A stretch of DNA of 49,421 nucleotides from Clostridium sp. CX1. Its GTDB lineage: Bacteria > Bacillota > Clostridia > Clostridiales > Clostridiaceae. A program made the position numbers and the translations under genes. The stretch's first letter is position 1; every line of letters begins with the position of its first letter. The stretch spans positions 1-49,421 of the forward strand of contig NZ_JAODOO010000021.1 of NCBI RefSeq assembly GCF_025398335.1. Reading direction: 5' to 3'. Shown here in pieces: positions 1 to 49,421 of the stretch. The notes beneath the pieces are model-generated. The model searched no databases. It saw only the letters and a list, made by a program, of their open reading frames with translations, and had not been told where the DNA came from.

Positions 1-342
1 TAATTGATTTAGTTCCTGAGTATTTAACATATCTGACCATGCAAGCTGTATTAAAAATGTCTTTTTTATCTCAGGAGCTTCTGGTGATGACATAATCCAT
101 TCTTTTAGCTCCTTAAGACCTTCCTCAGTTATGGTATATATTTTTTTCGAAGGAGAACTATCCTGATGAATCACTTCGCTAGTGACAAGATCTTCTTCTT
201 GCATCTTAATAAGGGCTTTGTAAATTTGATTATTATTACCGGACCAATACAAGAAGGAAGATTCTTCGAAAATCTTTTTTAATTCATATCCTGTGGAGGC
301 TTTAGAGCTTAATATACCTAGTATTGCAAATTTAATTGACAT
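1..342 (-). CDS. PadR-family transcriptional regulator, cut by the window edge
   Basis: The first 114 codons are present and the reading frame runs off the left edge, so the C-terminal part is missing (PadR proteins are usually about 110-190 residues). The N-terminus (MSIKFAILGILSSKASTGYE) followed by a winged helix with NNNQIYKAL and a KKIYTITEEGLKELKEW wing is typical of PadR regulators. The ATG at 342 has a clear AGAGGTG ribosome site upstream. PadR proteins are usually repressors of nearby transport or stress genes and bind ATGT/ACAT dyads. The palindrome at 380-391 just upstream is a candidate autoregulatory site. The ligand and targets cannot be read from this sequence. Confidence 0.85.
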   Translation of the reverse strand, partial: MSIKFAILGILSSKASTGYELKKIFEESSFLYWSGNNNQIYKALIKMQEEDLVTSEVIHQDSSPSKKIYTITEEGLKELKEWIMSSPEAPEIKKTFLIQLAWSDMLNTQELNQL

Positions 343-379
343 TAATTACACCTCTTTCATTGCTAACATAGGCTAATAG

Positions 380-391
380 TAACATATGTTA
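380..391. promoter_or_regulatory. Perfect 12-bp palindrome upstream of the PadR gene
   Basis: TAACATATGTTA is a perfect palindrome about 40 bp upstream of the PadR start, with another TAACATA half-site at 364-370. The ACAT/ATGT core resembles known PadR operators. Autoregulation is inferred. Confidence 0.45.
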
Positions 392-538
392 AGAGGGTGG
401 TCAATAAAAATGATAATAGTGATATTTTTAGCTATTTGTTTTTTAGACTTATTTAATAGAATAATATCGAAAAAATACTAATTAAAGTTTCAGTATTTTG
501 CATAATATATAACTATAGTGAAAGATAGGGAGGACAAT

Positions 539-730
539 ATGAATAAAAAGTTATATAAATCAAGTTCTAATAAGATGATTTCGGGGGTATGTGGCGGGAT
601 AGCTGAATTCTTTGATATTAATCCTACTATTGTGCGTCTAGCCTGGGTACTATTTGCATTGGCAGGCGGAAGTGGGATATTAGCGTACATAGCTTGTGCA
701 ATAATAATCCCTAAAAACACAAATTACTAG
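539..730 (+). CDS. PspC-domain small membrane protein
   Basis: This 63-residue protein is essentially one PspC domain. A short basic N-terminus (MNKKLYKSSSNKMISGVC) leads into the typical GGIAEFFDINPTIVRLAWVLFAL segment, and a hydrophobic helix ends in IIIPKN. PspC domains belong to envelope-stress (phage shock) systems and many Firmicute copies stand alone. The ATG at 539 is chosen because GGGAGGA lies at 527-533; an upstream in-frame start would place that site inside the gene. No pspA-like partner is visible in the window. The exact role is unknown. Confidence 0.85.
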   Translation: MNKKLYKSSSNKMISGVCGGIAEFFDINPTIVRLAWVLFALAGGSGILAYIACAIIIPKNTNY

Positions 731-798
731 CAGGATATCAAGGATGAAAAATCATTAAAAACAAATAATTGATAATTTGTTAAATATAAACATAAATG

Positions 799-857
799 AC
801 GCATGTAGAGCATAGCTGGTAAATCTGATTACGGAAAATGCTAGACATGTGTTTTTT
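799..857 (+). terminator. Promoter-proximal hairpin with T-tract (possible attenuator)
   Basis: ACGCATGT and AGCAT at 799-813 pair with ATGCT and ACATGTGT at 838-852 (one G-U pair, a 2-nt internal mismatch), and six T follow. A possible promoter (TTGATA, 17 bp, ATAAAT) lies immediately upstream, so the hairpin would be the first thing transcribed. It precedes a 46-codon ORF. It matches no riboswitch class I can name. Confidence 0.5.
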
Positions 858-883
858 GTGTTTAAAATGAAAGGAGTAATATT

Positions 884-1024
884 ATGTCTCTACATCTAAT
901 AATTCCAATATGTATATTCACTTTAGCGTTGTCATTTTGTAAGAGTATCAATTCCTTTGTACTTTTGGCAACAGATTTAGATGCTGTGAATGTCTGCTTA
1001 TCAGTGATTGGCATAACAGCATAA
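884..1024 (+). CDS. Possible 46-aa hydrophobic small protein
   Basis: An ATG at 884 preceded by AAAGGAG (870-876) opens a 46-codon frame ending at TAA 1022-1024. The product (MSLHLIIPICIFTLALSF...) has a hydrophobic first half that could span the membrane once, then SINSFVLLATDLDAVNVCL. It is not recognised as any family. The good ribosome site and the hairpin with T-tract just upstream suggest a regulated small gene, but it could also be the decayed start of a larger membrane protein gene. Nothing in the sequence gives a function. Confidence 0.35.
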   Translation: MSLHLIIPICIFTLALSFCKSINSFVLLATDLDAVNVCLSVIGITA

Positions 1025-1088
1025 CTATTTCTAATAGTATATTTTTAAGAACTTCTTAAGTTATCATTACAGGATTCTGATCATTACT

Positions 1089-1117
1089 TTGACAAATTAT
1101 GTTAACCAGGTTATAAT
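1089..1117 (+). promoter_or_regulatory. Consensus sigma-A promoter of the SMR-MarR operon
   Basis: TTGACA at 1089-1094, a 17-bp spacer, and TATAAT at 1112-1117: a perfect match in both hexamers. The operator-like inverted repeat begins inside the -10 box. Confidence 0.85.
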
Positions 1118-1148
1118 AATATTAGTCCGTAATAGGACTAATATTATT
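1115..1148. promoter_or_regulatory. Perfect 14+14 inverted repeat, likely MarR operator
   Basis: AATAATATTAGTCC at 1115-1128 and GGACTAATATTATT at 1135-1148 are exact inverted copies around a 6-bp centre. The repeat covers the -10 box and the start region, where a bound repressor would block transcription. The MarR gene at 1524 is the obvious candidate binder; binding itself is inferred. Confidence 0.75.
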
Positions 1149-1167
1149 AATGAAAAGGAGTTTTCAT

Positions 1168-1491
1168 ATGGAGTGGGTTTATTTAATTCTGGCAATCGCA
1201 TTTGAGATTGCAGCAACAACCTTGATGAAAGTGTCCAATGGGTTCACAAAGATATTACCAACCTTAGGAACGTTTTTAGGATATATAATATGTTTTAGCT
1301 TTCTGTCTATAGCATTAAAAAAGATAGATATGAGTGTAGCATATGCAATATGGTCTGCAGCTGGAATAGTTGTGCTGTCTACAATAGGAGTAGTTGTTTT
1401 TAAGGAAAATATTAATGTCCTAAAAGTAACGTCTATACTTTTTATTGTATTAGGAGTTATTGGTTTAAATTTAAGTGGAGCAAGTCATTAA
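1168..1491 (+). CDS. Small multidrug resistance (SMR) efflux protein, EmrE/QacE type
   Basis: The 107-residue protein has the SMR plan of four transmembrane helices. The membrane carboxylate that binds proton and drug in EmrE (E14) is at residue 13 in FEIAATTLMK, and helix 3 carries AYAIWSAAGIV, closer to the Qac/EmrE branch than to guanidinium exporters. It should work as an antiparallel dimer exchanging protons for cationic compounds. The ATG at 1168 is chosen for AAGGAG at 1155-1160; an earlier in-frame ATG would include that site. The MarR gene follows 32 bp later, so the pair probably forms one operon under the repressible promoter at 1089. Confidence 0.92.
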   Translation: MEWVYLILAIAFEIAATTLMKVSNGFTKILPTLGTFLGYIICFSFLSIALKKIDMSVAYAIWSAAGIVVLSTIGVVVFKENINVLKVTSILFIVLGVIGLNLSGASH

Positions 1492-1523
1492 TTTATCAAT
1501 GTTTAAGAGAGAAGGTACAACAA

Positions 1524-1970
1524 ATGGATAATAAAGATAAAATTATTGGGCTGATAGACAATTATTACGACGCATGGTTTGAAATAAATAATATATACCA
1601 TGATTGGGCTAAAAGACATGGAATGCAGGATACAACTTTATTTGTTTTATATGTGATAAAAAATACAGTTCCATATTGTACACAAAGTGAAATTTGTAAT
1701 AAGTTATACTTGCCTAAACAAACTGTTTCACAAATATTATCCGGACTTGAAAAGGAGAGATATATAACTAGAGAGCCAAATACTAAAGACCGTAGAAACA
1801 AAGTTATTAGGCTTACTGAGGAAGGAACAAGTTTTGCAACCTCTATCCTGGAGGAATTAAAGTCTGCAGAGATTGAGGCTTTTAATCAAATGTCAGAAAA
1901 ACAACGCAGCACTGTAGTGGAAGGTTTTAAACTATTGTGTGATTCATTAAATAAAAGTCTTTCTAAGTAA
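1524..1970 (+). CDS. MarR-family regulator of the SMR exporter
   Basis: This 148-residue protein has the MarR winged helix in the middle (YCTQSEICNKLYLPKQTVSQILSGLEKERYI), with the wing REPNTKDRRNKVIRLTEEG and flanking helices for dimer formation. MarR proteins are dimeric repressors released by small ligands, often substrates of the adjacent pump. The gene lies 32 bp behind the SMR gene and ends at a terminator, so it likely represses its own operon through the repeat at 1115-1148. A scrap of a second copy of its C-terminal coding region occurs at 7350-7400. Confidence 0.9.
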   Translation: MDNKDKIIGLIDNYYDAWFEINNIYHDWAKRHGMQDTTLFVLYVIKNTVPYCTQSEICNKLYLPKQTVSQILSGLEKERYITREPNTKDRRNKVIRLTEEGTSFATSILEELKSAEIEAFNQMSEKQRSTVVEGFKLLCDSLNKSLSK

Positions 1971-1987
1971 TGTACCAAGGGGATTAG

Positions 1988-2034
1988 AGCTACCTCTGTG
2001 TTCCATAACACAGTTAGGTAGCTTAATATTTTTA
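1988..2034 (+). terminator. Intrinsic terminator of the SMR-MarR operon
   Basis: AGCTACCTCTGTGTT at 1988-2002 pairs with AACACAG and AGGTAGCT at 2007-2023 (a TT bulge), followed by a T-rich stretch. Confidence 0.8.
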
Positions 2035-2103
2035 TGATTTAGAGTATACTTAACTGGAATCTTGGTAATTTAAAAATATAAAGGCATTATTATAAACTTG
2101 GCA

Positions 2104-2153
2104 TTGACATTTATCGTAATAATTAGGTATCATAAATATTAGACCAGTCACTA
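2104..2153 (+). promoter_or_regulatory. Promoter and candidate operator of the TetR gene
   Basis: TTGACA at 2104-2109, an 18-bp spacer and TATCAT at 2128-2133 form a fair promoter. TAGACCAGTCACTA at 2140-2153 lies just downstream and resembles TAGACC/GGTCTA boxes of LmrA/QdoR-type TetR repressors. A related site (shared TAGTGACT and GTC on the other strand) occurs at 36917-36934. Confidence 0.5.
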
Positions 2154-2179
2154 TAATTTTATTAGAAAGGTATATTGCT

Positions 2180-2767
2180 ATGAGTAGTAAGGTAAATACA
2201 CGAGAAAAACTTATAGAAACTGCATCCAAGCTTTTTGAAACTAAGGGATATTATGCAACAGGTTTAAATGAAATTTTGATAGAAAGTGGAACTCCAAAGG
2301 GTTCCTTATATTATCATTTTCCAAAAGGAAAAGAGCAACTTGCATTAGAAGCTATAAATTCAGCAGGAGAAAAAATAAAATCTAAACTTGAGAGTATCTT
2401 AAATAGTAATATAAATCCAGTTGATGCTATTATATCTAGTATAGAACATATAGCGACATTAATTGATAATGATCAAAAAATTAAAGATATGTCTATAAGT
2501 TTGATAGCTTTAGAAACATATCTAACAAGTGAAGCTTTAAGAAAAGCTTGCGAAGAAATTTTTACTTCATTAGGGAGTATATATGCTAAAAAACTTATCA
2601 ATTCTGGGATAAATGAAAATGATGCATATAAATTAGGTGATGTAATTGCAGCAATGATAGAAGGTGGTATGACTTATTCATTGATAAAAAAGAGTGGCAA
2701 ACCGCTTAGATTAATAGCTGAGCAAACACCTAAATTACTAAATATAACTTCAATGGAAACAAAATAA
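2180..2767 (+). CDS. TetR-family regulator, LmrA/YxaF-like
   Basis: The 195-residue protein starts with a canonical TetR DNA-binding domain (REKLIETASKLFETKGYYATGLNEIL...GTPKGSLYYHFPKGKEQL). The GSLYYHFPKGKEQL helix and the C-terminal half (LETYLTSEALRKACEEIF..., DVIAAMIEGGMTYSLIKKSGKPL) resemble LmrA/YxaF, which controls drug-efflux and flavonoid-responsive genes in Bacillus. AGAAAGG gives a reasonable ribosome site at the ATG. No transporter gene follows; the next gene is an unrelated activase, so the regulator stands alone here, probably controlling itself and a distant target. Confidence 0.88.
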   Translation: MSSKVNTREKLIETASKLFETKGYYATGLNEILIESGTPKGSLYYHFPKGKEQLALEAINSAGEKIKSKLESILNSNINPVDAIISSIEHIATLIDNDQKIKDMSISLIALETYLTSEALRKACEEIFTSLGSIYAKKLINSGINENDAYKLGDVIAAMIEGGMTYSLIKKSGKPLRLIAEQTPKLLNITSMETK

Positions 2768-2910
2768 TCTAATTAAAAACATTAGTAACTTTTCTAGGAG
2801 ATCAAAAAATAAAAATTATGTGAAAATAATCAGTGAAAAGGCTGCTTAATTGTTTAAAAGCCAATTATCAACTTTTCCACTGATGTAATATAATTAGTTG
2901 AAATTTACAA

Positions 2911-5900
2911 ATGAGGAGGCGAATAGGCATTTTAGATGTCAATTATATGAGAAACTTATTTAGTGTTGGTATAGATATTGGATCTACTACAGTTAAAGTT
3001 GTTATTTTGAACAATAAAAAACTAGTAATATATAGTAAATACGATAGACATTATTCAGATATTAAGAAAAAACTTCAGGAAATTCTAAATGATGCCTATG
3101 GAATTATTGGGGACGAGCAGGTCACTGTAATGGTGACAGGTTCAGGTGGAATGAATATTGCAAATAGTATTGGAGCCACCTTTATTCAGGAGGTTGTTGC
3201 AGCTACAAAAGCAATAAAAACCTACTACCCTCAAACTGATGTAGCAATAGAATTAGGTGGAGAAGATGCAAAGATTACCTATTTTGAAGGTGGAATAGAG
3301 CAAAGAATGAATGGTACTTGTGCGGGTGGTACAGGCTCCTTTATAGACCAAATGGCTTCATTGCTTAAGGTAGATGCTGGAGAGCTGAATGAATTAGCTA
3401 AAAATTATAAGGTTATTTATCCTATAGCGGCTAGGTGCGGAGTTTTTGCGAAGACAGATGTACAGCCGCTTTTAAATGAGGGTGTTGCAAAGGAGGATAT
3501 TGCAGTTTCTGTACTTCAAGCAATTGTAATTCAGACTGTAAGTGGACTAGCCTGTGGAAGAGCTATCAAAGGCAATGTAGCGTTTTTAGGTGGACCTTTA
3601 TTTTTCCTATCAGAGCTTAGAAAAAGATTTATTGATGTATTAAAATTAAAGGAAGATCAAATAATCTTTCCTGAAAATCCACAGCTATATGTGGCTATTG
3701 GGGCTTCATTGTCTTCTGATAAAGAAAAATCAGTATCCTTCAAGTCTTTGATGGATAAATTTGAAAATTTCCAAACCCAATCTATTGTTGAGACAGACAG
3801 ATTAACACCCCTATTTTCTAATGGGGAAGAATATGAAAAATTCAGACTTAGACATAGCAAAAATTCAGTTAAGAGAAAAGAATTAAGTGAATTTCAAGGT
3901 CAGTGCTTTTTAGGTATAGATGCAGGCTCCACCACTACAAAAGCAGCTCTTATAGATAGTGAAGGAACACTGCTTTACACTTATTATGGAAGCAATGAAG
4001 GAAGTCCCCTTAAGTCTACCATCAGGGTGCTTAAGGAATTATATAGTGTTTTACCAGAGAAGGCTAAAATAATGAACTCAGCTGTTACTGGTTATGGAGA
4101 AGCCTTACTAAAAGCAGGGCTTAAAATAGATATAGGTGAAATAGAAACAGTAGCTCATTATAAGGCAGCGGATTTCTTCTGCCCAGGAGTAGACTTCATA
4201 TTAGATATTGGTGGACAGGATATGAAGTGTATAAAAATAAAAGATGGTGTTATAGACAGCATACTTTTAAATGAAGCTTGTTCTGCAGGCTGTGGTTCAT
4301 TTTTAGATACCTTTGCAACTTCACTTAATATGAGTGTAGGAGATTTTGCCGCAAAGGCTATAGATTCTAGGGGACCTGTGGATCTTGGCTCTAGATGTAC
4401 TGTTTTTATGAACTCAAGGGTTAAACAGTCACAAAAAGAAGGCGCATCCGTTGAAGATATTTCTGCAGGTCTATCTTATTCAGTAATAAAAAATGCATTA
4501 TTTAAAGTAATTAAAGCCAGAAATCCTAAGGAACTAGGCAATAAAATAGTTGTTCAAGGTGGTACTTTTTATAATGATGCTGTGCTTAGAAGTTTTGAAA
4601 TTTTATCTGAAAGGGAAGCTATAAGACCAGATATTGCTGGAATAATGGGAGCTTTTGGAGCTGCTCTCATTGCCAAGGAGAGATATGAGGATGGTTATGA
4701 AACAAGTTTGATAGATGAACAAAGCTTAGAAAGTTTTGATGTTTCAACTAATATAGCTAGATGTAAATTATGTTCTAATAACTGTCTATTAACTATAAAT
4801 AAGTTTAAAGATGGCGAAAGGTTTGTTTCTGGAAACAGATGCGAAAGAGGTGCTGGTAAACAAAAGGAGAACAACTCTCTGCCAAATTTATTTGAATATA
4901 AATATAACCGACTTTTTCAATATGAACCATTGTCAATTGAAGAAGCGAAAAGAGGCGCTGTAGGTATACCAAGGGTTCTGAATATGTATGAAAATTATCC
5001 CTTCTGGTTTACCGTATTTACAGAACTAGGCTTTAGAGTTGAGTTATCGGACAGGTCTTCAAAAAAGATTTATGAAAAAGGAATTGAAACTATACCTTCA
5101 GAGTCTGTATGCTACCCGGGAAAGATGGTCCACGGACATATTATGAATCTTTATGAAAAAGGTATAGACTTTATATTCTATCCCTCTATTACCCATGAAC
5201 AGAAGGAACAAAAGGATGCAGATAATCATTTTAACTGTCCTATAGTTACTTCATATCCTGAGGTAATAAAAAATAACATAGATGTAATAAGAGAAAAAAA
5301 TATATTGTACATGAAGCCTTTTTTGCCTCTGGATAACAAAAAGAGAATGATAAGCAGATTGCAGGAAGCGCTGCAGGTATTTAATATTGATAGAAATGAA
5401 ATAGCAGAAGCGGTAATTAAAGCTTATGAAGAACAGGAAGCCTTTAAGAAAGATATTCAAAGGTCTGGAGAGGACACACTTAAACTAATTAGAGAAAATG
5501 AAATAAAAGGTATAGTCCTTGCAGGAAGACCTTATCACATAGATCCACATATAAATCATGGTATACCAGATATGATTAATTCTCTTGGCATGGCAGTACT
5601 AACAGAGGACTCTGTAGCACATCTTGGTGAAGTTGAAAGACCGCTTAGAGTGGTGGACCAGTGGGTATATCATTCAAGATTATATGCAGCTGCCAGCTTT
5701 GTTTCAAAAGAAAAGGACTTAGAATTGGTTCAATTAAATTCCTTTGGCTGTGGACTTGATGCTGTTACCACAGATCAGGTACAGGAGATACTGAATGGAA
5801 ATTCAAAGATTTATACTACCCTTAAAATAGATGAAGGAAATAATCTTGGTGCTGCAAGAATAAGACTTCGTTCTCTTAAGGCTTCTATGGCTGAAAGAGA

Positions 5901-7266
5901 AAAAAATGGTATAGAACTGAAGAGAGTTAACAACATAACTAAGAGAATTCCTTTTACCAAGGAAATGAAGAAAAATCATACTATATTAGTACCTGAAATG
6001 TCTCCAATTCACTTTCAATTTTTGGAGGTGGCCTTTAGAGAGTCAGGTTATAATTTAGTTGTGCTGCCATCTCAGGATAGAGAAGCTATAGAGGTTGGAT
6101 TAAAATTTGTAAACAATGATGTCTGCTATCCTGCAATAATTGCCATTGGACAGCTTTTAGAAGCCTTACAATCTGGAAAATATGATATAAATAATACCTC
6201 GGTTATGATATCTCAAACTGGTGGAGGTTGTAGAGCTACAAATTATATTGGATTTTTAAGAAAAGCCTTGAAGGATGCAGGTTTTGAAAATATACCGGTA
6301 ATATCTTTAAATGCCAATGGAATGGAGAAAAATCCAGGATTCAAGCTTTCTATACCTTTACTTGATAGAGCTATGATGGCTTTAGTTTATGGTGACTGCC
6401 TTATGAGTGTACTATATAGGGTTAGGCCCTATGAAAAAGTTAAGGGATCTGCAAATAAGCTTTATGAAAAGTGGGTCAAGATTTGTAAGGCTGCTTTAAA
6501 AAATAAAAACAAAGCAAGCTTTAAAAGAAATATTGAAAATATAATAAGAGACTTTGATGAACTAGAAATAACTGATGAAGTTAAACCTAAAGTAGGACTA
6601 GTTGGAGAAATACTTGTAAAATTCCATCCAACAGCAAATAATAACGTGGTAAGTATAGTAGAGGCAGAAGGAGCAGAAGCTGTAATGCCAGCTTTAACAG
6701 ACTTTTTACTTTATTCTGCTTATGACAGCGATTATAAATACAAATATTTGTCCGGAAGTAAGCTTTCACAGATTTTAGGGAATTCAGCTATTGCTATTAT
6801 TGAATTTTATAGAAGCACCTATAAGAAAGCACTAGCTAGCAGTAATAGATTTTATCAGCAAAAATCAATAAAGGAAATAGCTAAAGGAGCTTCTACAGTT
6901 GTAGATTTAGGTCATATGACTGGAGAAGGCTGGTTCTTAACAGGGGAGATGGTAGAGCTTATTGAAAGTGGAGTTAAGAATATTATTTGTATGCAGCCTT
7001 TTGCCTGTTTACCTAACCATGTTACTGGAAAAGGAATGATGAAGGAGTTAAAAAGGGTTTATCCTGGAACTAATATAGTAGCCATAGACTACGATCCTGG
7101 TGCCAGTGAAGTAAATCAGTTAAATAGAATAAAGCTTATGATATCCACAGCTTTTGAAAATATTGGGGAATTGCAAGCTTATGATGCTAAGTCACATATT
7201 AAGCCTGATTTTGAGCCGGAAAATGGCTTAGTAAATTCTTTTAATTTTAAGGCAAAGGAAACCTAA
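2911..7266 (+). CDS. Giant acyl-CoA dehydratase activase-type ATPase (BadF/BcrA twin domains plus DUF2229)
   Basis: The 1451-residue protein holds two ASKHA ATPase domains of the HgdC type. The first has [13 protein letters not shown] near residue 19, the cluster motif NGTCAGGTG and AARCGVF; the second has [14 protein letters not shown] near 333, [10 protein letters not shown] and LGSRCTVF. The paired cysteines should hold a [4Fe-4S] cluster. A cysteine group (CKLCSNNC...NRCERG, about 617-647) and a DUF2229/HgdB-like C-terminal half follow. HgdC-type proteins use ATP to inject an electron into 2-hydroxyacyl-CoA dehydratases. No dehydratase subunits are nearby, and the physiological partner of this large form is not established. 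The start is uncertain: ATG 2911 has GGAGG inside the gene, and ATG 2947 (residue 13) lacks a spaced ribosome site. Confidence 0.85.
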
Positions 7267-7277
7267 GCTTATCCCAG

Positions 7278-7312
7278 ACTGCTGATAAACATATTTTGTC
7301 AGCAGTTTTTTC
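7278..7312 (+). terminator. Intrinsic terminator of the activase gene
   Basis: ACTGCTGA (7278-7285) pairs with TCAGCAGT (7299-7306), followed by a run of T, 12 bp after the stop codon. Confidence 0.85.
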
Positions 7313-7349
7313 CTTTGGTTATCTCCGATTTAGGCCTTTAGAAGTTACT

Positions 7350-7400
7350 TTAAAGCGTATAGAAATTGAAGTTTTTAATCAAATGTCAGAAAAACAGCAC
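7350..7400 (+). pseudogene. Fragment of a MarR gene
   Basis: In one frame these bases encode KRIEIEVFNQMSEKQ, nearly the same as KSAEIEAFNQMSEKQ of the MarR regulator at 1524-1970, and the DNA is closely alike (TTTTTAATCAAATGTCAGAA is shared). No start or DNA-binding domain remains. It is a leftover from a duplicated or recombined MarR gene. The rest of the stretch from 7313 to 7634 shows no other gene. Confidence 0.7.
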
Positions 7401-7634
7401 CTTATAGGTATTATATTACATAATCAAGGGAATACTTATATTTTACTATATATAAATTAGAAAAATATAAGTTCAGAAGAATATGTATGAGGACTGTTAT
7501 CACCCTATTTTTGAGGGAGAAAAACAACTTCTAAATATGGTCTGCCTAAAAAAGATTTTAGTAGTTTTAGAAAATAAAATTTAAATATATTAATAAAAAT
7601 AGCTTAGATATATAAATAAAGGATGATAACATAT

Positions 7635-8060
7635 ATGGAGTATTATTTAGATTTAATTGCAAATAAAAAATGGATTCTATATCTTATCTTTTTTTCTTTT
7701 ATCATACTAATGATTTATATAAGTATAATTATAGATGAGTACTTTGGGGGACTTTATAATTTTATTGTAAGGTCTTATTTAATATACTTGCCAGTGGGAC
7801 TATTTATGGCGGTTTATTATTTAATAATTGAAAAAACATGGCTTTCTAGAAATAACATATATACGTTATCCTTTATTTATTATTCAATAATTATAATTAT
7901 GACTATAATTTCTGAGAAATGTTTTGAGAAGTATTATAGAACAGAGAGATTAGATGAAAGAATTAAAAATAGTAGATGGATGATACTTAGTATGTTTATT
8001 ATTATAGTGCCATATACTTTTGTGGGTTTTATTAAACTTATAATTAAATGGGTAACTTAA
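7635..8060 (+). CDS. Four-helix integral membrane protein of unknown function
   Basis: The product (about 141 residues) is strongly hydrophobic with four likely membrane helices: near ILYLIFFSFIILMIYISIII, YLIYLPVGLFMAVYYLII, TLSFIYYSIIIIMTII and ILSMFIIIVPYTFVGFI. A charged loop (EKCFEKYYRTERLDERIKNSR) lies before the last helix. The ATG at 7635 is preferred because AAAGG at 7618-7622 sits 12 bp upstream; the in-frame ATG at 7623 overlaps that site. I do not recognise the family. The next gene also encodes a membrane-anchored protein and may be linked, but a gap of almost 150 bp separates them. Confidence 0.65.
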   Translation: MEYYLDLIANKKWILYLIFFSFIILMIYISIIIDEYFGGLYNFIVRSYLIYLPVGLFMAVYYLIIEKTWLSRNNIYTLSFIYYSIIIIMTIISEKCFEKYYRTERLDERIKNSRWMILSMFIIIVPYTFVGFIKLIIKWVT

Positions 8061-8207
8061 TATATATTTTTAAATACTTATTGTAGTGGTTACTAATAAC
8101 AAAAACTATTATTTAACTAAATACTTATGAGTTTATTTTTGAGAACACAACTGCTAGCGATAATTAAAAACTCAATAAAGATTAAAACTAAATATTATGA
8201 GGTAAGT

Positions 8208-8753
8208 ATGGAGAAAAATATTGATTATAGTAAAGATACCTACAATATTCCAATAAGGCTATATCCTAAATATATGGCAAGTATTAAAATATTTATTATA
8301 TTTCTAACTTTAAGTGGATTAGCTCTTAGTTATTTATTAATTACCAATAAAATACATAATAGTGATACAGAATCCTTAGTTGATTTTATTATGATTATTG
8401 CATTCTTTCTACTTTTAGGAATGGACTTAATTCACGGAGAGGTGCTGCATAAGCAATATATTGAACTAAACAACGAAGGAATAAAAGTGAAGAGTTTATT
8501 ATTCTCAAGGTTTATAAAATGGAGTGATATACTTTCCATAGGAATAGTAAAACACTTCCGAACAACTGAATATATTGCAATTACAAAGGCAGAATCTGAA
8601 GGAATTCTTAAAAAAATAAGGAAATACTTAGCTTATGGAGAGTATATTTCTGTAAGATTAGAAAAGTATTCAGAAATTGAATCCCATATGTTTATAAACA
8701 CAGTGGAAAAAAAGATGAGTAAAGATAACTATATTCAATTAAAGAAATATTAA
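8208..8753 (+). CDS. Membrane-anchored PH-like domain protein
   Basis: The 181-residue product has a short polar N-terminus, two adjacent membrane helices (SIKIFIIFLTLSGLALSYLL and LVDFIMIIAFFLLLGMDLI), then a soluble part (YIELNNEGIKVKSLLFSRFIKWSDILSIGIV...) with the alternating beta pattern and buried-tryptophan turn of bacterial PH-like domains (YcxB/YdbS-like). These often sit at membranes and their roles are poorly known. The ATG at 8208 is chosen over 8127 because GAGG at 8199-8202 precedes it at good spacing and the family pattern begins here. A weak hairpin with AGCTGTCTT arms follows the stop. Confidence 0.6.
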   Translation: MEKNIDYSKDTYNIPIRLYPKYMASIKIFIIFLTLSGLALSYLLITNKIHNSDTESLVDFIMIIAFFLLLGMDLIHGEVLHKQYIELNNEGIKVKSLLFSRFIKWSDILSIGIVKHFRTTEYIAITKAESEGILKKIRKYLAYGEYISVRLEKYSEIESHMFINTVEKKMSKDNYIQLKKY

Positions 8754-8866
8754 AGCTGTCTTTGTATACGCTAAGACAGCTAAATAACCTAAGATTTTTG
8801 TGATTCAGAATATACTTTGGTAAAAGGCTGGTGATTAAAACAATAGATGCCTTTATGCAGAAATAA
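8754..8866 (+). repeat. Terminator-like hairpin with tail similar to that after the MarR gene
   Basis: AGCTGTCTT (8754-8762) pairs with AAGACAGCT (8773-8781). The following bases (ATTTTTGTGATTCAGAATAT and on) resemble the tail after the terminator at 1988-2034 (ATTTTTATGATTTAGAGTAT). The two seem to be diverged copies of one intergenic sequence of about 100 bp. Confidence 0.45.
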
Positions 8867-8867
8867 G

Positions 8868-9308
8868 TTATCGGACAAAAGACTCAGTTGCTTTAGTAAG
8901 TGCATCCTCTAACCACAGCGGGTGCATCTTCAACATATCCGACGGTAAATGATCACAGGAAAAGTAACGTAAATCCAACGTTTCTGATGGACAAACTGTA
9001 AGATTTCCACCTATTACCTCAGCCTGAAAGCAGCAGGTTACAAAATGGGTTACACGGCCATCTGGATAGCGGAAAACCTGAGAATCAGGCTCAGAATAAA
9101 CTCCAATCAGCCTAAGTATTCTAACCTGAAGACCTGTCTCCTCTAATACTTCCCTAACTGCAGCATCTTTTACTGTTTCTCCAGGCTCTACATGTCCAGA
9201 AGGTATACCCCAGAGTTTAACATCAGCTCTTTTTTGCAGCAATACCTGGTTTTCTTCATTAAATATAATAATAGATACCCCCGGACGAATTTCTTTGATT
9301 TTATCCAT
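8868..9308 (-). CDS. NUDIX hydrolase under a ykkC-family riboswitch
   Basis: The 146-residue protein carries a complete Nudix box from G38 (GHVEPGETVKDAAVREVLEE, then TGL), with the metal-binding REVLEE core at 52-57, and a MutT-like fold. Nudix enzymes hydrolyse nucleoside diphosphates linked to other groups, including sugar nucleotides and oxidised nucleotides. The GIPSGHVEPGE segment is common in nucleotide-cleaning members, but the substrate cannot be fixed from sequence. AGGAGG precedes the ATG. The leader holds a ykkC-type aptamer and terminator, an arrangement described for ykkC subtype 2c RNAs that sense nucleoside diphosphates and control Nudix genes. Expression likely rises when such nucleotides accumulate. 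Confidence 0.92.
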   Translation of the reverse strand: MDKIKEIRPGVSIIIFNEENQVLLQKRADVKLWGIPSGHVEPGETVKDAAVREVLEETGLQVRILRLIGVYSEPDSQVFRYPDGRVTHFVTCCFQAEVIGGNLTVCPSETLDLRYFSCDHLPSDMLKMHPLWLEDALTKATESFVR

Positions 9309-9323
9309 ATATTATTCCTCCTT

Positions 9324-9391
9324 AAAAAAATAATGGCCCGAGAGGAAAGATTCAGCGCATGAAAAATACGCCGAACCTTCCCCCTCGGGCC
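9324..9391 (-). terminator. Riboswitch expression-platform terminator
   Basis: On the minus strand GGCCCGAGGGGGAAGG...CGGCG (9391-9369) pairs with CGCTGAATC...TCGGGCC (9357-9335) in a long stem of about 22 bp with a few mismatches, followed by ATTA and seven U (9330-9324), directly before the NUDIX ribosome site. Its 5' arm overlaps the conserved 3' end of the aptamer, so ligand binding and terminator formation should exclude each other, as in an ON switch. Confidence 0.85.
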
Positions 9392-9500
9392 TTTTATGCC
9401 AATAGGTGCCTTCTGCCTAAGCAGAATCTGTAGCCCTCGGTCGCAGCCCTTAACTACTGTAAGGCGGAACCCTAGCTACCCCATCCCGGTTCATGACTTT
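9385..9500 (-). ncRNA. ykkC-family riboswitch, probably subtype 2c (nucleoside diphosphate-sensing)
   Basis: On the minus strand the leader contains GTAGCTAGGGTTCCG and, after a hairpin, GACCGAGGGCTAC, the conserved ykkC core. GTAGC (9479-9475) pairs with GCTAC (9434-9430); CCTTA/TAAGG forms a hairpin at 9448-9464; TTCTGC/GCAGAA another at 9411-9426; GGCATAAAAGGCCCGAGGG closes the aptamer and runs into the terminator. The ykkC family includes guanidine-I (1), ppGpp (2a), PRPP (2b) and nucleoside diphosphate (2c) RNAs. The downstream gene is a Nudix hydrolase, the published hallmark of 2c. Subtype assignment rests on gene context plus core resemblance; ligand identity is inferred. Confidence 0.85.
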
Positions 9501-9509
9501 ATAGAATAA

Positions 9510-9515
9510 ATTATA
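9510..9515 (-). promoter_or_regulatory. Extended -10 promoter for the riboswitch-NUDIX transcript
   Basis: TGTTATAAT on the minus strand places TATAAT at 9515-9510, so transcription should begin near 9503, just upstream of the aptamer. No good -35 box is seen, as is common with extended -10 promoters. Confidence 0.65.
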
Positions 9516-9543
9516 ACAGACTTTAAGTTGTTTTACTAGCTAC

Positions 9544-10791
9544 TTAGTATAGTCTTATGTTCTCTGGCCAAGGTTCCTGTCTTGCTGCTTTCCAGGTTTT
9601 ATCGATGTATTGGTGAGTATAGGCTTGTTCAACTAAATGATACTGGTAGGTACCTCTATCTGTTAATTCGTAGCCTTCATCTGTTTTACGGATAAGTCCC
9701 ATAAGTATTCCAAAATTTAACTCAAATTTAAATACCTGTTCTAACTCAACATTGAAAAGTCTTTTAAAGCTTTCTTTACTAATTTTTAAGGTATAGGAAT
9801 TCCAAAAGAGCCAATATAGAGCACGGGTTCTTTTAGAGAACTTTAGTGTAAGAGCAGTGGGAATATTTCCGTCATTTATACACTTAATATATTCTTTCAC
9901 TGAAAAGGTATTTATCTTGAAGAAATCCTTTAAAAGGGTGGTGGCGCTTGGCCCGAAGCCTATAAAATTATCTCTTGTAATAGAGGAATACCTTTGAACA
10001 TCTTTTTTTCCAAAAGTCCATACAGCAGTTCTTGCACATTGAAGCTCATCACTGACAGTTTCAAGATATTTAAGAAGCTTTTTTTTCTCCTTCTTTCCTA
10101 AGGGTTTGCTTTTGTTATGGGCATAGGAAAAATCAATGAAAGGATAGGTTGAAACCTGAGTTGCTCCTGAACTAAAAGCTGTAGTAAAATCTCTTCTTAA
10201 ATCCTCTTGGCTTTGTCCCTCTATGCCAAAAATAAGATCAACGTCGATAGTATTAAAACCTGCTGCAGCTGCCATTTTAACTTTCTCCGCACCATCAATA
10301 TATTCTCTTCCTAAAACCTTTAAGCATTTTTCTTCAAAGGACTGAATACCTATACTAACCATGTCAAAACCAATTTCTTTTAGTTTTAATAGAGTTTCAA
10401 AACTAATATCCCTTGGATGAAGCTCTAAGCCTATATTGCATTTTATATCAAAATTATTTCTTAAAGCAGTGAGGATATCAGAAAGTTCGTTGAGCATAAG
10501 TGCTGGTGACCCGCCTCCAAAATATACACTAGTTATTTTATTCTCTTTTTTATCTCTACTACCTACCATATTTATTTCATTTATCAAAGCATCTTTGTAA
10601 GATGCTGCCAGAGATTTATCGTACTTTACCTTATTATAGGGACAGAAGGAACAGATAGTAGTACAAAATGGGATGTGGATGTATATTCCTAGTTCCGGAA
10701 CATTGGTATTGAGTTCATAATTCCTTTCATTAGTAAAAACAAAAGGCTTAAAAGACTTTGTAAAAAGTAGCCTTAAAAAACTAGTAATCAC
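9544..10791 (-). CDS. HemN/HemW-like radical SAM protein
   Basis: The 415-residue protein has the radical SAM cluster motif CTTICSFC (C43, C47, C50) after GIYIHIPF, a hallmark of the HemN/HemW group, then FGGGSP for SAM binding, IGIQSF, and a HemN-type C-terminal winged-helix region. Known relatives are oxygen-independent coproporphyrinogen oxidase, the haem chaperone HemW and haem-degrading enzymes such as ChuW. Because it is an accessory copy paired with another radical SAM gene, a specialised role is more likely than housekeeping haem synthesis. GTG at 10791 is used because AGGAGAG lies at ideal distance. It follows the upstream radical SAM gene by 12 bp, so the two are co-transcribed. Confidence 0.82.
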   Translation of the reverse strand: MITSFLRLLFTKSFKPFVFTNERNYELNTNVPELGIYIHIPFCTTICSFCPYNKVKYDKSLAASYKDALINEINMVGSRDKKENKITSVYFGGGSPALMLNELSDILTALRNNFDIKCNIGLELHPRDISFETLLKLKEIGFDMVSIGIQSFEEKCLKVLGREYIDGAEKVKMAAAAGFNTIDVDLIFGIEGQSQEDLRRDFTTAFSSGATQVSTYPFIDFSYAHNKSKPLGKKEKKKLLKYLETVSDELQCARTAVWTFGKKDVQRYSSITRDNFIGFGPSATTLLKDFFKINTFSVKEYIKCINDGNIPTALTLKFSKRTRALYWLFWNSYTLKISKESFKRLFNVELEQVFKFELNFGILMGLIRKTDEGYELTDRGTYQYHLVEQAYTHQYIDKTWKAARQEPWPENIRLY

Positions 10792-10803
10792 TATACCACT
10801 CTC

Positions 10804-11706
10804 CTAAACGTATTTTAAGTAAGTTTTTATCATATCAATAATAACTTTGATATTTCCTTTGCAAAGAAGAGAGAACTCAACGGCAAAAAGATATCCGCAC
10901 CTCTCACAAAGGCCTTCAATGTCAACACATCTTCCACAGACAAATCTTTTCTTGTTTTCAGACACTATACATTGGTAACAGGGTCTTTCCCATTTGTTCT
11001 GAAGATAATAGTCTAAGGCAGAGTAGAGATTAAATATAGGGTAGTTCAACTTTATCAGAGATTTAATTGAATTGACAGCTTGCACCTGTTGCTCTTTTGT
11101 TAAAGATAAGTGTTCTGTACCTTCGTAAGGAGTATGGAAGTTAAAGGATATTGATTTCAAATTTGGATTTTCTTTTACTAATTTACATAAGGGCTCAATA
11201 TCTCTATAGTTGATATTGTTAACAGCCATGTATACACAAATATTAGAAGAATTAGCCTTGGACACATTACTTAAGATGATATCAAAGGTATCGCTTCTTA
11301 TTAAGTTATGGTTTTCTTTAGTTCCATCAAGGCTTAGGAAGATTACGTCAGCTTCAGGTATATCTAAATTGATGGTTCCGTTAGTGACAATATTAACTAT
11401 TAAAAAACCAATTCTCTTTGCTTTCTTTATAAGGTCACGTATACTCTTATCACCATCCTTCCAAGTCAAGGTTTCACCACCGCAGAAAAAAAGAATTCTG
11501 ATACCTGTATTATAGAGATTGTGCATCTCTTCTACTATATCATTATAAGGGTACATGACCTTATTTATATTATTAACTGCACAGTGCTTGCAGCTTAGAT
11601 TGCAGTAATCTGTAAGAATTATGGTGCCTAAGATTGGTTTCTTCATTTTAAATAGTATAGTTTTTATTCCAAAAACACTTAAATTTATAAATGATCTTAT
11701 TTTCAA
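10804..11706 (-). CDS. Radical SAM protein with extra C-terminal cysteines
   Basis: The 300-residue protein binds a [4Fe-4S] cluster through CNLSCKHC (C35, C39, C42), followed by FFCGGETL and a TNG turn, as in MoaA-like radical SAM enzymes. The C-terminal third adds seven cysteines (CYQC, CGRC, CERC and one more), suggesting an auxiliary metal site like SPASM/twitch domains, though the spacing does not match a textbook SPASM. Such enzymes often modify peptides or build cofactors; no precursor peptide gene is visible nearby. The start is TTG 11706 behind AGGAAGGTG. The gene lies between an XRE regulator (23 bp upstream) and a HemN-like gene (12 bp downstream). Confidence 0.8.
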   Translation of the reverse strand: MKIRSFINLSVFGIKTILFKMKKPILGTIILTDYCNLSCKHCAVNNINKVMYPYNDIVEEMHNLYNTGIRILFFCGGETLTWKDGDKSIRDLIKKAKRIGFLIVNIVTNGTINLDIPEADVIFLSLDGTKENHNLIRSDTFDIILSNVSKANSSNICVYMAVNNINYRDIEPLCKLVKENPNLKSISFNFHTPYEGTEHLSLTKEQQVQAVNSIKSLIKLNYPIFNLYSALDYYLQNKWERPCYQCIVSENKKRFVCGRCVDIEGLCERCGYLFAVEFSLLCKGNIKVIIDMIKTYLKYV

Positions 11707-11729
11707 AGAGATTCACCTTCCTCTAAAAA

Positions 11730-12179
11730 TTATGTATTCAGTTCCTTCAATCTTTTGTGTATATAATGAAAATCAAAAGAGGAGCAGATTCTTCTGTCTT
11801 TATCATCTAAAATTCTATAGTGCTTAGATATTATATTTTGCTGAATTTTATAAATGCCTTTAAATTCAATATCTTCCCACCATATTCTTCCTCCCATAGT
11901 TTTATCATAGGTTCCTTCATAGCTATCAAAAGCTAAAGACAATATTATGTCCTGTGTTTCTCCACCGAAAGCTAGTTGCAATATTTCGCTATCTCTAAAG
12001 AGAGTGGATACAGCAACAGCAGTAGTCCAACCTAAAGTTCCTCTTCCTTTTTCTATTTGTACCAAGGTTTTTTTAGACACTCCCAGTATATATGCCATTT
12101 TATCTTGGGTATAATTTTTTTCATTTCTTATAAGTTTAACTTTCGAATCTATTATTTTTATAAAATCTTCTCTTGTCAT
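11730..12179 (-). CDS. XRE-family regulator of the radical SAM operon
   Basis: Of 149 residues, about 15-65 form an XRE/Cro-type helix-turn-helix (KLIRNEKNYTQDKMAYILGVSKKTLVQIEKGRG). A C-terminal domain with tryptophans and acidic residues (TMGGRIWWEDIEF..., then KHYRILDDKDRRICSSFD) may sense a signal; I do not recognise it. The ATG at 12179 follows AGAGGAA. The gene is first in a three-gene minus-strand operon, and a perfect palindrome lies about 60 bp upstream, so self-regulation of the whole operon is likely. Confidence 0.85.
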   Translation of the reverse strand: MTREDFIKIIDSKVKLIRNEKNYTQDKMAYILGVSKKTLVQIEKGRGTLGWTTAVAVSTLFRDSEILQLAFGGETQDIILSLAFDSYEGTYDKTMGGRIWWEDIEFKGIYKIQQNIISKHYRILDDKDRRICSSFDFHYIHKRLKELNT

Positions 12180-12235
12180 AACTAAATTCCTCTTATTCTG
12201 ATATTGTAAATATAATGTTTTTATTGAAATAAGTT

Positions 12236-12263
12236 CATTATAGTGTAATTTTACACTATAATG
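12236..12263. promoter_or_regulatory. 28-bp palindrome, likely operator of the XRE-radical SAM operon
   Basis: CATTATAGTGTAA (12236-12248) and TTACACTATAATG (12251-12263) are exact inverted copies separated by TT. On the minus strand a possible promoter (TTTACA, 17 bp, TAAAAT) overlaps the repeat, and further GTGTAAT half-sites adjoin it. Such a site suits a dimeric XRE repressor. Confidence 0.7.
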
Positions 12264-12671
12264 TGTAATTTGTAAACTATGCTAATTGGACATTTAATTA
12301 AAAAATATTAAAGAACCTATGAATTATAATAGGATTATATTGATGACAATTAATGATATGAATTGGAAGAATAGATGAAAAGAAAGACTCGAGGATTTAC
12401 CAGGAAGCCTTTCTTTAACATAAGTACAATACTAAAATAGTATTCAAATATAGAAAAAGCTATTAAGAGCAAAATAGTCTAAATGACCTGTATACAAGGG
12501 GTTTTTCAATATTAACAATGTATTATTCAAGTTTTCTTTTTCCACTCGGAAGAACTGTTAAAGAGTAGTGTAATCCACATTAGGGGAAATATAATTATTA
12601 AAATTAACTTATTTTTAAATTATTTAGTCCTATGGAAATAGACTATATATTTAAACCATACTAGAAAAATA
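12264..12671. other. Intergenic stretch without a recognisable gene
   Basis: About 400 AT-rich bases between the XRE operon promoter and the coat gene. The only notable element is GTATTATTCAA at 12521-12531, which resembles the left end of the dispersed repeat family. No ORF with a ribosome site was found. Confidence 0.5.
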
Positions 12672-12968
12672 CTAATCTGCTAGGCTGAGTGCCGTATCTG
12701 TCACTTTCATATCAACTTTAAACTGTTCCTGTGGGTTGTAAGCGTGATAATATCCATTATCCATCATATAGTTTGTGATTCTCTCGTGCATATTTATAGC
12801 ATCGTCTAATTGTCTTCTTAGCACATTTCTAACTTCTGGGGAGGCGGTCTCAGAAAGTGCTACAGAGTAATTTTTTATGCCAGATTTAGCTGCAATCAAA
12901 AAATCAGTGGCTATAACTTGGTCGCTCATTTTATCCATTCCAGTTATTCCTTCTAATATAGAATTCAT
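12672..12968 (-). CDS. CotF-type spore coat protein
   Basis: The 98-residue protein matches the coat F domain, a ferritin-like helical pattern: DKMSDQVIATDFLIAAKSGIKNYSVALSETASPEVRNVLRRQLDDAINMHERITNYMMDNGYYHAYN. Members are small structural proteins of spore coats in Bacillus and Clostridium. The ATG at 12968 is chosen because GAAGGTG lies upstream at good spacing; an ATG further up would include it. It lies 30 bp downstream of another small coat-like gene, and the two likely form an operon expressed during sporulation. Confidence 0.82.
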   Translation of the reverse strand: MNSILEGITGMDKMSDQVIATDFLIAAKSGIKNYSVALSETASPEVRNVLRRQLDDAINMHERITNYMMDNGYYHAYNPQEQFKVDMKVTDTALSLAD

Positions 12969-12998
12969 TACTTCACCTTCTTTCTTCAATTTAATACT

Positions 12999-13217
12999 TT
13001 ACTTTATACTGCCTGCCATACTTGATTGTTCCATTAGGTTTCTTAGTTCTTTAATATGTCCTTGAGTTGTGGTAACATCTTGCTGTAAAAGCGATTTCAA
13101 TCTTTCGTCAGTGACTAATGCTGACATTGTAGTTGACTTTGTTAGGCAGACATTCTTAAAAGTTAACAATTCATGCAGTTCGAAAGATTCATGTGGTGCA
13201 ATTCCTTGGTTTTTCAA
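12999..13217 (-). CDS. Small coat-associated helical protein (partner of the CotF-like gene)
   Basis: The 72-residue product (FELHELLTFKNVCLTKSTTM...LKSLLQQDVTTTQGHIKELRNLM) is a helical hairpin like the half-size partners found next to CotF genes in Clostridia. The start is TTG at 13217, nine bases behind a strong AAGGAGGTGG. Its last helix matches the QQDVxxTQxHIxEL pattern of coat F proteins. It precedes the larger coat F gene on the same strand with a 30-bp gap. The role in the coat is inferred from family context. Confidence 0.7.
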   Translation of the reverse strand: MKNQGIAPHESFELHELLTFKNVCLTKSTTMSALVTDERLKSLLQQDVTTTQGHIKELRNLMEQSSMAGSIK

Positions 13218-13350
13218 AATACCACCTCCTTTTTATACACTTATATTGTTCGTAAAGGGAAATAAAAAATACCACGTACCGAAACATAATTTTTAGTATA
13301 TCTATTGAAGCGTATTATTCTGTGAAACAATTCCATTACCGGTTTTCCCG

Positions 13351-13608
13351 TTAGAGTAATCTACTAGAAAGTTCATGCTCAAGATCGTTTCTAAGATAGT
13401 CTCTCATAGAATATCTTCCTTCTGGCTCATGCTTTATGTAGGATAATTCATGCTGAGCAACAGGGTGTGCAGTTGGGATGCCTCCAAGCCTTGCTACACG
13501 TTCTCCAATCTCATCTATATGCTTTGTGGTTTGCTCTATATGTTCTTGAAGAAGCTCATGAATACTTGCAAAGGACTCTGAACCTTCTGAGAGCCAATGA
13601 TGTAAACT
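13351..13608 (-). pseudogene. Remnant of a Dps-family ferritin gene
   Basis: Reading the minus strand from 13608 gives about 85 codons beginning SLHHWLSEGSESFASIHELL, continuing through EIGERVARLGGIPTAHP and HEPEGRYSMRDYLRNDLEHE, then a stop. This is the middle of a Dps protein of the cyanobacterial/actinobacterial type: the HHW motif, the ferroxidase-side helix and the ERVARLGG turn are all present. An in-frame stop precedes it, no start codon or ribosome site exists, and the C-terminal helix (about 35 residues) is missing. Dps proteins store iron and protect DNA; this copy cannot be functional. A repeat end (GCGTATTATTC, 13307-13317) lies just beyond the truncated 3' end. Confidence 0.75.
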
Positions 13609-13798
13609 TTATATTCATTTTTTAATATTAGACTATTCAGTATGTTTGGCAGTGATTAAATTGGTTATCATCAGCTCCAGCCTCTTCTGTCTCTTTAGTT
13701 GTAAACTAAATGGTAGTAATAAATATTAAATAAATTACTGAAAATAATAGTAAAGATACCTGCACAGGTTTTAGGAATAATTTAAGGAGGAATGGTAT

Positions 13799-14521
13799 AT
13801 GGAGAAAGTTCTATTAGACACAGTAATAAGAGGCTTTGGAGTTTATATTTTAGCATTATTTTTAACTAGGCTCATGGGCAGAAAGCTTATATCTCAAATG
13901 ACATTTTTTGATTTTGTTATAGGGGTTTCAATGGGATCAATGATTACCAATGTAGTTGTTGGACAACAGTTTACCGCCACATCCGCTGTAACTGCTTTTA
14001 TCCTTTTTACTGCTTTGACAATTTTAGCGGAATATTTACATATTAAGAGTTTTAAGATAAGGAAGGTAGTAAATTCAGAACCAGTTACTTTAGTGCAAAA
14101 TGGAACTATTGTAGAAAAAAATATGAAGAATATTAGAATGACAATTAATGAGCTGATGATGAAACTAAGGGAAAAAAATGCTTTTAGCTTGGCTGATGTA
14201 GAATTTGCTATAATGGAAACAGACGGAGAGTTATCTGTATTGCCAAAGGCAGAGAAACAGCCGCTTACCCCTTATCACATGAAGATTCAAACAGCAAAAT
14301 CAGGTCTTACAAGGGACATAATAATAGATGGAAATTTAATAGAGGAGAATTTAGCAAGTACAGGACTAGATAAGAAGTGGTTAAAATCTCAACTTAATAG
14401 CCAAAATATTAAAGATATTTCTGAAGTATTTTATGCAGGACTAGATAACAGGAAAAAGCTACATATATCAAAGAAAAATATAAATAATAGTGAGGGCCAT
14501 GGTAAGTACGGCATTGAATAG
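13799..14521 (+). CDS. DUF421 (YetF-like) membrane protein
   Basis: The 240-residue protein has three N-terminal membrane helices (FGVYILALFLTRLMG, FFDFVIGVSMGSMITNVVV, TSAVTAFILFTALTILAEYL) and a soluble DUF421 domain with PVTLVQNGTIVEKNMKNIRMTINELMMKLREKNAFSLADVEFAIMETDGELSVLPK. The GRK motif after helix 1 and the MTxxELMMKLREK stretch are signatures of the family. Many spore-formers carry several copies, some in spore-associated operons; the molecular role is not settled. TAAGGAGG precedes the ATG. The last 20 residues are poorly conserved. No partner gene adjoins it. Confidence 0.88.
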   Translation: MEKVLLDTVIRGFGVYILALFLTRLMGRKLISQMTFFDFVIGVSMGSMITNVVVGQQFTATSAVTAFILFTALTILAEYLHIKSFKIRKVVNSEPVTLVQNGTIVEKNMKNIRMTINELMMKLREKNAFSLADVEFAIMETDGELSVLPKAEKQPLTPYHMKIQTAKSGLTRDIIIDGNLIEENLASTGLDKKWLKSQLNSQNIKDISEVFYAGLDNRKKLHISKKNINNSEGHGKYGIE

Positions 14522-14800
14522 TAAAAGCAATTATTTAGTATTAAACTTGGTAGACTATGTTAAAAGGGAATGTTGAAATTTTATATATGAGTAGTAAAAT
14601 AATTATAAGGAAAGATGAAGAGTTAGTGAGGAGGGCTACATAAGAGTTAAGAAGTATTTTTATGCTAAGAATAGGGGGATGGTATAGGCTTCATGAAACT
14701 AAGATTAAAATTTTATAGTATGATAACAATAGGTTATTTAGATAACAGTATGTTCTAGGTGTAAAAGGTTTACATTTTATATCTAGTAGAAAGGATATAT
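14522..14800. other. Intergenic stretch, nothing recognised
   Basis: AT-rich spacer between the DUF421 gene and the first acetyltransferase. It contains GAGGAGG at 14629-14635 but no frame of useful length after it. Confidence 0.4.
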
Positions 14801-15328
14801 ATGAATATCACTATTAAACTAGGACAAGCAAATGATATTGATGAATTAGAACAGCTTTATAATGATTTGAATGACTACTTGGCGAAGGGAGTAAACTATC
14901 CTGGATGGCTAAAGGGGATATACCCTGTTAGGCAGAATGCAATTGATGGAATAGATCATGGAAATCTTTATGTAGCAAGGCACCATGGAAAAATTATTGG
15001 TTCAGTTATTCTAAGTCATGTACCTGAACCTGCATATTATAAAGCTAAATGGGAATTTGAGTCTGACTATTCAGATGTTTTAGTTATATATACATTTGTT
15101 ATACACCCAGATTTTTTAAGATGTGGTGTAGGCAGTGCTATAATAGATTTTTCAATTGAATTAGCTATTAAGTCACATATCAGGTCAATTCGTCTGGACG
15201 TATATGAAGGAAACATACCTGCCATAAGGTTATACGAAAAAAGTGGTTTTAAGTATATCGACACTGTTGACTTGGGCCTTGGAAACTACGGCTTGGATTG
15301 GTTTAGACTATATGAAAAAGTATTATAA
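14801..15328 (+). CDS. GNAT-family N-acetyltransferase
   Basis: The 175-residue protein has a full GNAT fold: an N-terminal helix pair (NDIDELEQLYNDLNDYLAKG), a central strand VLVIYTFVIHPDFLR, the acetyl-CoA loop RCGVGSAI, and the C-terminal LYEKSGFKYIDTVDLG segment. GNAT enzymes transfer acetyl from acetyl-CoA to an amine; the substrate here is unknown. AGAAAGGA precedes the ATG. It is followed within 30 bp by a member of the dispersed repeat family, as are other small enzyme genes in the window. Confidence 0.88.
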   Translation: MNITIKLGQANDIDELEQLYNDLNDYLAKGVNYPGWLKGIYPVRQNAIDGIDHGNLYVARHHGKIIGSVILSHVPEPAYYKAKWEFESDYSDVLVIYTFVIHPDFLRCGVGSAIIDFSIELAIKSHIRSIRLDVYEGNIPAIRLYEKSGFKYIDTVDLGLGNYGLDWFRLYEKVL

Positions 15329-15333
15329 ATAAA

Positions 15334-15400
15334 AACCAATAACTTATTAAATACCGTATTATTCAGAGAGATGGATTTTTCCGTATTTTTACGTTGAAAG
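15334..15400 (+). repeat. Dispersed repeat, compact form (copy 1)
   Basis: AAAACCAATAACTTATTAAA, then ACCGTATTATTCA (15353-15365), a short spacer, and an imperfect return ATTTTTCCGTATTTTTACG. The same layout recurs at 16300 and 29085. The inverted arms can form a weak hairpin followed by T, so it may end the acetyltransferase transcript. Bases 15401-15756 hold no recognisable gene. Confidence 0.6.
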
Positions 15401-15756
15401 GAATTCTAGAGGTTCTTTCAACAATTTTATAGTATCAACACTATTCCTAAACAGAACCTACTATTAGAAGGAGATGTCGAAAATTGATATATTATTAAGG
15501 ATATGCTATAATCAATAAATGTATACGATTTCAAGTTGGCATTATCACAAATGTTAATTTTTTGATTTCAGATATTTGAAAACTATCAGCATCTCAATGA
15601 GAGCAGTTGTTTTCCTATTTAAAAGAAATGTTTGTATTAAATTGATAAATTGGTTAAGTAAACAAAAAGTCGAGAAATTTTCACTTGTCAAGGGAAAAGT
15701 ATGAACATATTGTTGCGCTGAAATTGTAGAAATTAATAGTCAAAGGAGAGTAAAAA

Positions 15757-16299
15757 ATGAACAAGGATTTATTTCACTCACTAGAAGGTAAAAATATCTA
15801 TTTTAAAGCATTAAGCACAAATGATGCTCAAGCTATACATGATTATGCGTCAGATAAGGACGTTAAACGCTTTATTGGATGGAACTTAATGAAGAGCTTA
15901 AATGAAACTACTGAGTTCGTTGAATTAATGATAAACCGTGAGTCAGCAGGTACTCATTTATACGCTTCCGTTGCTTTAAAATCAACTGAAGAAGTTATAG
16001 GAACAGTTATGATTTTCAATTTTGATAAACAAGCGAATCAAGCTGAAGTTGGCTATGTTTTTCATAAAGATCATTGGGGCAAGGGGTATGGATCAGAGAG
16101 TCTTGCTTTGGTAACTGATTTCGCATTTGAATCACTTAACCTTCACAAACTTCATGCTAGTGTAACGGATGCTAATATTGGCTCTGCTCGTATACTAGAA
16201 AAGAACGGGTATAAGTTAGAGGGAAGATTAAAAGACCACTATTTTATAGAAGATAAATATTACGATTCATTACTTTTTGGCAAAATTCAAGCTAAATAA
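15757..16299 (+). CDS. RimJ/RimL-type GNAT acetyltransferase
   Basis: The 180-residue protein belongs to the RimJ/RimL branch: an opening GKNIYFKALSTNDAQAIHDY, the strand QAEVGYVFHKDHWGKGYGSE with the acetyl-CoA loop (GKGYGSE), and the ending LHASVTDANIGSARILEKNGYKLEGRLKDHYF typical of this subfamily. Relatives acetylate the N-termini of ribosomal proteins, but stand-alone copies often act on small molecules or toxins. AAAGGAG lies before the ATG. Compact repeats flank the gene (15334 and 16303). Confidence 0.88.
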   Translation: MNKDLFHSLEGKNIYFKALSTNDAQAIHDYASDKDVKRFIGWNLMKSLNETTEFVELMINRESAGTHLYASVALKSTEEVIGTVMIFNFDKQANQAEVGYVFHKDHWGKGYGSESLALVTDFAFESLNLHKLHASVTDANIGSARILEKNGYKLEGRLKDHYFIEDKYYDSLLFGKIQAK

Positions 16300-16302
16300 A
16301 AA

Positions 16303-16425
16303 CAATTTATAAAAACACTGTAGTATTCAAATTTGAATTTTACAGTGTTTTTTCCGCCGCATTTCAAAGATTATGTTTACTTATTATAAAACTACAGTAG
16401 TTGGATATTAGTTATATAATGCGAA
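16303..16425 (+). repeat. Dispersed repeat, compact form with terminator hairpin (copy 2)
   Basis: AACACTGTAGTATTCAAA (16314-16331) pairs with TTTGAATTTTACAGTGTT (16332-16349), followed by TTTT: a good intrinsic terminator for the acetyltransferase gene and also a copy of the repeat. The next 75 bp (TTATGTTTACTTATTATAAA, then ACTACAGTAGTTGG) closely match bases after the hairpin at 29102. Confidence 0.75.
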
Positions 16426-16524
16426 TTAACCATATAAATAAATTAGAATTATGAGTGTTGAACCATATCGCAAATAAAGGATATAAAGTTAAAGTATGCA
16501 AGAATAGGAGCAAAAGTGCTTTAG

Positions 16525-16897
16525 CAAGAAGTTAACAACCCCAAAAATAACATTTTAGATTACAATGTAAAAGAGGTTTCCTATGAGTTTGTAATAGATA
16601 TACTGTCAAGTTTCAGTAAGATGCTATCAGAATTGTCTACAAGGGAACAACAAAAGAGACTACTACACATGCTAATTTCAAAAACAACTATAAACAAAAC
16701 TATATATACAATCAATAGAGATTAATATCAATGATAACTTAATAATGCACCTAAGTAAGGGAGGAGAGTCAAGTTTAGGTGGAACTGGCAGATGTTCGCC
16801 TTCTTATTTTGTTTATATTAAGAAAGTTGATGACAAATCCTATAAATATAAAAATTTGTATATAATTAATGAAAGAAATATTATAAATATAAAATAA
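16525..16897 (+). pseudogene. C-terminal remnant of a large serine recombinase
   Basis: From 16525 one frame reads NNILDYNVKEVSYEF, then FVIDILSSFSKMLSELSTRE and QQKRLLHMLISKTTIN, stopping at 16723. The +1 frame continues INDNLIMHLSKGGESSLGGT to a stop at 16895. Together they resemble the C-terminal tail of large serine recombinases (the EQQKRLLHxLI segment before a basic strand). The catalytic N-terminal domain is missing and there is a frameshift near 16720, so the gene is dead. It suggests a past integrated element next to the MepR/MepA-like pair. Confidence 0.6.
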
Positions 16898-16900
16898 ATA

Positions 16901-16949
16901 TTGACACTTTGAAACCTAATTGTTACACTATAAACAGTTAGAATTCTAA
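16901..16949 (+). promoter_or_regulatory. Promoter and palindromic operator of the MarR-MATE locus
   Basis: TTGACA (16901-16906), a 17-bp spacer and TACACT (16924-16929) form the promoter. TTAGAATTCTAA at 16938-16949 is a perfect 12-bp palindrome just downstream, where a repressor would block transcription. Confidence 0.7.
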
Positions 16950-16971
16950 GCAAGTTTTAGGAGGAATTTGA

Positions 16972-17409
16972 ATGACTAATTCTAGATACTCTATACAAAC
17001 ACCATATTCACAATTAATAAGAAGTATTGCGATAAAAATGAAACTCAGTTCTGATGAAAAAGTAAAAAAGTTAGGATTAAATTCTCAACAAGGACGAATG
17101 ATAGGTTATATTTATGAACATCAAGACAGTGGTATTATTCAAAAAGATTTGGCACGAGCATTTCAACGTACAGAAGCAAGCATTACAAGTATGCTTCAAG
17201 GGTTAGAGAAAAAAGGATATATAGAAAGAAGAATTCCTAAAGAGAATGAGAGACAAAAATATATATATGTATTGCCTAAAGGTGCTGAATTAATAGAAGA
17301 TTTTAATAAATCAGTGGTTGAGGCAGAGGAAAATATTATTGCAAGCTTGACGGAACAAGAAAAAGAGACGTTGTTAGCTTTGCTATTGAAAGTAGATAGA
17401 AATTTATAA
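16972..17409 (+). CDS. MarR-family regulator, MepR-like
   Basis: The 145-residue protein opens with SRYSIQTPYSQLIRSIAIKM and has a winged helix QDSGIIQKDLARAFQRTEASITSMLQGLEKKGYIERR, wing IPKENERQKYIYVLPKG, and C-terminal dimer helices. The resemblance to Staphylococcus MepR and the immediate MATE neighbour support a role as local repressor of a multidrug exporter. AGGAGG precedes the ATG at 16972. The palindrome TTAGAATTCTAA in its own promoter and a near copy before the MATE gene are the likely binding sites. Confidence 0.88.
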   Translation: MTNSRYSIQTPYSQLIRSIAIKMKLSSDEKVKKLGLNSQQGRMIGYIYEHQDSGIIQKDLARAFQRTEASITSMLQGLEKKGYIERRIPKENERQKYIYVLPKGAELIEDFNKSVVEAEENIIASLTEQEKETLLALLLKVDRNL

Positions 17410-17467
17410 GTTATTAATATAATAACTTATACCTAAAAACTTAGAACTCTAAGAATATGAATTCTAA
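17406..17467 (+). promoter_or_regulatory. Inverted repeat and second operator between MarR and MATE genes
   Basis: ATAAGTTATT (17406-17415) and AATAACTTAT (17421-17430) form a 10-bp hairpin over the MarR stop codon. TTAGAACTCTAA (17441-17452) and GAATTCTAAG (17459-17468) repeat the operator motif seen at 16938, so the regulator probably binds here too. Confidence 0.6.
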
Positions 17468-17493
17468 GAATGCTTATTGTGGAGGATGAAATT

Positions 17494-18855
17494 ATGAAAC
17501 AAAAATTGTCAAACGAATATTATTTAGAATATGCACCAATTACTAAGGCAATTGCACATTTATCTATTCCTATGATGATTGGTATGTCAGTAGGTACAAT
17601 ATATAACGTTATTAATGCTTTTTTTATTGGACTATTAAACAATACAGATATGCTAACTGCTATTACTTTAGGACTACCAATCTTCACTATATTGATGGCT
17701 TTTGGAAATATGTTAGGAGCTGGAGGCGGAACATTTATAACTCGTCTTGTTGCAAAACAAAATATAGAGAAAGCTAAGAAGATAGCAGGATATACTTTTT
17801 ATAGTAGTATTATCATAGGAATTTTGCTTGGAATAATCTTAACAATAGCACTTACTCCTATTGTTAAGATTATGGGGGCAGATACTTCTGCTATTATTAA
17901 TTATACAAAAAATTATTCTTTAACTATGTTTATTGGTGGCTTTGCAATTGTAATGAACTTTGCATTGGAGCAAGTTGTGAGAGCAGAAGGAGCATCAAAA
18001 GAATCAATGTTCGGAATGGTTGTAAGTACAATTTTTAGTCTTATCTTTGACCCATTATTTATACTATTATTTAAATTTAATGTTGTAGGGGTAGCATTAT
18101 CAATGATTTTAGCTAATATAGCTTCATCTATTTACTATGTTTACTACTTGGAAACAAAAAGTGAAAATTTAAAAGGATTTATTAAGAATTTTAATATTTC
18201 TCTTAAAGATAAAATAGAGATATATAAAATTGGGGTTTCTGAACTGTTCCTAGCTGGTTTTCTAATTATTACAACTCTTCTTTTGAATAATTATTCAATT
18301 AGATATGGAGAAAGTGTAGTAGCTAGTTTTGGGATTGCTTTGAGAATTGTACAAGTACCAGAATTTCTTGCAATGGGGCTTGCGCTAGGAATTATTCCTT
18401 TAATTGCATATAATTTTTCTAATGAAAACTTTAAGAGATTAAAAGACAGTATAAAACAATCAGCTTTATGGATTTTGGGATTATCAGGCGGGGTTGTTAC
18501 TTTAGTTTATATTTTTAGAAATGTAATTATTCATCTGTTTTCCAATGATGCAGCAGTATTAAGTGTTGGGGGTTATATCATGGCTGCCATGCTTATTTCC
18601 GCATTTTTCAATGGATTTACAACATTATTTATAGGAATTTTTCAAGCATCAGGTCAAGGAACACCATCAACAATTATGGCAATTACACAAGGAATTCTGT
18701 TTATTCCTGTCATAATAGTATTGAATAATTTCTTTGGATTGCACGGTGTTATATGGTCTATGACCATTACAGAACTAATTACCTTTTTAACTGGAGTAAT
18801 ACTATATATTATTTTTAATAATAAACTAAAGAAGAATCAAGTAGTAGCAAACTAG
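17494..18855 (+). CDS. MATE-family multidrug exporter, MepA-like
   Basis: The 453-residue protein has about 12 membrane helices in two related halves and many MATE hallmarks: an opening ITKAIAHLSIPMMIGMSVGTIYNVINAFFIG, LGAGGGTFITRLVAKQN, EQVVRAEGASKESM and IFQASGQGTPSTIM. It closely follows the MepA pattern and should expel cationic drugs or metabolites using a sodium or proton gradient. The ATG at 17494 is used because GGAGG lies at 17481-17485; an earlier in-frame ATG would include it. It lies 84 bp behind the MepR-like gene. The pair resembles staphylococcal mepRA without mepB. Confidence 0.9.
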   Translation: MKQKLSNEYYLEYAPITKAIAHLSIPMMIGMSVGTIYNVINAFFIGLLNNTDMLTAITLGLPIFTILMAFGNMLGAGGGTFITRLVAKQNIEKAKKIAGYTFYSSIIIGILLGIILTIALTPIVKIMGADTSAIINYTKNYSLTMFIGGFAIVMNFALEQVVRAEGASKESMFGMVVSTIFSLIFDPLFILLFKFNVVGVALSMILANIASSIYYVYYLETKSENLKGFIKNFNISLKDKIEIYKIGVSELFLAGFLIITTLLLNNYSIRYGESVVASFGIALRIVQVPEFLAMGLALGIIPLIAYNFSNENFKRLKDSIKQSALWILGLSGGVVTLVYIFRNVIIHLFSNDAAVLSVGGYIMAAMLISAFFNGFTTLFIGIFQASGQGTPSTIMAITQGILFIPVIIVLNNFFGLHGVIWSMTITELITFLTGVILYIIFNNKLKKNQVVAN

Positions 18856-19125
18856 CATCAATAAATATTGTATCTATATAACTATTTAGTTTTAATAAAG
18901 TGTGAGTATAATAAGCAAGGAAGTAAGATGGCTTATCACTTGCTACTGATATGGTAAAAACAAAGATTTTACTTATTAATCATGGAACTACCATAGCTGA
19001 ATATCGTAATTAAATACGAACTAACTATAAAACATAAAGGGGGTAATTTTTAAGTGGCGTATTATCAGGCAAGATTGATAGTAAAATTTTAAAATAAGTC
19101 AAGTTCAATCTATTTATATAAGTTA
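18856..19125. other. Intergenic stretch with short frame only
   Basis: No gene is supported. A 20-codon frame starting near 18952 (MVKTKILLINHGTTIAEYRN) may be the remnant of a gene start, and AAAGGGGGT at 19036-19044 precedes only a 12-codon frame. Confidence 0.4.
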
Positions 19126-19155
19126 TTGGACAAAAATGCTAAATATTATTATGAT
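19126..19155 (+). promoter_or_regulatory. Promoter of the tRNA-Glu gene
   Basis: TTGGAC (19126-19131), an 18-bp spacer and TATGAT (19150-19155), about 40 bp before the tRNA. Confidence 0.6.
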
Positions 19156-19197
19156 ATTAGTATAGAAGATACATTAATGTACTAACTATATTTCTAA

Positions 19198-19272
19198 GGC
19201 TCCTTGGTCAAGAGGTTAAGACGCCACCCTCTCACGGTGGAACCAGGGGTTCGATTCCCCTAGGAGTCACCA
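19198..19272 (+). tRNA. tRNA-Glu (anticodon CTC)
   Basis: The 75-nt sequence folds as a full cloverleaf. The acceptor stem GGCTCCT/AGGAGTC has one G-U pair; the anticodon arm CCACC-CTCTCAC-GGTGG holds anticodon CTC, which reads GAG; the T-arm is AGGGG-TTCGATT-CCCCT; CCA is encoded. It stands alone, with its own promoter upstream and a strong terminator downstream. Confidence 0.95.
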
Positions 19273-19273
19273 A

Positions 19274-19314
19274 AAAGCCACAACCATTGATATTAGTTGG
19301 TTGTGGCTTTTTTA
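19274..19314 (+). terminator. Terminator of the tRNA-Glu gene
   Basis: AAAGCCACAACCA (19274-19286) pairs with TGGTTGTGGCTTT (19298-19310), followed by T. Confidence 0.92.
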
Positions 19315-19328
19315 ATCTTGTCAATTTT

Positions 19329-19436
19329 TTATTTTTTATTAAGATACTTTCTCTTTGCATCCTCTACTGGACAAGTATCAAATTCTTTATCTGTTCTTTT
19401 TAGGCATTTCGTATAAATGCAATCTTTACAATTCAA
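19329..19436 (-). CDS. 35-residue cysteine-rich small protein
   Basis: A TTG start at 19436 behind a strong AAGGGGG site opens a 35-codon frame: MNCKDCIYTKCLKRTDKEFD, then TCPVEDAKRKYLNKK. Four of the cysteines (CKDC, C and TCP) are arranged as in small zinc- or iron-sulphur-binding modules. It is too short for most gene finders and I do not recognise a family. It lies between a tRNA terminator and a nitroreductase gene on the same strand, with about 70 bp upstream spacing. The ribosome site and ordered cysteines support a real gene; its role is unknown. Confidence 0.5.
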   Translation of the reverse strand: MNCKDCIYTKCLKRTDKEFDTCPVEDAKRKYLNKK

Positions 19437-19504
19437 TATTTAAGACCCCCTTCATTGAGCCTTTGTTATATAAATTTATCTCCAAAAGCTAATAAAAAAA
19501 TATT

Positions 19505-20062
19505 CTATTTATGAAATATTACAGGTTTTTTTCTTTTTGGTGGTGATAGTTTAGTTTTCATGTAACCCATACTCATAGGGCAAACTAATTCATATTTATC
19601 TGGAATATTATATTTTTCTTTAAATTCTTTTGTGTTTAAGGTATGCTCGGCAAATCCAATCCAACAGGTTCCAATTTCCATACTATGAGCAGCTAACATG
19701 ATATTGCTTGCTGCAAGACTACAATCGTAAATATACCAATGAGATTCTGTATTACCGTAAACAAGTAACAAGGTATTTGCATTATTAAAAATACTATATT
19801 CAGGGCTTTTTAACCAGCTCTCATATTGATTTAAATAAGGGTATTTTTCAAGGTTATCTAGTAAATATTTCTTTGATAGTTCTGATAAAGAATCTATTTC
19901 ATTCTTATCTCTGATAATTACAAATCCCCAAGGTTCCATTCCTGAGCCTGTCGACGCTTTTGTGCCAAGTTCAATTAGGTTTGTTAACACTTCTTCTGAT
20001 ATAATTTCATTAGTATACGCTCTAACACTTCTTTTACTATTGATACATTCTAAGATATCCAT
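19505..20062 (-). CDS. Nitroreductase-family flavoprotein
   Basis: The 185-residue protein opens MDILECINSKRSVRAYTNEI, the classic FMN-phosphate-binding RSVR motif, and continues with KASTGSGMEPWGFVIIRDK and CSLAASNIMLAAHSMEIGTCWIGF, both standard nitroreductase segments. Such dimeric FMN enzymes reduce quinones, nitro compounds or flavins with NAD(P)H; the specific substrate is not readable. The ATG at 20062 is chosen because GGGGGA precedes it and the family starts there; longer in-frame starts lack support. It is a single gene on this strand. Confidence 0.9.
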   Translation of the reverse strand: MDILECINSKRSVRAYTNEIISEEVLTNLIELGTKASTGSGMEPWGFVIIRDKNEIDSLSELSKKYLLDNLEKYPYLNQYESWLKSPEYSIFNNANTLLLVYGNTESHWYIYDCSLAASNIMLAAHSMEIGTCWIGFAEHTLNTKEFKEKYNIPDKYELVCPMSMGYMKTKLSPPKRKKPVIFHK

Positions 20063-20113
20063 TCCTATTCCCCCTTTAGTATATATTAAAGTTTTCTTTG
20101 AAACTCGCCTCAT

Positions 20114-20650
20114 TTTTCATAGTTTCGATTATGTACATCAGAAACTTGTTTCAAGTTTAATATCTCTATAATTAATTATGAACCTAAAATAGGATAAGTA
20201 AATAATTATACGAAAGGATTTACAAATTTTTCAAAATTTAAAAATACTAAAAACTAAAGCTCTAAGAAGCAGTCCAATTAAAAAAGATAGAAACTACATT
20301 CAAGGATTTTTTAAAATGATAGCAAATTAGCAATGATTTGTAGTTTGCTTTAAAAATAATGCCGTATGGGTAGATTTTCATTTAGTAGAGTTATAAGGTT
20401 TAATAATACATTAAGTAAAATATATAATAAAATTGAGTTTTACTAAATATGTGGAAGGTTATATAATTTACTTAACAAGAAGCTCATACTGAATTAAGAA
20501 ATAAAAAAATAGGTTCAATCATTGCAGCAAAGTTTACACCATTTATACACCATAGTTACATTTAAATGTAGAAAGATATATATTTTTACAGCTAGGAAAC
20601 CTAGGCATAATCTCATTTGTAGAACATTATAGGAATTAATCTTGTTTGGG
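20114..20650. other. Intergenic stretch, decayed sequence
   Basis: Over 500 AT-rich bases with no supported gene. AATAATGCCGT at 20357-20367 resembles a right end of the dispersed repeat family. Confidence 0.4.
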
Positions 20651-20653
20651 TTT

Positions 20654-20685
20654 GGAATCAGGGGTTCGGTTCTCCTATGATCCAT
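20654..20685 (+). other. tRNA 3'-end-like fragment
   Basis: GGAATCAGGGGTTCGGTTCT and the bases after it match the variable loop, T-arm and acceptor end of the tRNA-Glu gene at 19198 in about 24 of 30 positions. The T-loop TTCGGTT is intact and the stem pairs (AGGGG with CTCCT, one mismatch). The 5' two thirds of a tRNA are absent, so this is a tRNA relic. Confidence 0.5.
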
Positions 20686-20734
20686 TTTATGATTAGACAT
20701 ATTAACTTAGTGCGATGTGTAAGGAGCTGATATT

Positions 20735-21199
20735 TTGAATTATGATAAGTTGAAAGCTTTGTCCCAGGAAGATAGGGAAATATATTTAAGGGAGAAATTA
20801 GGTTCAGAAAAGTGCAAAATTCTAGATAAGTATAACCTACGTTCTAATTCTCGATTTTATTGGGAAAGGCATCATGACAAATATCCGGTTCAAGAGTATT
20901 TTAGTAATAGATTTGCAATGAAATCTACACCGTTAGGAATTATTTTTCATATAAATCATTTATGTTTTGCAAAAGTTAAGTATTTTGAAGATCATTGGAA
21001 TGAATATATTCCATGTAGATATGATTGCAAGAAGGGAATTATAGAAACGGAGCTTTATGATATGGAACTTATAAAACAAAAAAGTACGGATATTGTAATA
21101 GATTTAAGACAACTAGCAAGAATTCATTGGTTAAAGGATTTTAAAGAACTTTGTGCATATTTAGAGAAGATGCAGGAAAATCAACTGAAGGCTATTTAA
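20735..21199 (+). CDS. Hypothetical protein, 154 residues
   Basis: The product is soluble and charged (MNYDKLKALSQEDREIYLRE, later RFYWERHHDKYPVQEYF, PLGIIFHINHLCFAKVKYFEDHW and IVIDLRQLARIHWLKDFKEL). I do not recognise a family. The start is TTG at 20735 with AAGGAG at 20721-20726. The helical, tryptophan- and histidine-rich character fits a compact globular protein. It ends at a symmetrical terminator shared with the convergent isochorismatase gene. Codon use is like its neighbours. Confidence 0.65.
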   Translation: MNYDKLKALSQEDREIYLREKLGSEKCKILDKYNLRSNSRFYWERHHDKYPVQEYFSNRFAMKSTPLGIIFHINHLCFAKVKYFEDHWNEYIPCRYDCKKGIIETELYDMELIKQKSTDIVIDLRQLARIHWLKDFKELCAYLEKMQENQLKAI

Positions 21200-21242
21200 A
21201 GTTTTAATATGAAAAATTATTTAAATATTGTTATTTTTAAGA

Positions 21243-21271
21243 CGCACACCGCAATTGGTGTGCGGTTATTT
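21243..21271. terminator. Terminator between convergent genes
   Basis: CGCACACC (21243-21250) pairs with GGTGTGCG (21257-21264), followed by GTTATTTT. A perfect 8-bp GC-rich stem; it may serve either strand. Confidence 0.75.
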
Positions 21272-21347
21272 TCCTTATAATTAGCCTCTGGTAAAAGTAT
21301 TATACTGATTTTAAGGCAGAGTCTTTTAATAAATCTAAAGTAACTTT

Positions 21348-21854
21348 CTAAAAGGCTTGGTTGTAATTTATAAGTTCTACCCTTGTTGAAATTCCGTGGA
21401 GTGCAAATAAATGTATAGGTTCACTTACAGTTGTGCAACAATCCGATAGTATCTTTACACGATATTTTTCTGCTGTTTTAGAAATAGCTGTATGGGTAAC
21501 ACAATTTTGTGTCATCATTCCACATATGAAAAGTTCTTCTACTCCAAGTTCTGATAAGACTTTCTCCAAAGTTGTATTATAAAAACTATCTGCAAATGTT
21601 TTGGTAACTATCTTTGCATTTGGAGAAGCTTTTAATATTCTTGGGTGAATCTCTGCTCCTTCTGTGCCTTCGTTAAAAAATGATGAGTTGCTATTTCCAA
21701 TATGTTGAATTAAAATTACAGGGATATTATTTGCATTTGCTTTTTCAATAGCTTTTTCAATGTTATTTAAGGTGTTTTCGGAATTCCATAGAGGAAATTT
21801 TCCCTTTTCAAAGTAATCATTTTGTAAATCAATAACTAAAAGTCCTTTTTTCAT
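21348..21854 (-). CDS. Isochorismatase/nicotinamidase-family cysteine hydrolase
   Basis: The 168-residue protein has the family triad: D9 in LLVIDLQNDYF, K85 in TKTFADSF and C118 in CGMMTQNCVTHTA, with the conserved cis-peptide region before the cysteine. Family members hydrolyse nicotinamide, isochorismate, N-carbamoyl compounds or related amides; TFADSFYNT and GMMTQNCV suit the small single-domain amidohydrolase group. AGGAGG precedes the ATG. The HxlR regulator gene lies upstream on the same strand but a terminator separates them, so the two may be controlled independently. Confidence 0.88.
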   Translation of the reverse strand: MKKGLLVIDLQNDYFEKGKFPLWNSENTLNNIEKAIEKANANNIPVILIQHIGNSNSSFFNEGTEGAEIHPRILKASPNAKIVTKTFADSFYNTTLEKVLSELGVEELFICGMMTQNCVTHTAISKTAEKYRVKILSDCCTTVSEPIHLFALHGISTRVELINYNQAF

Positions 21855-21990
21855 TAATAAGCCTCCTATATTTTACATTCATCTTATACTTTTATAAACA
21901 TGTCATTTCATCTAAATCGCTGACCTGTATTATATTAATCATAGCATGAAGTATTTTATTCTGAAATTACCCACTTTTTTGTGTGTATTA

Positions 21991-22025
21991 TATAAAAACA
22001 TTGATACTTCATTCAGCATCAATGT
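21991..22025 (-). terminator. Terminator of the HxlR gene
   Basis: On the minus strand ACATTGAT (22025-22018) pairs with ATCAATGT (22005-21998), followed by TTTTATA. It overlaps the end of the coding region. Confidence 0.75.
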
Positions 22026-22356
22026 TTTTATTTTGATCATTCAAATAATCTTGTCCTATTTCCTGCATAATTTCTAAGGCCTTTATAATTTTTTTTCCTC
22101 TGTCTGCTGTCAGGAAGTACTCCACTTTAAGAGGATACCCCTCATACTGTATTTTATCTACTAGCCCAAATTCTCGCAACTCATTTAGTTGTTGTAACAA
22201 CATCTTCTGACTGATTCCCTTTATATCCTTTTCTAACCGAGATAGTGATGACTTTCCGTAATATTTTAATTGATAAAGAATAACCGTTTTCCATTTACCT
22301 TTTAAAATATCATGTGTAATTTCTAATGGACAAGTATATTCTTTACGAAGCTTCAT
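22009..22356 (-). CDS. HxlR-family winged-helix regulator
   Basis: The 115-residue protein matches the HxlR family: YTCPLEITHDILKGKWKTVILYQL, KSSLSRLEKDIKGISQKMLLQQLNELREFGLV and the wing YEGYPLKVEYFLTADRGKK. The cysteine in the opening CPLE is conserved and is a redox or electrophile sensor in several members. HxlR regulators often control oxidoreductases next door. The ATG at 22356 follows AAGGAG at good spacing; a longer frame would include that site. The isochorismatase downstream and the nitroreductase further on are possible targets, but no operator stands out. Confidence 0.9.
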   Translation of the reverse strand: MKLRKEYTCPLEITHDILKGKWKTVILYQLKYYGKSSLSRLEKDIKGISQKMLLQQLNELREFGLVDKIQYEGYPLKVEYFLTADRGKKIIKALEIMQEIGQDYLNDQNKNIDAE

Positions 22357-22499
22357 TTTAATTCTCCTTACCAAGTTAATTCTAATTCTTACATTTGTGT
22401 TCATAGAGTAATTCTATAGTATTTAAAATAATCCTTCAATAAGTAGATAAATAACATTGTTTTAACTCAAAATAGTTAAATAAAAAGGATTTACACTTA

Positions 22500-22555
22500 G
22501 TACAGAAATAACCACATGAAATCTTATAACTATGATACAATTATCATTAGTTAAG
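22500..22555 (+). repeat. Promoter module of the dispersed repeat (copy before the phosphoesterase)
   Basis: TACAGAAATAACCACATGAA, then CTTATAACTATGATACAATT and ATCATTAGTTAAGTGAAAAT. Nearly the same sequence occurs before the genes at 30543 and 47905. It contains an extended -10 promoter (TGATACAAT at 22533-22541). Confidence 0.7.
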
Positions 22556-22602
22556 TGAAAATAGTAAAATGTTGTAAATTACATAGGAGGGGAGCAATAT
22601 CC

Positions 22603-23472
22603 TTGAATAAGCAAATTCCACTTAATAGCTTTTTTATAATATTCTGTTTAGCTGTAGTCTTAGTTGTTTTTTGTATATGGGAAAACAACTACGTTGTTAT
22701 AACAAATTACACATACGTAAATTCAAAAATACCAGAAGAATTTAATAACTATAAAATTCTTCACATTTCAGATTTGCATAATAAAAATTATCATGGCAGA
22801 TTATTAAATAAAATAAGAAAGATTAATCCTGATGTTATCGTAATTACTGGAGACCTTATTGACAGACGGAGGACTAAAATTGATGTAGCAGTAGAACTAG
22901 CAGAGCAGGTAGTTAGAATAGCACCAACATACTATGTTTCAGGAAATCACGAACAGCTGTCAGGAGAATATTCTGTGCTAAAGAAAAGGCTTAAACAGGC
23001 TAATATACATATAATTGATAATTCCTATGCTCTATTAAACAAAGGGGAAATTGGAATTGGGCTTCTAGGTATAGCTGACCCCACAATACAGCAAAGTGAG
23101 AGGGACTACCTTTTTCAAGATAACAGTAAATATATGAAAAGGGCCATTGAAGAAGTTTCTAAAGGTGTAAATACAAGCTTTAATATTTTATTATCTCATA
23201 GACCAGAGCAGTTTCAGTCATATAAGGACATGAGAGTTGATTTAGTTTTCAGCGGTCATGCTCATGGAGGGCAAGTTAGACTTCCCTTTCTTGGAGGGTT
23301 GTATGCACCAAATCAAGGAATGCTTCCTAAGTATACAGAAGGAATATATAAAAAAGGAGCAACATCAATGGTTGTAAGCAGAGGACTGGGAAATAGCAGT
23401 TTCCCTTTGCGGGTTTTTAATCAGCCAGAGTTAGTAGTTGTTACCTTGGAAAAAGAGAGTAATAGCCAATGA
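22603..23472 (+). CDS. Membrane-anchored calcineurin-like metallophosphoesterase
   Basis: The 289-residue protein has an N-terminal membrane helix (FFIIFCLAVVLVVFCIW, about 10-26) and an outward-facing phosphoesterase domain with all five metal motifs: DLH (57-59), GDLIDRR (83-89), GNHE (114-117), the histidine in LLSHRPE, and GHAHGG. Relatives such as YkuE act at the cell surface on envelope or nucleotide phosphates. The start is TTG at 22603, chosen because AGGAGGGG (22585-22592) lies upstream; the GTG at 22555 has no such site. Transcription probably starts in the repeat-borne promoter at 22533. Confidence 0.88.
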   Translation: MNKQIPLNSFFIIFCLAVVLVVFCIWENNYVVITNYTYVNSKIPEEFNNYKILHISDLHNKNYHGRLLNKIRKINPDVIVITGDLIDRRRTKIDVAVELAEQVVRIAPTYYVSGNHEQLSGEYSVLKKRLKQANIHIIDNSYALLNKGEIGIGLLGIADPTIQQSERDYLFQDNSKYMKRAIEEVSKGVNTSFNILLSHRPEQFQSYKDMRVDLVFSGHAHGGQVRLPFLGGLYAPNQGMLPKYTEGIYKKGATSMVVSRGLGNSSFPLRVFNQPELVVVTLEKESNSQ

Positions 23473-23529
23473 AAGGTAAGAACAACAAACCCTATTTGGC
23501 AATATATTGCCTCCTATCAGTATAGTAGT

Positions 23530-23575
23530 ATAGTGTAAAATAGTATGTGTAAGCTCTCAAACTATTTTACGCTAT
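23530..23575. terminator. Bidirectional terminator hairpin
   Basis: ATAGTGTAAAATAGT (23530-23544) pairs with ACTATTTTACGCTAT (23561-23575), 15 bp with one G-U. It separates the convergent phosphoesterase and AraC genes and overlaps the AraC stop. Confidence 0.65.
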
Positions 23576-24464
23576 ATTTAGCTCTGTATTCGGAAGGTGT
23601 GCAATTCATATATTTTTTAAATACTTTCCCAAAGTAACTTATTCCATTAAAGCCTACATCAAAAGCAATGATAGAAATAGACTTTTTACTTTTCAAAAGT
23701 AATTCTGATGCCCTTAAAGTTCTATATTCCATTAAATATTCAAAAGGTGTCACTCTTAAAATTCTTTTAAAACTACGGCAGCATTCACTTTTACTTATGT
23801 TTGCTATCATTGCAATATTATTTAAGGAAACATCCTCTGCATAATGTTCATGTATATACTGTAATGCCAGCTTTACACGTTCTTCATCGTGAGAGACTGC
23901 TGATACAGAATCCTTAATTTCTTCTTTTAATTCTCTAATTATATTTAACCAAAGACTGCCTAAATAATTTCTTATTTCTAGTTCATATCCATAGGGTTTT
24001 TCATTCCACAAGGAGAATACTTTTCTTATATACTTCAATATGTTTTTCTGCCATTGAACATCGGGCTTTAAACAAATAAATTTTAAATTACTGGTTTCAA
24101 GGATTGGATTCAAATATTTTTTTTCAATAAGTGAATGCTTATTACCCCCAATTAAAGTAGAGTCAAGGTCAATAGAAAACATCATGCAATTACTATTTTT
24201 ATAGGGCTTAATCTGATGAAGTACATTTGAATTTACCATAATTCCTTCTCCAGCTTCTAAGGTGATTTTTTGATTTTCAATGAAAAAGGTTACCTTATCA
24301 TAAAGACAATATGAAAACTGCAGTTCCTTATGCCAATGCCATCTTATATATCCATCTTTAAACAGATTGAATTTATCTGTATAAATTGCCATTGGAAAGT
24401 CATAGGAGCCATGTTTTGTTGTCTCCTGTAGATTGTCATCTACTTCTATTTTTGATACCTGCAT
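23562..24464 (-). CDS. AraC-family regulator with cupin sensor domain
   Basis: The 300-residue protein joins an N-terminal cupin-like domain (RWHWHKELQFSYCL, ITLEAGEGIMVNSNVLHQI) to a C-terminal double helix-turn-helix (VKLALQYIHEHYAEDVSLNNIAMIANISKSECCRSFKRI and the signature FDVGFNGISYFGKVFKKYMNCTPSEYR). It should bind a small molecule and activate nearby genes. The ATG at 24464 sits seven bases behind GAGGTG; a GTG further up would overlap that site. The divergent EamA exporter gene, 149 bp away, is the obvious target. Confidence 0.92.
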   Translation of the reverse strand: MQVSKIEVDDNLQETTKHGSYDFPMAIYTDKFNLFKDGYIRWHWHKELQFSYCLYDKVTFFIENQKITLEAGEGIMVNSNVLHQIKPYKNSNCMMFSIDLDSTLIGGNKHSLIEKKYLNPILETSNLKFICLKPDVQWQKNILKYIRKVFSLWNEKPYGYELEIRNYLGSLWLNIIRELKEEIKDSVSAVSHDEERVKLALQYIHEHYAEDVSLNNIAMIANISKSECCRSFKRILRVTPFEYLMEYRTLRASELLLKSKKSISIIAFDVGFNGISYFGKVFKKYMNCTPSEYRAKYSVK

Positions 24465-24613
24465 TTTTATCACCTCGCTAATATAGTTTTAATTTTTGAT
24501 AATATATTAATTGTTATATATTGAAAATAATAATAAAATTATTACAGATTTATATGAATAAATCAATATATTTGCAATGAACTTATAACCTGTTCGAAAT
24601 AATTGCAGAGAAA

Positions 24614-25543
24614 GTGAGTGAAAGTTTAGTGAGGTTTCAACCGAGAATGAAAGGAATACTGCTTGTAATCATAGGTGCAATGTTATGGGGAGTATCAGGC
24701 ACTGTTGCACAATACTTGTTCCAGGAGAAAGGGTTTACTGCAGAATGGCTTGTTGTGATTCGTCTATTAGCATCGGGGCTAATTTTGCTATTATATGCTT
24801 TTATGAAAGGTAACCAAGATATATGGACAATCTGGAGGTCTAAGCATACTATATTGAGTCTAATTTTGTTTAGTATTATAGGTATGGTAGGTGTGCAGTA
24901 TACTTATTTTGCTGCTATTAAATATGGAAATGCGGCTACAGCCACAATACTTCAATATTTGTCACCGGTAGTAGTTACTTGTTATTTAGCTATTTATACT
25001 AAAAAAATGCCAAGTTTACAAGAAATCATAGCTGTTACCTTAGCAATGTTAGGTACATTTTTTATAATTACAAAAGGTAATATTCATAGTATAGCTATTT
25101 CTAAATTAGCATTATTCTGGGGGATTAGTTCTGCTTTTGCAGCAGCTTTCTACACATTGCAGCCTCGCTCTCTTCTTGCTAAATGGGGTTCTACTGTTGT
25201 AGTTGGATGGGGAATGCTCGTTGGTGGAATAGCCTTTAGTTTTATTCATCAGCCTTGGGATCTTACAGGCCAATGGAATATTACTTCAATATTTGCTGTT
25301 ATATTTGTAGTATTATTTGGAACTCTTATTGCTTTCTATTGTTATTTAGAAAGTTTAAAATATATTGAGCCAACAGAAGCAAGTGTATTATCCTCTGTGG
25401 AACCGCTATCTGCAGCCTTGTTATCCGTGTTATGTTTAAATGTTTCTTTGGGTATGCTTCAGTGGCTAGGAACAGTATGTATTATACTTACAGTTGCAAT
25501 TTTGTCTCATGAAAAAAATAAGGAAAGTATAGTTGAAGCATAA
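24614..25543 (+). CDS. EamA-type (DMT superfamily) transporter
   Basis: The 309-residue protein has ten membrane helices in two EamA repeats (GILLVIIGAMLWGVSGTVAQYLF and ISKLALFWGISSAFAAAFYTLQP each begin one), with the typical YIEPTEASVLSSVEPLSAALLS ending. EamA carriers export amino acids, metabolites or drugs; the WGVSG motif and overall pattern resemble YicL-like members. The start is uncertain: GTG 24614 lacks a strong ribosome site, while ATG 24647 (MKGILLV) has GAGG 12 bp upstream and fits family length equally well. The AraC regulator divergent to it likely controls it. Confidence 0.88.
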   Translation: MSESLVRFQPRMKGILLVIIGAMLWGVSGTVAQYLFQEKGFTAEWLVVIRLLASGLILLLYAFMKGNQDIWTIWRSKHTILSLILFSIIGMVGVQYTYFAAIKYGNAATATILQYLSPVVVTCYLAIYTKKMPSLQEIIAVTLAMLGTFFIITKGNIHSIAISKLALFWGISSAFAAAFYTLQPRSLLAKWGSTVVVGWGMLVGGIAFSFIHQPWDLTGQWNITSIFAVIFVVLFGTLIAFYCYLESLKYIEPTEASVLSSVEPLSAALLSVLCLNVSLGMLQWLGTVCIILTVAILSHEKNKESIVEA

Positions 25544-25592
25544 AAGTAGTTTAGAGCATTTTTAAGAGCTAGTAGTTTTCAAAAAAGGCAAA

Positions 25593-25625
25593 TTAAGGGA
25601 GGTCAAATGGCTTCCCTTAAAAATT
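25593..25625 (+). terminator. Hairpin after the EamA gene
   Basis: TTAAGGGA (25593-25600) pairs with TCCCTTAA (25613-25620), but the following run is mixed A/T rather than T, so terminator strength is doubtful. Confidence 0.4.
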
Positions 25626-25947
25626 TATATATTTTCAACACTGTTCTAAAACATAACCTGAAAATTATAAAAGCATATAAATCACTAAATATATCTTATT
25701 TTTAGATATCTCTAATGCATATTCATCATTTCATGATCAATAGAAAGGTTTTTTTCAATCATTACTTGCGTAGCATAGGTAATGTGGGATATATCACCAA
25801 GAACGAAGGCATGCGTAAATGGAGGAGGAGACATGTCTTTAGAAAATTTAAATTTATAGAGAGCGGCTCTGCATAAAGCAGAACTGTTCTTTTTTATTGC
25901 AAGCAGAATAAATCAATAAATATATTGCGTAAAATAATAAGAATTTA
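25626..25947. other. Intergenic stretch with a terminator and a possible fragment
   Basis: No full gene is supported. On the minus strand a 41-codon frame (starting MSPPPFTHAFVLGDISHITY) has no ribosome site. A hairpin with T-tract on the plus strand at 25861-25895 may be left over from a lost gene. TTTTCAACACTGTTCTAAAA near 25633 resembles bases near 15434. Confidence 0.4.
25861..25895 (+). terminator. Strong terminator without an intact gene before it
   Basis: GAGCGGCTCTGC (25861-25872) pairs with GCAGAACTGTTC (25878-25889) using wobble pairs and one mismatch, followed by TTTTTTT. Confidence 0.65.
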
Positions 25948-25963
25948 TTGATAAACGATAAAA

Positions 25964-25992
25964 ACCATGTTATTCTATCTATAGAAATTAAA
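25964..25992 (+). promoter_or_regulatory. Promoter of the DUF2975 gene
   Basis: TTGATA, a 17-bp spacer and TATTCT, about 25 bp before the ribosome site. Confidence 0.55.
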
Positions 25993-26007
25993 AGTGAGGT
26001 GTTTTTT

Positions 26008-26460
26008 ATGAAAGGATATTCAACAATTTTCTTAAAGATAGCTGTTATTCTTATTGGAATTCCAGTTCTTGCTCTGTGTATATTTTGGGTGCCTGGATTT
26101 GTAGGTTATCTCCATTTTGCTATTTTAATTGGTGTATACGCAACGGCGATAACATTTTTCTTTGCTCTGTATCAGGCTTTAAAACTTTTAAGATATATTG
26201 ACAAGAATAAAGCTTTCTCGGAGTTATCTGTAAAGGCTTTAAAGAATATAAAATACTGTGCAAACACAATCAGTGTTATATATGCAGGAATAGTACCATT
26301 CCTATATCCTGTAGCGGAGGCAGATGATGCCCCAGGTCTCATAGCATTCCCAATTATCATTATTTTTGCGTCAACTATTGTTGCAGTCTTTGCTGCTGTT
26401 CTTCAAAAGCTTTTAAAAGAAGCCATAGACATAAAATCGGAAAATGATTTAACAGTGTAA
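26008..26460 (+). CDS. DUF2975 membrane protein
   Basis: The 150-residue protein has four membrane helices (IFLKIAVILIGIPVLALCIFWV, FAILIGVYATAITFFFALYQAL, TISVIYAGIVPFLYPVA and FPIIIIFASTIVAVFAAVLQKLL) with the loop LLRYIDKNKAFSELSVKALKNIKYC characteristic of DUF2975. Such proteins are nearly always paired with a small YozG-like HTH regulator, as here. The ATG at 26008 follows GTGAGGTG; an upstream start would include that site. The pair may act as a membrane sensor and regulator, but no ligand is known. Confidence 0.85.
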   Translation: MKGYSTIFLKIAVILIGIPVLALCIFWVPGFVGYLHFAILIGVYATAITFFFALYQALKLLRYIDKNKAFSELSVKALKNIKYCANTISVIYAGIVPFLYPVAEADDAPGLIAFPIIIIFASTIVAVFAAVLQKLLKEAIDIKSENDLTV

Positions 26461-26561
26461 GGCTGAACACCTATTAATTGTTCAGGGCAGAATTAGGAAT
26501 ACAGGAGACGTGAAGATTGATAATATTCACGCACAGGATGAGGAATACAGGAGGGTATAAC

Positions 26562-26771
26562 ATGGCAATTATAATTAATATTGATGTGATGCTGGCTAAA
26601 AGGAAAATGAGTGTAACAGAACTTACAGAGAAGGTTGGAATAACCATGGCAAACCTCTCTATACTAAAGAACGGAAAGGCAAAAGCTATTAGATTTTCAA
26701 CTTTAGAGGCAATATGTAAAGCTTTGGACTGCCAACCAGGTGATATTTTAGAATATAGAAATGATGCATAA
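26562..26771 (+). CDS. Cro/YozG-like HTH regulator
   Basis: The 69-residue protein is a single XRE helix-turn-helix (AIIINIDVMLAKRKMSVTEL, then TEKVGITMANLSILKNGKAK and FSTLEAICKALDCQPGDILEY), the short YozG/Cro form. It follows the DUF2975 gene by about 100 bp, the usual pairing. The ATG at 26562 has CAGGAGGG upstream. The spacer has AGGAATACAGGAG twice and a short CGTGAA/TTCACG inverted repeat that may be its operator. Confidence 0.88.
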   Translation: MAIIINIDVMLAKRKMSVTELTEKVGITMANLSILKNGKAKAIRFSTLEAICKALDCQPGDILEYRNDA

Positions 26772-26838
26772 GTGAGAAGTTTAATACTGCAGGTAGATTA
26801 GTTAAATATTAAAAAAAGTTTATTTGATGAGGTAATGT

Positions 26839-28185
26839 ATGAGGATTAAATTAATTCAACCGAAAATGCTGCCAAGACCTATGGATACAAAGTTAAAAAC
26901 GAGAATGTCTCCTTCTTTAGCATTACTTACAATAGCAAATCTTACGCCGAAGGAGCATGAAGTTATTATTGAGAATGAAAATGTTGAGAAGATAGATTTT
27001 GATGAGCCTGTAGATTTGGTAGCAATAACCGTCACTGTAGATGTTATGAACAGAGCGGTGGAAATATCAAATGAGTTCAAAAAACGCAACGTTACAGTAG
27101 TTGCAGGAGGTATACATATAACAGCAGATCCAGATGGTGCGCTTAATAGTTTTGACGCAATATCTGTGGGAATGGCTGAGAGAGTTTGGGAAAAAATCCT
27201 TAGGGATAAAGAAAATAATTCACTTAAGAAGATGTATTATGATATGGAGAATATTTCTGGAAAAGAAATAGTATCACCTAATTATTCAATTATTGATACT
27301 AAAAAGTATTTATATACTAATATAATTAGTACAAGTAGGGGATGTCCTTTTGAATGTGATTTTTGCTATAATAGCTGCAAAAATGTACTTAAAACCTATA
27401 TTAATAGACCTATAGCCGACGTAATTAAAGATATAAATGCATTAAAAACAAGGCATATAATGTTTATTGATGATAATTTTATTGGAAATCCTAAATGGAC
27501 AAAAAAGTTATTAGAGGAAATAAAGCCTCTTAAACTTAAGTGGAACGCAGCGGTTACTTCTAATATAGTGGACATGCCTGAATTATTAGATGAAATGAAG
27601 GAGTCTGGCTGTCAAAGTCTATTTATAGGTTTTGAAAGTATAAATAGTAAGTCAATAGATAGTGTTCACAAGGTGCAAAACAGTGTGAAGAGATATGAGA
27701 AGCTTGTAGATGAAATTCACAAAAGGGGAATAATGATAAATGCAAGTTTTGTTTTCGGATTAGATGAAGATGATGTCTCTGTGTTTAAAAATACATTAGA
27801 ATGGATAGTTAGAAATAAGATAGAAACGGTAACCTCACATATCCTCACCCCATATCCTGGTACAAAGTTATACTCAGCATTAATAGAGGAAAATAGAATT
27901 GTAGATTTTAATTTGTCAAATTATAATACTGCCCATGTGGTATATAAACCTAAGAATATGACAGCAGAAGAATTATATAATGGCTACTTATGGATATATA
28001 AAGAAGTGTATACGTTTAAAAATATATTAAAAAGGCTGCCAAAATCTAAAAAGCAATGGATTCCATTTTTAGCGTTTAATTTATTTTATAGGAAATTTGG
28101 AAAGCTGACAGAATTATTGTGCAATATAGTTTCTTTTAAAAACATAGGAAGATTTTTTAGATGGTTAGCTTATTGTATAAAGTAG
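26839..28185 (+). CDS. B12-binding-type radical SAM protein
   Basis: The 448-residue protein has an N-terminal cobalamin-binding-like Rossmann region (about 1-125: LIQPKMLPRPM, VDLVAITVTVDVMNRAVEIS, VVAGGIHITADPDGAL) and a radical SAM domain with CPFECDFC (C169, C173, C176) followed by IMFIDDNFIGNPKW. Class B radical SAM enzymes use cobalamin for methyl transfer or ring chemistry; the classical DxHxxG cobalamin loop is not seen, so B12 use is uncertain. The C-terminal 100 residues are basic and aromatic. GAGGT precedes the ATG. Two membrane protein genes follow closely on the same strand, perhaps one operon. Confidence 0.82.
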   Translation: MRIKLIQPKMLPRPMDTKLKTRMSPSLALLTIANLTPKEHEVIIENENVEKIDFDEPVDLVAITVTVDVMNRAVEISNEFKKRNVTVVAGGIHITADPDGALNSFDAISVGMAERVWEKILRDKENNSLKKMYYDMENISGKEIVSPNYSIIDTKKYLYTNIISTSRGCPFECDFCYNSCKNVLKTYINRPIADVIKDINALKTRHIMFIDDNFIGNPKWTKKLLEEIKPLKLKWNAAVTSNIVDMPELLDEMKESGCQSLFIGFESINSKSIDSVHKVQNSVKRYEKLVDEIHKRGIMINASFVFGLDEDDVSVFKNTLEWIVRNKIETVTSHILTPYPGTKLYSALIEENRIVDFNLSNYNTAHVVYKPKNMTAEELYNGYLWIYKEVYTFKNILKRLPKSKKQWIPFLAFNLFYRKFGKLTELLCNIVSFKNIGRFFRWLAYCIK

Positions 28186-28229
28186 GTGTGGGAATTTAAG
28201 ACTAAGTAAGAAATAGGGGGATATATTTA

Positions 28230-28643
28230 GTGAAAAGGTTTTTTGCAGTTATGACTACGATGTCAGTAACTATGCAGACTATAGGCTTATACTTATTTTT
28301 TTATAATAAACTTTCAGGTTATTCTTCTAATTTAGTAGATGTAGTTTGGATAGGTTTAGCTTTGGCAGGTACTCTATTCGGGATTTTATTTTTTAAAATA
28401 AACAAGGAAATAGAGAAACCAAAGAATACAATTACTATTGTTTCAGTACTTGGTGTAATAGTGTTTTGGCTTATGCTTTTTGGTCATTGGATTTTTGTGC
28501 TTCTTTTAATAGTTTTTGCATTTAGCTTACATTTTTATATGTACAGGGATAATAAATTTACTATAATACCTGTAATATCATTTATAATGGGTATTTATTC
28601 TATAGGATTATACTTGTTAATGAGAGGCATTACGTCAATGTAA
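28230..28643 (+). CDS. Small four-helix membrane protein
   Basis: The 137-residue product has about four membrane helices (FAVMTTMSVTMQTIGLYLFF, VVWIGLALAGTLFGILFF, TIVSVLGVIVFWLMLFGHWIFVLLL, IIPVISFIMGIYSIGLYLL). No family is recognised. It starts at GTG 28230 behind AGGGGGA and lies 44 bp after the radical SAM gene and 42 bp before the SdpI-like gene, so the three are likely co-transcribed. Confidence 0.65.
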   Translation: MKRFFAVMTTMSVTMQTIGLYLFFYNKLSGYSSNLVDVVWIGLALAGTLFGILFFKINKEIEKPKNTITIVSVLGVIVFWLMLFGHWIFVLLLIVFAFSLHFYMYRDNKFTIIPVISFIMGIYSIGLYLLMRGITSM

Positions 28644-28685
28644 GATATTATAAATTAGTATATTAATAAAGAAAGGGATAGAATA

Positions 28686-29030
28686 ATGGTTTCTTTAACG
28701 GTATCAGTAGTTTTTATTTTTTGTGGGTTTATTCTGATGAAGTTTCCACCTGAAAGAATTAATGGAGTTTGCGGCTATAGAACGCCTTTTGCAATGAAGA
28801 ATCAGGAGACTTGGGATTCAGCGCAGCAGTATGGTGGCTTCAGCATGATAATATTTGGAATCATCAATGGGTTTTTTGGTGCATGGTCATATCTTAAGCC
28901 CATGAATGTGAATAACCAAAACGCACAGTTGCTATTCTTAGTAATAGGCTCTGTACTTATGATAGTTATTGATGAAGTGCATTTAAGGAAATTATTTAAC
29001 AGGGATGGGACTAGAAAAGAGAGATTATGA
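28686..29030 (+). CDS. SdpI-family membrane protein
   Basis: The 114-residue protein carries the SdpI signature: two hydrophobic helices around INGVCGYRTPFAMKNQETWDSAQQYGG, then LFLVIGSVLMIVIDEVHLRK. In Bacillus, SdpI gives immunity to the SdpC toxin; short homologues are widespread and mostly of unknown role. AAAGGGA lies before the ATG. Position after two genes of the same strand suggests an operon with the radical SAM protein, but no toxin gene is visible here. Confidence 0.85.
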   Translation: MVSLTVSVVFIFCGFILMKFPPERINGVCGYRTPFAMKNQETWDSAQQYGGFSMIIFGIINGFFGAWSYLKPMNVNNQNAQLLFLVIGSVLMIVIDEVHLRKLFNRDGTRKERL

Positions 29031-29074
29031 TAGAAAAATATATTTAGTTTGTAAATCCCTATCTAACGTAACAA

Positions 29075-29208
29075 CTTAAAAAAACAATAATTTAAATGGG
29101 AACCGCACTATTCATGAACTGAATTTTGCGGTATTTTTACGTTATATTTCAAATATTATGTCTACTTACTATAAAACTGCAGTGGTTGGGCATTGGTAAT
29201 TTATTATG
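29075..29208 (+). repeat. Dispersed repeat, compact form (copy 3)
   Basis: AACAATAATTTAAATGGG, then ACCGCACTATTCAT (29102-29115) and TGAATTTTGCGGT (29120-29132), which pair as a hairpin followed by ATTTTTACG. The next 75 bp (ATTATGTCTACTTACTATAA, then AACTGCAGTGGTTGG) match the flank of the copy at 16314. It probably also ends the SdpI transcript. Bases 29209-29480 hold no recognisable gene. Confidence 0.72.
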
Positions 29209-29510
29209 ACATACAACAGTATGAGATTGTTTTTGGCAAAGACCATTTGTCTGTTATTGTAGACATATATGCTAATAACTCTGACAGGATTTGTAGTTAA
29301 GCCCTGCCAAAAATACTGGAAATAATCTTATTGCAATTCTTGGGAATTTTACTTTGCAACAAACAATGAGATCAAGGAAACATAAAACAATAGACATTTG
29401 TTATAAGTATAAATTATAATTGTCTATATAAACCAAATATAGAATGTATTGTACATTTTAACATAAGAAAGGGGCTCGGGTTTTTATGAGAAAGCTTATT
29501 ATGCATGCAT

Positions 29511-29563
29511 AGCAAAGGCTATTGCATATAGAAATATCATTAACATATGTATAAGCCTTTGCT
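29511..29563 (+). promoter_or_regulatory. Long leader hairpin before the CD3324-family gene
   Basis: AGCAAAGGCT (29511-29520) pairs exactly with AGCCTTTGCT (29554-29563), and the inner bases GCATAT and ATATGT extend the stem. No T-tract follows, so it is not a terminator. It lies 40 bp before the ribosome site and could affect translation or RNA stability. Confidence 0.5.
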
Positions 29564-29602
29564 CAGGCCTAAAAGTATATTTATATTTAGGAGGAGCATG
29601 TA

Positions 29603-29878
29603 ATGGGCTATGTAAATGCTAGGGATATTTTTCCCAGCGAGGTATTAGAATTAATTCAAAACTATATAGACGGTGAATGTATTTATATACCTAAAAAAGA
29701 GGAAAATAAAGTTTCATGGGGTGAACTATCACAGACCAAAAATGAACTTTTCAATAGAAATAGAAGAATATATGAGGATTATTTAAAAGGAATTTCTATA
29801 AGTATTCTTTCAGAAAGATACTACTTGTCACCAAAGTCTATACAAAGGATTATTTCAGAAAAAAAGAAGATTAAATAA
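29603..29878 (+). CDS. CD3324-family Mor-like HTH protein
   Basis: The 91-residue protein fits the clostridial CD3324 family: MGYVNARDIFPSEVLELIQN, YIDGECIYIPKKEENKVSWGE, then a helix-turn-helix EDYLKGISISILSERYYLSPKSIQRIISE like phage Mor activators. It probably regulates transcription; targets are unknown. AGGAGGAGC precedes the ATG. A hairpin terminator begins right after its stop codon, and a remnant gene lies inside and beyond that terminator. Confidence 0.85.
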   Translation: MGYVNARDIFPSEVLELIQNYIDGECIYIPKKEENKVSWGELSQTKNELFNRNRRIYEDYLKGISISILSERYYLSPKSIQRIISEKKKIK

Positions 29879-29881
29879 TAT

Positions 29882-29925
29882 AAAATGCGCTACATAATCT
29901 GTTATGTTTAGCGCATTTTCATTTA
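29882..29925 (+). terminator. Terminator of the CD3324-family gene
   Basis: AAAATGCGCTA (29882-29892) pairs exactly with TAGCGCATTTT (29909-29919), followed by CATTTATAA. Confidence 0.8.
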
Positions 29926-30302
29926 TAATAAATGGGTACTTTGAAGAAGCTACAAAAACTTCTGTACTCCCACATAAGAAAATTGCTATATTATCAGGAG
30001 TGGGATGGATTGGTAAAAACAATTTATTCATTACTGAAGAATATGGGTGTGCATTATGCATAGGCGCCGTTTTAACAAATGCACCATTACCTATTGAAAA
30101 TAGTCAGATAATAATACCTAAATGCGCCGGTTGTACTGTTTGTAAAGACATATGCCCTGCGAATGTAATTCATGGCACTACTTGGGAACCAGGTATGAAT
30201 AGAGATTTAATAGTTGATGTATACCACTGTGAATGCTGCTTAAAATGCTTGGTACATTGTCCATGGACGCAAAAATATATGGAGAGTAATATAAAATTGT
30301 AA
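29904..30302 (+). pseudogene. 5'-truncated QueG-like [4Fe-4S] protein
   Basis: The frame encodes the C-terminal half of an epoxyqueuosine-reductase-like protein: KIAILSGVGWIGKNNLFITE, then two cluster motifs CAGCTVCKDICP and CECCLKCLVHCP, ending WTQKYM. Intact relatives have roughly 100 more N-terminal residues. The frame opens inside the terminator of the previous gene, there is no ribosome site, and the first 15 residues come from terminator sequence. It is therefore a remnant, although the remaining domain has no internal stop. The deletion joined it to the CD3324-family gene. Confidence 0.75.
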
Positions 30303-30329
30303 TGTGAATTAATTTACCTTTTTCTTTTT

Positions 30330-30530
30330 TTTGCCTAACTATAGTAAGTCTAGGATAGTTAGGGATTATGAAAGTAAAGCCAAGTAACTTTTGAAAATGA
30401 AAATACAAACAATGTTCTTTGAAAATTGAATAATGCGGTATAAAAATCAGAAGGAGTTTACGTTTATTACAGAAAGAACCATCTAAAATGATATAACTAT
30501 GATACAATTAGCAGTAGTTAAGTAAGTGAG
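30330..30530 (+). repeat. Dispersed repeat with internal hairpin and promoter (copy A)
   Basis: Order: T-tract, CCTAACTAT (30334-30342) with ATAGTTAGG (30355-30363), GGATTATGAAA, a spacer, TTCTTTGAAAATTGAATAAT and GCGGT (right end 30426-30439), then TTACAGAAAGAACC and an extended -10 promoter TGATACAAT (30500-30508) before the nucleotidyltransferase gene. The same order recurs at 31216, partly at 47695 and 48309. Confidence 0.78.
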
Positions 30531-30542
30531 GGAGAATGAAAA

Positions 30543-31133
30543 ATGATTTATAGCGAACTATTGAAACAACAACAAGAGCTTCAGGTTGAGGTTAAAGAGA
30601 TATTAACCGAATTAAAACTCAATGACCTGCTATCGCCAGTTGGGGAACCAGTTCAAGTTGGTAGCTCAGCTCTCGGATTAATGGTTTGGAGGGACATAGA
30701 CATCACAGTGGTATGTTCTAAGCTCGATATTAATGCTGTAGCTCAAATAGCATCTAAATTAATTAGTTACAAAGGTATGCGGGAGGTTAAATTTATCAAT
30801 GACTCTGGCATTTTCAACAATAGCTCTGATTACCCCGATGGACTATACCTCGGACTTAAGTATAAATCTCTAAAAGGAATGGATTGGAGCTTAGACATCT
30901 GGTTCGTTGATAGACCAGAAAAACAACCCGACCTTATGCATATTAAGGTTATACCTGAACAGCTCACTCCGGAATTGCGAGAATCAATCCTAACAATTAA
31001 AAGTATTTGGGTTACGAAGGATGAATACGGAAAAACAGTGAGGAGTTATGACATCTACACGGCAGTACTATATGATAATGTGCGGACACCATATCAGTTT
31101 CAAGAATGGTTAAGAATCAAATCCAAAATATAG
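30543..31133 (+). CDS. Nucleotidyltransferase-fold protein
   Basis: The 196-residue protein has the polymerase-beta-type core motif GSSALGLMVWRDIDITVVC (about residues 41-59), where the two aspartates bind metal and nucleotide, and a third acidic strand WSLDIWFVD. It resembles small stand-alone nucleotidyltransferases that modify antibiotics or proteins, but the substrate cannot be assigned. GAGGGAG precedes the ATG. It lies between two copies of the dispersed repeat, is driven by the repeat-borne promoter, and its base composition is somewhat less AT-rich than its neighbours, consistent with acquisition. Confidence 0.75.
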   Translation: MIYSELLKQQQELQVEVKEILTELKLNDLLSPVGEPVQVGSSALGLMVWRDIDITVVCSKLDINAVAQIASKLISYKGMREVKFINDSGIFNNSSDYPDGLYLGLKYKSLKGMDWSLDIWFVDRPEKQPDLMHIKVIPEQLTPELRESILTIKSIWVTKDEYGKTVRSYDIYTAVLYDNVRTPYQFQEWLRIKSKI

Positions 31134-31194
31134 TAGAAACGTAATAAAAAGATTTCAACAGATTTAGAATATTATTGTTTAACACAACAACTGA

Positions 31195-31440
31195 AAAAAC
31201 GAATAATTTACATGGACAGCGCATTATTCATAATTTTGCCTAACTATCGTAAGATTACTATAGTTAGGGATTATGAAAACAAAGTGACGTAACTTTTGAA
31301 TGTGAAGATAGAAGAAATTTTCTTTGGAAATTAAATAATGCACTTTTAAAAAGTAAAATTAAGTTACACTTGTTATAACAACAATTATTTAAAATTATGT
31401 AAACATGATATAATTATGATTGATTAAGTGTAAATAGCAA
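31195..31440 (+). repeat. Dispersed repeat, full form (copy B)
   Basis: GAATAATTTACATGG, left end ACAGCGCATTATTCA (31216-31230), hairpin CCTAACTAT/ATAGTTAGG (31239-31268), right end TTAAATAATGCAC (31331-31343), and an extended -10 promoter TGATATAAT (31406-31414). The ends are inverted copies in 10-11 of 13 positions. This is the most complete copy in the window. Confidence 0.78.
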
Positions 31441-31482
31441 ATTAATATAAGCTAGATAAATATGAATTTGAGGTGAAATGCT

Positions 31483-31848
31483 ATGGACAAATATACAAGA
31501 GAAGAATTGTCAGAAGCGCTACAAGTTGTATCTTCAACTATCAGCAAATGTGAAAAAATGCAGCCTAAATTTGCAGAAGGTACCTCTCAGCACACACTCC
31601 TTAAGCACAGGATAAAGGCAATGTATATTTCAAAATCATTGATAACAGATGAAAATGTTATGGACAAATATACAAAAGAAGAATTGATAGAAGCACTACG
31701 CCCTGTATCTTCAGTTATCAGCAAATGTGAGAAAGCACAGCTAAAATTTGCGGAGGGGACGCCCCATCACACTGGTTTAAAAAAACTAATAAAAGCGATG
31801 TATACTTCTAAATCATTAATAACAGATGAAATTAGCAAAAGAGGTTAA
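31483..31848 (+). CDS. Two-repeat small protein from an in-frame tandem duplication
   Basis: The 121-residue protein consists of two near-identical units of about 58 residues, each beginning MDKYT(R/K)EEL and containing ISKCEK, KFAEGT, an HT pair, IKAMY and SKSLITDE. The second unit keeps its own methionine (NVMDKYTKEEL). Single-unit proteins of this type are common in clostridia, so a tandem gene duplication followed by loss of the first stop codon is likely. The helical, charged units are of unknown function. GAGGTG precedes the ATG, and a repeat-borne promoter lies upstream. Confidence 0.78.
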   Translation: MDKYTREELSEALQVVSSTISKCEKMQPKFAEGTSQHTLLKHRIKAMYISKSLITDENVMDKYTKEELIEALRPVSSVISKCEKAQLKFAEGTPHHTGLKKLIKAMYTSKSLITDEISKRG

Positions 31849-31907
31849 CTTCCGATTGCATATTAATGAAATATTGCCCTTAAGCAGAGTCTATAAGAAA
31901 AGACTAG

Positions 31908-31963
31908 GGACCAATTTTTATTAAGTTGGTCCAAATAAAAAACTCCAGTCTCTTCTTCTGGAG
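31908..31963. terminator. Paired hairpins between convergent genes
   Basis: GGACCAA/TTGGTCC (31908-31914, 31926-31932) on the plus strand, and CTCCAG/CTGGAG (31943-31948, 31958-31963), which on the minus strand is followed by TTTTTTATTT. The second probably ends the TetR gene. Confidence 0.7.
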
Positions 31964-31985
31964 ATTTAACTTCTGGTAGTTTTGC

Positions 31986-32579
31986 TTATATCTGATATGA
32001 TCTAATATAATTTGAGGTCATTCTTCTTGCATACTCTAACATATCAACATTTCCATCACTAACACACCAATAATAAATAATTCCCCTAGCTAATATCAGT
32101 AGCTCTTCTATTAATAAATCTGCAGAAACATCTCTTCTAATTTTATTTTCATCAATGGCTCTAAGAACTAACCTTCTTAACCCTTCAGGAAGCCCCCTTT
32201 CCTTAGATAAAAAAAATGTATTACCATTTTCTATCTGAGCTTTATATATATTTTTTACTAGGTCTTTTCCTGAATTTAGGGCATACTGACATTGAGTAAC
32301 TAAATAAAGGATAATTGCTTCTATTGGTTCTTCATCTGTTACAGATTCCAAAACTTCATTAAAGAAGAATAAATCAATATCCCTATAAATCTCAACAACA
32401 ATACCTGTTTTATTTTCAAAGTGATGGTAGAAGGCTCCAACAGAAACATCCGCTTTTTTACAAATATCCTGAATGCTTATTTCATCAAATGTGCGATGTT
32501 GTAATAATTCTTTTGCAACAGCAAGTATATGTGCCTTTGTATTTTCAGCTTGAATTTGTCGTGAAGTTTTCTTTATCAC
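31986..32579 (-). CDS. TetR-family regulator of the enoate reductase gene
   Basis: The 197-residue protein has a standard TetR DNA-binding domain (KAHILAVAKELLQHRTFDEISIQDICKKADVSVGAFYHHFENKTGIV) and a helical ligand-binding domain typical of family members that sense fatty or aromatic acids. It is divergent from the large flavoenzyme gene at 32750 with a 170-bp spacer, so it probably represses that gene and itself. GAGAGGAG precedes the start. The ligand is likely the enzyme's substrate or product, by inference. Confidence 0.85.
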   Translation of the reverse strand: MIKKTSRQIQAENTKAHILAVAKELLQHRTFDEISIQDICKKADVSVGAFYHHFENKTGIVVEIYRDIDLFFFNEVLESVTDEEPIEAIILYLVTQCQYALNSGKDLVKNIYKAQIENGNTFFLSKERGLPEGLRRLVLRAIDENKIRRDVSADLLIEELLILARGIIYYWCVSDGNVDMLEYARRMTSNYIRSYQI

Positions 32580-32669
32580 TTAATTCAACTCCTCTCTAAT
32601 AGAACATTATACAAAAAAATATTCCCAAATAGAAGAAAAAGTTATTTTCAGAAAATTACACAAAGTATA

Positions 32670-32698
32670 TTGACAAAACTATAACAGAGGAATAAAAT
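32670..32698 (+). promoter_or_regulatory. Promoter of the enoate reductase gene
   Basis: TTGACA (32670-32675), a 17-bp spacer and TAAAAT (32693-32698). Confidence 0.75.
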
Positions 32699-32749
32699 GT
32701 TAATAGAATCAATTCGCCGAATATATTATGTGAAAGTGAGGGGTTTATT

Positions 32750-34735
32750 ATGAAACGTTATCCACAGTTATTTGAATCTGCTTATATTGGTAAGCTAAAA
32801 ATTAAGAACAAACTCTCTATGGCTCCAATGGGACCTGTAGGCTATGCTGATGCATTTGGAGCATTTAATCAGCGACTCCAAGATTACTATGTAGAACGTG
32901 CTAAAAATGGAGTTGGTTTAATCATTACCGGTATTTGCAATGTAGACATGGGAACAGAAGAAATGCCAACTATTGGATTACCTTGTCCTACTTCTAATCC
33001 AATTGCATTTATACATAGTACTTATCAGATGAATGAACGTGTACATGCATATGGAGCGAAAATATTTATCCAGTTAACAGCTGGGTTAGGTAGAAGTGCA
33101 TTGCCTGGATTTGTAAACAAAAATATTGCACCATCAGAAAATGAAAATCGTTTTGATCCAAGAATAATCCATCGTGAAATGACAAAGGATGAAATTAGAA
33201 CTTTAATCCAAAAATTTATTGCTTCTGCGGTAATTGCTAAGAAATCAGGCTTTGATGGGGTGGAAATTCACGCTGTTCATGAAGGTTATTTATTAGATCA
33301 ATTTGCCATTTCTCTCTTTAACCATCGTACAGATGAATATGGCGGTTCTTTAGAGAATAGACTTAGAATTTCTACTGAAATAGTTAAGGGAATCAAAAAA
33401 GCCTGTGGAGAAGATTTCCCTGTAAGTTTACGTTACAGTCTTAAGAGTTGTATGAAGGGAATACGACAAGGCGGGTTACCAGAAGAAGACTATGAGGAAG
33501 CAGGTAGAGATATCGAAGAGGGAATCGAGGCTGCAAAAATATTAGTGGCAGCAGGCTATGATGCTCTAAATGTGGATGCAGGAACTTATGACTCTTGGTA
33601 TTGGAATCATCCGCCAATGTATTTTGAAGATGGAATGTATAGACAGTTTGGAGAAATATTAAAGAAACACGTTAATGTACCAATTATTTTAGCTGGCAGA
33701 ATGGATGATCCAGAAGTTGCAATCTCTGCACTTGGAAAAAGCTGTGACATTATAAGCTATGGAAGACCTTTGCTTGCAGACGAAGAATATGTAGAAAAGC
33801 TTCGTACAGGAAGATTAGATGAAGTTCGTCCTTGTTTAGGTTGTCACGAAGGTTGTCTAGGCAGAATTGGCAATGCACCTATAAGTTGTGCAGTTAATCC
33901 AGCTTGTGGAAGAGAAAAAATATATGGTATTGAAGCTGCAGTCGCTAAAAAGAACATTCTTATTATAGGCGGTGGTGTGGCTGGATTGGAAGCAGCTCGT
34001 GTAGCAGCTATTCGCGGCCATAAAGTAATGCTATGTGAAAAATCTGATCAGCTTGGCGGAAACTTGATTCCTGGTGGAGTTCCACATTTTAAACGTAATG
34101 ATCATAAATTAGTTTCATACTATAAACGCCAGTTAGAGCTTCTTAATGTTGATGTAAAATATAATACTACTATTACAAAAGAGGATATTAAAAAATATGA
34201 TGTGGATGTTGTAATTGCTGCAACAGGTTCAACTCCTAAGAATATTAACTTTGAAGGTGTACAAGCTTCCTTTACTGCAGATCAGATATTGCTTGGAAAA
34301 GCAGAAGTTAAGGATGAGGTTATTATTGTTGGCGGCGGGTTGGTAGGATGTGAAACAGCTCTATGGCTAGCTCAGAAAGGTAAAAAGGTGGCTGTAGTTG
34401 AAATCGCAAAGGAAATTTTAGGCGGACATGGATCTTTACCTCATATGAATGAGTTTATGCTTTTAGATTTATTAAAGTATTATCATATAGATATTTATAC
34501 AGGTACTTCTATTGTTAAGACAAAGGAAAATAGCGTAGAAGTAAAACAAGGGGACAAAATATTTGAACTTCCAGCTGAAACCATAATTACATCAGTAGGT
34601 TATGCATCAAATGATAACTTATATAAAGAAATAAAAGATTTAGATATACCTGTTTATAATATAGGTGATTCTAATAAAGTACACAATATTATGTATGCTA
34701 TTTGGAATGCCTACGAAGTTGCAAGGAATGTGTAG
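32750..34735 (+). CDS. 2-enoate reductase-like FMN/FAD/[4Fe-4S] flavoenzyme
   Basis: The 661-residue protein has the plan of 2-enoate reductase and 2,4-dienoyl-CoA reductase: an Old-Yellow-Enzyme FMN barrel (about 1-350: NKLSMAPMGP, GFDGVEIHAVHEGYLLDQF), a [4Fe-4S] motif (C362, C365, C369, C380), then an FAD domain (IIGGGVAGLEAARVA) and a second dinucleotide fold (IIVGGGLVGCETALWLA). Such enzymes reduce activated C=C bonds of enoates; cinnamate reductase and BaiCD/BaiH of bile-acid pathways are relatives. The opening and overall length fit clostridial 2-enoate reductase best. With a 7-alpha-HSDH elsewhere in the window a steroid role is possible but unproven. AGTGAGGGG precedes the ATG. Confidence 0.82.
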   Translation: MKRYPQLFESAYIGKLKIKNKLSMAPMGPVGYADAFGAFNQRLQDYYVERAKNGVGLIITGICNVDMGTEEMPTIGLPCPTSNPIAFIHSTYQMNERVHAYGAKIFIQLTAGLGRSALPGFVNKNIAPSENENRFDPRIIHREMTKDEIRTLIQKFIASAVIAKKSGFDGVEIHAVHEGYLLDQFAISLFNHRTDEYGGSLENRLRISTEIVKGIKKACGEDFPVSLRYSLKSCMKGIRQGGLPEEDYEEAGRDIEEGIEAAKILVAAGYDALNVDAGTYDSWYWNHPPMYFEDGMYRQFGEILKKHVNVPIILAGRMDDPEVAISALGKSCDIISYGRPLLADEEYVEKLRTGRLDEVRPCLGCHEGCLGRIGNAPISCAVNPACGREKIYGIEAAVAKKNILIIGGGVAGLEAARVAAIRGHKVMLCEKSDQLGGNLIPGGVPHFKRNDHKLVSYYKRQLELLNVDVKYNTTITKEDIKKYDVDVVIAATGSTPKNINFEGVQASFTADQILLGKAEVKDEVIIVGGGLVGCETALWLAQKGKKVAVVEIAKEILGGHGSLPHMNEFMLLDLLKYYHIDIYTGTSIVKTKENSVEVKQGDKIFELPAETIITSVGYASNDNLYKEIKDLDIPVYNIGDSNKVHNIMYAIWNAYEVARNV

Positions 34736-34828
34736 TTTGTGGAAAGTTATAACATAAAGCTTACATTAAGGAAGATAGAACCATTATAGTTAATGAATAA
34801 GATTTTTGTTAAAATAGATATAGAGTGA

Positions 34829-34861
34829 AGCATCTGCTGTGAAAATAGCAGGTGCTTTTTA
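34829..34861 (+). terminator. Terminator of the enoate reductase gene
   Basis: AGCATCTGC (34829-34837) pairs with GCAGGTGCT (34848-34856), one G-U, followed by T. Confidence 0.8.
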
Positions 34862-34958
34862 TTTGCTTAGGAAGAAAGCAAAAAGGTCATATATTATGCA
34901 TAAAGGGAAGGATAAACACTGTAAATAGATTAGTTAAGGGTTAAATAAAGTTCAAGAG

Positions 34959-35003
34959 ACATACTTACCACATTTTACTACCATTATAAGGTGTGTTTTT
35001 TTA
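34959..35003 (+). terminator. Terminator-like hairpin in the DEAD-box leader
   Basis: ACATACTT (34959-34966) pairs with AAGGTGTGT (34988-34996) with one bulge and one G-U, followed by seven T. It lies 55 bp before the helicase start with no gene between, so it could be an attenuator. Confidence 0.55.
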
Positions 35004-35057
35004 TTTAAATTTTAAAAATTGCAAACACTAAAAATAAAACAGAAAGAAGGGTTTGCT

Positions 35058-36632
35058 ATGGAAAGTAAAGGATTTAGCGAATTAGGTCTTGATGAAAATA
35101 TTCTTAAAGCTTTAGATGTAATGGGTTTTGAGGAACCATCTAAGATTCAAGCTGAGGTAATACCCATTCTCTTAGAAGGGCATGATGTAATTGGGCAGGC
35201 ACAAACTGGTACAGGAAAGACATTGGCATTTGCAGCACCAATCTTAAGTAGCTTTAGAAGGTCAGAGGGGAAGATAAATAGTATTATACTAACTCCTACA
35301 AGAGAGCTTGCCATTCAGGTAAATGATGAACTGAATCGTATAGGAAAATTTACTAAAGTTAAACTAATTCCTTTATATGGAGGTCAACCTATTGAAAGGC
35401 AGATTTCTGCTTTGCGTAAAGGTATAGATATAGTGGTAGGAACTCCTGGAAGAGTATTGGACTTAATTAGAAGAAAAGTTTTAGATTTAAGTTCTATTCG
35501 ATTCCTTGTATTGGATGAAGCAGACGAAATGCTTAATATGGGTTTTATTGATGATATAGAAGAAATAATAAAAAATTCCAATGAAGATAGGCAGACAATG
35601 TTATTTTCTGCTACAATGCCTCCAGAAATCAAAAAGCTTGCTAAAAGATATATGAAGCCTGAAGCAAAACATATAGCTGTCTTAAAGGGCACAATGACGG
35701 TGGCCACAGTGGATCAATACTATTATGAAGTTAAGAATAGAGAAAGATTTGAATCACTTTGCAGAATATTAGATGTAGAGGAACCTTCAGCTGCTATTAT
35801 CTTTTGCAAGACTAAGAGAGGCGTAGATGAACTGATGGAAGGTTTGCAGAATAGAGGCTATGGTGTTGAAGGAATGCATGGGGATATGAATCAGAACCAG
35901 AGGATAAATGCCTTAAGAAGATTTAAGGAAGGAAGTTCAGAATTCCTTATAGCTACTGATGTTGCTGCAAGAGGTATAGATGTTGAAAATGTAAGTCACG
36001 TAATAAATTACGATTTGCCTCAGGATGTAGAGTCCTATGTTCATAGAATAGGTAGAACTGGTAGAGCAAATAAGGAAGGAGTTGCGTATACACTAGTTAC
36101 TGCAAGAGAATATACTTCCCTTAAACATATTGAAAAGGCTACAAAGAGTAAGATAAGAAGAAGAGAGATTCCTACAGTAGATGAAATATTTGTTTCCAAA
36201 TATAAAACTATGTTATCCAGGATAAAAGAAACCTTAGAGGAGGATAGCTATAAAAGGTTTATCCCACTAGCAACAGAGCTTGATGAAGAGTTTAGTCTTG
36301 TAGAAGTAGCAGCGGCTCTAATGGATATGTTATATAGCAAAGAAGTAAGCTATGATTACAGTGAAAATGCAATAGGTTCAGCGTCAGAGAGTAAAAGATT
36401 GTTTTTAACTGTAGGACGTATGGATAAAGTTAATCCGAAGAAGTTAGTGGAATTCTTTAGTGAAAATGCAAAAATAAACAAGGAAGACGTTGGAGATATT
36501 GATATTCTTGAAAAGTTTTCTTTTGTAAATGTAACAGAGGCTGCAGCGGAATCTATAATAAAGTATTGCAGTGGAAAGAGGTTCGCTGGAAGAAAGTTGA
36601 ATATTGAAATTTCAACAAAATCAAGGAAATAA
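35058..36632 (+). CDS. DEAD-box RNA helicase, CshA/DbpA type
   Basis: The 524-residue protein has every DEAD-box motif: Q motif (FEEPSKIQAEVIP), AQTGTGKT (48-55), PTRELA, GTPGR, DEAD (153-156), SAT, ARGID, and HRIGRTGR. A C-terminal RNA-binding domain of the DbpA type (SKRLFLTVGRMDKVNPKKLVEFF...KFSFVNVTEAAAESIIKYCSGKRFAGRKLNIEIS) follows. It unwinds structured RNA in ribosome assembly or decay and such helicases are often cold-induced. The ATG at 35058 has AAGAAGGG upstream; earlier in-frame starts are not supported. The terminator-like hairpin in its leader may tune expression. Confidence 0.93.
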   Translation: MESKGFSELGLDENILKALDVMGFEEPSKIQAEVIPILLEGHDVIGQAQTGTGKTLAFAAPILSSFRRSEGKINSIILTPTRELAIQVNDELNRIGKFTKVKLIPLYGGQPIERQISALRKGIDIVVGTPGRVLDLIRRKVLDLSSIRFLVLDEADEMLNMGFIDDIEEIIKNSNEDRQTMLFSATMPPEIKKLAKRYMKPEAKHIAVLKGTMTVATVDQYYYEVKNRERFESLCRILDVEEPSAAIIFCKTKRGVDELMEGLQNRGYGVEGMHGDMNQNQRINALRRFKEGSSEFLIATDVAARGIDVENVSHVINYDLPQDVESYVHRIGRTGRANKEGVAYTLVTAREYTSLKHIEKATKSKIRRREIPTVDEIFVSKYKTMLSRIKETLEEDSYKRFIPLATELDEEFSLVEVAAALMDMLYSKEVSYDYSENAIGSASESKRLFLTVGRMDKVNPKKLVEFFSENAKINKEDVGDIDILEKFSFVNVTEAAAESIIKYCSGKRFAGRKLNIEISTKSRK

Positions 36633-36735
36633 TCTGTTAAAGAACTTCATTATTTAGCTATCTTCACTAAGATGGACTGACATATTGAAGTTACGATAAA
36701 ACTGCAGATAAAATATATTCTCTCAAACTTATGGT

Positions 36736-36780
36736 ATTCACCTTAAAAGTTAGACACCAGTATAACTTTTTGAGGTGAAT
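36736..36780. repeat. Converging inverted repeats resembling IS3-family ends
   Basis: ATTCACCTTAAAAGTTA (36736-36752) and TAACTTTTTGAGGTGAAT (36763-36780) are inverted copies with one extra base. AAAAGTTAGACACC between them resembles the terminal sequence of some IS3-family elements. It may be two fused insertion sequence ends, or simply a strong hairpin. Confidence 0.4.
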
Positions 36781-36916
36781 TCATTAGGTTGGGGGAATTT
36801 TACTTTATAGGGTGTATTAGTATAAAAACATAGAAAATATTTTACATTATGGGTAGGTTATGGAATATACATTTTTTTTAGAAATGTATGAAATTTGAAG
36901 TTTTACTTGCGCTATT

Positions 36917-36934
36917 TAGTGACTAGTCAGTATA
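36917..36934. promoter_or_regulatory. Orphan TetR-type operator
   Basis: TAGTGACTAGTCAGTATA contains the perfect 10-bp palindrome TGACTAGTCA (36920-36929) and shares TAGTGACT and GTC with the reverse complement of the site at 2140-2153. No gene starts nearby. Confidence 0.4.
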
Positions 36935-37199
36935 GTGAATTCAAAAATATTTAAAAATTCAAGGCAATGGTAAAACCTTTCAATAATTACATCAGTTACA
37001 TGTGAAATTTTTCACCAAAAATAATTAACAATAATTTATTAATTTGTGCCTTTGCCTTGAAAATTAAAACTTAATAGAGAATTTAGAGGTATACATATAA
37101 GTTGATTCATACTTAAATCGTATAATTCTAATTAGTGACACTATTGCTATTTTCTAAGCAAATCTATGTTCTTAATTCGTAAAATTGCAAAAAACTCCT

Positions 37200-37234
37200 T
37201 TTTACGATAATCATGTTATAATCATGTCGTAAAA
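37200..37234 (+). promoter_or_regulatory. Promoter and dyad of the first OPT-PqqD operon
   Basis: An extended -10 TGTTATAAT (TATAAT 37217-37222) sits between TTTTACGA (37200-37207) and TCGTAAAA (37227-37234), an exact inverted repeat, with inner CATG copies. The dyad centred on the -10 box suggests a repressor site. The second copy keeps the promoter but not this dyad. Confidence 0.65.
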
Positions 37235-37255
37235 TAAAAAAGGAGGTACATCTTT

Positions 37256-39178
37256 ATGGATAATAAATTGTCTAAAGATGCATATGGTGGCGTAGCAGGT
37301 AAAGACTACGTTCCTTATATTTCCAGTGGTTCAAAATCCGGTGGAAATGTTACTGTATTAATAATTGGTATTCTTTTAGCTGTTTTATTTGCAGCATCAA
37401 CTGCCTATTCAGGTATGAAGTCAGGACTTACAGTTGCAGCTGGTATTCCTGGTTCAATAATAGGTTCAGCTTTTGTAGCTGCATTTGCTAAACAAAAAGG
37501 TATTCTTGGAAAAAACTTAATTCAAGGTATGGCAAGTGGCGGAGAATCAGTTGCTAGTGGTATGATATTCGTTTTACCAGCAGTTCTTTTAATAGGATCA
37601 AAGGTTTCCTTCTTAGAAGGTTTTGCTGTTGGTGTAGGTGGAGTTTTATTCGGTATAGGAATAGCTTCTCTTGTACACAATTATTTAATAGTTGAAGAAC
37701 ACGGTAAATTAATGTACCCTGAGTCAATGGCTATATCTGAAACACTTGTTGCTTCAGAAGGTGCTGGAGATTCAATGAAGTACATGGGAATCGGATTTGG
37801 AATAGGTGGTATCATAACTGTTATAACTGGTTCATTCTTAAATGTAGCTAATAACGTTATAAGCTATGTAAACGAATCCTTCTACAAGTGGAAACTTGAA
37901 GTTGAAGTTAACCCTCTATTATTAGGTATAGGATTCATAGTTGGTTTAGATGTTTCTTTAACTATGTTTGCTGGTTCTATATTATCTAACTTTGGTATTA
38001 TGCCTTTAATAGGTTACTTCTCTACTCTTGCAAATGACGGAGCAACAGTATGGAATGCTCCTGGTGTTGCTATAAATGCTATGAAAGTTAATAACATAGC
38101 TGGTAGTTATGTAAAATATATCGGTGCTGGTATGATGCTTTCTGGTGGTTTAATAGGTGCTATAAAGCTTATACCTACTATAATATCTTCTATAAAAGAA
38201 ACTCTTAACGCTAAGTCTTCAAATAGTGGTGCTGGCAGTTCATCTGCTGGAAACATAATATTACTTGGTGGAGTAGTGGTAGGTTTCATAGGAGGATTCC
38301 TAATATCTGGTGGTAATATAGTTATGGCAATAGCTGCTTCTGTTTTATCATTATTCTTATCATTACTATTTGTTATAGTTTCTGGTCGTTTAACTGGTAC
38401 TATAGGAACTTCAAACCTTCCTGTATCTGGTATGACTATAGCTTCTATAGTTCTTGTAACATTATTATTCGTTGTAATGGGATGGAAAGACCTTGAAAGT
38501 AATAGATCATTACTTTTATTTGGTACATTTATAGTTGTTGCTATATCTGCAGCTGGTGGTTACTGTCAATCACAAAAAGTTACTTTTGTAATAGGTGGAG
38601 ACAAGAACGAAATGCAAAAATATTTTGCTATAGCTGGTGTAGTTGGTGTTGCAGTAGTTGTTGGTACTATATTATTACTTTCTAGTCAACTTTCAATGAC
38701 TGGTGATAACGTTCCATTTGCATTACCTCAAGCTAACTTAATATCAACATTAACTGCTGGCATAATGTCAGGCAGCTTACCTTGGGTTATGATAATTGTT
38801 GGTATCGTTATGGGAGTTGTTTTATTCTTATTAAACCTTCCAGTAATGACAGTTGCTATAGGTTTCTATCTACCAATAGCTACAACTTCTATAATATTAG
38901 TAGGAGCATTAGTTCGTCTATTTGTAGAAAGAGCTTCTAAATCCGAACAAGAAAAAGAAGTTAAAGTTTCTAATGGTATAAGCTTATCTTCTGGACTTGT
39001 TGCTGGTGGTTCTATAATAGGTCTTATCGGTATAATACTTCAAGTAGCAGGTGTTATAAAAGGAAAGGGACCAAGTGGATTCGCTAGTTCTAATGGAATG
39101 GCATTTGTACTATTGATAGCTCTAGTAGTAGCTACTGCAATACCTTTACTTAATAGTAAAGTGAAAGATGCCAAATAG
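37256..39178 (+). CDS. OPT/YSL-family transporter, copy 1
   Basis: The 640-residue protein is an oligopeptide transporter (OPT) of the bacterial type, with about 14-16 membrane helices and hallmark segments STAYSGMKSGLTVAAGIPGS, GMASGGESVASGMIFVLPA, GKLMYPESMAISETLVASEG and FVGLDVSLTMFAGSILSNFG-like stretches. OPT proteins import small peptides or metal-chelate complexes using ion gradients. A glycine/serine-rich loop (SSNSGAGSSSAGN) sits mid-protein. AAAGGAGG precedes the ATG. The last 11 bp overlap the PqqD-like gene, implying coupled translation. A second copy about 95% identical follows at 39810. Confidence 0.88.
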   Translation: MDNKLSKDAYGGVAGKDYVPYISSGSKSGGNVTVLIIGILLAVLFAASTAYSGMKSGLTVAAGIPGSIIGSAFVAAFAKQKGILGKNLIQGMASGGESVASGMIFVLPAVLLIGSKVSFLEGFAVGVGGVLFGIGIASLVHNYLIVEEHGKLMYPESMAISETLVASEGAGDSMKYMGIGFGIGGIITVITGSFLNVANNVISYVNESFYKWKLEVEVNPLLLGIGFIVGLDVSLTMFAGSILSNFGIMPLIGYFSTLANDGATVWNAPGVAINAMKVNNIAGSYVKYIGAGMMLSGGLIGAIKLIPTIISSIKETLNAKSSNSGAGSSSAGNIILLGGVVVGFIGGFLISGGNIVMAIAASVLSLFLSLLFVIVSGRLTGTIGTSNLPVSGMTIASIVLVTLLFVVMGWKDLESNRSLLLFGTFIVVAISAAGGYCQSQKVTFVIGGDKNEMQKYFAIAGVVGVAVVVGTILLLSSQLSMTGDNVPFALPQANLISTLTAGIMSGSLPWVMIIVGIVMGVVLFLLNLPVMTVAIGFYLPIATTSIILVGALVRLFVERASKSEQEKEVKVSNGISLSSGLVAGGSIIGLIGIILQVAGVIKGKGPSGFASSNGMAFVLLIALVVATAIPLLNSKVKDAK

Positions 39179-39518
39179 TAACGAAGAGGTTTTAAATATT
39201 ATATTTAAAATCTCTGATAACTTGGAATATGAAGTTGATAAAGATAATATTGTGACAATACTTGAAAAACAAGATCATAAGGTACAAAATTTCTTTAGAA
39301 AACTTAAGTTCAGAATTCCAGAATATAAAAAAATCACTCTAGATGAATATGGAAGTTATGTGTTTTTACAAATAGATGGCAAGAAAACTGTAAAAGATAT
39401 AGGAGAAAATCTTGAAGCAAAGTATGGTGAGGAAGCTAACCCGCTTTATGAAAGATTATTGTTATTCTTAAACCATATCGATGTTAATTGTCACTACATA
39501 GAGAAAACAAACTTCTAA
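39168..39518 (+). CDS. PqqD-like protein, copy 1
   Basis: The 116-residue protein ends in a PqqD-like domain (about 55-116): KITLDEYGSYVFLQIDGKKTVKDIGENLEAKYGEEANPLYERLLLFLNHI. The DxxGSYVFxxIDGKxTVxDIxxxL pattern matches PqqD/RRE folds, which bind leader peptides in PQQ and RiPP biosynthesis. The N-terminal 50 residues are charged. Its ATG lies inside the transporter's last codons (11-bp overlap), so the two are translated together. No precursor peptide gene or modifying enzyme adjoins it. A role in guiding a peptide to the transporter is inferred, not shown. Confidence 0.75.
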   Translation: MPNSNEEVLNIIFKISDNLEYEVDKDNIVTILEKQDHKVQNFFRKLKFRIPEYKKITLDEYGSYVFLQIDGKKTVKDIGENLEAKYGEEANPLYERLLLFLNHIDVNCHYIEKTNF

Positions 39519-39523
39519 CACAA

Positions 39524-39562
39524 AAGATGGCATTGCATTGCAAATGCCATCTTTATTTTTTT
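39524..39562 (+). terminator. Terminator of OPT-PqqD operon 1
   Basis: AAGATGGCATT (39524-39534) pairs exactly with AATGCCATCTT (39543-39553), followed by TATTTTTTT. Confidence 0.9.
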
Positions 39563-39608
39563 GTATTATAAAGACAAAATTAGCACAACCTAAGATAATT
39601 TCAATAAA

Positions 39609-39690
39609 GATATAAGTGTTAGCAAAGCTACAGTTAAAAAATTAGTGAAGAAATATGAAACTCATGGAGAAGATGCATGTGTCCAATCAT
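39609..39690 (+). pseudogene. Fragment of an IS3-type transposase OrfA
   Basis: One frame reads DISVSKATVKKLVKKYETHG, then EDAC, the helix-turn-helix of OrfA proteins in IS3-like elements (SVSTVKKLVKRYETHGEDAF in intact ones). It is only about 27 codons long, with no catalytic part. It lies in the spacer between the two OPT-PqqD copies. Confidence 0.6.
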
Positions 39691-39768
39691 TTTTCTTATT
39701 CCTAAAATTGAGATTTGAATGTAAACCATCTGCAAAAAATGAAAAATATACCTTTTTGACCATAATTA

Positions 39769-39777
39769 TGTTATAAT
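39769..39777 (+). promoter_or_regulatory. Promoter of OPT-PqqD operon 2
   Basis: TGTTATAAT (TATAAT 39772-39777) mirrors the extended -10 of copy 1. The TTGACC at 39756 lies too close to serve as a normal -35. Confidence 0.6.
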
Positions 39778-39809
39778 AGTTAAACAAAACAAAAAAGGGG
39801 GTACGTCTT

Positions 39810-41729
39810 ATGGATAAAAAATTATCTAAAGATGCATATGGTGGCATAGCTGGTAAAAACTATGTCCCTTATATTTCCAGTGGTTCAAAATCCGGTGGAA
39901 ATGTTGCAGTATTAGTAATAGGTATTGTTTTGGCTGCCTTATTCGCAGCATCAACTGCCTATTCAGGTATGAAATCAGGACTTACAGTTGCTGCCGGTAT
40001 ACCTGGCTCTATAATAGGCTCTGCCTTTATAGCTGCATTTGCTAAGCAAAAAGGTATTCTTGGCAAAAATCTACTTCAAGGTATGTCAAGTGGTGGAGAA
40101 TCAGTTGCTAGTGGTATAATATTTGTTTTACCAGCAGTTCTTTTAATAGGATCCAAAGTTTCCTTCTTAGAAGGTTTGGCTGTTGGTGTAGGTGGAGTTC
40201 TATTCGGCATAGGAATAGCTTCTCTTGTTTACAACTATCTAATAGTTGAAGAACACGGTAAATTAATGTATCCTGAGTCAATGGCTATATCTGAAACACT
40301 TGTTGCTTCAGAAGGTGCTGGAGAATCAATGAAGTACATGGGAATAGGATTTGGAATAGGTGGTATTATAACTGTTATAACTGGTTCATTCTTAAATGTA
40401 GCTAATAACGTTATAAGCTATGTAAACGAATCCTTTTACAAGTGGAAATTTGAAGTTGAGGTTAATCCTCTATTATTAGGTATAGGATTCATAGTTGGTT
40501 TAGATGTTTCTTTAACTATGTTTGCTGGCTCCATATTATCTAACTTTGGTATCATGCCTTTGATAGGTTACTTCTCTACTCTTGCAAATGACGGAGCAAC
40601 AGTATGGAATGCTCCTGGTGTTGCTATAAATGCTATGAAAGTTAATAACATAGCTGGTAGTTATGTAAAATATATCGGCGCTGGTATGATGCTTTCTGGT
40701 GGTTTAATAGGTGCTATAAAGCTTATACCTACTATAATATCTTCTATAAAAGAAACTCTTAACGCTAAGTCTTCCAATAGTGCTGGTAGTTCATCTGCTG
40801 GAAACTTAATATTAATTGGTGGAATAGTAGTAGGTTTCATAGGCGGTTTCCTAATATCTGGCGGTAACATATTAATGGCAATTACTGCTTCTATTTTATC
40901 ATTATTCTTATCATTACTATTTGTTATAGTTTCTGGTCGTTTAACTGGTACTATAGGAACTTCAAACCTTCCTGTATCTGGTATGACCATAGCTTCTATA
41001 GTTGTTGTAACATTACTATTCGTTGCAATGGGATGGAAAAACCTTGAAAGTAACAGATCTCTACTTCTATTTGGTACATTTATAGTTACTGCTATAGCCA
41101 TGGCTGGTGGATATTGTCAATCACAAAAAGTTACTTTTGTAATAGGTGGAGACAAGAACGAAATGCAAAAATACTTTGCTATAGCTGGTGTGGTTGGTGT
41201 TGCAGTAGTTGTTGGTACTATATTATTACTTTCAAGCCAACTTTCAATGACTGGTGATAACGTTCCATTTGCATTACCTCAGGCTAACTTAATGTCAACA
41301 TTAACTGCCGGTATAATGTCAGGCAGCTTACCTTGGGTTATGATAATTGTTGGTATCGTTATGGGAATTGTTTTATTCTTATTAAACCTTCCAGTAATGA
41401 CAGTTGCTATAGGTTTCTACTTACCAATATCTACAACTTCTATAATATTAATAGGAGCATTAGTTCGTCTATTTGTAGAAAGAGCTTCTAAATCCGAACA
41501 AGAAAAAGAAGTTAAGATTGCTAATGGTATAAGCTTATCTTCTGGACTTGTTGCTGGTGGTTCTATAATAGGACTTATTGGTATAATACTTCAAGTGTCA
41601 GGTGTTATAAAAGGAGCTGGACCAAGTGGCTTTACTGCTTCTAATGGAATGGCAATTATATTACTAATACTTCTAGTAATAGTTACTACAATACCAATAG
41701 CAAACAGTAAGGTTAAAAATGCCAAATAG
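39810..41729 (+). CDS. OPT/YSL-family transporter, copy 2
   Basis: The 639-residue protein repeats copy 1 almost residue for residue. One glycine is missing from the mid-protein SSNSAGSSSAGN loop, and the differences (such as A to S in GMSSGGESVASG and V to I changes in membrane helices) are mostly conservative. Both copies look intact, so both probably function. AAAAGGGGG precedes the ATG, and the end overlaps the second PqqD-like gene by 11 bp as before. Synonymous changes are spread throughout, so the duplication is not brand new. Confidence 0.88.
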   Translation: MDKKLSKDAYGGIAGKNYVPYISSGSKSGGNVAVLVIGIVLAALFAASTAYSGMKSGLTVAAGIPGSIIGSAFIAAFAKQKGILGKNLLQGMSSGGESVASGIIFVLPAVLLIGSKVSFLEGLAVGVGGVLFGIGIASLVYNYLIVEEHGKLMYPESMAISETLVASEGAGESMKYMGIGFGIGGIITVITGSFLNVANNVISYVNESFYKWKFEVEVNPLLLGIGFIVGLDVSLTMFAGSILSNFGIMPLIGYFSTLANDGATVWNAPGVAINAMKVNNIAGSYVKYIGAGMMLSGGLIGAIKLIPTIISSIKETLNAKSSNSAGSSSAGNLILIGGIVVGFIGGFLISGGNILMAITASILSLFLSLLFVIVSGRLTGTIGTSNLPVSGMTIASIVVVTLLFVAMGWKNLESNRSLLLFGTFIVTAIAMAGGYCQSQKVTFVIGGDKNEMQKYFAIAGVVGVAVVVGTILLLSSQLSMTGDNVPFALPQANLMSTLTAGIMSGSLPWVMIIVGIVMGIVLFLLNLPVMTVAIGFYLPISTTSIILIGALVRLFVERASKSEQEKEVKIANGISLSSGLVAGGSIIGLIGIILQVSGVIKGAGPSGFTASNGMAIILLILLVIVTTIPIANSKVKNAK

Positions 41730-42069
41730 CAATGAAGAGGTATTAAATATAACATTTAAAATCTCTAATAACTTGGAATATGAAGTGGATAAAGATAATA
41801 TTGTGACCATACTTGAAAAACAGGATCATAAGGTACAAAATTTCTTTAGAAAACTTAAATTCAGAATTCCAGAATATAAAAAAATTACTCTGGACGAATA
41901 TGGAAGTTATGTGTTTTTACAAATAGATGGCAAGAGAACTGTAAAAGATATAGGAGAAAATCTTGAGGCAAAGTATGGTGAGAAAGCTCACCCACTTTAT
42001 GAAAGGTTATTGTTATTCTTAAACCATATCAACGTTAATTGTCACTACATAGAAAAAACAAATTTCTAA
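41719..42069 (+). CDS. PqqD-like protein, copy 2
   Basis: The 116-residue protein differs from copy 1 at only six positions (for example I to T at 12, D to N at 17, K to R in IDGKRTV, and EEAN to EKAH). The PqqD-like core is unchanged. The gene again begins inside the end of the transporter gene. Retention of both partners in both copies indicates that transporter and PqqD-like protein work as a unit. Confidence 0.75.
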   Translation: MPNSNEEVLNITFKISNNLEYEVDKDNIVTILEKQDHKVQNFFRKLKFRIPEYKKITLDEYGSYVFLQIDGKRTVKDIGENLEAKYGEKAHPLYERLLLFLNHINVNCHYIEKTNF

Positions 42070-42074
42070 TACAA

Positions 42075-42111
42075 AAGATGGCACTCATTGTAGGTGCCAT
42101 CTTTGTTTTTA
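42075..42111 (+). terminator. Terminator of OPT-PqqD operon 2
   Basis: AAGATGGCAC (42075-42084) pairs exactly with GTGCCATCTT (42094-42103), followed by TGTTTTT. It is a diverged copy of the terminator at 39524. Confidence 0.88.
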
Positions 42112-42142
42112 GCATACTGGTACTATAAATCTAGTACACTTA

Positions 42143-42754
42143 TTAACGATTGTGTTTCTCTTCAGCGGCTTGTGCAGCTGCCTTAGTTTTTTGAACTGTG
42201 CCACGTGGATGTTGAGGTGGTGCATAAATAGAATACAATTTAATTGGTTTATTGCCTGTGTTTATGAGATTGTGCCATGTGCCGGCAGGTATGATAAAGG
42301 CAAAATCATCATAGACTTTTTGTTGGAAGTCCAATTTATCTTTCCTATTACCCATTTTAACAATTCCTTGACCCTCTTCAATGCGTATGAACTGATCAAG
42401 GTTAGGATGAATTTCCAAACCTATGTCTTCTCCAGGCTTAATACTCATCAAGGTAAGCTGCAAATGTTTTCCCGTCCATAAAGCGGTACGGTAAGCATTG
42501 TTTTGCTTAGTAGCCTCATCAATGTTAACTACAAAGGGTTCTGGTCCATAATCCTTCAATTGAATTAAACGATTGTCTCTTAGTGGTTCTGAAAAATCAG
42601 ATGTTGGTTCATATTCCATTTCATCAGTAAAAGGTGGATACTGATCAGTAAATTGATCGGAAAAGTCTGAGTTATACCTTGGTGTGTTAACCCAGTAAGG
42701 GCATGGATATTCCATGCAGTAAGAGCAGGGACATGGATTATAAGAGTTGTTCAC
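42143..42754 (-). CDS. Cupin protein with cysteine-rich N-terminus
   Basis: The product (about 203 residues) starts with a cysteine- and tyrosine-rich segment (NPCPCSYCMEYPCPYW), an acidic linker, then a cupin domain: IKPGEDIGLEIHPNLDQFIRIEEGQG for motif 1 and FIIPAGTWHNLINTG for motif 2. One usual metal-binding histidine and the glutamate of motif 1 are replaced (HPN, Q), so metal binding may be altered. The cysteine-rich start suggests a spore coat or cell-surface setting. GTG 42754 is chosen because AAAGGA lies nine bases upstream; the two ATG codons further up overlap or precede that site without support. Confidence 0.75.
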   Translation of the reverse strand: MNNSYNPCPCSYCMEYPCPYWVNTPRYNSDFSDQFTDQYPPFTDEMEYEPTSDFSEPLRDNRLIQLKDYGPEPFVVNIDEATKQNNAYRTALWTGKHLQLTLMSIKPGEDIGLEIHPNLDQFIRIEEGQGIVKMGNRKDKLDFQQKVYDDFAFIIPAGTWHNLINTGNKPIKLYSIYAPPQHPRGTVQKTKAAAQAAEEKHNR

Positions 42755-42842
42755 ATAGATCATTCCTTTCATAGACTTACAGTACCATCATATGCTCTAT
42801 ATTTAGAGAAGGTGCAAAATTATTAGCTGCATTTCAGGGCGG

Positions 42843-43562
42843 CTATACTTCTAAGTTCTCTTTTTTATCAACATCACAAAAAATTCTAAATCCGTAACCT
42901 CGTACTGTTTGAATAGCCACATTAGAATTGTAGGAGGTTAGCTTTTTTCTAAGTCGTTTAACAGCATCATCAGTAGCTCTTGAATCTAATTCCTTTAATC
43001 TAAAATTCCATATTTTTCTTAATAATTCTTCTCTACTAACTGCTCGATTTGAATTCTTTATTAAATATGTTATCAAAGAAAATTCCGTTTGAGTGAAATT
43101 AACCTTTTTGCCTTTAATAGAAGCACTTCTCTGTTGCTCATTAATAGTGATGTCTCCGAAGACTAAATCTAAGGAAAGTACTTGAGGTTCTTGATCCAGT
43201 TGGATTCTTCTAAATATGGCCTTTACCCTTGCAACAAGCTCAAGAGGTGAAAAGGGCTTGGCAATATAATCGTCACAACCTAAGGTAATTCCAGTCACTT
43301 TATCTATTTCACTATCAAGGGCAGATACTATTATTATTGGAACATTGCTAAGCTTTCTAAGTAAAGCACATATTGAAAGCCCATCCATTCCAGGCATTAT
43401 TATATCTAGAATAACTAAATTAGCGGGACTTATGTAAAACTCGTCAAGGAGGTCTATACCATTATTAAAAGTTTTAACTATAAAACCCTCCTTCTTGAGA
43501 AGAGAACTCATAAGCTCCAGTATATTTTCTTCATCATCAGCTATATATATAGTTTTACTCAA
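42843..43562 (-). CDS. OmpR/PhoB-family response regulator
   Basis: The 239-residue protein has a receiver domain (IYIADDEENILELM, phosphate acceptor D53 in LVILDIIMPGMDG, lysine in YIAKPFSPLEL) and an OmpR winged helix (VNFTQTEFSLITYLIKNSNRAVSREELLRKIW...DDAVKRLRKKL, TVRGYGFRI). No histidine kinase gene is adjacent, so it is an orphan within the window. TTG 43562 is chosen because TGGAG lies nine bases upstream; ATG 43577 is possible but less well placed. It is divergent from the 7-alpha-HSDH gene, and the shared spacer contains phased TTGCCACA repeats. Confidence 0.9.
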   Translation of the reverse strand: MSKTIYIADDEENILELMSSLLKKEGFIVKTFNNGIDLLDEFYISPANLVILDIIMPGMDGLSICALLRKLSNVPIIIVSALDSEIDKVTGITLGCDDYIAKPFSPLELVARVKAIFRRIQLDQEPQVLSLDLVFGDITINEQQRSASIKGKKVNFTQTEFSLITYLIKNSNRAVSREELLRKIWNFRLKELDSRATDDAVKRLRKKLTSYNSNVAIQTVRGYGFRIFCDVDKKENLEV

Positions 43563-43631
43563 AACAAGCAACTCCATTTCCGTAGTAAAATATATAAAAA
43601 TATAACACAATAAAGCTTATATGTTAATACT

Positions 43632-43693
43632 TTGCCACAAAATTGCCACAATAGCTCCTTTGTTATGACAGAACTGCCACAGTATTATATAAT
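43632..43693 (+). promoter_or_regulatory. Phased TTGCCACA repeats and promoter of the 7-alpha-HSDH gene
   Basis: TTGCCACA at 43632-43639 and 43643-43650 are 11 bp apart, and CTGCCACA at 43674-43681 lies 31 bp further, all on one face of the helix. The promoter is ATGACA (43665-43670), a 17-bp spacer and TATAAT (43688-43693). Tandem sites just upstream of -35 are typical for OmpR-family activators; the third, in the spacer, could repress. Confidence 0.7.
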
Positions 43694-43755
43694 CATGACT
43701 TGCAATTTATCATCATATATCATAAATTTAATTAATTTTTATGGAGGTAATAATT

Positions 43756-44544
43756 ATGAAAAAGTTAGAAAATAAAGTTGCTATCATAACAGCAGCTACA
43801 AAAGGAATAGGTTTAGCATCAGCAGAGGTACTTGCCAGAGAAGGGGCCGTAGTCTATATAGCTGCTCGGTCTGAAGAATTAGCAAAGGAAGTAATCATGA
43901 ATATACATGAAAAAGGTGGGATAGCCAAATTTGTTTACTTCAATGCTAGGGAAGAGGAGACTTACACTACAATGGTAAATAAAGTCGTAGAAGCAGAAGG
44001 CAGATTAGATATACTAATAAATAACTATGGTGCAACCAACGTTAGGCTAGATCATAATGTTACTGAAGGTGACAGTGATGAATTCTTCAAAATATTAAAA
44101 GATAACGTACAAAGTGTATATTTACCATGCAAAGCAGCAATCCCTCACATGGAAAAAATAGGAGGAAGTATAGTTAATATATCAACTATAGGTTCAGTAG
44201 TTCCGGACCTATCGAGGGTAGCTTACTGTGTATCAAAGGCAGCTATAAATTCCTTAACTCAAAATATAGCCCTCCAGTATGCTAGAAAAAATATAAGATG
44301 TAATGCAGTGTTACCAGGTCTCATAGGAACTAAGGCCGCTCTTGAGAATATGAGTGATGAATTTAGAGATTCATTTTTGGGACATGTACCTCTTAATCGT
44401 GTAGGAAGACCCGAGGATATTGCAAATGCAGTTCTATATTATGCTAGTGATGATTCTTCATATGTAACAGGAATGCTCCATGAAGTTGCTGGTGGTTATG
44501 CTTTAGGAACTCCTCAATATTCTGAGTATTCCACAAGAGATTAA
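43756..44544 (+). CDS. hdhA: 7-alpha-hydroxysteroid dehydrogenase (NADP-type SDR)
   Basis: The 262-residue short-chain dehydrogenase is extremely like the Clostridium absonum/sardiniense 7-alpha-HSDH as I recall that sequence: KFVYFNAREEETYT, LKDNVQSVYLP, SIVNISTIGSVVPDLSR, QNIALQYARKNIRCNAVLPG and LGTPQYSEY. It oxidises the 7-alpha-hydroxyl of bile acids such as cholate. The glycine motif TAATKGIG (12-19), R38 after the second strand (NADP preference), N90, S143/T144, Y157 and K161 complete the active site. ATG 43756 has GGAGG upstream. The divergent response regulator and TTGCCACA repeats suggest controlled expression. Without alignment, the call depends on memory of the family. Confidence 0.85.
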   Translation: MKKLENKVAIITAATKGIGLASAEVLAREGAVVYIAARSEELAKEVIMNIHEKGGIAKFVYFNAREEETYTTMVNKVVEAEGRLDILINNYGATNVRLDHNVTEGDSDEFFKILKDNVQSVYLPCKAAIPHMEKIGGSIVNISTIGSVVPDLSRVAYCVSKAAINSLTQNIALQYARKNIRCNAVLPGLIGTKAALENMSDEFRDSFLGHVPLNRVGRPEDIANAVLYYASDDSSYVTGMLHEVAGGYALGTPQYSEYSTRD

Positions 44545-44574
44545 TCAGCTTCTAAGGGTTATCTTTAAACATAG

Positions 44575-44616
44575 AAAAAAGCTAGAGTCGGTTAACTACT
44601 GACTTTAGCTTTTTTA
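44575..44616 (+). terminator. Terminator of the 7-alpha-HSDH gene
   Basis: AAAAAAGCTAGAGTC (44575-44589) pairs with GACTTTAGCTTTTTT (44601-44615), with one mismatch. Confidence 0.9.
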
Positions 44617-44698
44617 TTAAAGAGTAATAGAATGTTTGTAGTATAGTCGTAATCTTATAAGCATCCGGAAGAGAATTAGACAAGTTTCGACTTTGTGT

Positions 44699-44704
44699 TA
44701 TAAT
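44699..44704 (+). promoter_or_regulatory. Promoter of the pseudouridine synthase gene
   Basis: TATAAT at 44699-44704 with TAGACA 16 bp upstream. The leader also holds AATCTA/TAGATT arms near 44772-44793. Confidence 0.55.
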
Positions 44705-44823
44705 AAGGCTATTAAATAAAGAGAAGATAATAGGTAGGAATATAGCATTTTATATTGCAACCTAAAAATATCAATCTAATGAAAAGGTAGATTAATTTAT
44801 CAAAGAAAGAGAAGTAGTAAAAC

Positions 44824-45612
44824 ATGAGATTAGATAAATTTTTAGCAGAATCATCTATTGGAAGAAGAAAAGAAGTTAGGATTTATATCAAAGAAGGTAA
44901 GGTTAAAGTTAATGGACAGGCAGTAGCAGAACCAGCAGTAGAAATTAAAGAAAACTCTGATGTTATTGAGTACCTTGGAAAAGTAGTTGAGTATACTGGA
45001 AAAGTGTATTATATGTTTAATAAACCTGCTGGATGCATTACTGCAAGAGAGGATGCAGTTCACAAAACGGTCTTTGATTTTTTTGCTGATCTTAAGATGA
45101 AGGGAGTATTTCATGTTGGAAGATTGGACAAAGATACAGAAGGATTATTATTGCTTACCAACGACGGTGCCTTTGAGCATAAGCTAATGTATCCGGAAAA
45201 GCATGTTGAAAAAACCTACTTTTTTTGGGCCTTAGGCTCTTTAAGTGAAGAAGACAAAAAGCAATTAGAGCAGGGAATTTACATCGGAAAAGATGAAATG
45301 CCAACAAAGCCAGCAAAAATTCAGGTAGAAAGCTGTGGAATATATAAAGATCTAAAAGATGAAACCGCTGCTAAGGAATTATGCAAAATAGATTTAAATC
45401 ATTATAATCAGCCAGTTGTTTCTGGATATCTTACCATTTCAGAGGGACGTAAGCATCAAGTAAAGCGTATGTTAAAGGCAGTAGGTTGTTATGTGGTGTA
45501 TTTAAAAAGGGTTTCAGTTGGAGAGTTGCTGCTAGATGAATCATTGGAGAAAGGTCAGTATCGACCTTTAACAGAAGTAGAGATTCTAAATTTATTGGGA
45601 CAATGTGAATAA
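44824..45612 (+). CDS. RsuA/RluF-type pseudouridine synthase
   Basis: The 262-residue protein has an N-terminal S4 RNA-binding domain (MRLDKFLAESSIGRRKEVRIYIKEGKVKVNG) and a catalytic domain with the RsuA signature GRLDKDTEGLLLLTNDG, where D102 is the nucleophile, plus EGRKHQVKRMLKAVG near the end. It should convert a specific uridine in rRNA to pseudouridine; RsuA acts on 16S and RluF/RluB on 23S RNA, and the target cannot be fixed from the sequence. A middle segment (GIYKDLKDETAAKELCKIDL) is longer than in E. coli RsuA. GAGAAG is a weak ribosome site. Confidence 0.88.
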   Translation: MRLDKFLAESSIGRRKEVRIYIKEGKVKVNGQAVAEPAVEIKENSDVIEYLGKVVEYTGKVYYMFNKPAGCITAREDAVHKTVFDFFADLKMKGVFHVGRLDKDTEGLLLLTNDGAFEHKLMYPEKHVEKTYFFWALGSLSEEDKKQLEQGIYIGKDEMPTKPAKIQVESCGIYKDLKDETAAKELCKIDLNHYNQPVVSGYLTISEGRKHQVKRMLKAVGCYVVYLKRVSVGELLLDESLEKGQYRPLTEVEILNLLGQCE

Positions 45613-45654
45613 GCCATAATTTTCATATTATATTTTAGTAGGAAATTGAAATTG

Positions 45655-45663
45655 TGCTATAAT
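45655..45663 (+). promoter_or_regulatory. Extended -10 promoter before the ferredoxin-like gene
   Basis: TGCTATAAT (TATAAT 45658-45663) about 130 bp before the start at 45793. Confidence 0.55.
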
Positions 45664-45792
45664 AATTACTATGGAAACTGGAGCACAAAGGTGAACAAAA
45701 CTAATGGGCAAACAGGTATATCAATAAGAAAAATGATACAGATAAAATAATCTAAATAACATAGTAATGATTTAGAGAAGGGCTGTGAAAAT

Positions 45793-47046
45793 ATGTCACA
45801 TATTTCAAATAAAGAAGCCTACAGGAGATTAGAAGAGCGTATTAATAGATTTCCGCAAGGGGCACCTCCATCAAAAACATTGTACAAAATATTAAGTATG
45901 CTTTTTACTGAAAAGGAAGCTGAACTTGTAGCAATGCTTCCTATTAAGCCATTTACGGTTAAAACTGCAAGTTATATTTGGAAAATGGATGAGGTTCAAA
46001 CTGAAAACATTCTTCAAAAGCTGGCTTCAAAAGCTATACTTTTAGATGTTGATTATGACGGGAAAAAGGAGTACTGCCTTCCACCGCCTATGATTGGTTT
46101 TTTTGAATTTTCTCTTATGAGAACTAGAGATGATATTGACCAAAAGGTTTTGTCGGAACTCTATTTTCAATATTTGAACGTAGAAGAGGACTTTATTAAA
46201 GATCTATTTTTAAGTACTGAAACAAGGTTTGGAAAGGTTTTTGTACAGGAAGGAATTCTTTCAAATCAGAATCAATTGGAGATAATGGATTATGATAGAG
46301 CCAGCAATGTAATTAAAAACGCTAAATTTATAACTGCCAGTATGTGCTTTTGCAGACATAAGATGAAGCACTTAGAAAAAGCATGTAGTGCTCCCATGGA
46401 TGTTTGTTTAACCTTTGGAGATAGTGCATATACCCTAAGTAAACATGGTTATGGCAGAGCTATAGAAGCAGCTGAAGGTCTGGAAATATTGAATATGGCA
46501 TATGATTATAATTTAGTACAATGCGGCGAAAATGTTAGGGATGGGTCAGTATTTCTTTGTAATTGTTGCGGTTGCTGCTGCGAAGGCATGCAGGCAATTA
46601 AAGAATTCGGGTATTTAAATCCTATTCAGACTACTGCATTTCTTCCAAAGGTTATAGAAGACAGCTGTGTAGGCTGTGGTAAATGCTCAAAGGCATGCCC
46701 CATAGAGGCCATAAAGGTTGATCCTCTATCTAAAAAAGCTAAAGTTGATGAGAAAATATGCCTTGGTTGCGGCATATGTGTTAGAAATTGCTATAAGAAA
46801 AGCATATATCTAAGACATAGAGAAAAGGAAATAATAACTCCTGCTAATACAACTCACAGAATAGTGCTGCAAGCTATTGAAAAAGGCCAGCTTCAAGAGC
46901 TAATTTTTGATAATAAGGCATTATTTAGTCACAGAGCTATGGCAGCAGTTTTATCAGCTATTTTAAAACTTCCACCTATTAAGAGGGCTATGGCAAGCAA
47001 ACAGATGAAATCGGTATATCTAGATAGACTATTAAGTAAAAAATAA
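45793..47046 (+). CDS. Two-[4Fe-4S] ferredoxin-domain protein with winged-helix-like N-terminus
   Basis: The 417-residue protein has an N-terminal region like a degenerate winged helix (LFTEKEAELVAMLPIKPFTVKTASYIW), a middle domain with CFCRHK and an unusual cysteine cluster CNCCGCCC, and a bacterial ferredoxin domain with two motifs (CVGCGKCSKACP and CLGCGICVRNCY, about residues 293-340). The same overall plan occurs in many anaerobes as 4Fe-4S binding proteins of unknown partner. It probably transfers electrons to an unidentified reductase. GAAGGG precedes the ATG. No redox partner gene adjoins it. Confidence 0.8.
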   Translation: MSHISNKEAYRRLEERINRFPQGAPPSKTLYKILSMLFTEKEAELVAMLPIKPFTVKTASYIWKMDEVQTENILQKLASKAILLDVDYDGKKEYCLPPPMIGFFEFSLMRTRDDIDQKVLSELYFQYLNVEEDFIKDLFLSTETRFGKVFVQEGILSNQNQLEIMDYDRASNVIKNAKFITASMCFCRHKMKHLEKACSAPMDVCLTFGDSAYTLSKHGYGRAIEAAEGLEILNMAYDYNLVQCGENVRDGSVFLCNCCGCCCEGMQAIKEFGYLNPIQTTAFLPKVIEDSCVGCGKCSKACPIEAIKVDPLSKKAKVDEKICLGCGICVRNCYKKSIYLRHREKEIITPANTTHRIVLQAIEKGQLQELIFDNKALFSHRAMAAVLSAILKLPPIKRAMASKQMKSVYLDRLLSKK

Positions 47047-47061
47047 TAAGGATAAAATTTA

Positions 47062-47253
47062 GTATATCACGTCACCTGTGAGTATTGGTCAATATATCAA
47101 GGTAATAAAGGAAGTTCTCAACTCTTTAGCAATCTATTTAATGGAAATAAAGGAATGATGATTAATATACTAGGTCTATTTGCTAATGTGTTTATTATTT
47201 ATGCCTTATTGGTAGTAATAAAGAAAATATATATAAAAATTAAGACAAAATAG
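47062..47253 (+). pseudogene. C-terminal remnant of a membrane protein
   Basis: An open frame with no usable start reads TCEYWSIYQGNKGSSQLFSN, then MMINILGLFANVFIIYALLV and VIKKIYIKIKTK before its stop at 47251. One membrane helix followed by a basic tail is a typical transporter or sensor C-terminus. It joins directly onto the next repeat end. The parent family cannot be named. Confidence 0.45.
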
Positions 47254-47254
47254 A

Positions 47255-47289
47255 AAAACTGAACAATTCATCCGGACACCGTATTATTC
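47255..47289 (+). repeat. Dispersed repeat, left end (copy C)
   Basis: AAAACTGAACAATTCATCCG, then GACACCGTATTATTC (47275-47289), as at 15334 and 31195. GAATAATACAGTGTT at 47749-47763 is its inverted partner (13 of 15), enclosing the gene at 47352. Confidence 0.65.
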
Positions 47290-47351
47290 TTATGTAGAGT
47301 TATAGCAATAAGCTATAACGAATTAATAATTATTGATATAGGGAGTAGTTT

Positions 47352-47690
47352 ATGATGGATAAAATTGAGTGGTTAGAACCTTGGGGTTCACTCTGCACAG
47401 GGCCAGATTACTTTGAAAAAGAACTTTGCAATGAAGTTGGAATATTGCATGTTTTGTATGGAAAAAAGGTTTCAGCGATAGGAAGACGGTATGATTGTGA
47501 CGATGTTTTATTTCGAGTCTACCATTCAAAGTTTAACTATGCAGCTGTACACTTAACATACTCCAATTCTAAAATGGGTAAGGTAAATCCTAAATATCCA
47601 AGAACAAAATTATACAAAGATTTAGATGATTGGATTAAAAAATGTATGATACCAGACCATTCAGAATATATACTTTATGAAGAAGAATAG
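47352..47690 (+). CDS. Hypothetical 112-residue protein
   Basis: The product (MMDKIEWLEPWGSLCTGPDY, EVGILHVLYGKKVSAIGRR, YDCDDVLFRVYHSKFNYAAV, HLTYSNSKMGKVNPKYP, LDDWIKKCMIPDHSEY) resembles a widespread bacterial family of unknown function with IGRR, DDVLF and HLTW motifs. It begins at ATG 47352 or 47355 behind GGGAG. It is enclosed by an inverted pair of repeat ends (47275 and 47749), which makes it look like a cargo gene. No enzymatic motif is visible. Confidence 0.75.
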   Translation: MMDKIEWLEPWGSLCTGPDYFEKELCNEVGILHVLYGKKVSAIGRRYDCDDVLFRVYHSKFNYAAVHLTYSNSKMGKVNPKYPRTKLYKDLDDWIKKCMIPDHSEYILYEEE

Positions 47691-47694
47691 GTAC

Positions 47695-47850
47695 TATTTA
47701 AGACACAATCATTGGAAATTAAAATACGAACAATGCTCTTTGGCAATTGAATAATACAGTGTTAAAAAAGTAAAGGTATTTCACTTTCATTACAGAAATA
47801 ACCATATAAAACTTTATAAATATGATATAATTACCATTAGTTAAGTTAAA
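47695..47850 (+). repeat. Dispersed repeat, right end and promoter (copy C)
   Basis: GCTCTTTGGCAATTGAATAA and TACAGTGTT (right end 47749-47763), then TTACAGAAATAACCATATAA and an extended -10 TGATATAAT (47823-47831), with CCATTAGTTAAGTTAAAATA before the VOC gene. It closely matches the modules at 22500 and 30467. Confidence 0.78.
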
Positions 47851-47904
47851 ATAGGTAAGATAAAGCGAACTATATTTTAAATTAAGAAAGGGGAAAGATA
47901 TACG

Positions 47905-48291
47905 ATGAAAGCACAAATTAATCTTATTACCATTTGGACAAATGATATGGATAAAATGAAAAATTTCTATAATCAAGTTCTCGGATTTAGAATTGAAAAT
48001 GACCTTGGTAATTATGTTGAGTTTGAAAACGATGGGGTAAGGTTTGCTATTTGTATGAGAGAGGTTATGTATGTGTATAGTAGCGAATATAGGAAAGATT
48101 CGTTTGGACAAGGCTTTGAACTTGCTTTCCCATGTGAAAATCCTAATGATGTTGATGAATCATTTAAGGAATTAATCTCTAAGGGAGCAACTTCTGTTCA
48201 TGAACCACAAGATATGCCTTGGAATCAAAGAACAGCACTATTTGCTGACCCAGATGGAAATATACATGAAATTTTTGCAGAAATTAAATAG
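47905..48291 (+). CDS. VOC-family (glyoxalase-like) protein
   Basis: The 128-residue protein is a single VOC domain: INLITIWTNDMDKMKNFYNQVLGFRIEND, VEFENDGVRFAICMRE and ALFADPDGNIHEIFAEI. VOC proteins include glyoxalases, dioxygenases and antibiotic-binding resistance proteins; the glutamate and histidine of the NIHEIF ending fit metal binding, but substrate is unknown. AGGGGAAAG precedes the ATG. A repeat-borne promoter drives it, and it is followed by another repeat copy, the same arrangement as the acetyltransferase and nucleotidyltransferase genes. Confidence 0.88.
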   Translation: MKAQINLITIWTNDMDKMKNFYNQVLGFRIENDLGNYVEFENDGVRFAICMREVMYVYSSEYRKDSFGQGFELAFPCENPNDVDESFKELISKGATSVHEPQDMPWNQRTALFADPDGNIHEIFAEIK

Positions 48292-48308
48292 TACGTAGTT
48301 TTCTTATT

Positions 48309-48480
48309 TTGCCTAACTATCCTAGGGCTAGGATAGTTAGGGATTATGAAAAAAATGCGAATTAAATAGATTAATTAAAACGTTCTTTAAAAACTGAATA
48401 TTGCGATGAGTAGAAATTCCTCTCAAATGTAATTTTGCTAAAACGTGGTGGTAATGCATTCCATATATGTTATAATTATT
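48309..48480 (+). repeat. Dispersed repeat with hairpin (copy D)
   Basis: CCTAACTATCCTAG with CTAGGATAGTTAGG at about 48321-48352 makes a near-perfect hairpin, followed by GATTATGAAA, then GTTCTTTAAAAACTGAATAT and TGCGAT (right end) and an extended -10 TGTTATAAT (48468-48476). The promoter part has diverged from the other copies. Confidence 0.7.
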
Positions 48481-48572
48481 CTATAATCAAAGCATAATTG
48501 TATTATCATTCAAGTTAGTCATTTTTCAAACTGACAGATAAATAGGAATTTATAAGAGAGGAAAATTTAAAT

Positions 48573-49322
48573 ATGTGTACTGATTTTGTAAACTTAACAA
48601 CAGAAAACCTTGTTAATGAGCATTTATGCTGTATTATACGCAGTAAAAAGCCCCATCAAGGTATTGACGCAAAGCGACAATGGCTTTCAGAGCGACTAAA
48701 TGAAGGCCATGTCTTTAGAAAGTTAAATGCAAGAGCTACGGTTTTTATTGAATATGCTCCTCTTGAAACTGCTTGGGTTCCCATAATTGGTGACAACTAT
48801 TATTATGTGTATTGCTTATGGGTTTCTGGTAGTCACAAAGGAAAAGGGTATGGGAAATTGCTGATGGAGTATTGTTTGGCTGATGCCAAAGAAAAGGGTA
48901 AATCCGGCATTTGTATGCTCGGAGCAAAGAAACAAAAATCTTGGCTTTCAGACCAATCATTTGCGAAGAAGTTCGGCTTTGAGGTTGTTGATACTACCAA
49001 TAATGGTTATGAATTGCTTGCACTTTCTTTTGACGGAACAATGCCAAAGTTCGCACAAAATGTTAAGAATCAAGAAATTGAAAGCAAAAAACTAACAATT
49101 TATTATGATATGCAATGCCCCTATGTCTATCAAAACATTGAGATGATAAAACAGTATTGTGAAATGAAGGACGTTCCTGTATCTTTAATTCAAGTGGATA
49201 CGCTACAAAAAGCAAAGGAATTGCCTTGTGTTTTCAATAACTGGTGTGTGTTTTATAAAGGGAATTTTGAGACAGTGAATTTGTTAGATATCGCCTACTT
49301 AAAGAGAATACTTAAAAAATGA
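48573..49322 (+). CDS. GNAT acetyltransferase with YoaP C-terminal domain
   Basis: The 249-residue protein joins a GNAT domain (about 1-150: YVYCLWVSGSHKGKGYGKLLMEYCL contains the acetyl-CoA loop; ICMLGAKKQKSWLSDQSFAKKFGF) to a YoaP-like C-terminal domain (about 165-249: LTIYYDMQCPYVYQNIEMIKQYC..., with the thioredoxin-like CPYVYQN turn). Its length and layout match Bacillus YoaP. The reaction is unknown. AGAGAGGA precedes the ATG. It is the third acetyltransferase in the window that follows a dispersed repeat. Confidence 0.88.
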   Translation: MCTDFVNLTTENLVNEHLCCIIRSKKPHQGIDAKRQWLSERLNEGHVFRKLNARATVFIEYAPLETAWVPIIGDNYYYVYCLWVSGSHKGKGYGKLLMEYCLADAKEKGKSGICMLGAKKQKSWLSDQSFAKKFGFEVVDTTNNGYELLALSFDGTMPKFAQNVKNQEIESKKLTIYYDMQCPYVYQNIEMIKQYCEMKDVPVSLIQVDTLQKAKELPCVFNNWCVFYKGNFETVNLLDIAYLKRILKK

Positions 49323-49421
49323 AAATACAATTTTGGCTTTTCACGTTGATTATTAGGACTATCTATTAAAAAGAAGTACCCTATGAATGTAAAGGCGAAA
49401 ATATAGTTACAATAGGAGAGT

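Follow-up and report, generated by a model that had tools for sequence, protein, structure and literature searches.

The closest described relatives of the locus analysed here are transporters of the OPT family (TIGR00733 branch), the PqqD protein of PQQ biosynthesis, the discrete RRE proteins of lasso peptide pathways (TbiB1 type) and, with respect to gene arrangement, duplicated operons of nutrient transporters. Tandem duplication of such operons is a known kind of event, and RREs are used as flags in the search for RiPP pathways. We compared these systems with two neighbouring bicistrons in the window, i.e. the whole stretch of DNA that was analysed (49,421 bases). Their features are the following:

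37177..37234, no strand assigned: three half-sites TTTTACGA/TCGTAAAA around the -10 of copy 1, with the inner pair TTTTACGA-N19-TCGTAAAA (sequence search)
37214..37222, + strand: extended -10 (TGTTATAAT) of copy 1, read in the sequence
37240..37247, + strand: ribosome site of copy 1 (AAGGAGGT), read in the sequence
37256..39178, + strand: OPT transporter copy 1, 640 aa; PF03169 260.3 bits, TIGR00733 183.1 bits (cut-off 182.5)
39168..39518, + strand: PqqD-like protein copy 1, 116 aa, start codon within the end of the OPT gene; PF05402 32.8 bits; AlphaFold model with pLDDT 91.7 and RRE-type fold
39523..39554, + strand: intrinsic terminator of copy 1 (stem of 12 pairs followed by a T run)
39769..39777, + strand: extended -10 (TGTTATAAT) of copy 2, read in the sequence and in the upstream alignment
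39795..39802, + strand: ribosome site of copy 2 (AAGGGGGT), read in the sequence
39810..41729, + strand: OPT transporter copy 2, 639 aa; PF03169 260.3 bits, TIGR00733 184.2 bits
41719..42069, + strand: PqqD-like protein copy 2, 116 aa; PF05402 30.4 bits; 110 of 116 residues as in copy 1
42074..42104, + strand: intrinsic terminator of copy 2 (stem of 12 pairs followed by a T run)

The two units stand head to tail (37256-39518 and 39810-42069), and the reading of the ORFs gives an OPT/PqqD-like overlap of 11 bp in both. The original prediction, which described two complete bicistrons with identical overlaps, is confirmed by ORFs and coordinates, and the DNA-level alignment that it called for joins the copies over 2381 bp with 92.06% identity (blastn). 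It was also right that the PqqD-like proteins are only six of 116 residues apart and that both transporters are intact; the OPTs differ at 46 of 639 residues and by one indel. Since both copies lie on a single contig, have different flanks and have diverged by 8%, an assembly echo is very unlikely. According to Pfam, the neighbours of the two units in the window are a helicase, a cupin and a response regulator; peptidases are not among them. The two units are a genuine and functional tandem duplication, though one of an ordinary kind. It resembles other duplications of nutrient-transporter operons in its head-to-tail copies with their own signals, in purifying selection and in its recurrence in the genus; it differs in that the small partner has been lost in some copies, and the kind is not unusual. 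It is the OPT + PqqD-like pair, more than its doubling, that deserves attention.

Both OPT proteins score 260.3 bits against PF03169 over residues 34-595, compared to a Pfam gathering score of 25.8. They are like the TIGR00733 branch of the family in this Pfam span, in scores just above the TIGR00733 cut-off and in the predicted structure (pLDDT 78.2), for which barley YS1 (7wsr) is the best PDB match (E 1.3e-12, TM 0.59-0.62). The difference lies in the pairing with a small protein of RRE fold. The OPTs of the window are 26-36% identical to the more distant members of the alignment. Note that 7wsr, the sole PDB relative found, is a plant iron-phytosiderophore carrier, so that a metal chelate is also possible as the OPT substrate.

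The small protein shares with PqqD of PQQ biosynthesis both the Pfam family (PF05402, PqqD superfamily, cut-off 23.4 bits) and the winged-helix RRE fold. On the other hand, it is placed behind a transporter, and its two copies score 20.2 and 21.6 bits against the NCBIfam PqqD equivalog, which has a cut-off of 46. The best Foldseek matches, none of them at E 1e-3 or better, are to an RRE with its leader peptide bound. Among the closest solved folds are those of the discrete RRE proteins from lasso peptide pathways (TbiB1, 24-25% identity over 84-88 residues); unlike these, pairs of the type seen in the window have no recognised lasso machinery alongside, as judged by a partial screen.

We found no published description of the OPT + PqqD-like pairing. 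When named genomes were scanned with the alignment of PqqD-like proteins, 382 stretches were confirmed; the 80 best of them, at 79 loci, were examined. At each of the 79 loci, which are those closest to the PqqD-like protein of the window and hence a biased sample, an OPT ORF immediately precedes the PqqD-like gene in the same orientation (75 loci by a fixed rule, four where the start of the ORF is over-extended). The most frequent arrangement, seen in 32 of the 79, is the 11-bp overlap. In the laboratory acetogen Clostridium ljungdahlii (locus L092), the fetched stretch contains a single pair. A less biased sample is that of 245 genomes from the class: 55 of 59 PqqD-like matches (52 of 56 genomes) stand behind an OPT, and the partner is found beside 52 of 58 long OPT frames vs two of 18 shorter frames, both incomplete. 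The link is looser outside the class: among 299 genomes of the phylum, a sample that shares at least four genomes with that of the class, 16 of 21 matches are behind an OPT, and the partner occurs at 16 of 36 long and none of 19 short OPTs. The short OPT of the same genome as the window (contig C8) has no partner either. Furthermore, annotated records from Peptoclostridium and Enterococcus show 'OPT family' or 'OPT/YSL family' genes adjoining a 'PqqD family protein'.

The flanking stretches fetched for the 79 loci contain peptidases in a number of cases. PepD is the commonest neighbour (16 loci, always on the same strand, with 15 of 17 ORFs directly adjacent), and a cluster represented by PepV is adjacent in four; one or the other is present at 20 loci and neither at 59. 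For example, the gene order in Peptoclostridium is OPT - PqqD family - aminoacyl-histidine dipeptidase, and in Enterococcus it is pepV - OPT - PqqD family - zinc-ribbon gene - Xaa-Pro dipeptidyl-peptidase. An oxidoreductase-like cluster is adjacent in six loci. ORFs of more than 180 aa with a CxxxCxxC motif were seen in the flanks of only five of the 79 loci; three of these five share one identical stretch, which we take to be MiaB, and at another locus (L143), 1.4 kb from the pair, there is presumably the motif stretch of peptide-maturing radical-SAM enzymes. No modifying enzyme was recognised among the recurring neighbour clusters, which are named only in part. On balance, the peptidase neighbours and the rarity of radical-SAM motifs, in a screen that covered this one class of RiPP enzymes, tend to favour the import of peptides and to count against the synthesis of RiPPs.

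Some further neighbourhoods were noted in passing. At two loci (L065 2189-7506 and L180 853-5632), the OPT is accompanied by a dipeptidase-like gene (by eye) and by a relative of the L-Ala-D/L-Glu epimerase below the equivalog cut-off, hinting at cell-wall peptide recycling. The window itself carries, at 9544-12179 on the minus strand, two ORFs that look like radical-SAM genes, together with an Xre-type regulator (by eye), with no evident tie to the bicistrons.

We also inspected nine genomes in which a PqqD-like gene has no OPT ahead of it. In G161, it lies 308 bp behind a gene for an OppA-type binding protein on the same strand (L165 3608-3958 and 4266-7171); an ABC ATPase-like ORF (by eye) is found upstream, so that peptide importers of another type may have a PqqD-like neighbour as well. 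Also on the same strand, it follows an OpuB-like ABC gene at 70 bp in G031, precedes a PiT phosphate transporter gene by 135 bp in G473 (L177 1637-3184) and stands ahead of an ABC-2 permease in G507. It is opposite in strand to ABC-2-like ORFs in G459 and near ABC-exporter-like ORFs in G128, and no transporter directly adjoins it in G287, G201 and G236 (all five by eye).

The original prediction proposed a check of copy numbers in relatives, and duplication proved to be a matter of the genus. Counting OPTs at E <= 1e-150, we found this transporter in 26 of 117 related genomes. The seven genomes of the genus (G000 to G006) have 2, 2, 3, 1, 2, 1 and 2 copies, i.e. two or three in five of them, and the 19 OPT-bearing relatives outside the genus have one each. 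There are two full tandem pairs in G006 and three in G002, and the flanking ORFs are unlike between G000, G006 and G002/G004 (by eye). Given these multiple pairs and differing flanks, the tandem arrays, common in the genus, were probably formed more than once.

A copy may also lose its partner. An adjoining PqqD-like gene is present at the OPT in 21 of the 26 genomes; the other five have no intact one, four of them (G009, G031, G043 and G048) judged from coordinates alone. The fifth, G008, has an open OPT and a PqqD-like gene cut to a frame of ~45 codons, ~36 of them matching (L080 4385-4560). Of the five genomes of the genus with extra OPTs, two show such a loss in one copy: G004 has two OPTs and one partner, the second partner being eroded to a short start, and G001, across a contig break, has kept one partner and one remnant. 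As the OPT stays open where the partner is lost (the second copies of G004 and G001, and G008), the partner is dispensable, and the weight that the original prediction gave to the retention of both partners in both copies is not borne out.

Duplicated promoter boxes, ribosome sites and terminator hairpins had been predicted as well. The ribosome sites, the hairpins and the extended -10 are indeed found in both copies; a -35 was recognised in neither. The sigma-70 scan, which also requires a -35, lists neither promoter, so that the support for them is limited to the -10. A TGnTATAAT motif is found at most 130 bp upstream in 22 of the 37 OPT genes compared. Since the first terminator lies between the units, there are probably two transcription units, and each copy is likely to be its own.

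Both genes are under purifying selection according to NG86 and YN00 alike. For the OPT pair, NG86 gives dN 0.038 and dS 0.201 (dN/dS 0.189), and YN00 gives dN 0.036 and dS 0.331 (ratio about 0.11); for the PqqD-like pair, the values are dN 0.021 and dS 0.332 (dN/dS 0.063) and dN 0.028 and dS 0.201 (ratio about 0.14), respectively. A ratio near 1 had been named beforehand as the sign of decay; with two open copies and values well below 1 for OPT and PqqD-like genes, neither copy is decaying, and the locus has the marks of a tandem duplicate under selection. The silent divergence of the OPTs is uneven: dS is as high as 0.40 in codons 1-80 but 0.07 in codons 241-320. Over codons 1-160 the copies are 0.128 apart, which is close to their distance from G006 (0.127-0.142); over codons 161-330 they are only 0.028 apart. 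In each of four segment trees the two copies pair with each other (support 94, 100, 75 and 100). The simplest reading of these distances and trees is that the duplication would be somewhat younger than the split from G006, or about equal to it in age, and that later gene conversion probably evened out the middle stretch. The run-length test for conversion, taken alone, is weak (p 0.12 and 0.02).

We lean, with some reservation, towards reading the locus as two separately transcribed peptide-uptake modules, each made of an OPT importer and a cytosolic RRE-fold accessory protein, and both kept by selection. The OPT protein would be a secondary transporter that imports small peptides. The PqqD-like frame overlaps the OPT gene, and through translational coupling both proteins may be made together. 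The PqqD-like protein would stay in the cytosol and work with the transporter; in the simplest case, it would bind the incoming peptide or make direct contact with the cytosolic face of the OPT. The module would have been doubled in tandem after the lineage parted from the sampled congeners, conversion probably levelling the middle stretch afterwards, and selection would retain both copies, from which the cell may draw an advantage in dosage or in specificity. Several findings speak against this reading. The partner is dispensable, its link to the OPT is looser in the phylum, and some PqqD-like genes adjoin other transporters or none. Peptidases are missing beside the bicistrons of the window, as are PepD and PepV from the fetched stretches of 59 of the 79 loci; the one PDB relative found for the OPT carries a metal chelate, and the Foldseek matches of the PqqD-like protein all stay short of E 1e-3.

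A bolder form of this idea, which we put forward tentatively and consider rather doubtful, makes the pair a two-subunit peptide importer, in which the RRE-fold subunit docks on the cytosolic side and captures or gates the peptide. PqqD-like proteins in general would then be accessory subunits that more than one transporter family (OPT, Opp, OpuB-like and PiT) can reuse, and the RRE would serve uptake besides RiPP assembly. A conserved set of PqqD-family proteins associated with an importer of the peptide type would systematically mislead RiPP mining as false positives. If these proteins do work with the transporter, this would be a new role for the RRE fold and a handle on the cargo of bacterial OPTs. 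With its copy numbers of one to three and some of the copies partnerless, the genus is a natural series for testing the roles of both proteins.

The conserved gene order and overlap would also fit if the small protein were a mere folding, assembly or stability factor of the OPT without contact to the cargo. Such a factor would also agree with related genes next to unrelated transporters and with the repeated loss of the partner where the OPT was kept; however, the closest solved folds are peptide binders, and we regard this explanation as unlikely. We give a similarly low chance to the idea that the PqqD-like protein is no partner of the transporter and regulates its own operon by feedback, as a winged-helix protein that binds DNA or RNA. 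The half-sites around the -10 of copy 1, which in their paired form (spacer 10-24) occur at one place in the whole 4.24 Mb assembly, are missing upstream of copy 2, and among 35 OPT upstream stretches of relatives one has a single half-site and none the paired form. Moreover, the Pfam search assigns the protein to PqqD and yields no family of the helix-turn-helix type at E <= 0.1, and the gene follows only the long OPT subfamily. It is very improbable that the protein is the RRE of an unrecognised RiPP pathway whose precursor or product is moved by the OPT. The membership in PF05402, the RRE fold and the motif stretch at L143 agree with such a pathway, but the few CxxxCxxC ORFs, most of them presumably MiaB, and the partly named neighbour clusters without a recognised modifying enzyme do not.

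Finally, the two modules could have split roles, copy 2 retaining the ancestral job and copy 1 changing its substrate range and regulation; we see this as possible, though hardly probable. When the OPT changes are polarised against the relatives, which was done by parsimony with few outgroups, copy 1 has 24 silent and 27 replacement changes, i.e. relatively more amino-acid changes than copy 2 with 45 and 15 (Fisher p 0.003, 26 changes left unassigned), and only copy 1 has the repeat around its -10. On the other hand, relaxed selection would give a like pattern, and among the PqqD-like genes copy 1 is not the one richer in replacements (7 silent and 2 replacement changes vs 7 and 4 in copy 2). 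At 37 of the 46 differing OPT sites both residue states are present among 25 relatives, and only two of the 46 are otherwise invariant. These counts also bear on the mid-protein loop, to which the original prediction pointed as a place of divergence because of a lost glycine. The copies do differ there, but the direction is reversed: the column is occupied in only two of 25 related OPTs, so that the residue was most likely gained by copy 1. The loop that contains it is disordered in the OPT model (residues 322-328, pLDDT < 50), and 15 of the 46 amino-acid changes fall in the last 80 codons, so the loop does not stand out as the place of divergence.

The stretch between the copies holds an open frame (39615-39749) that resembles a scrap of a transposase-type helix-turn-helix (HTH_28, E 0.014, below the cut-off) and may be a vestige of the event that produced the duplication.
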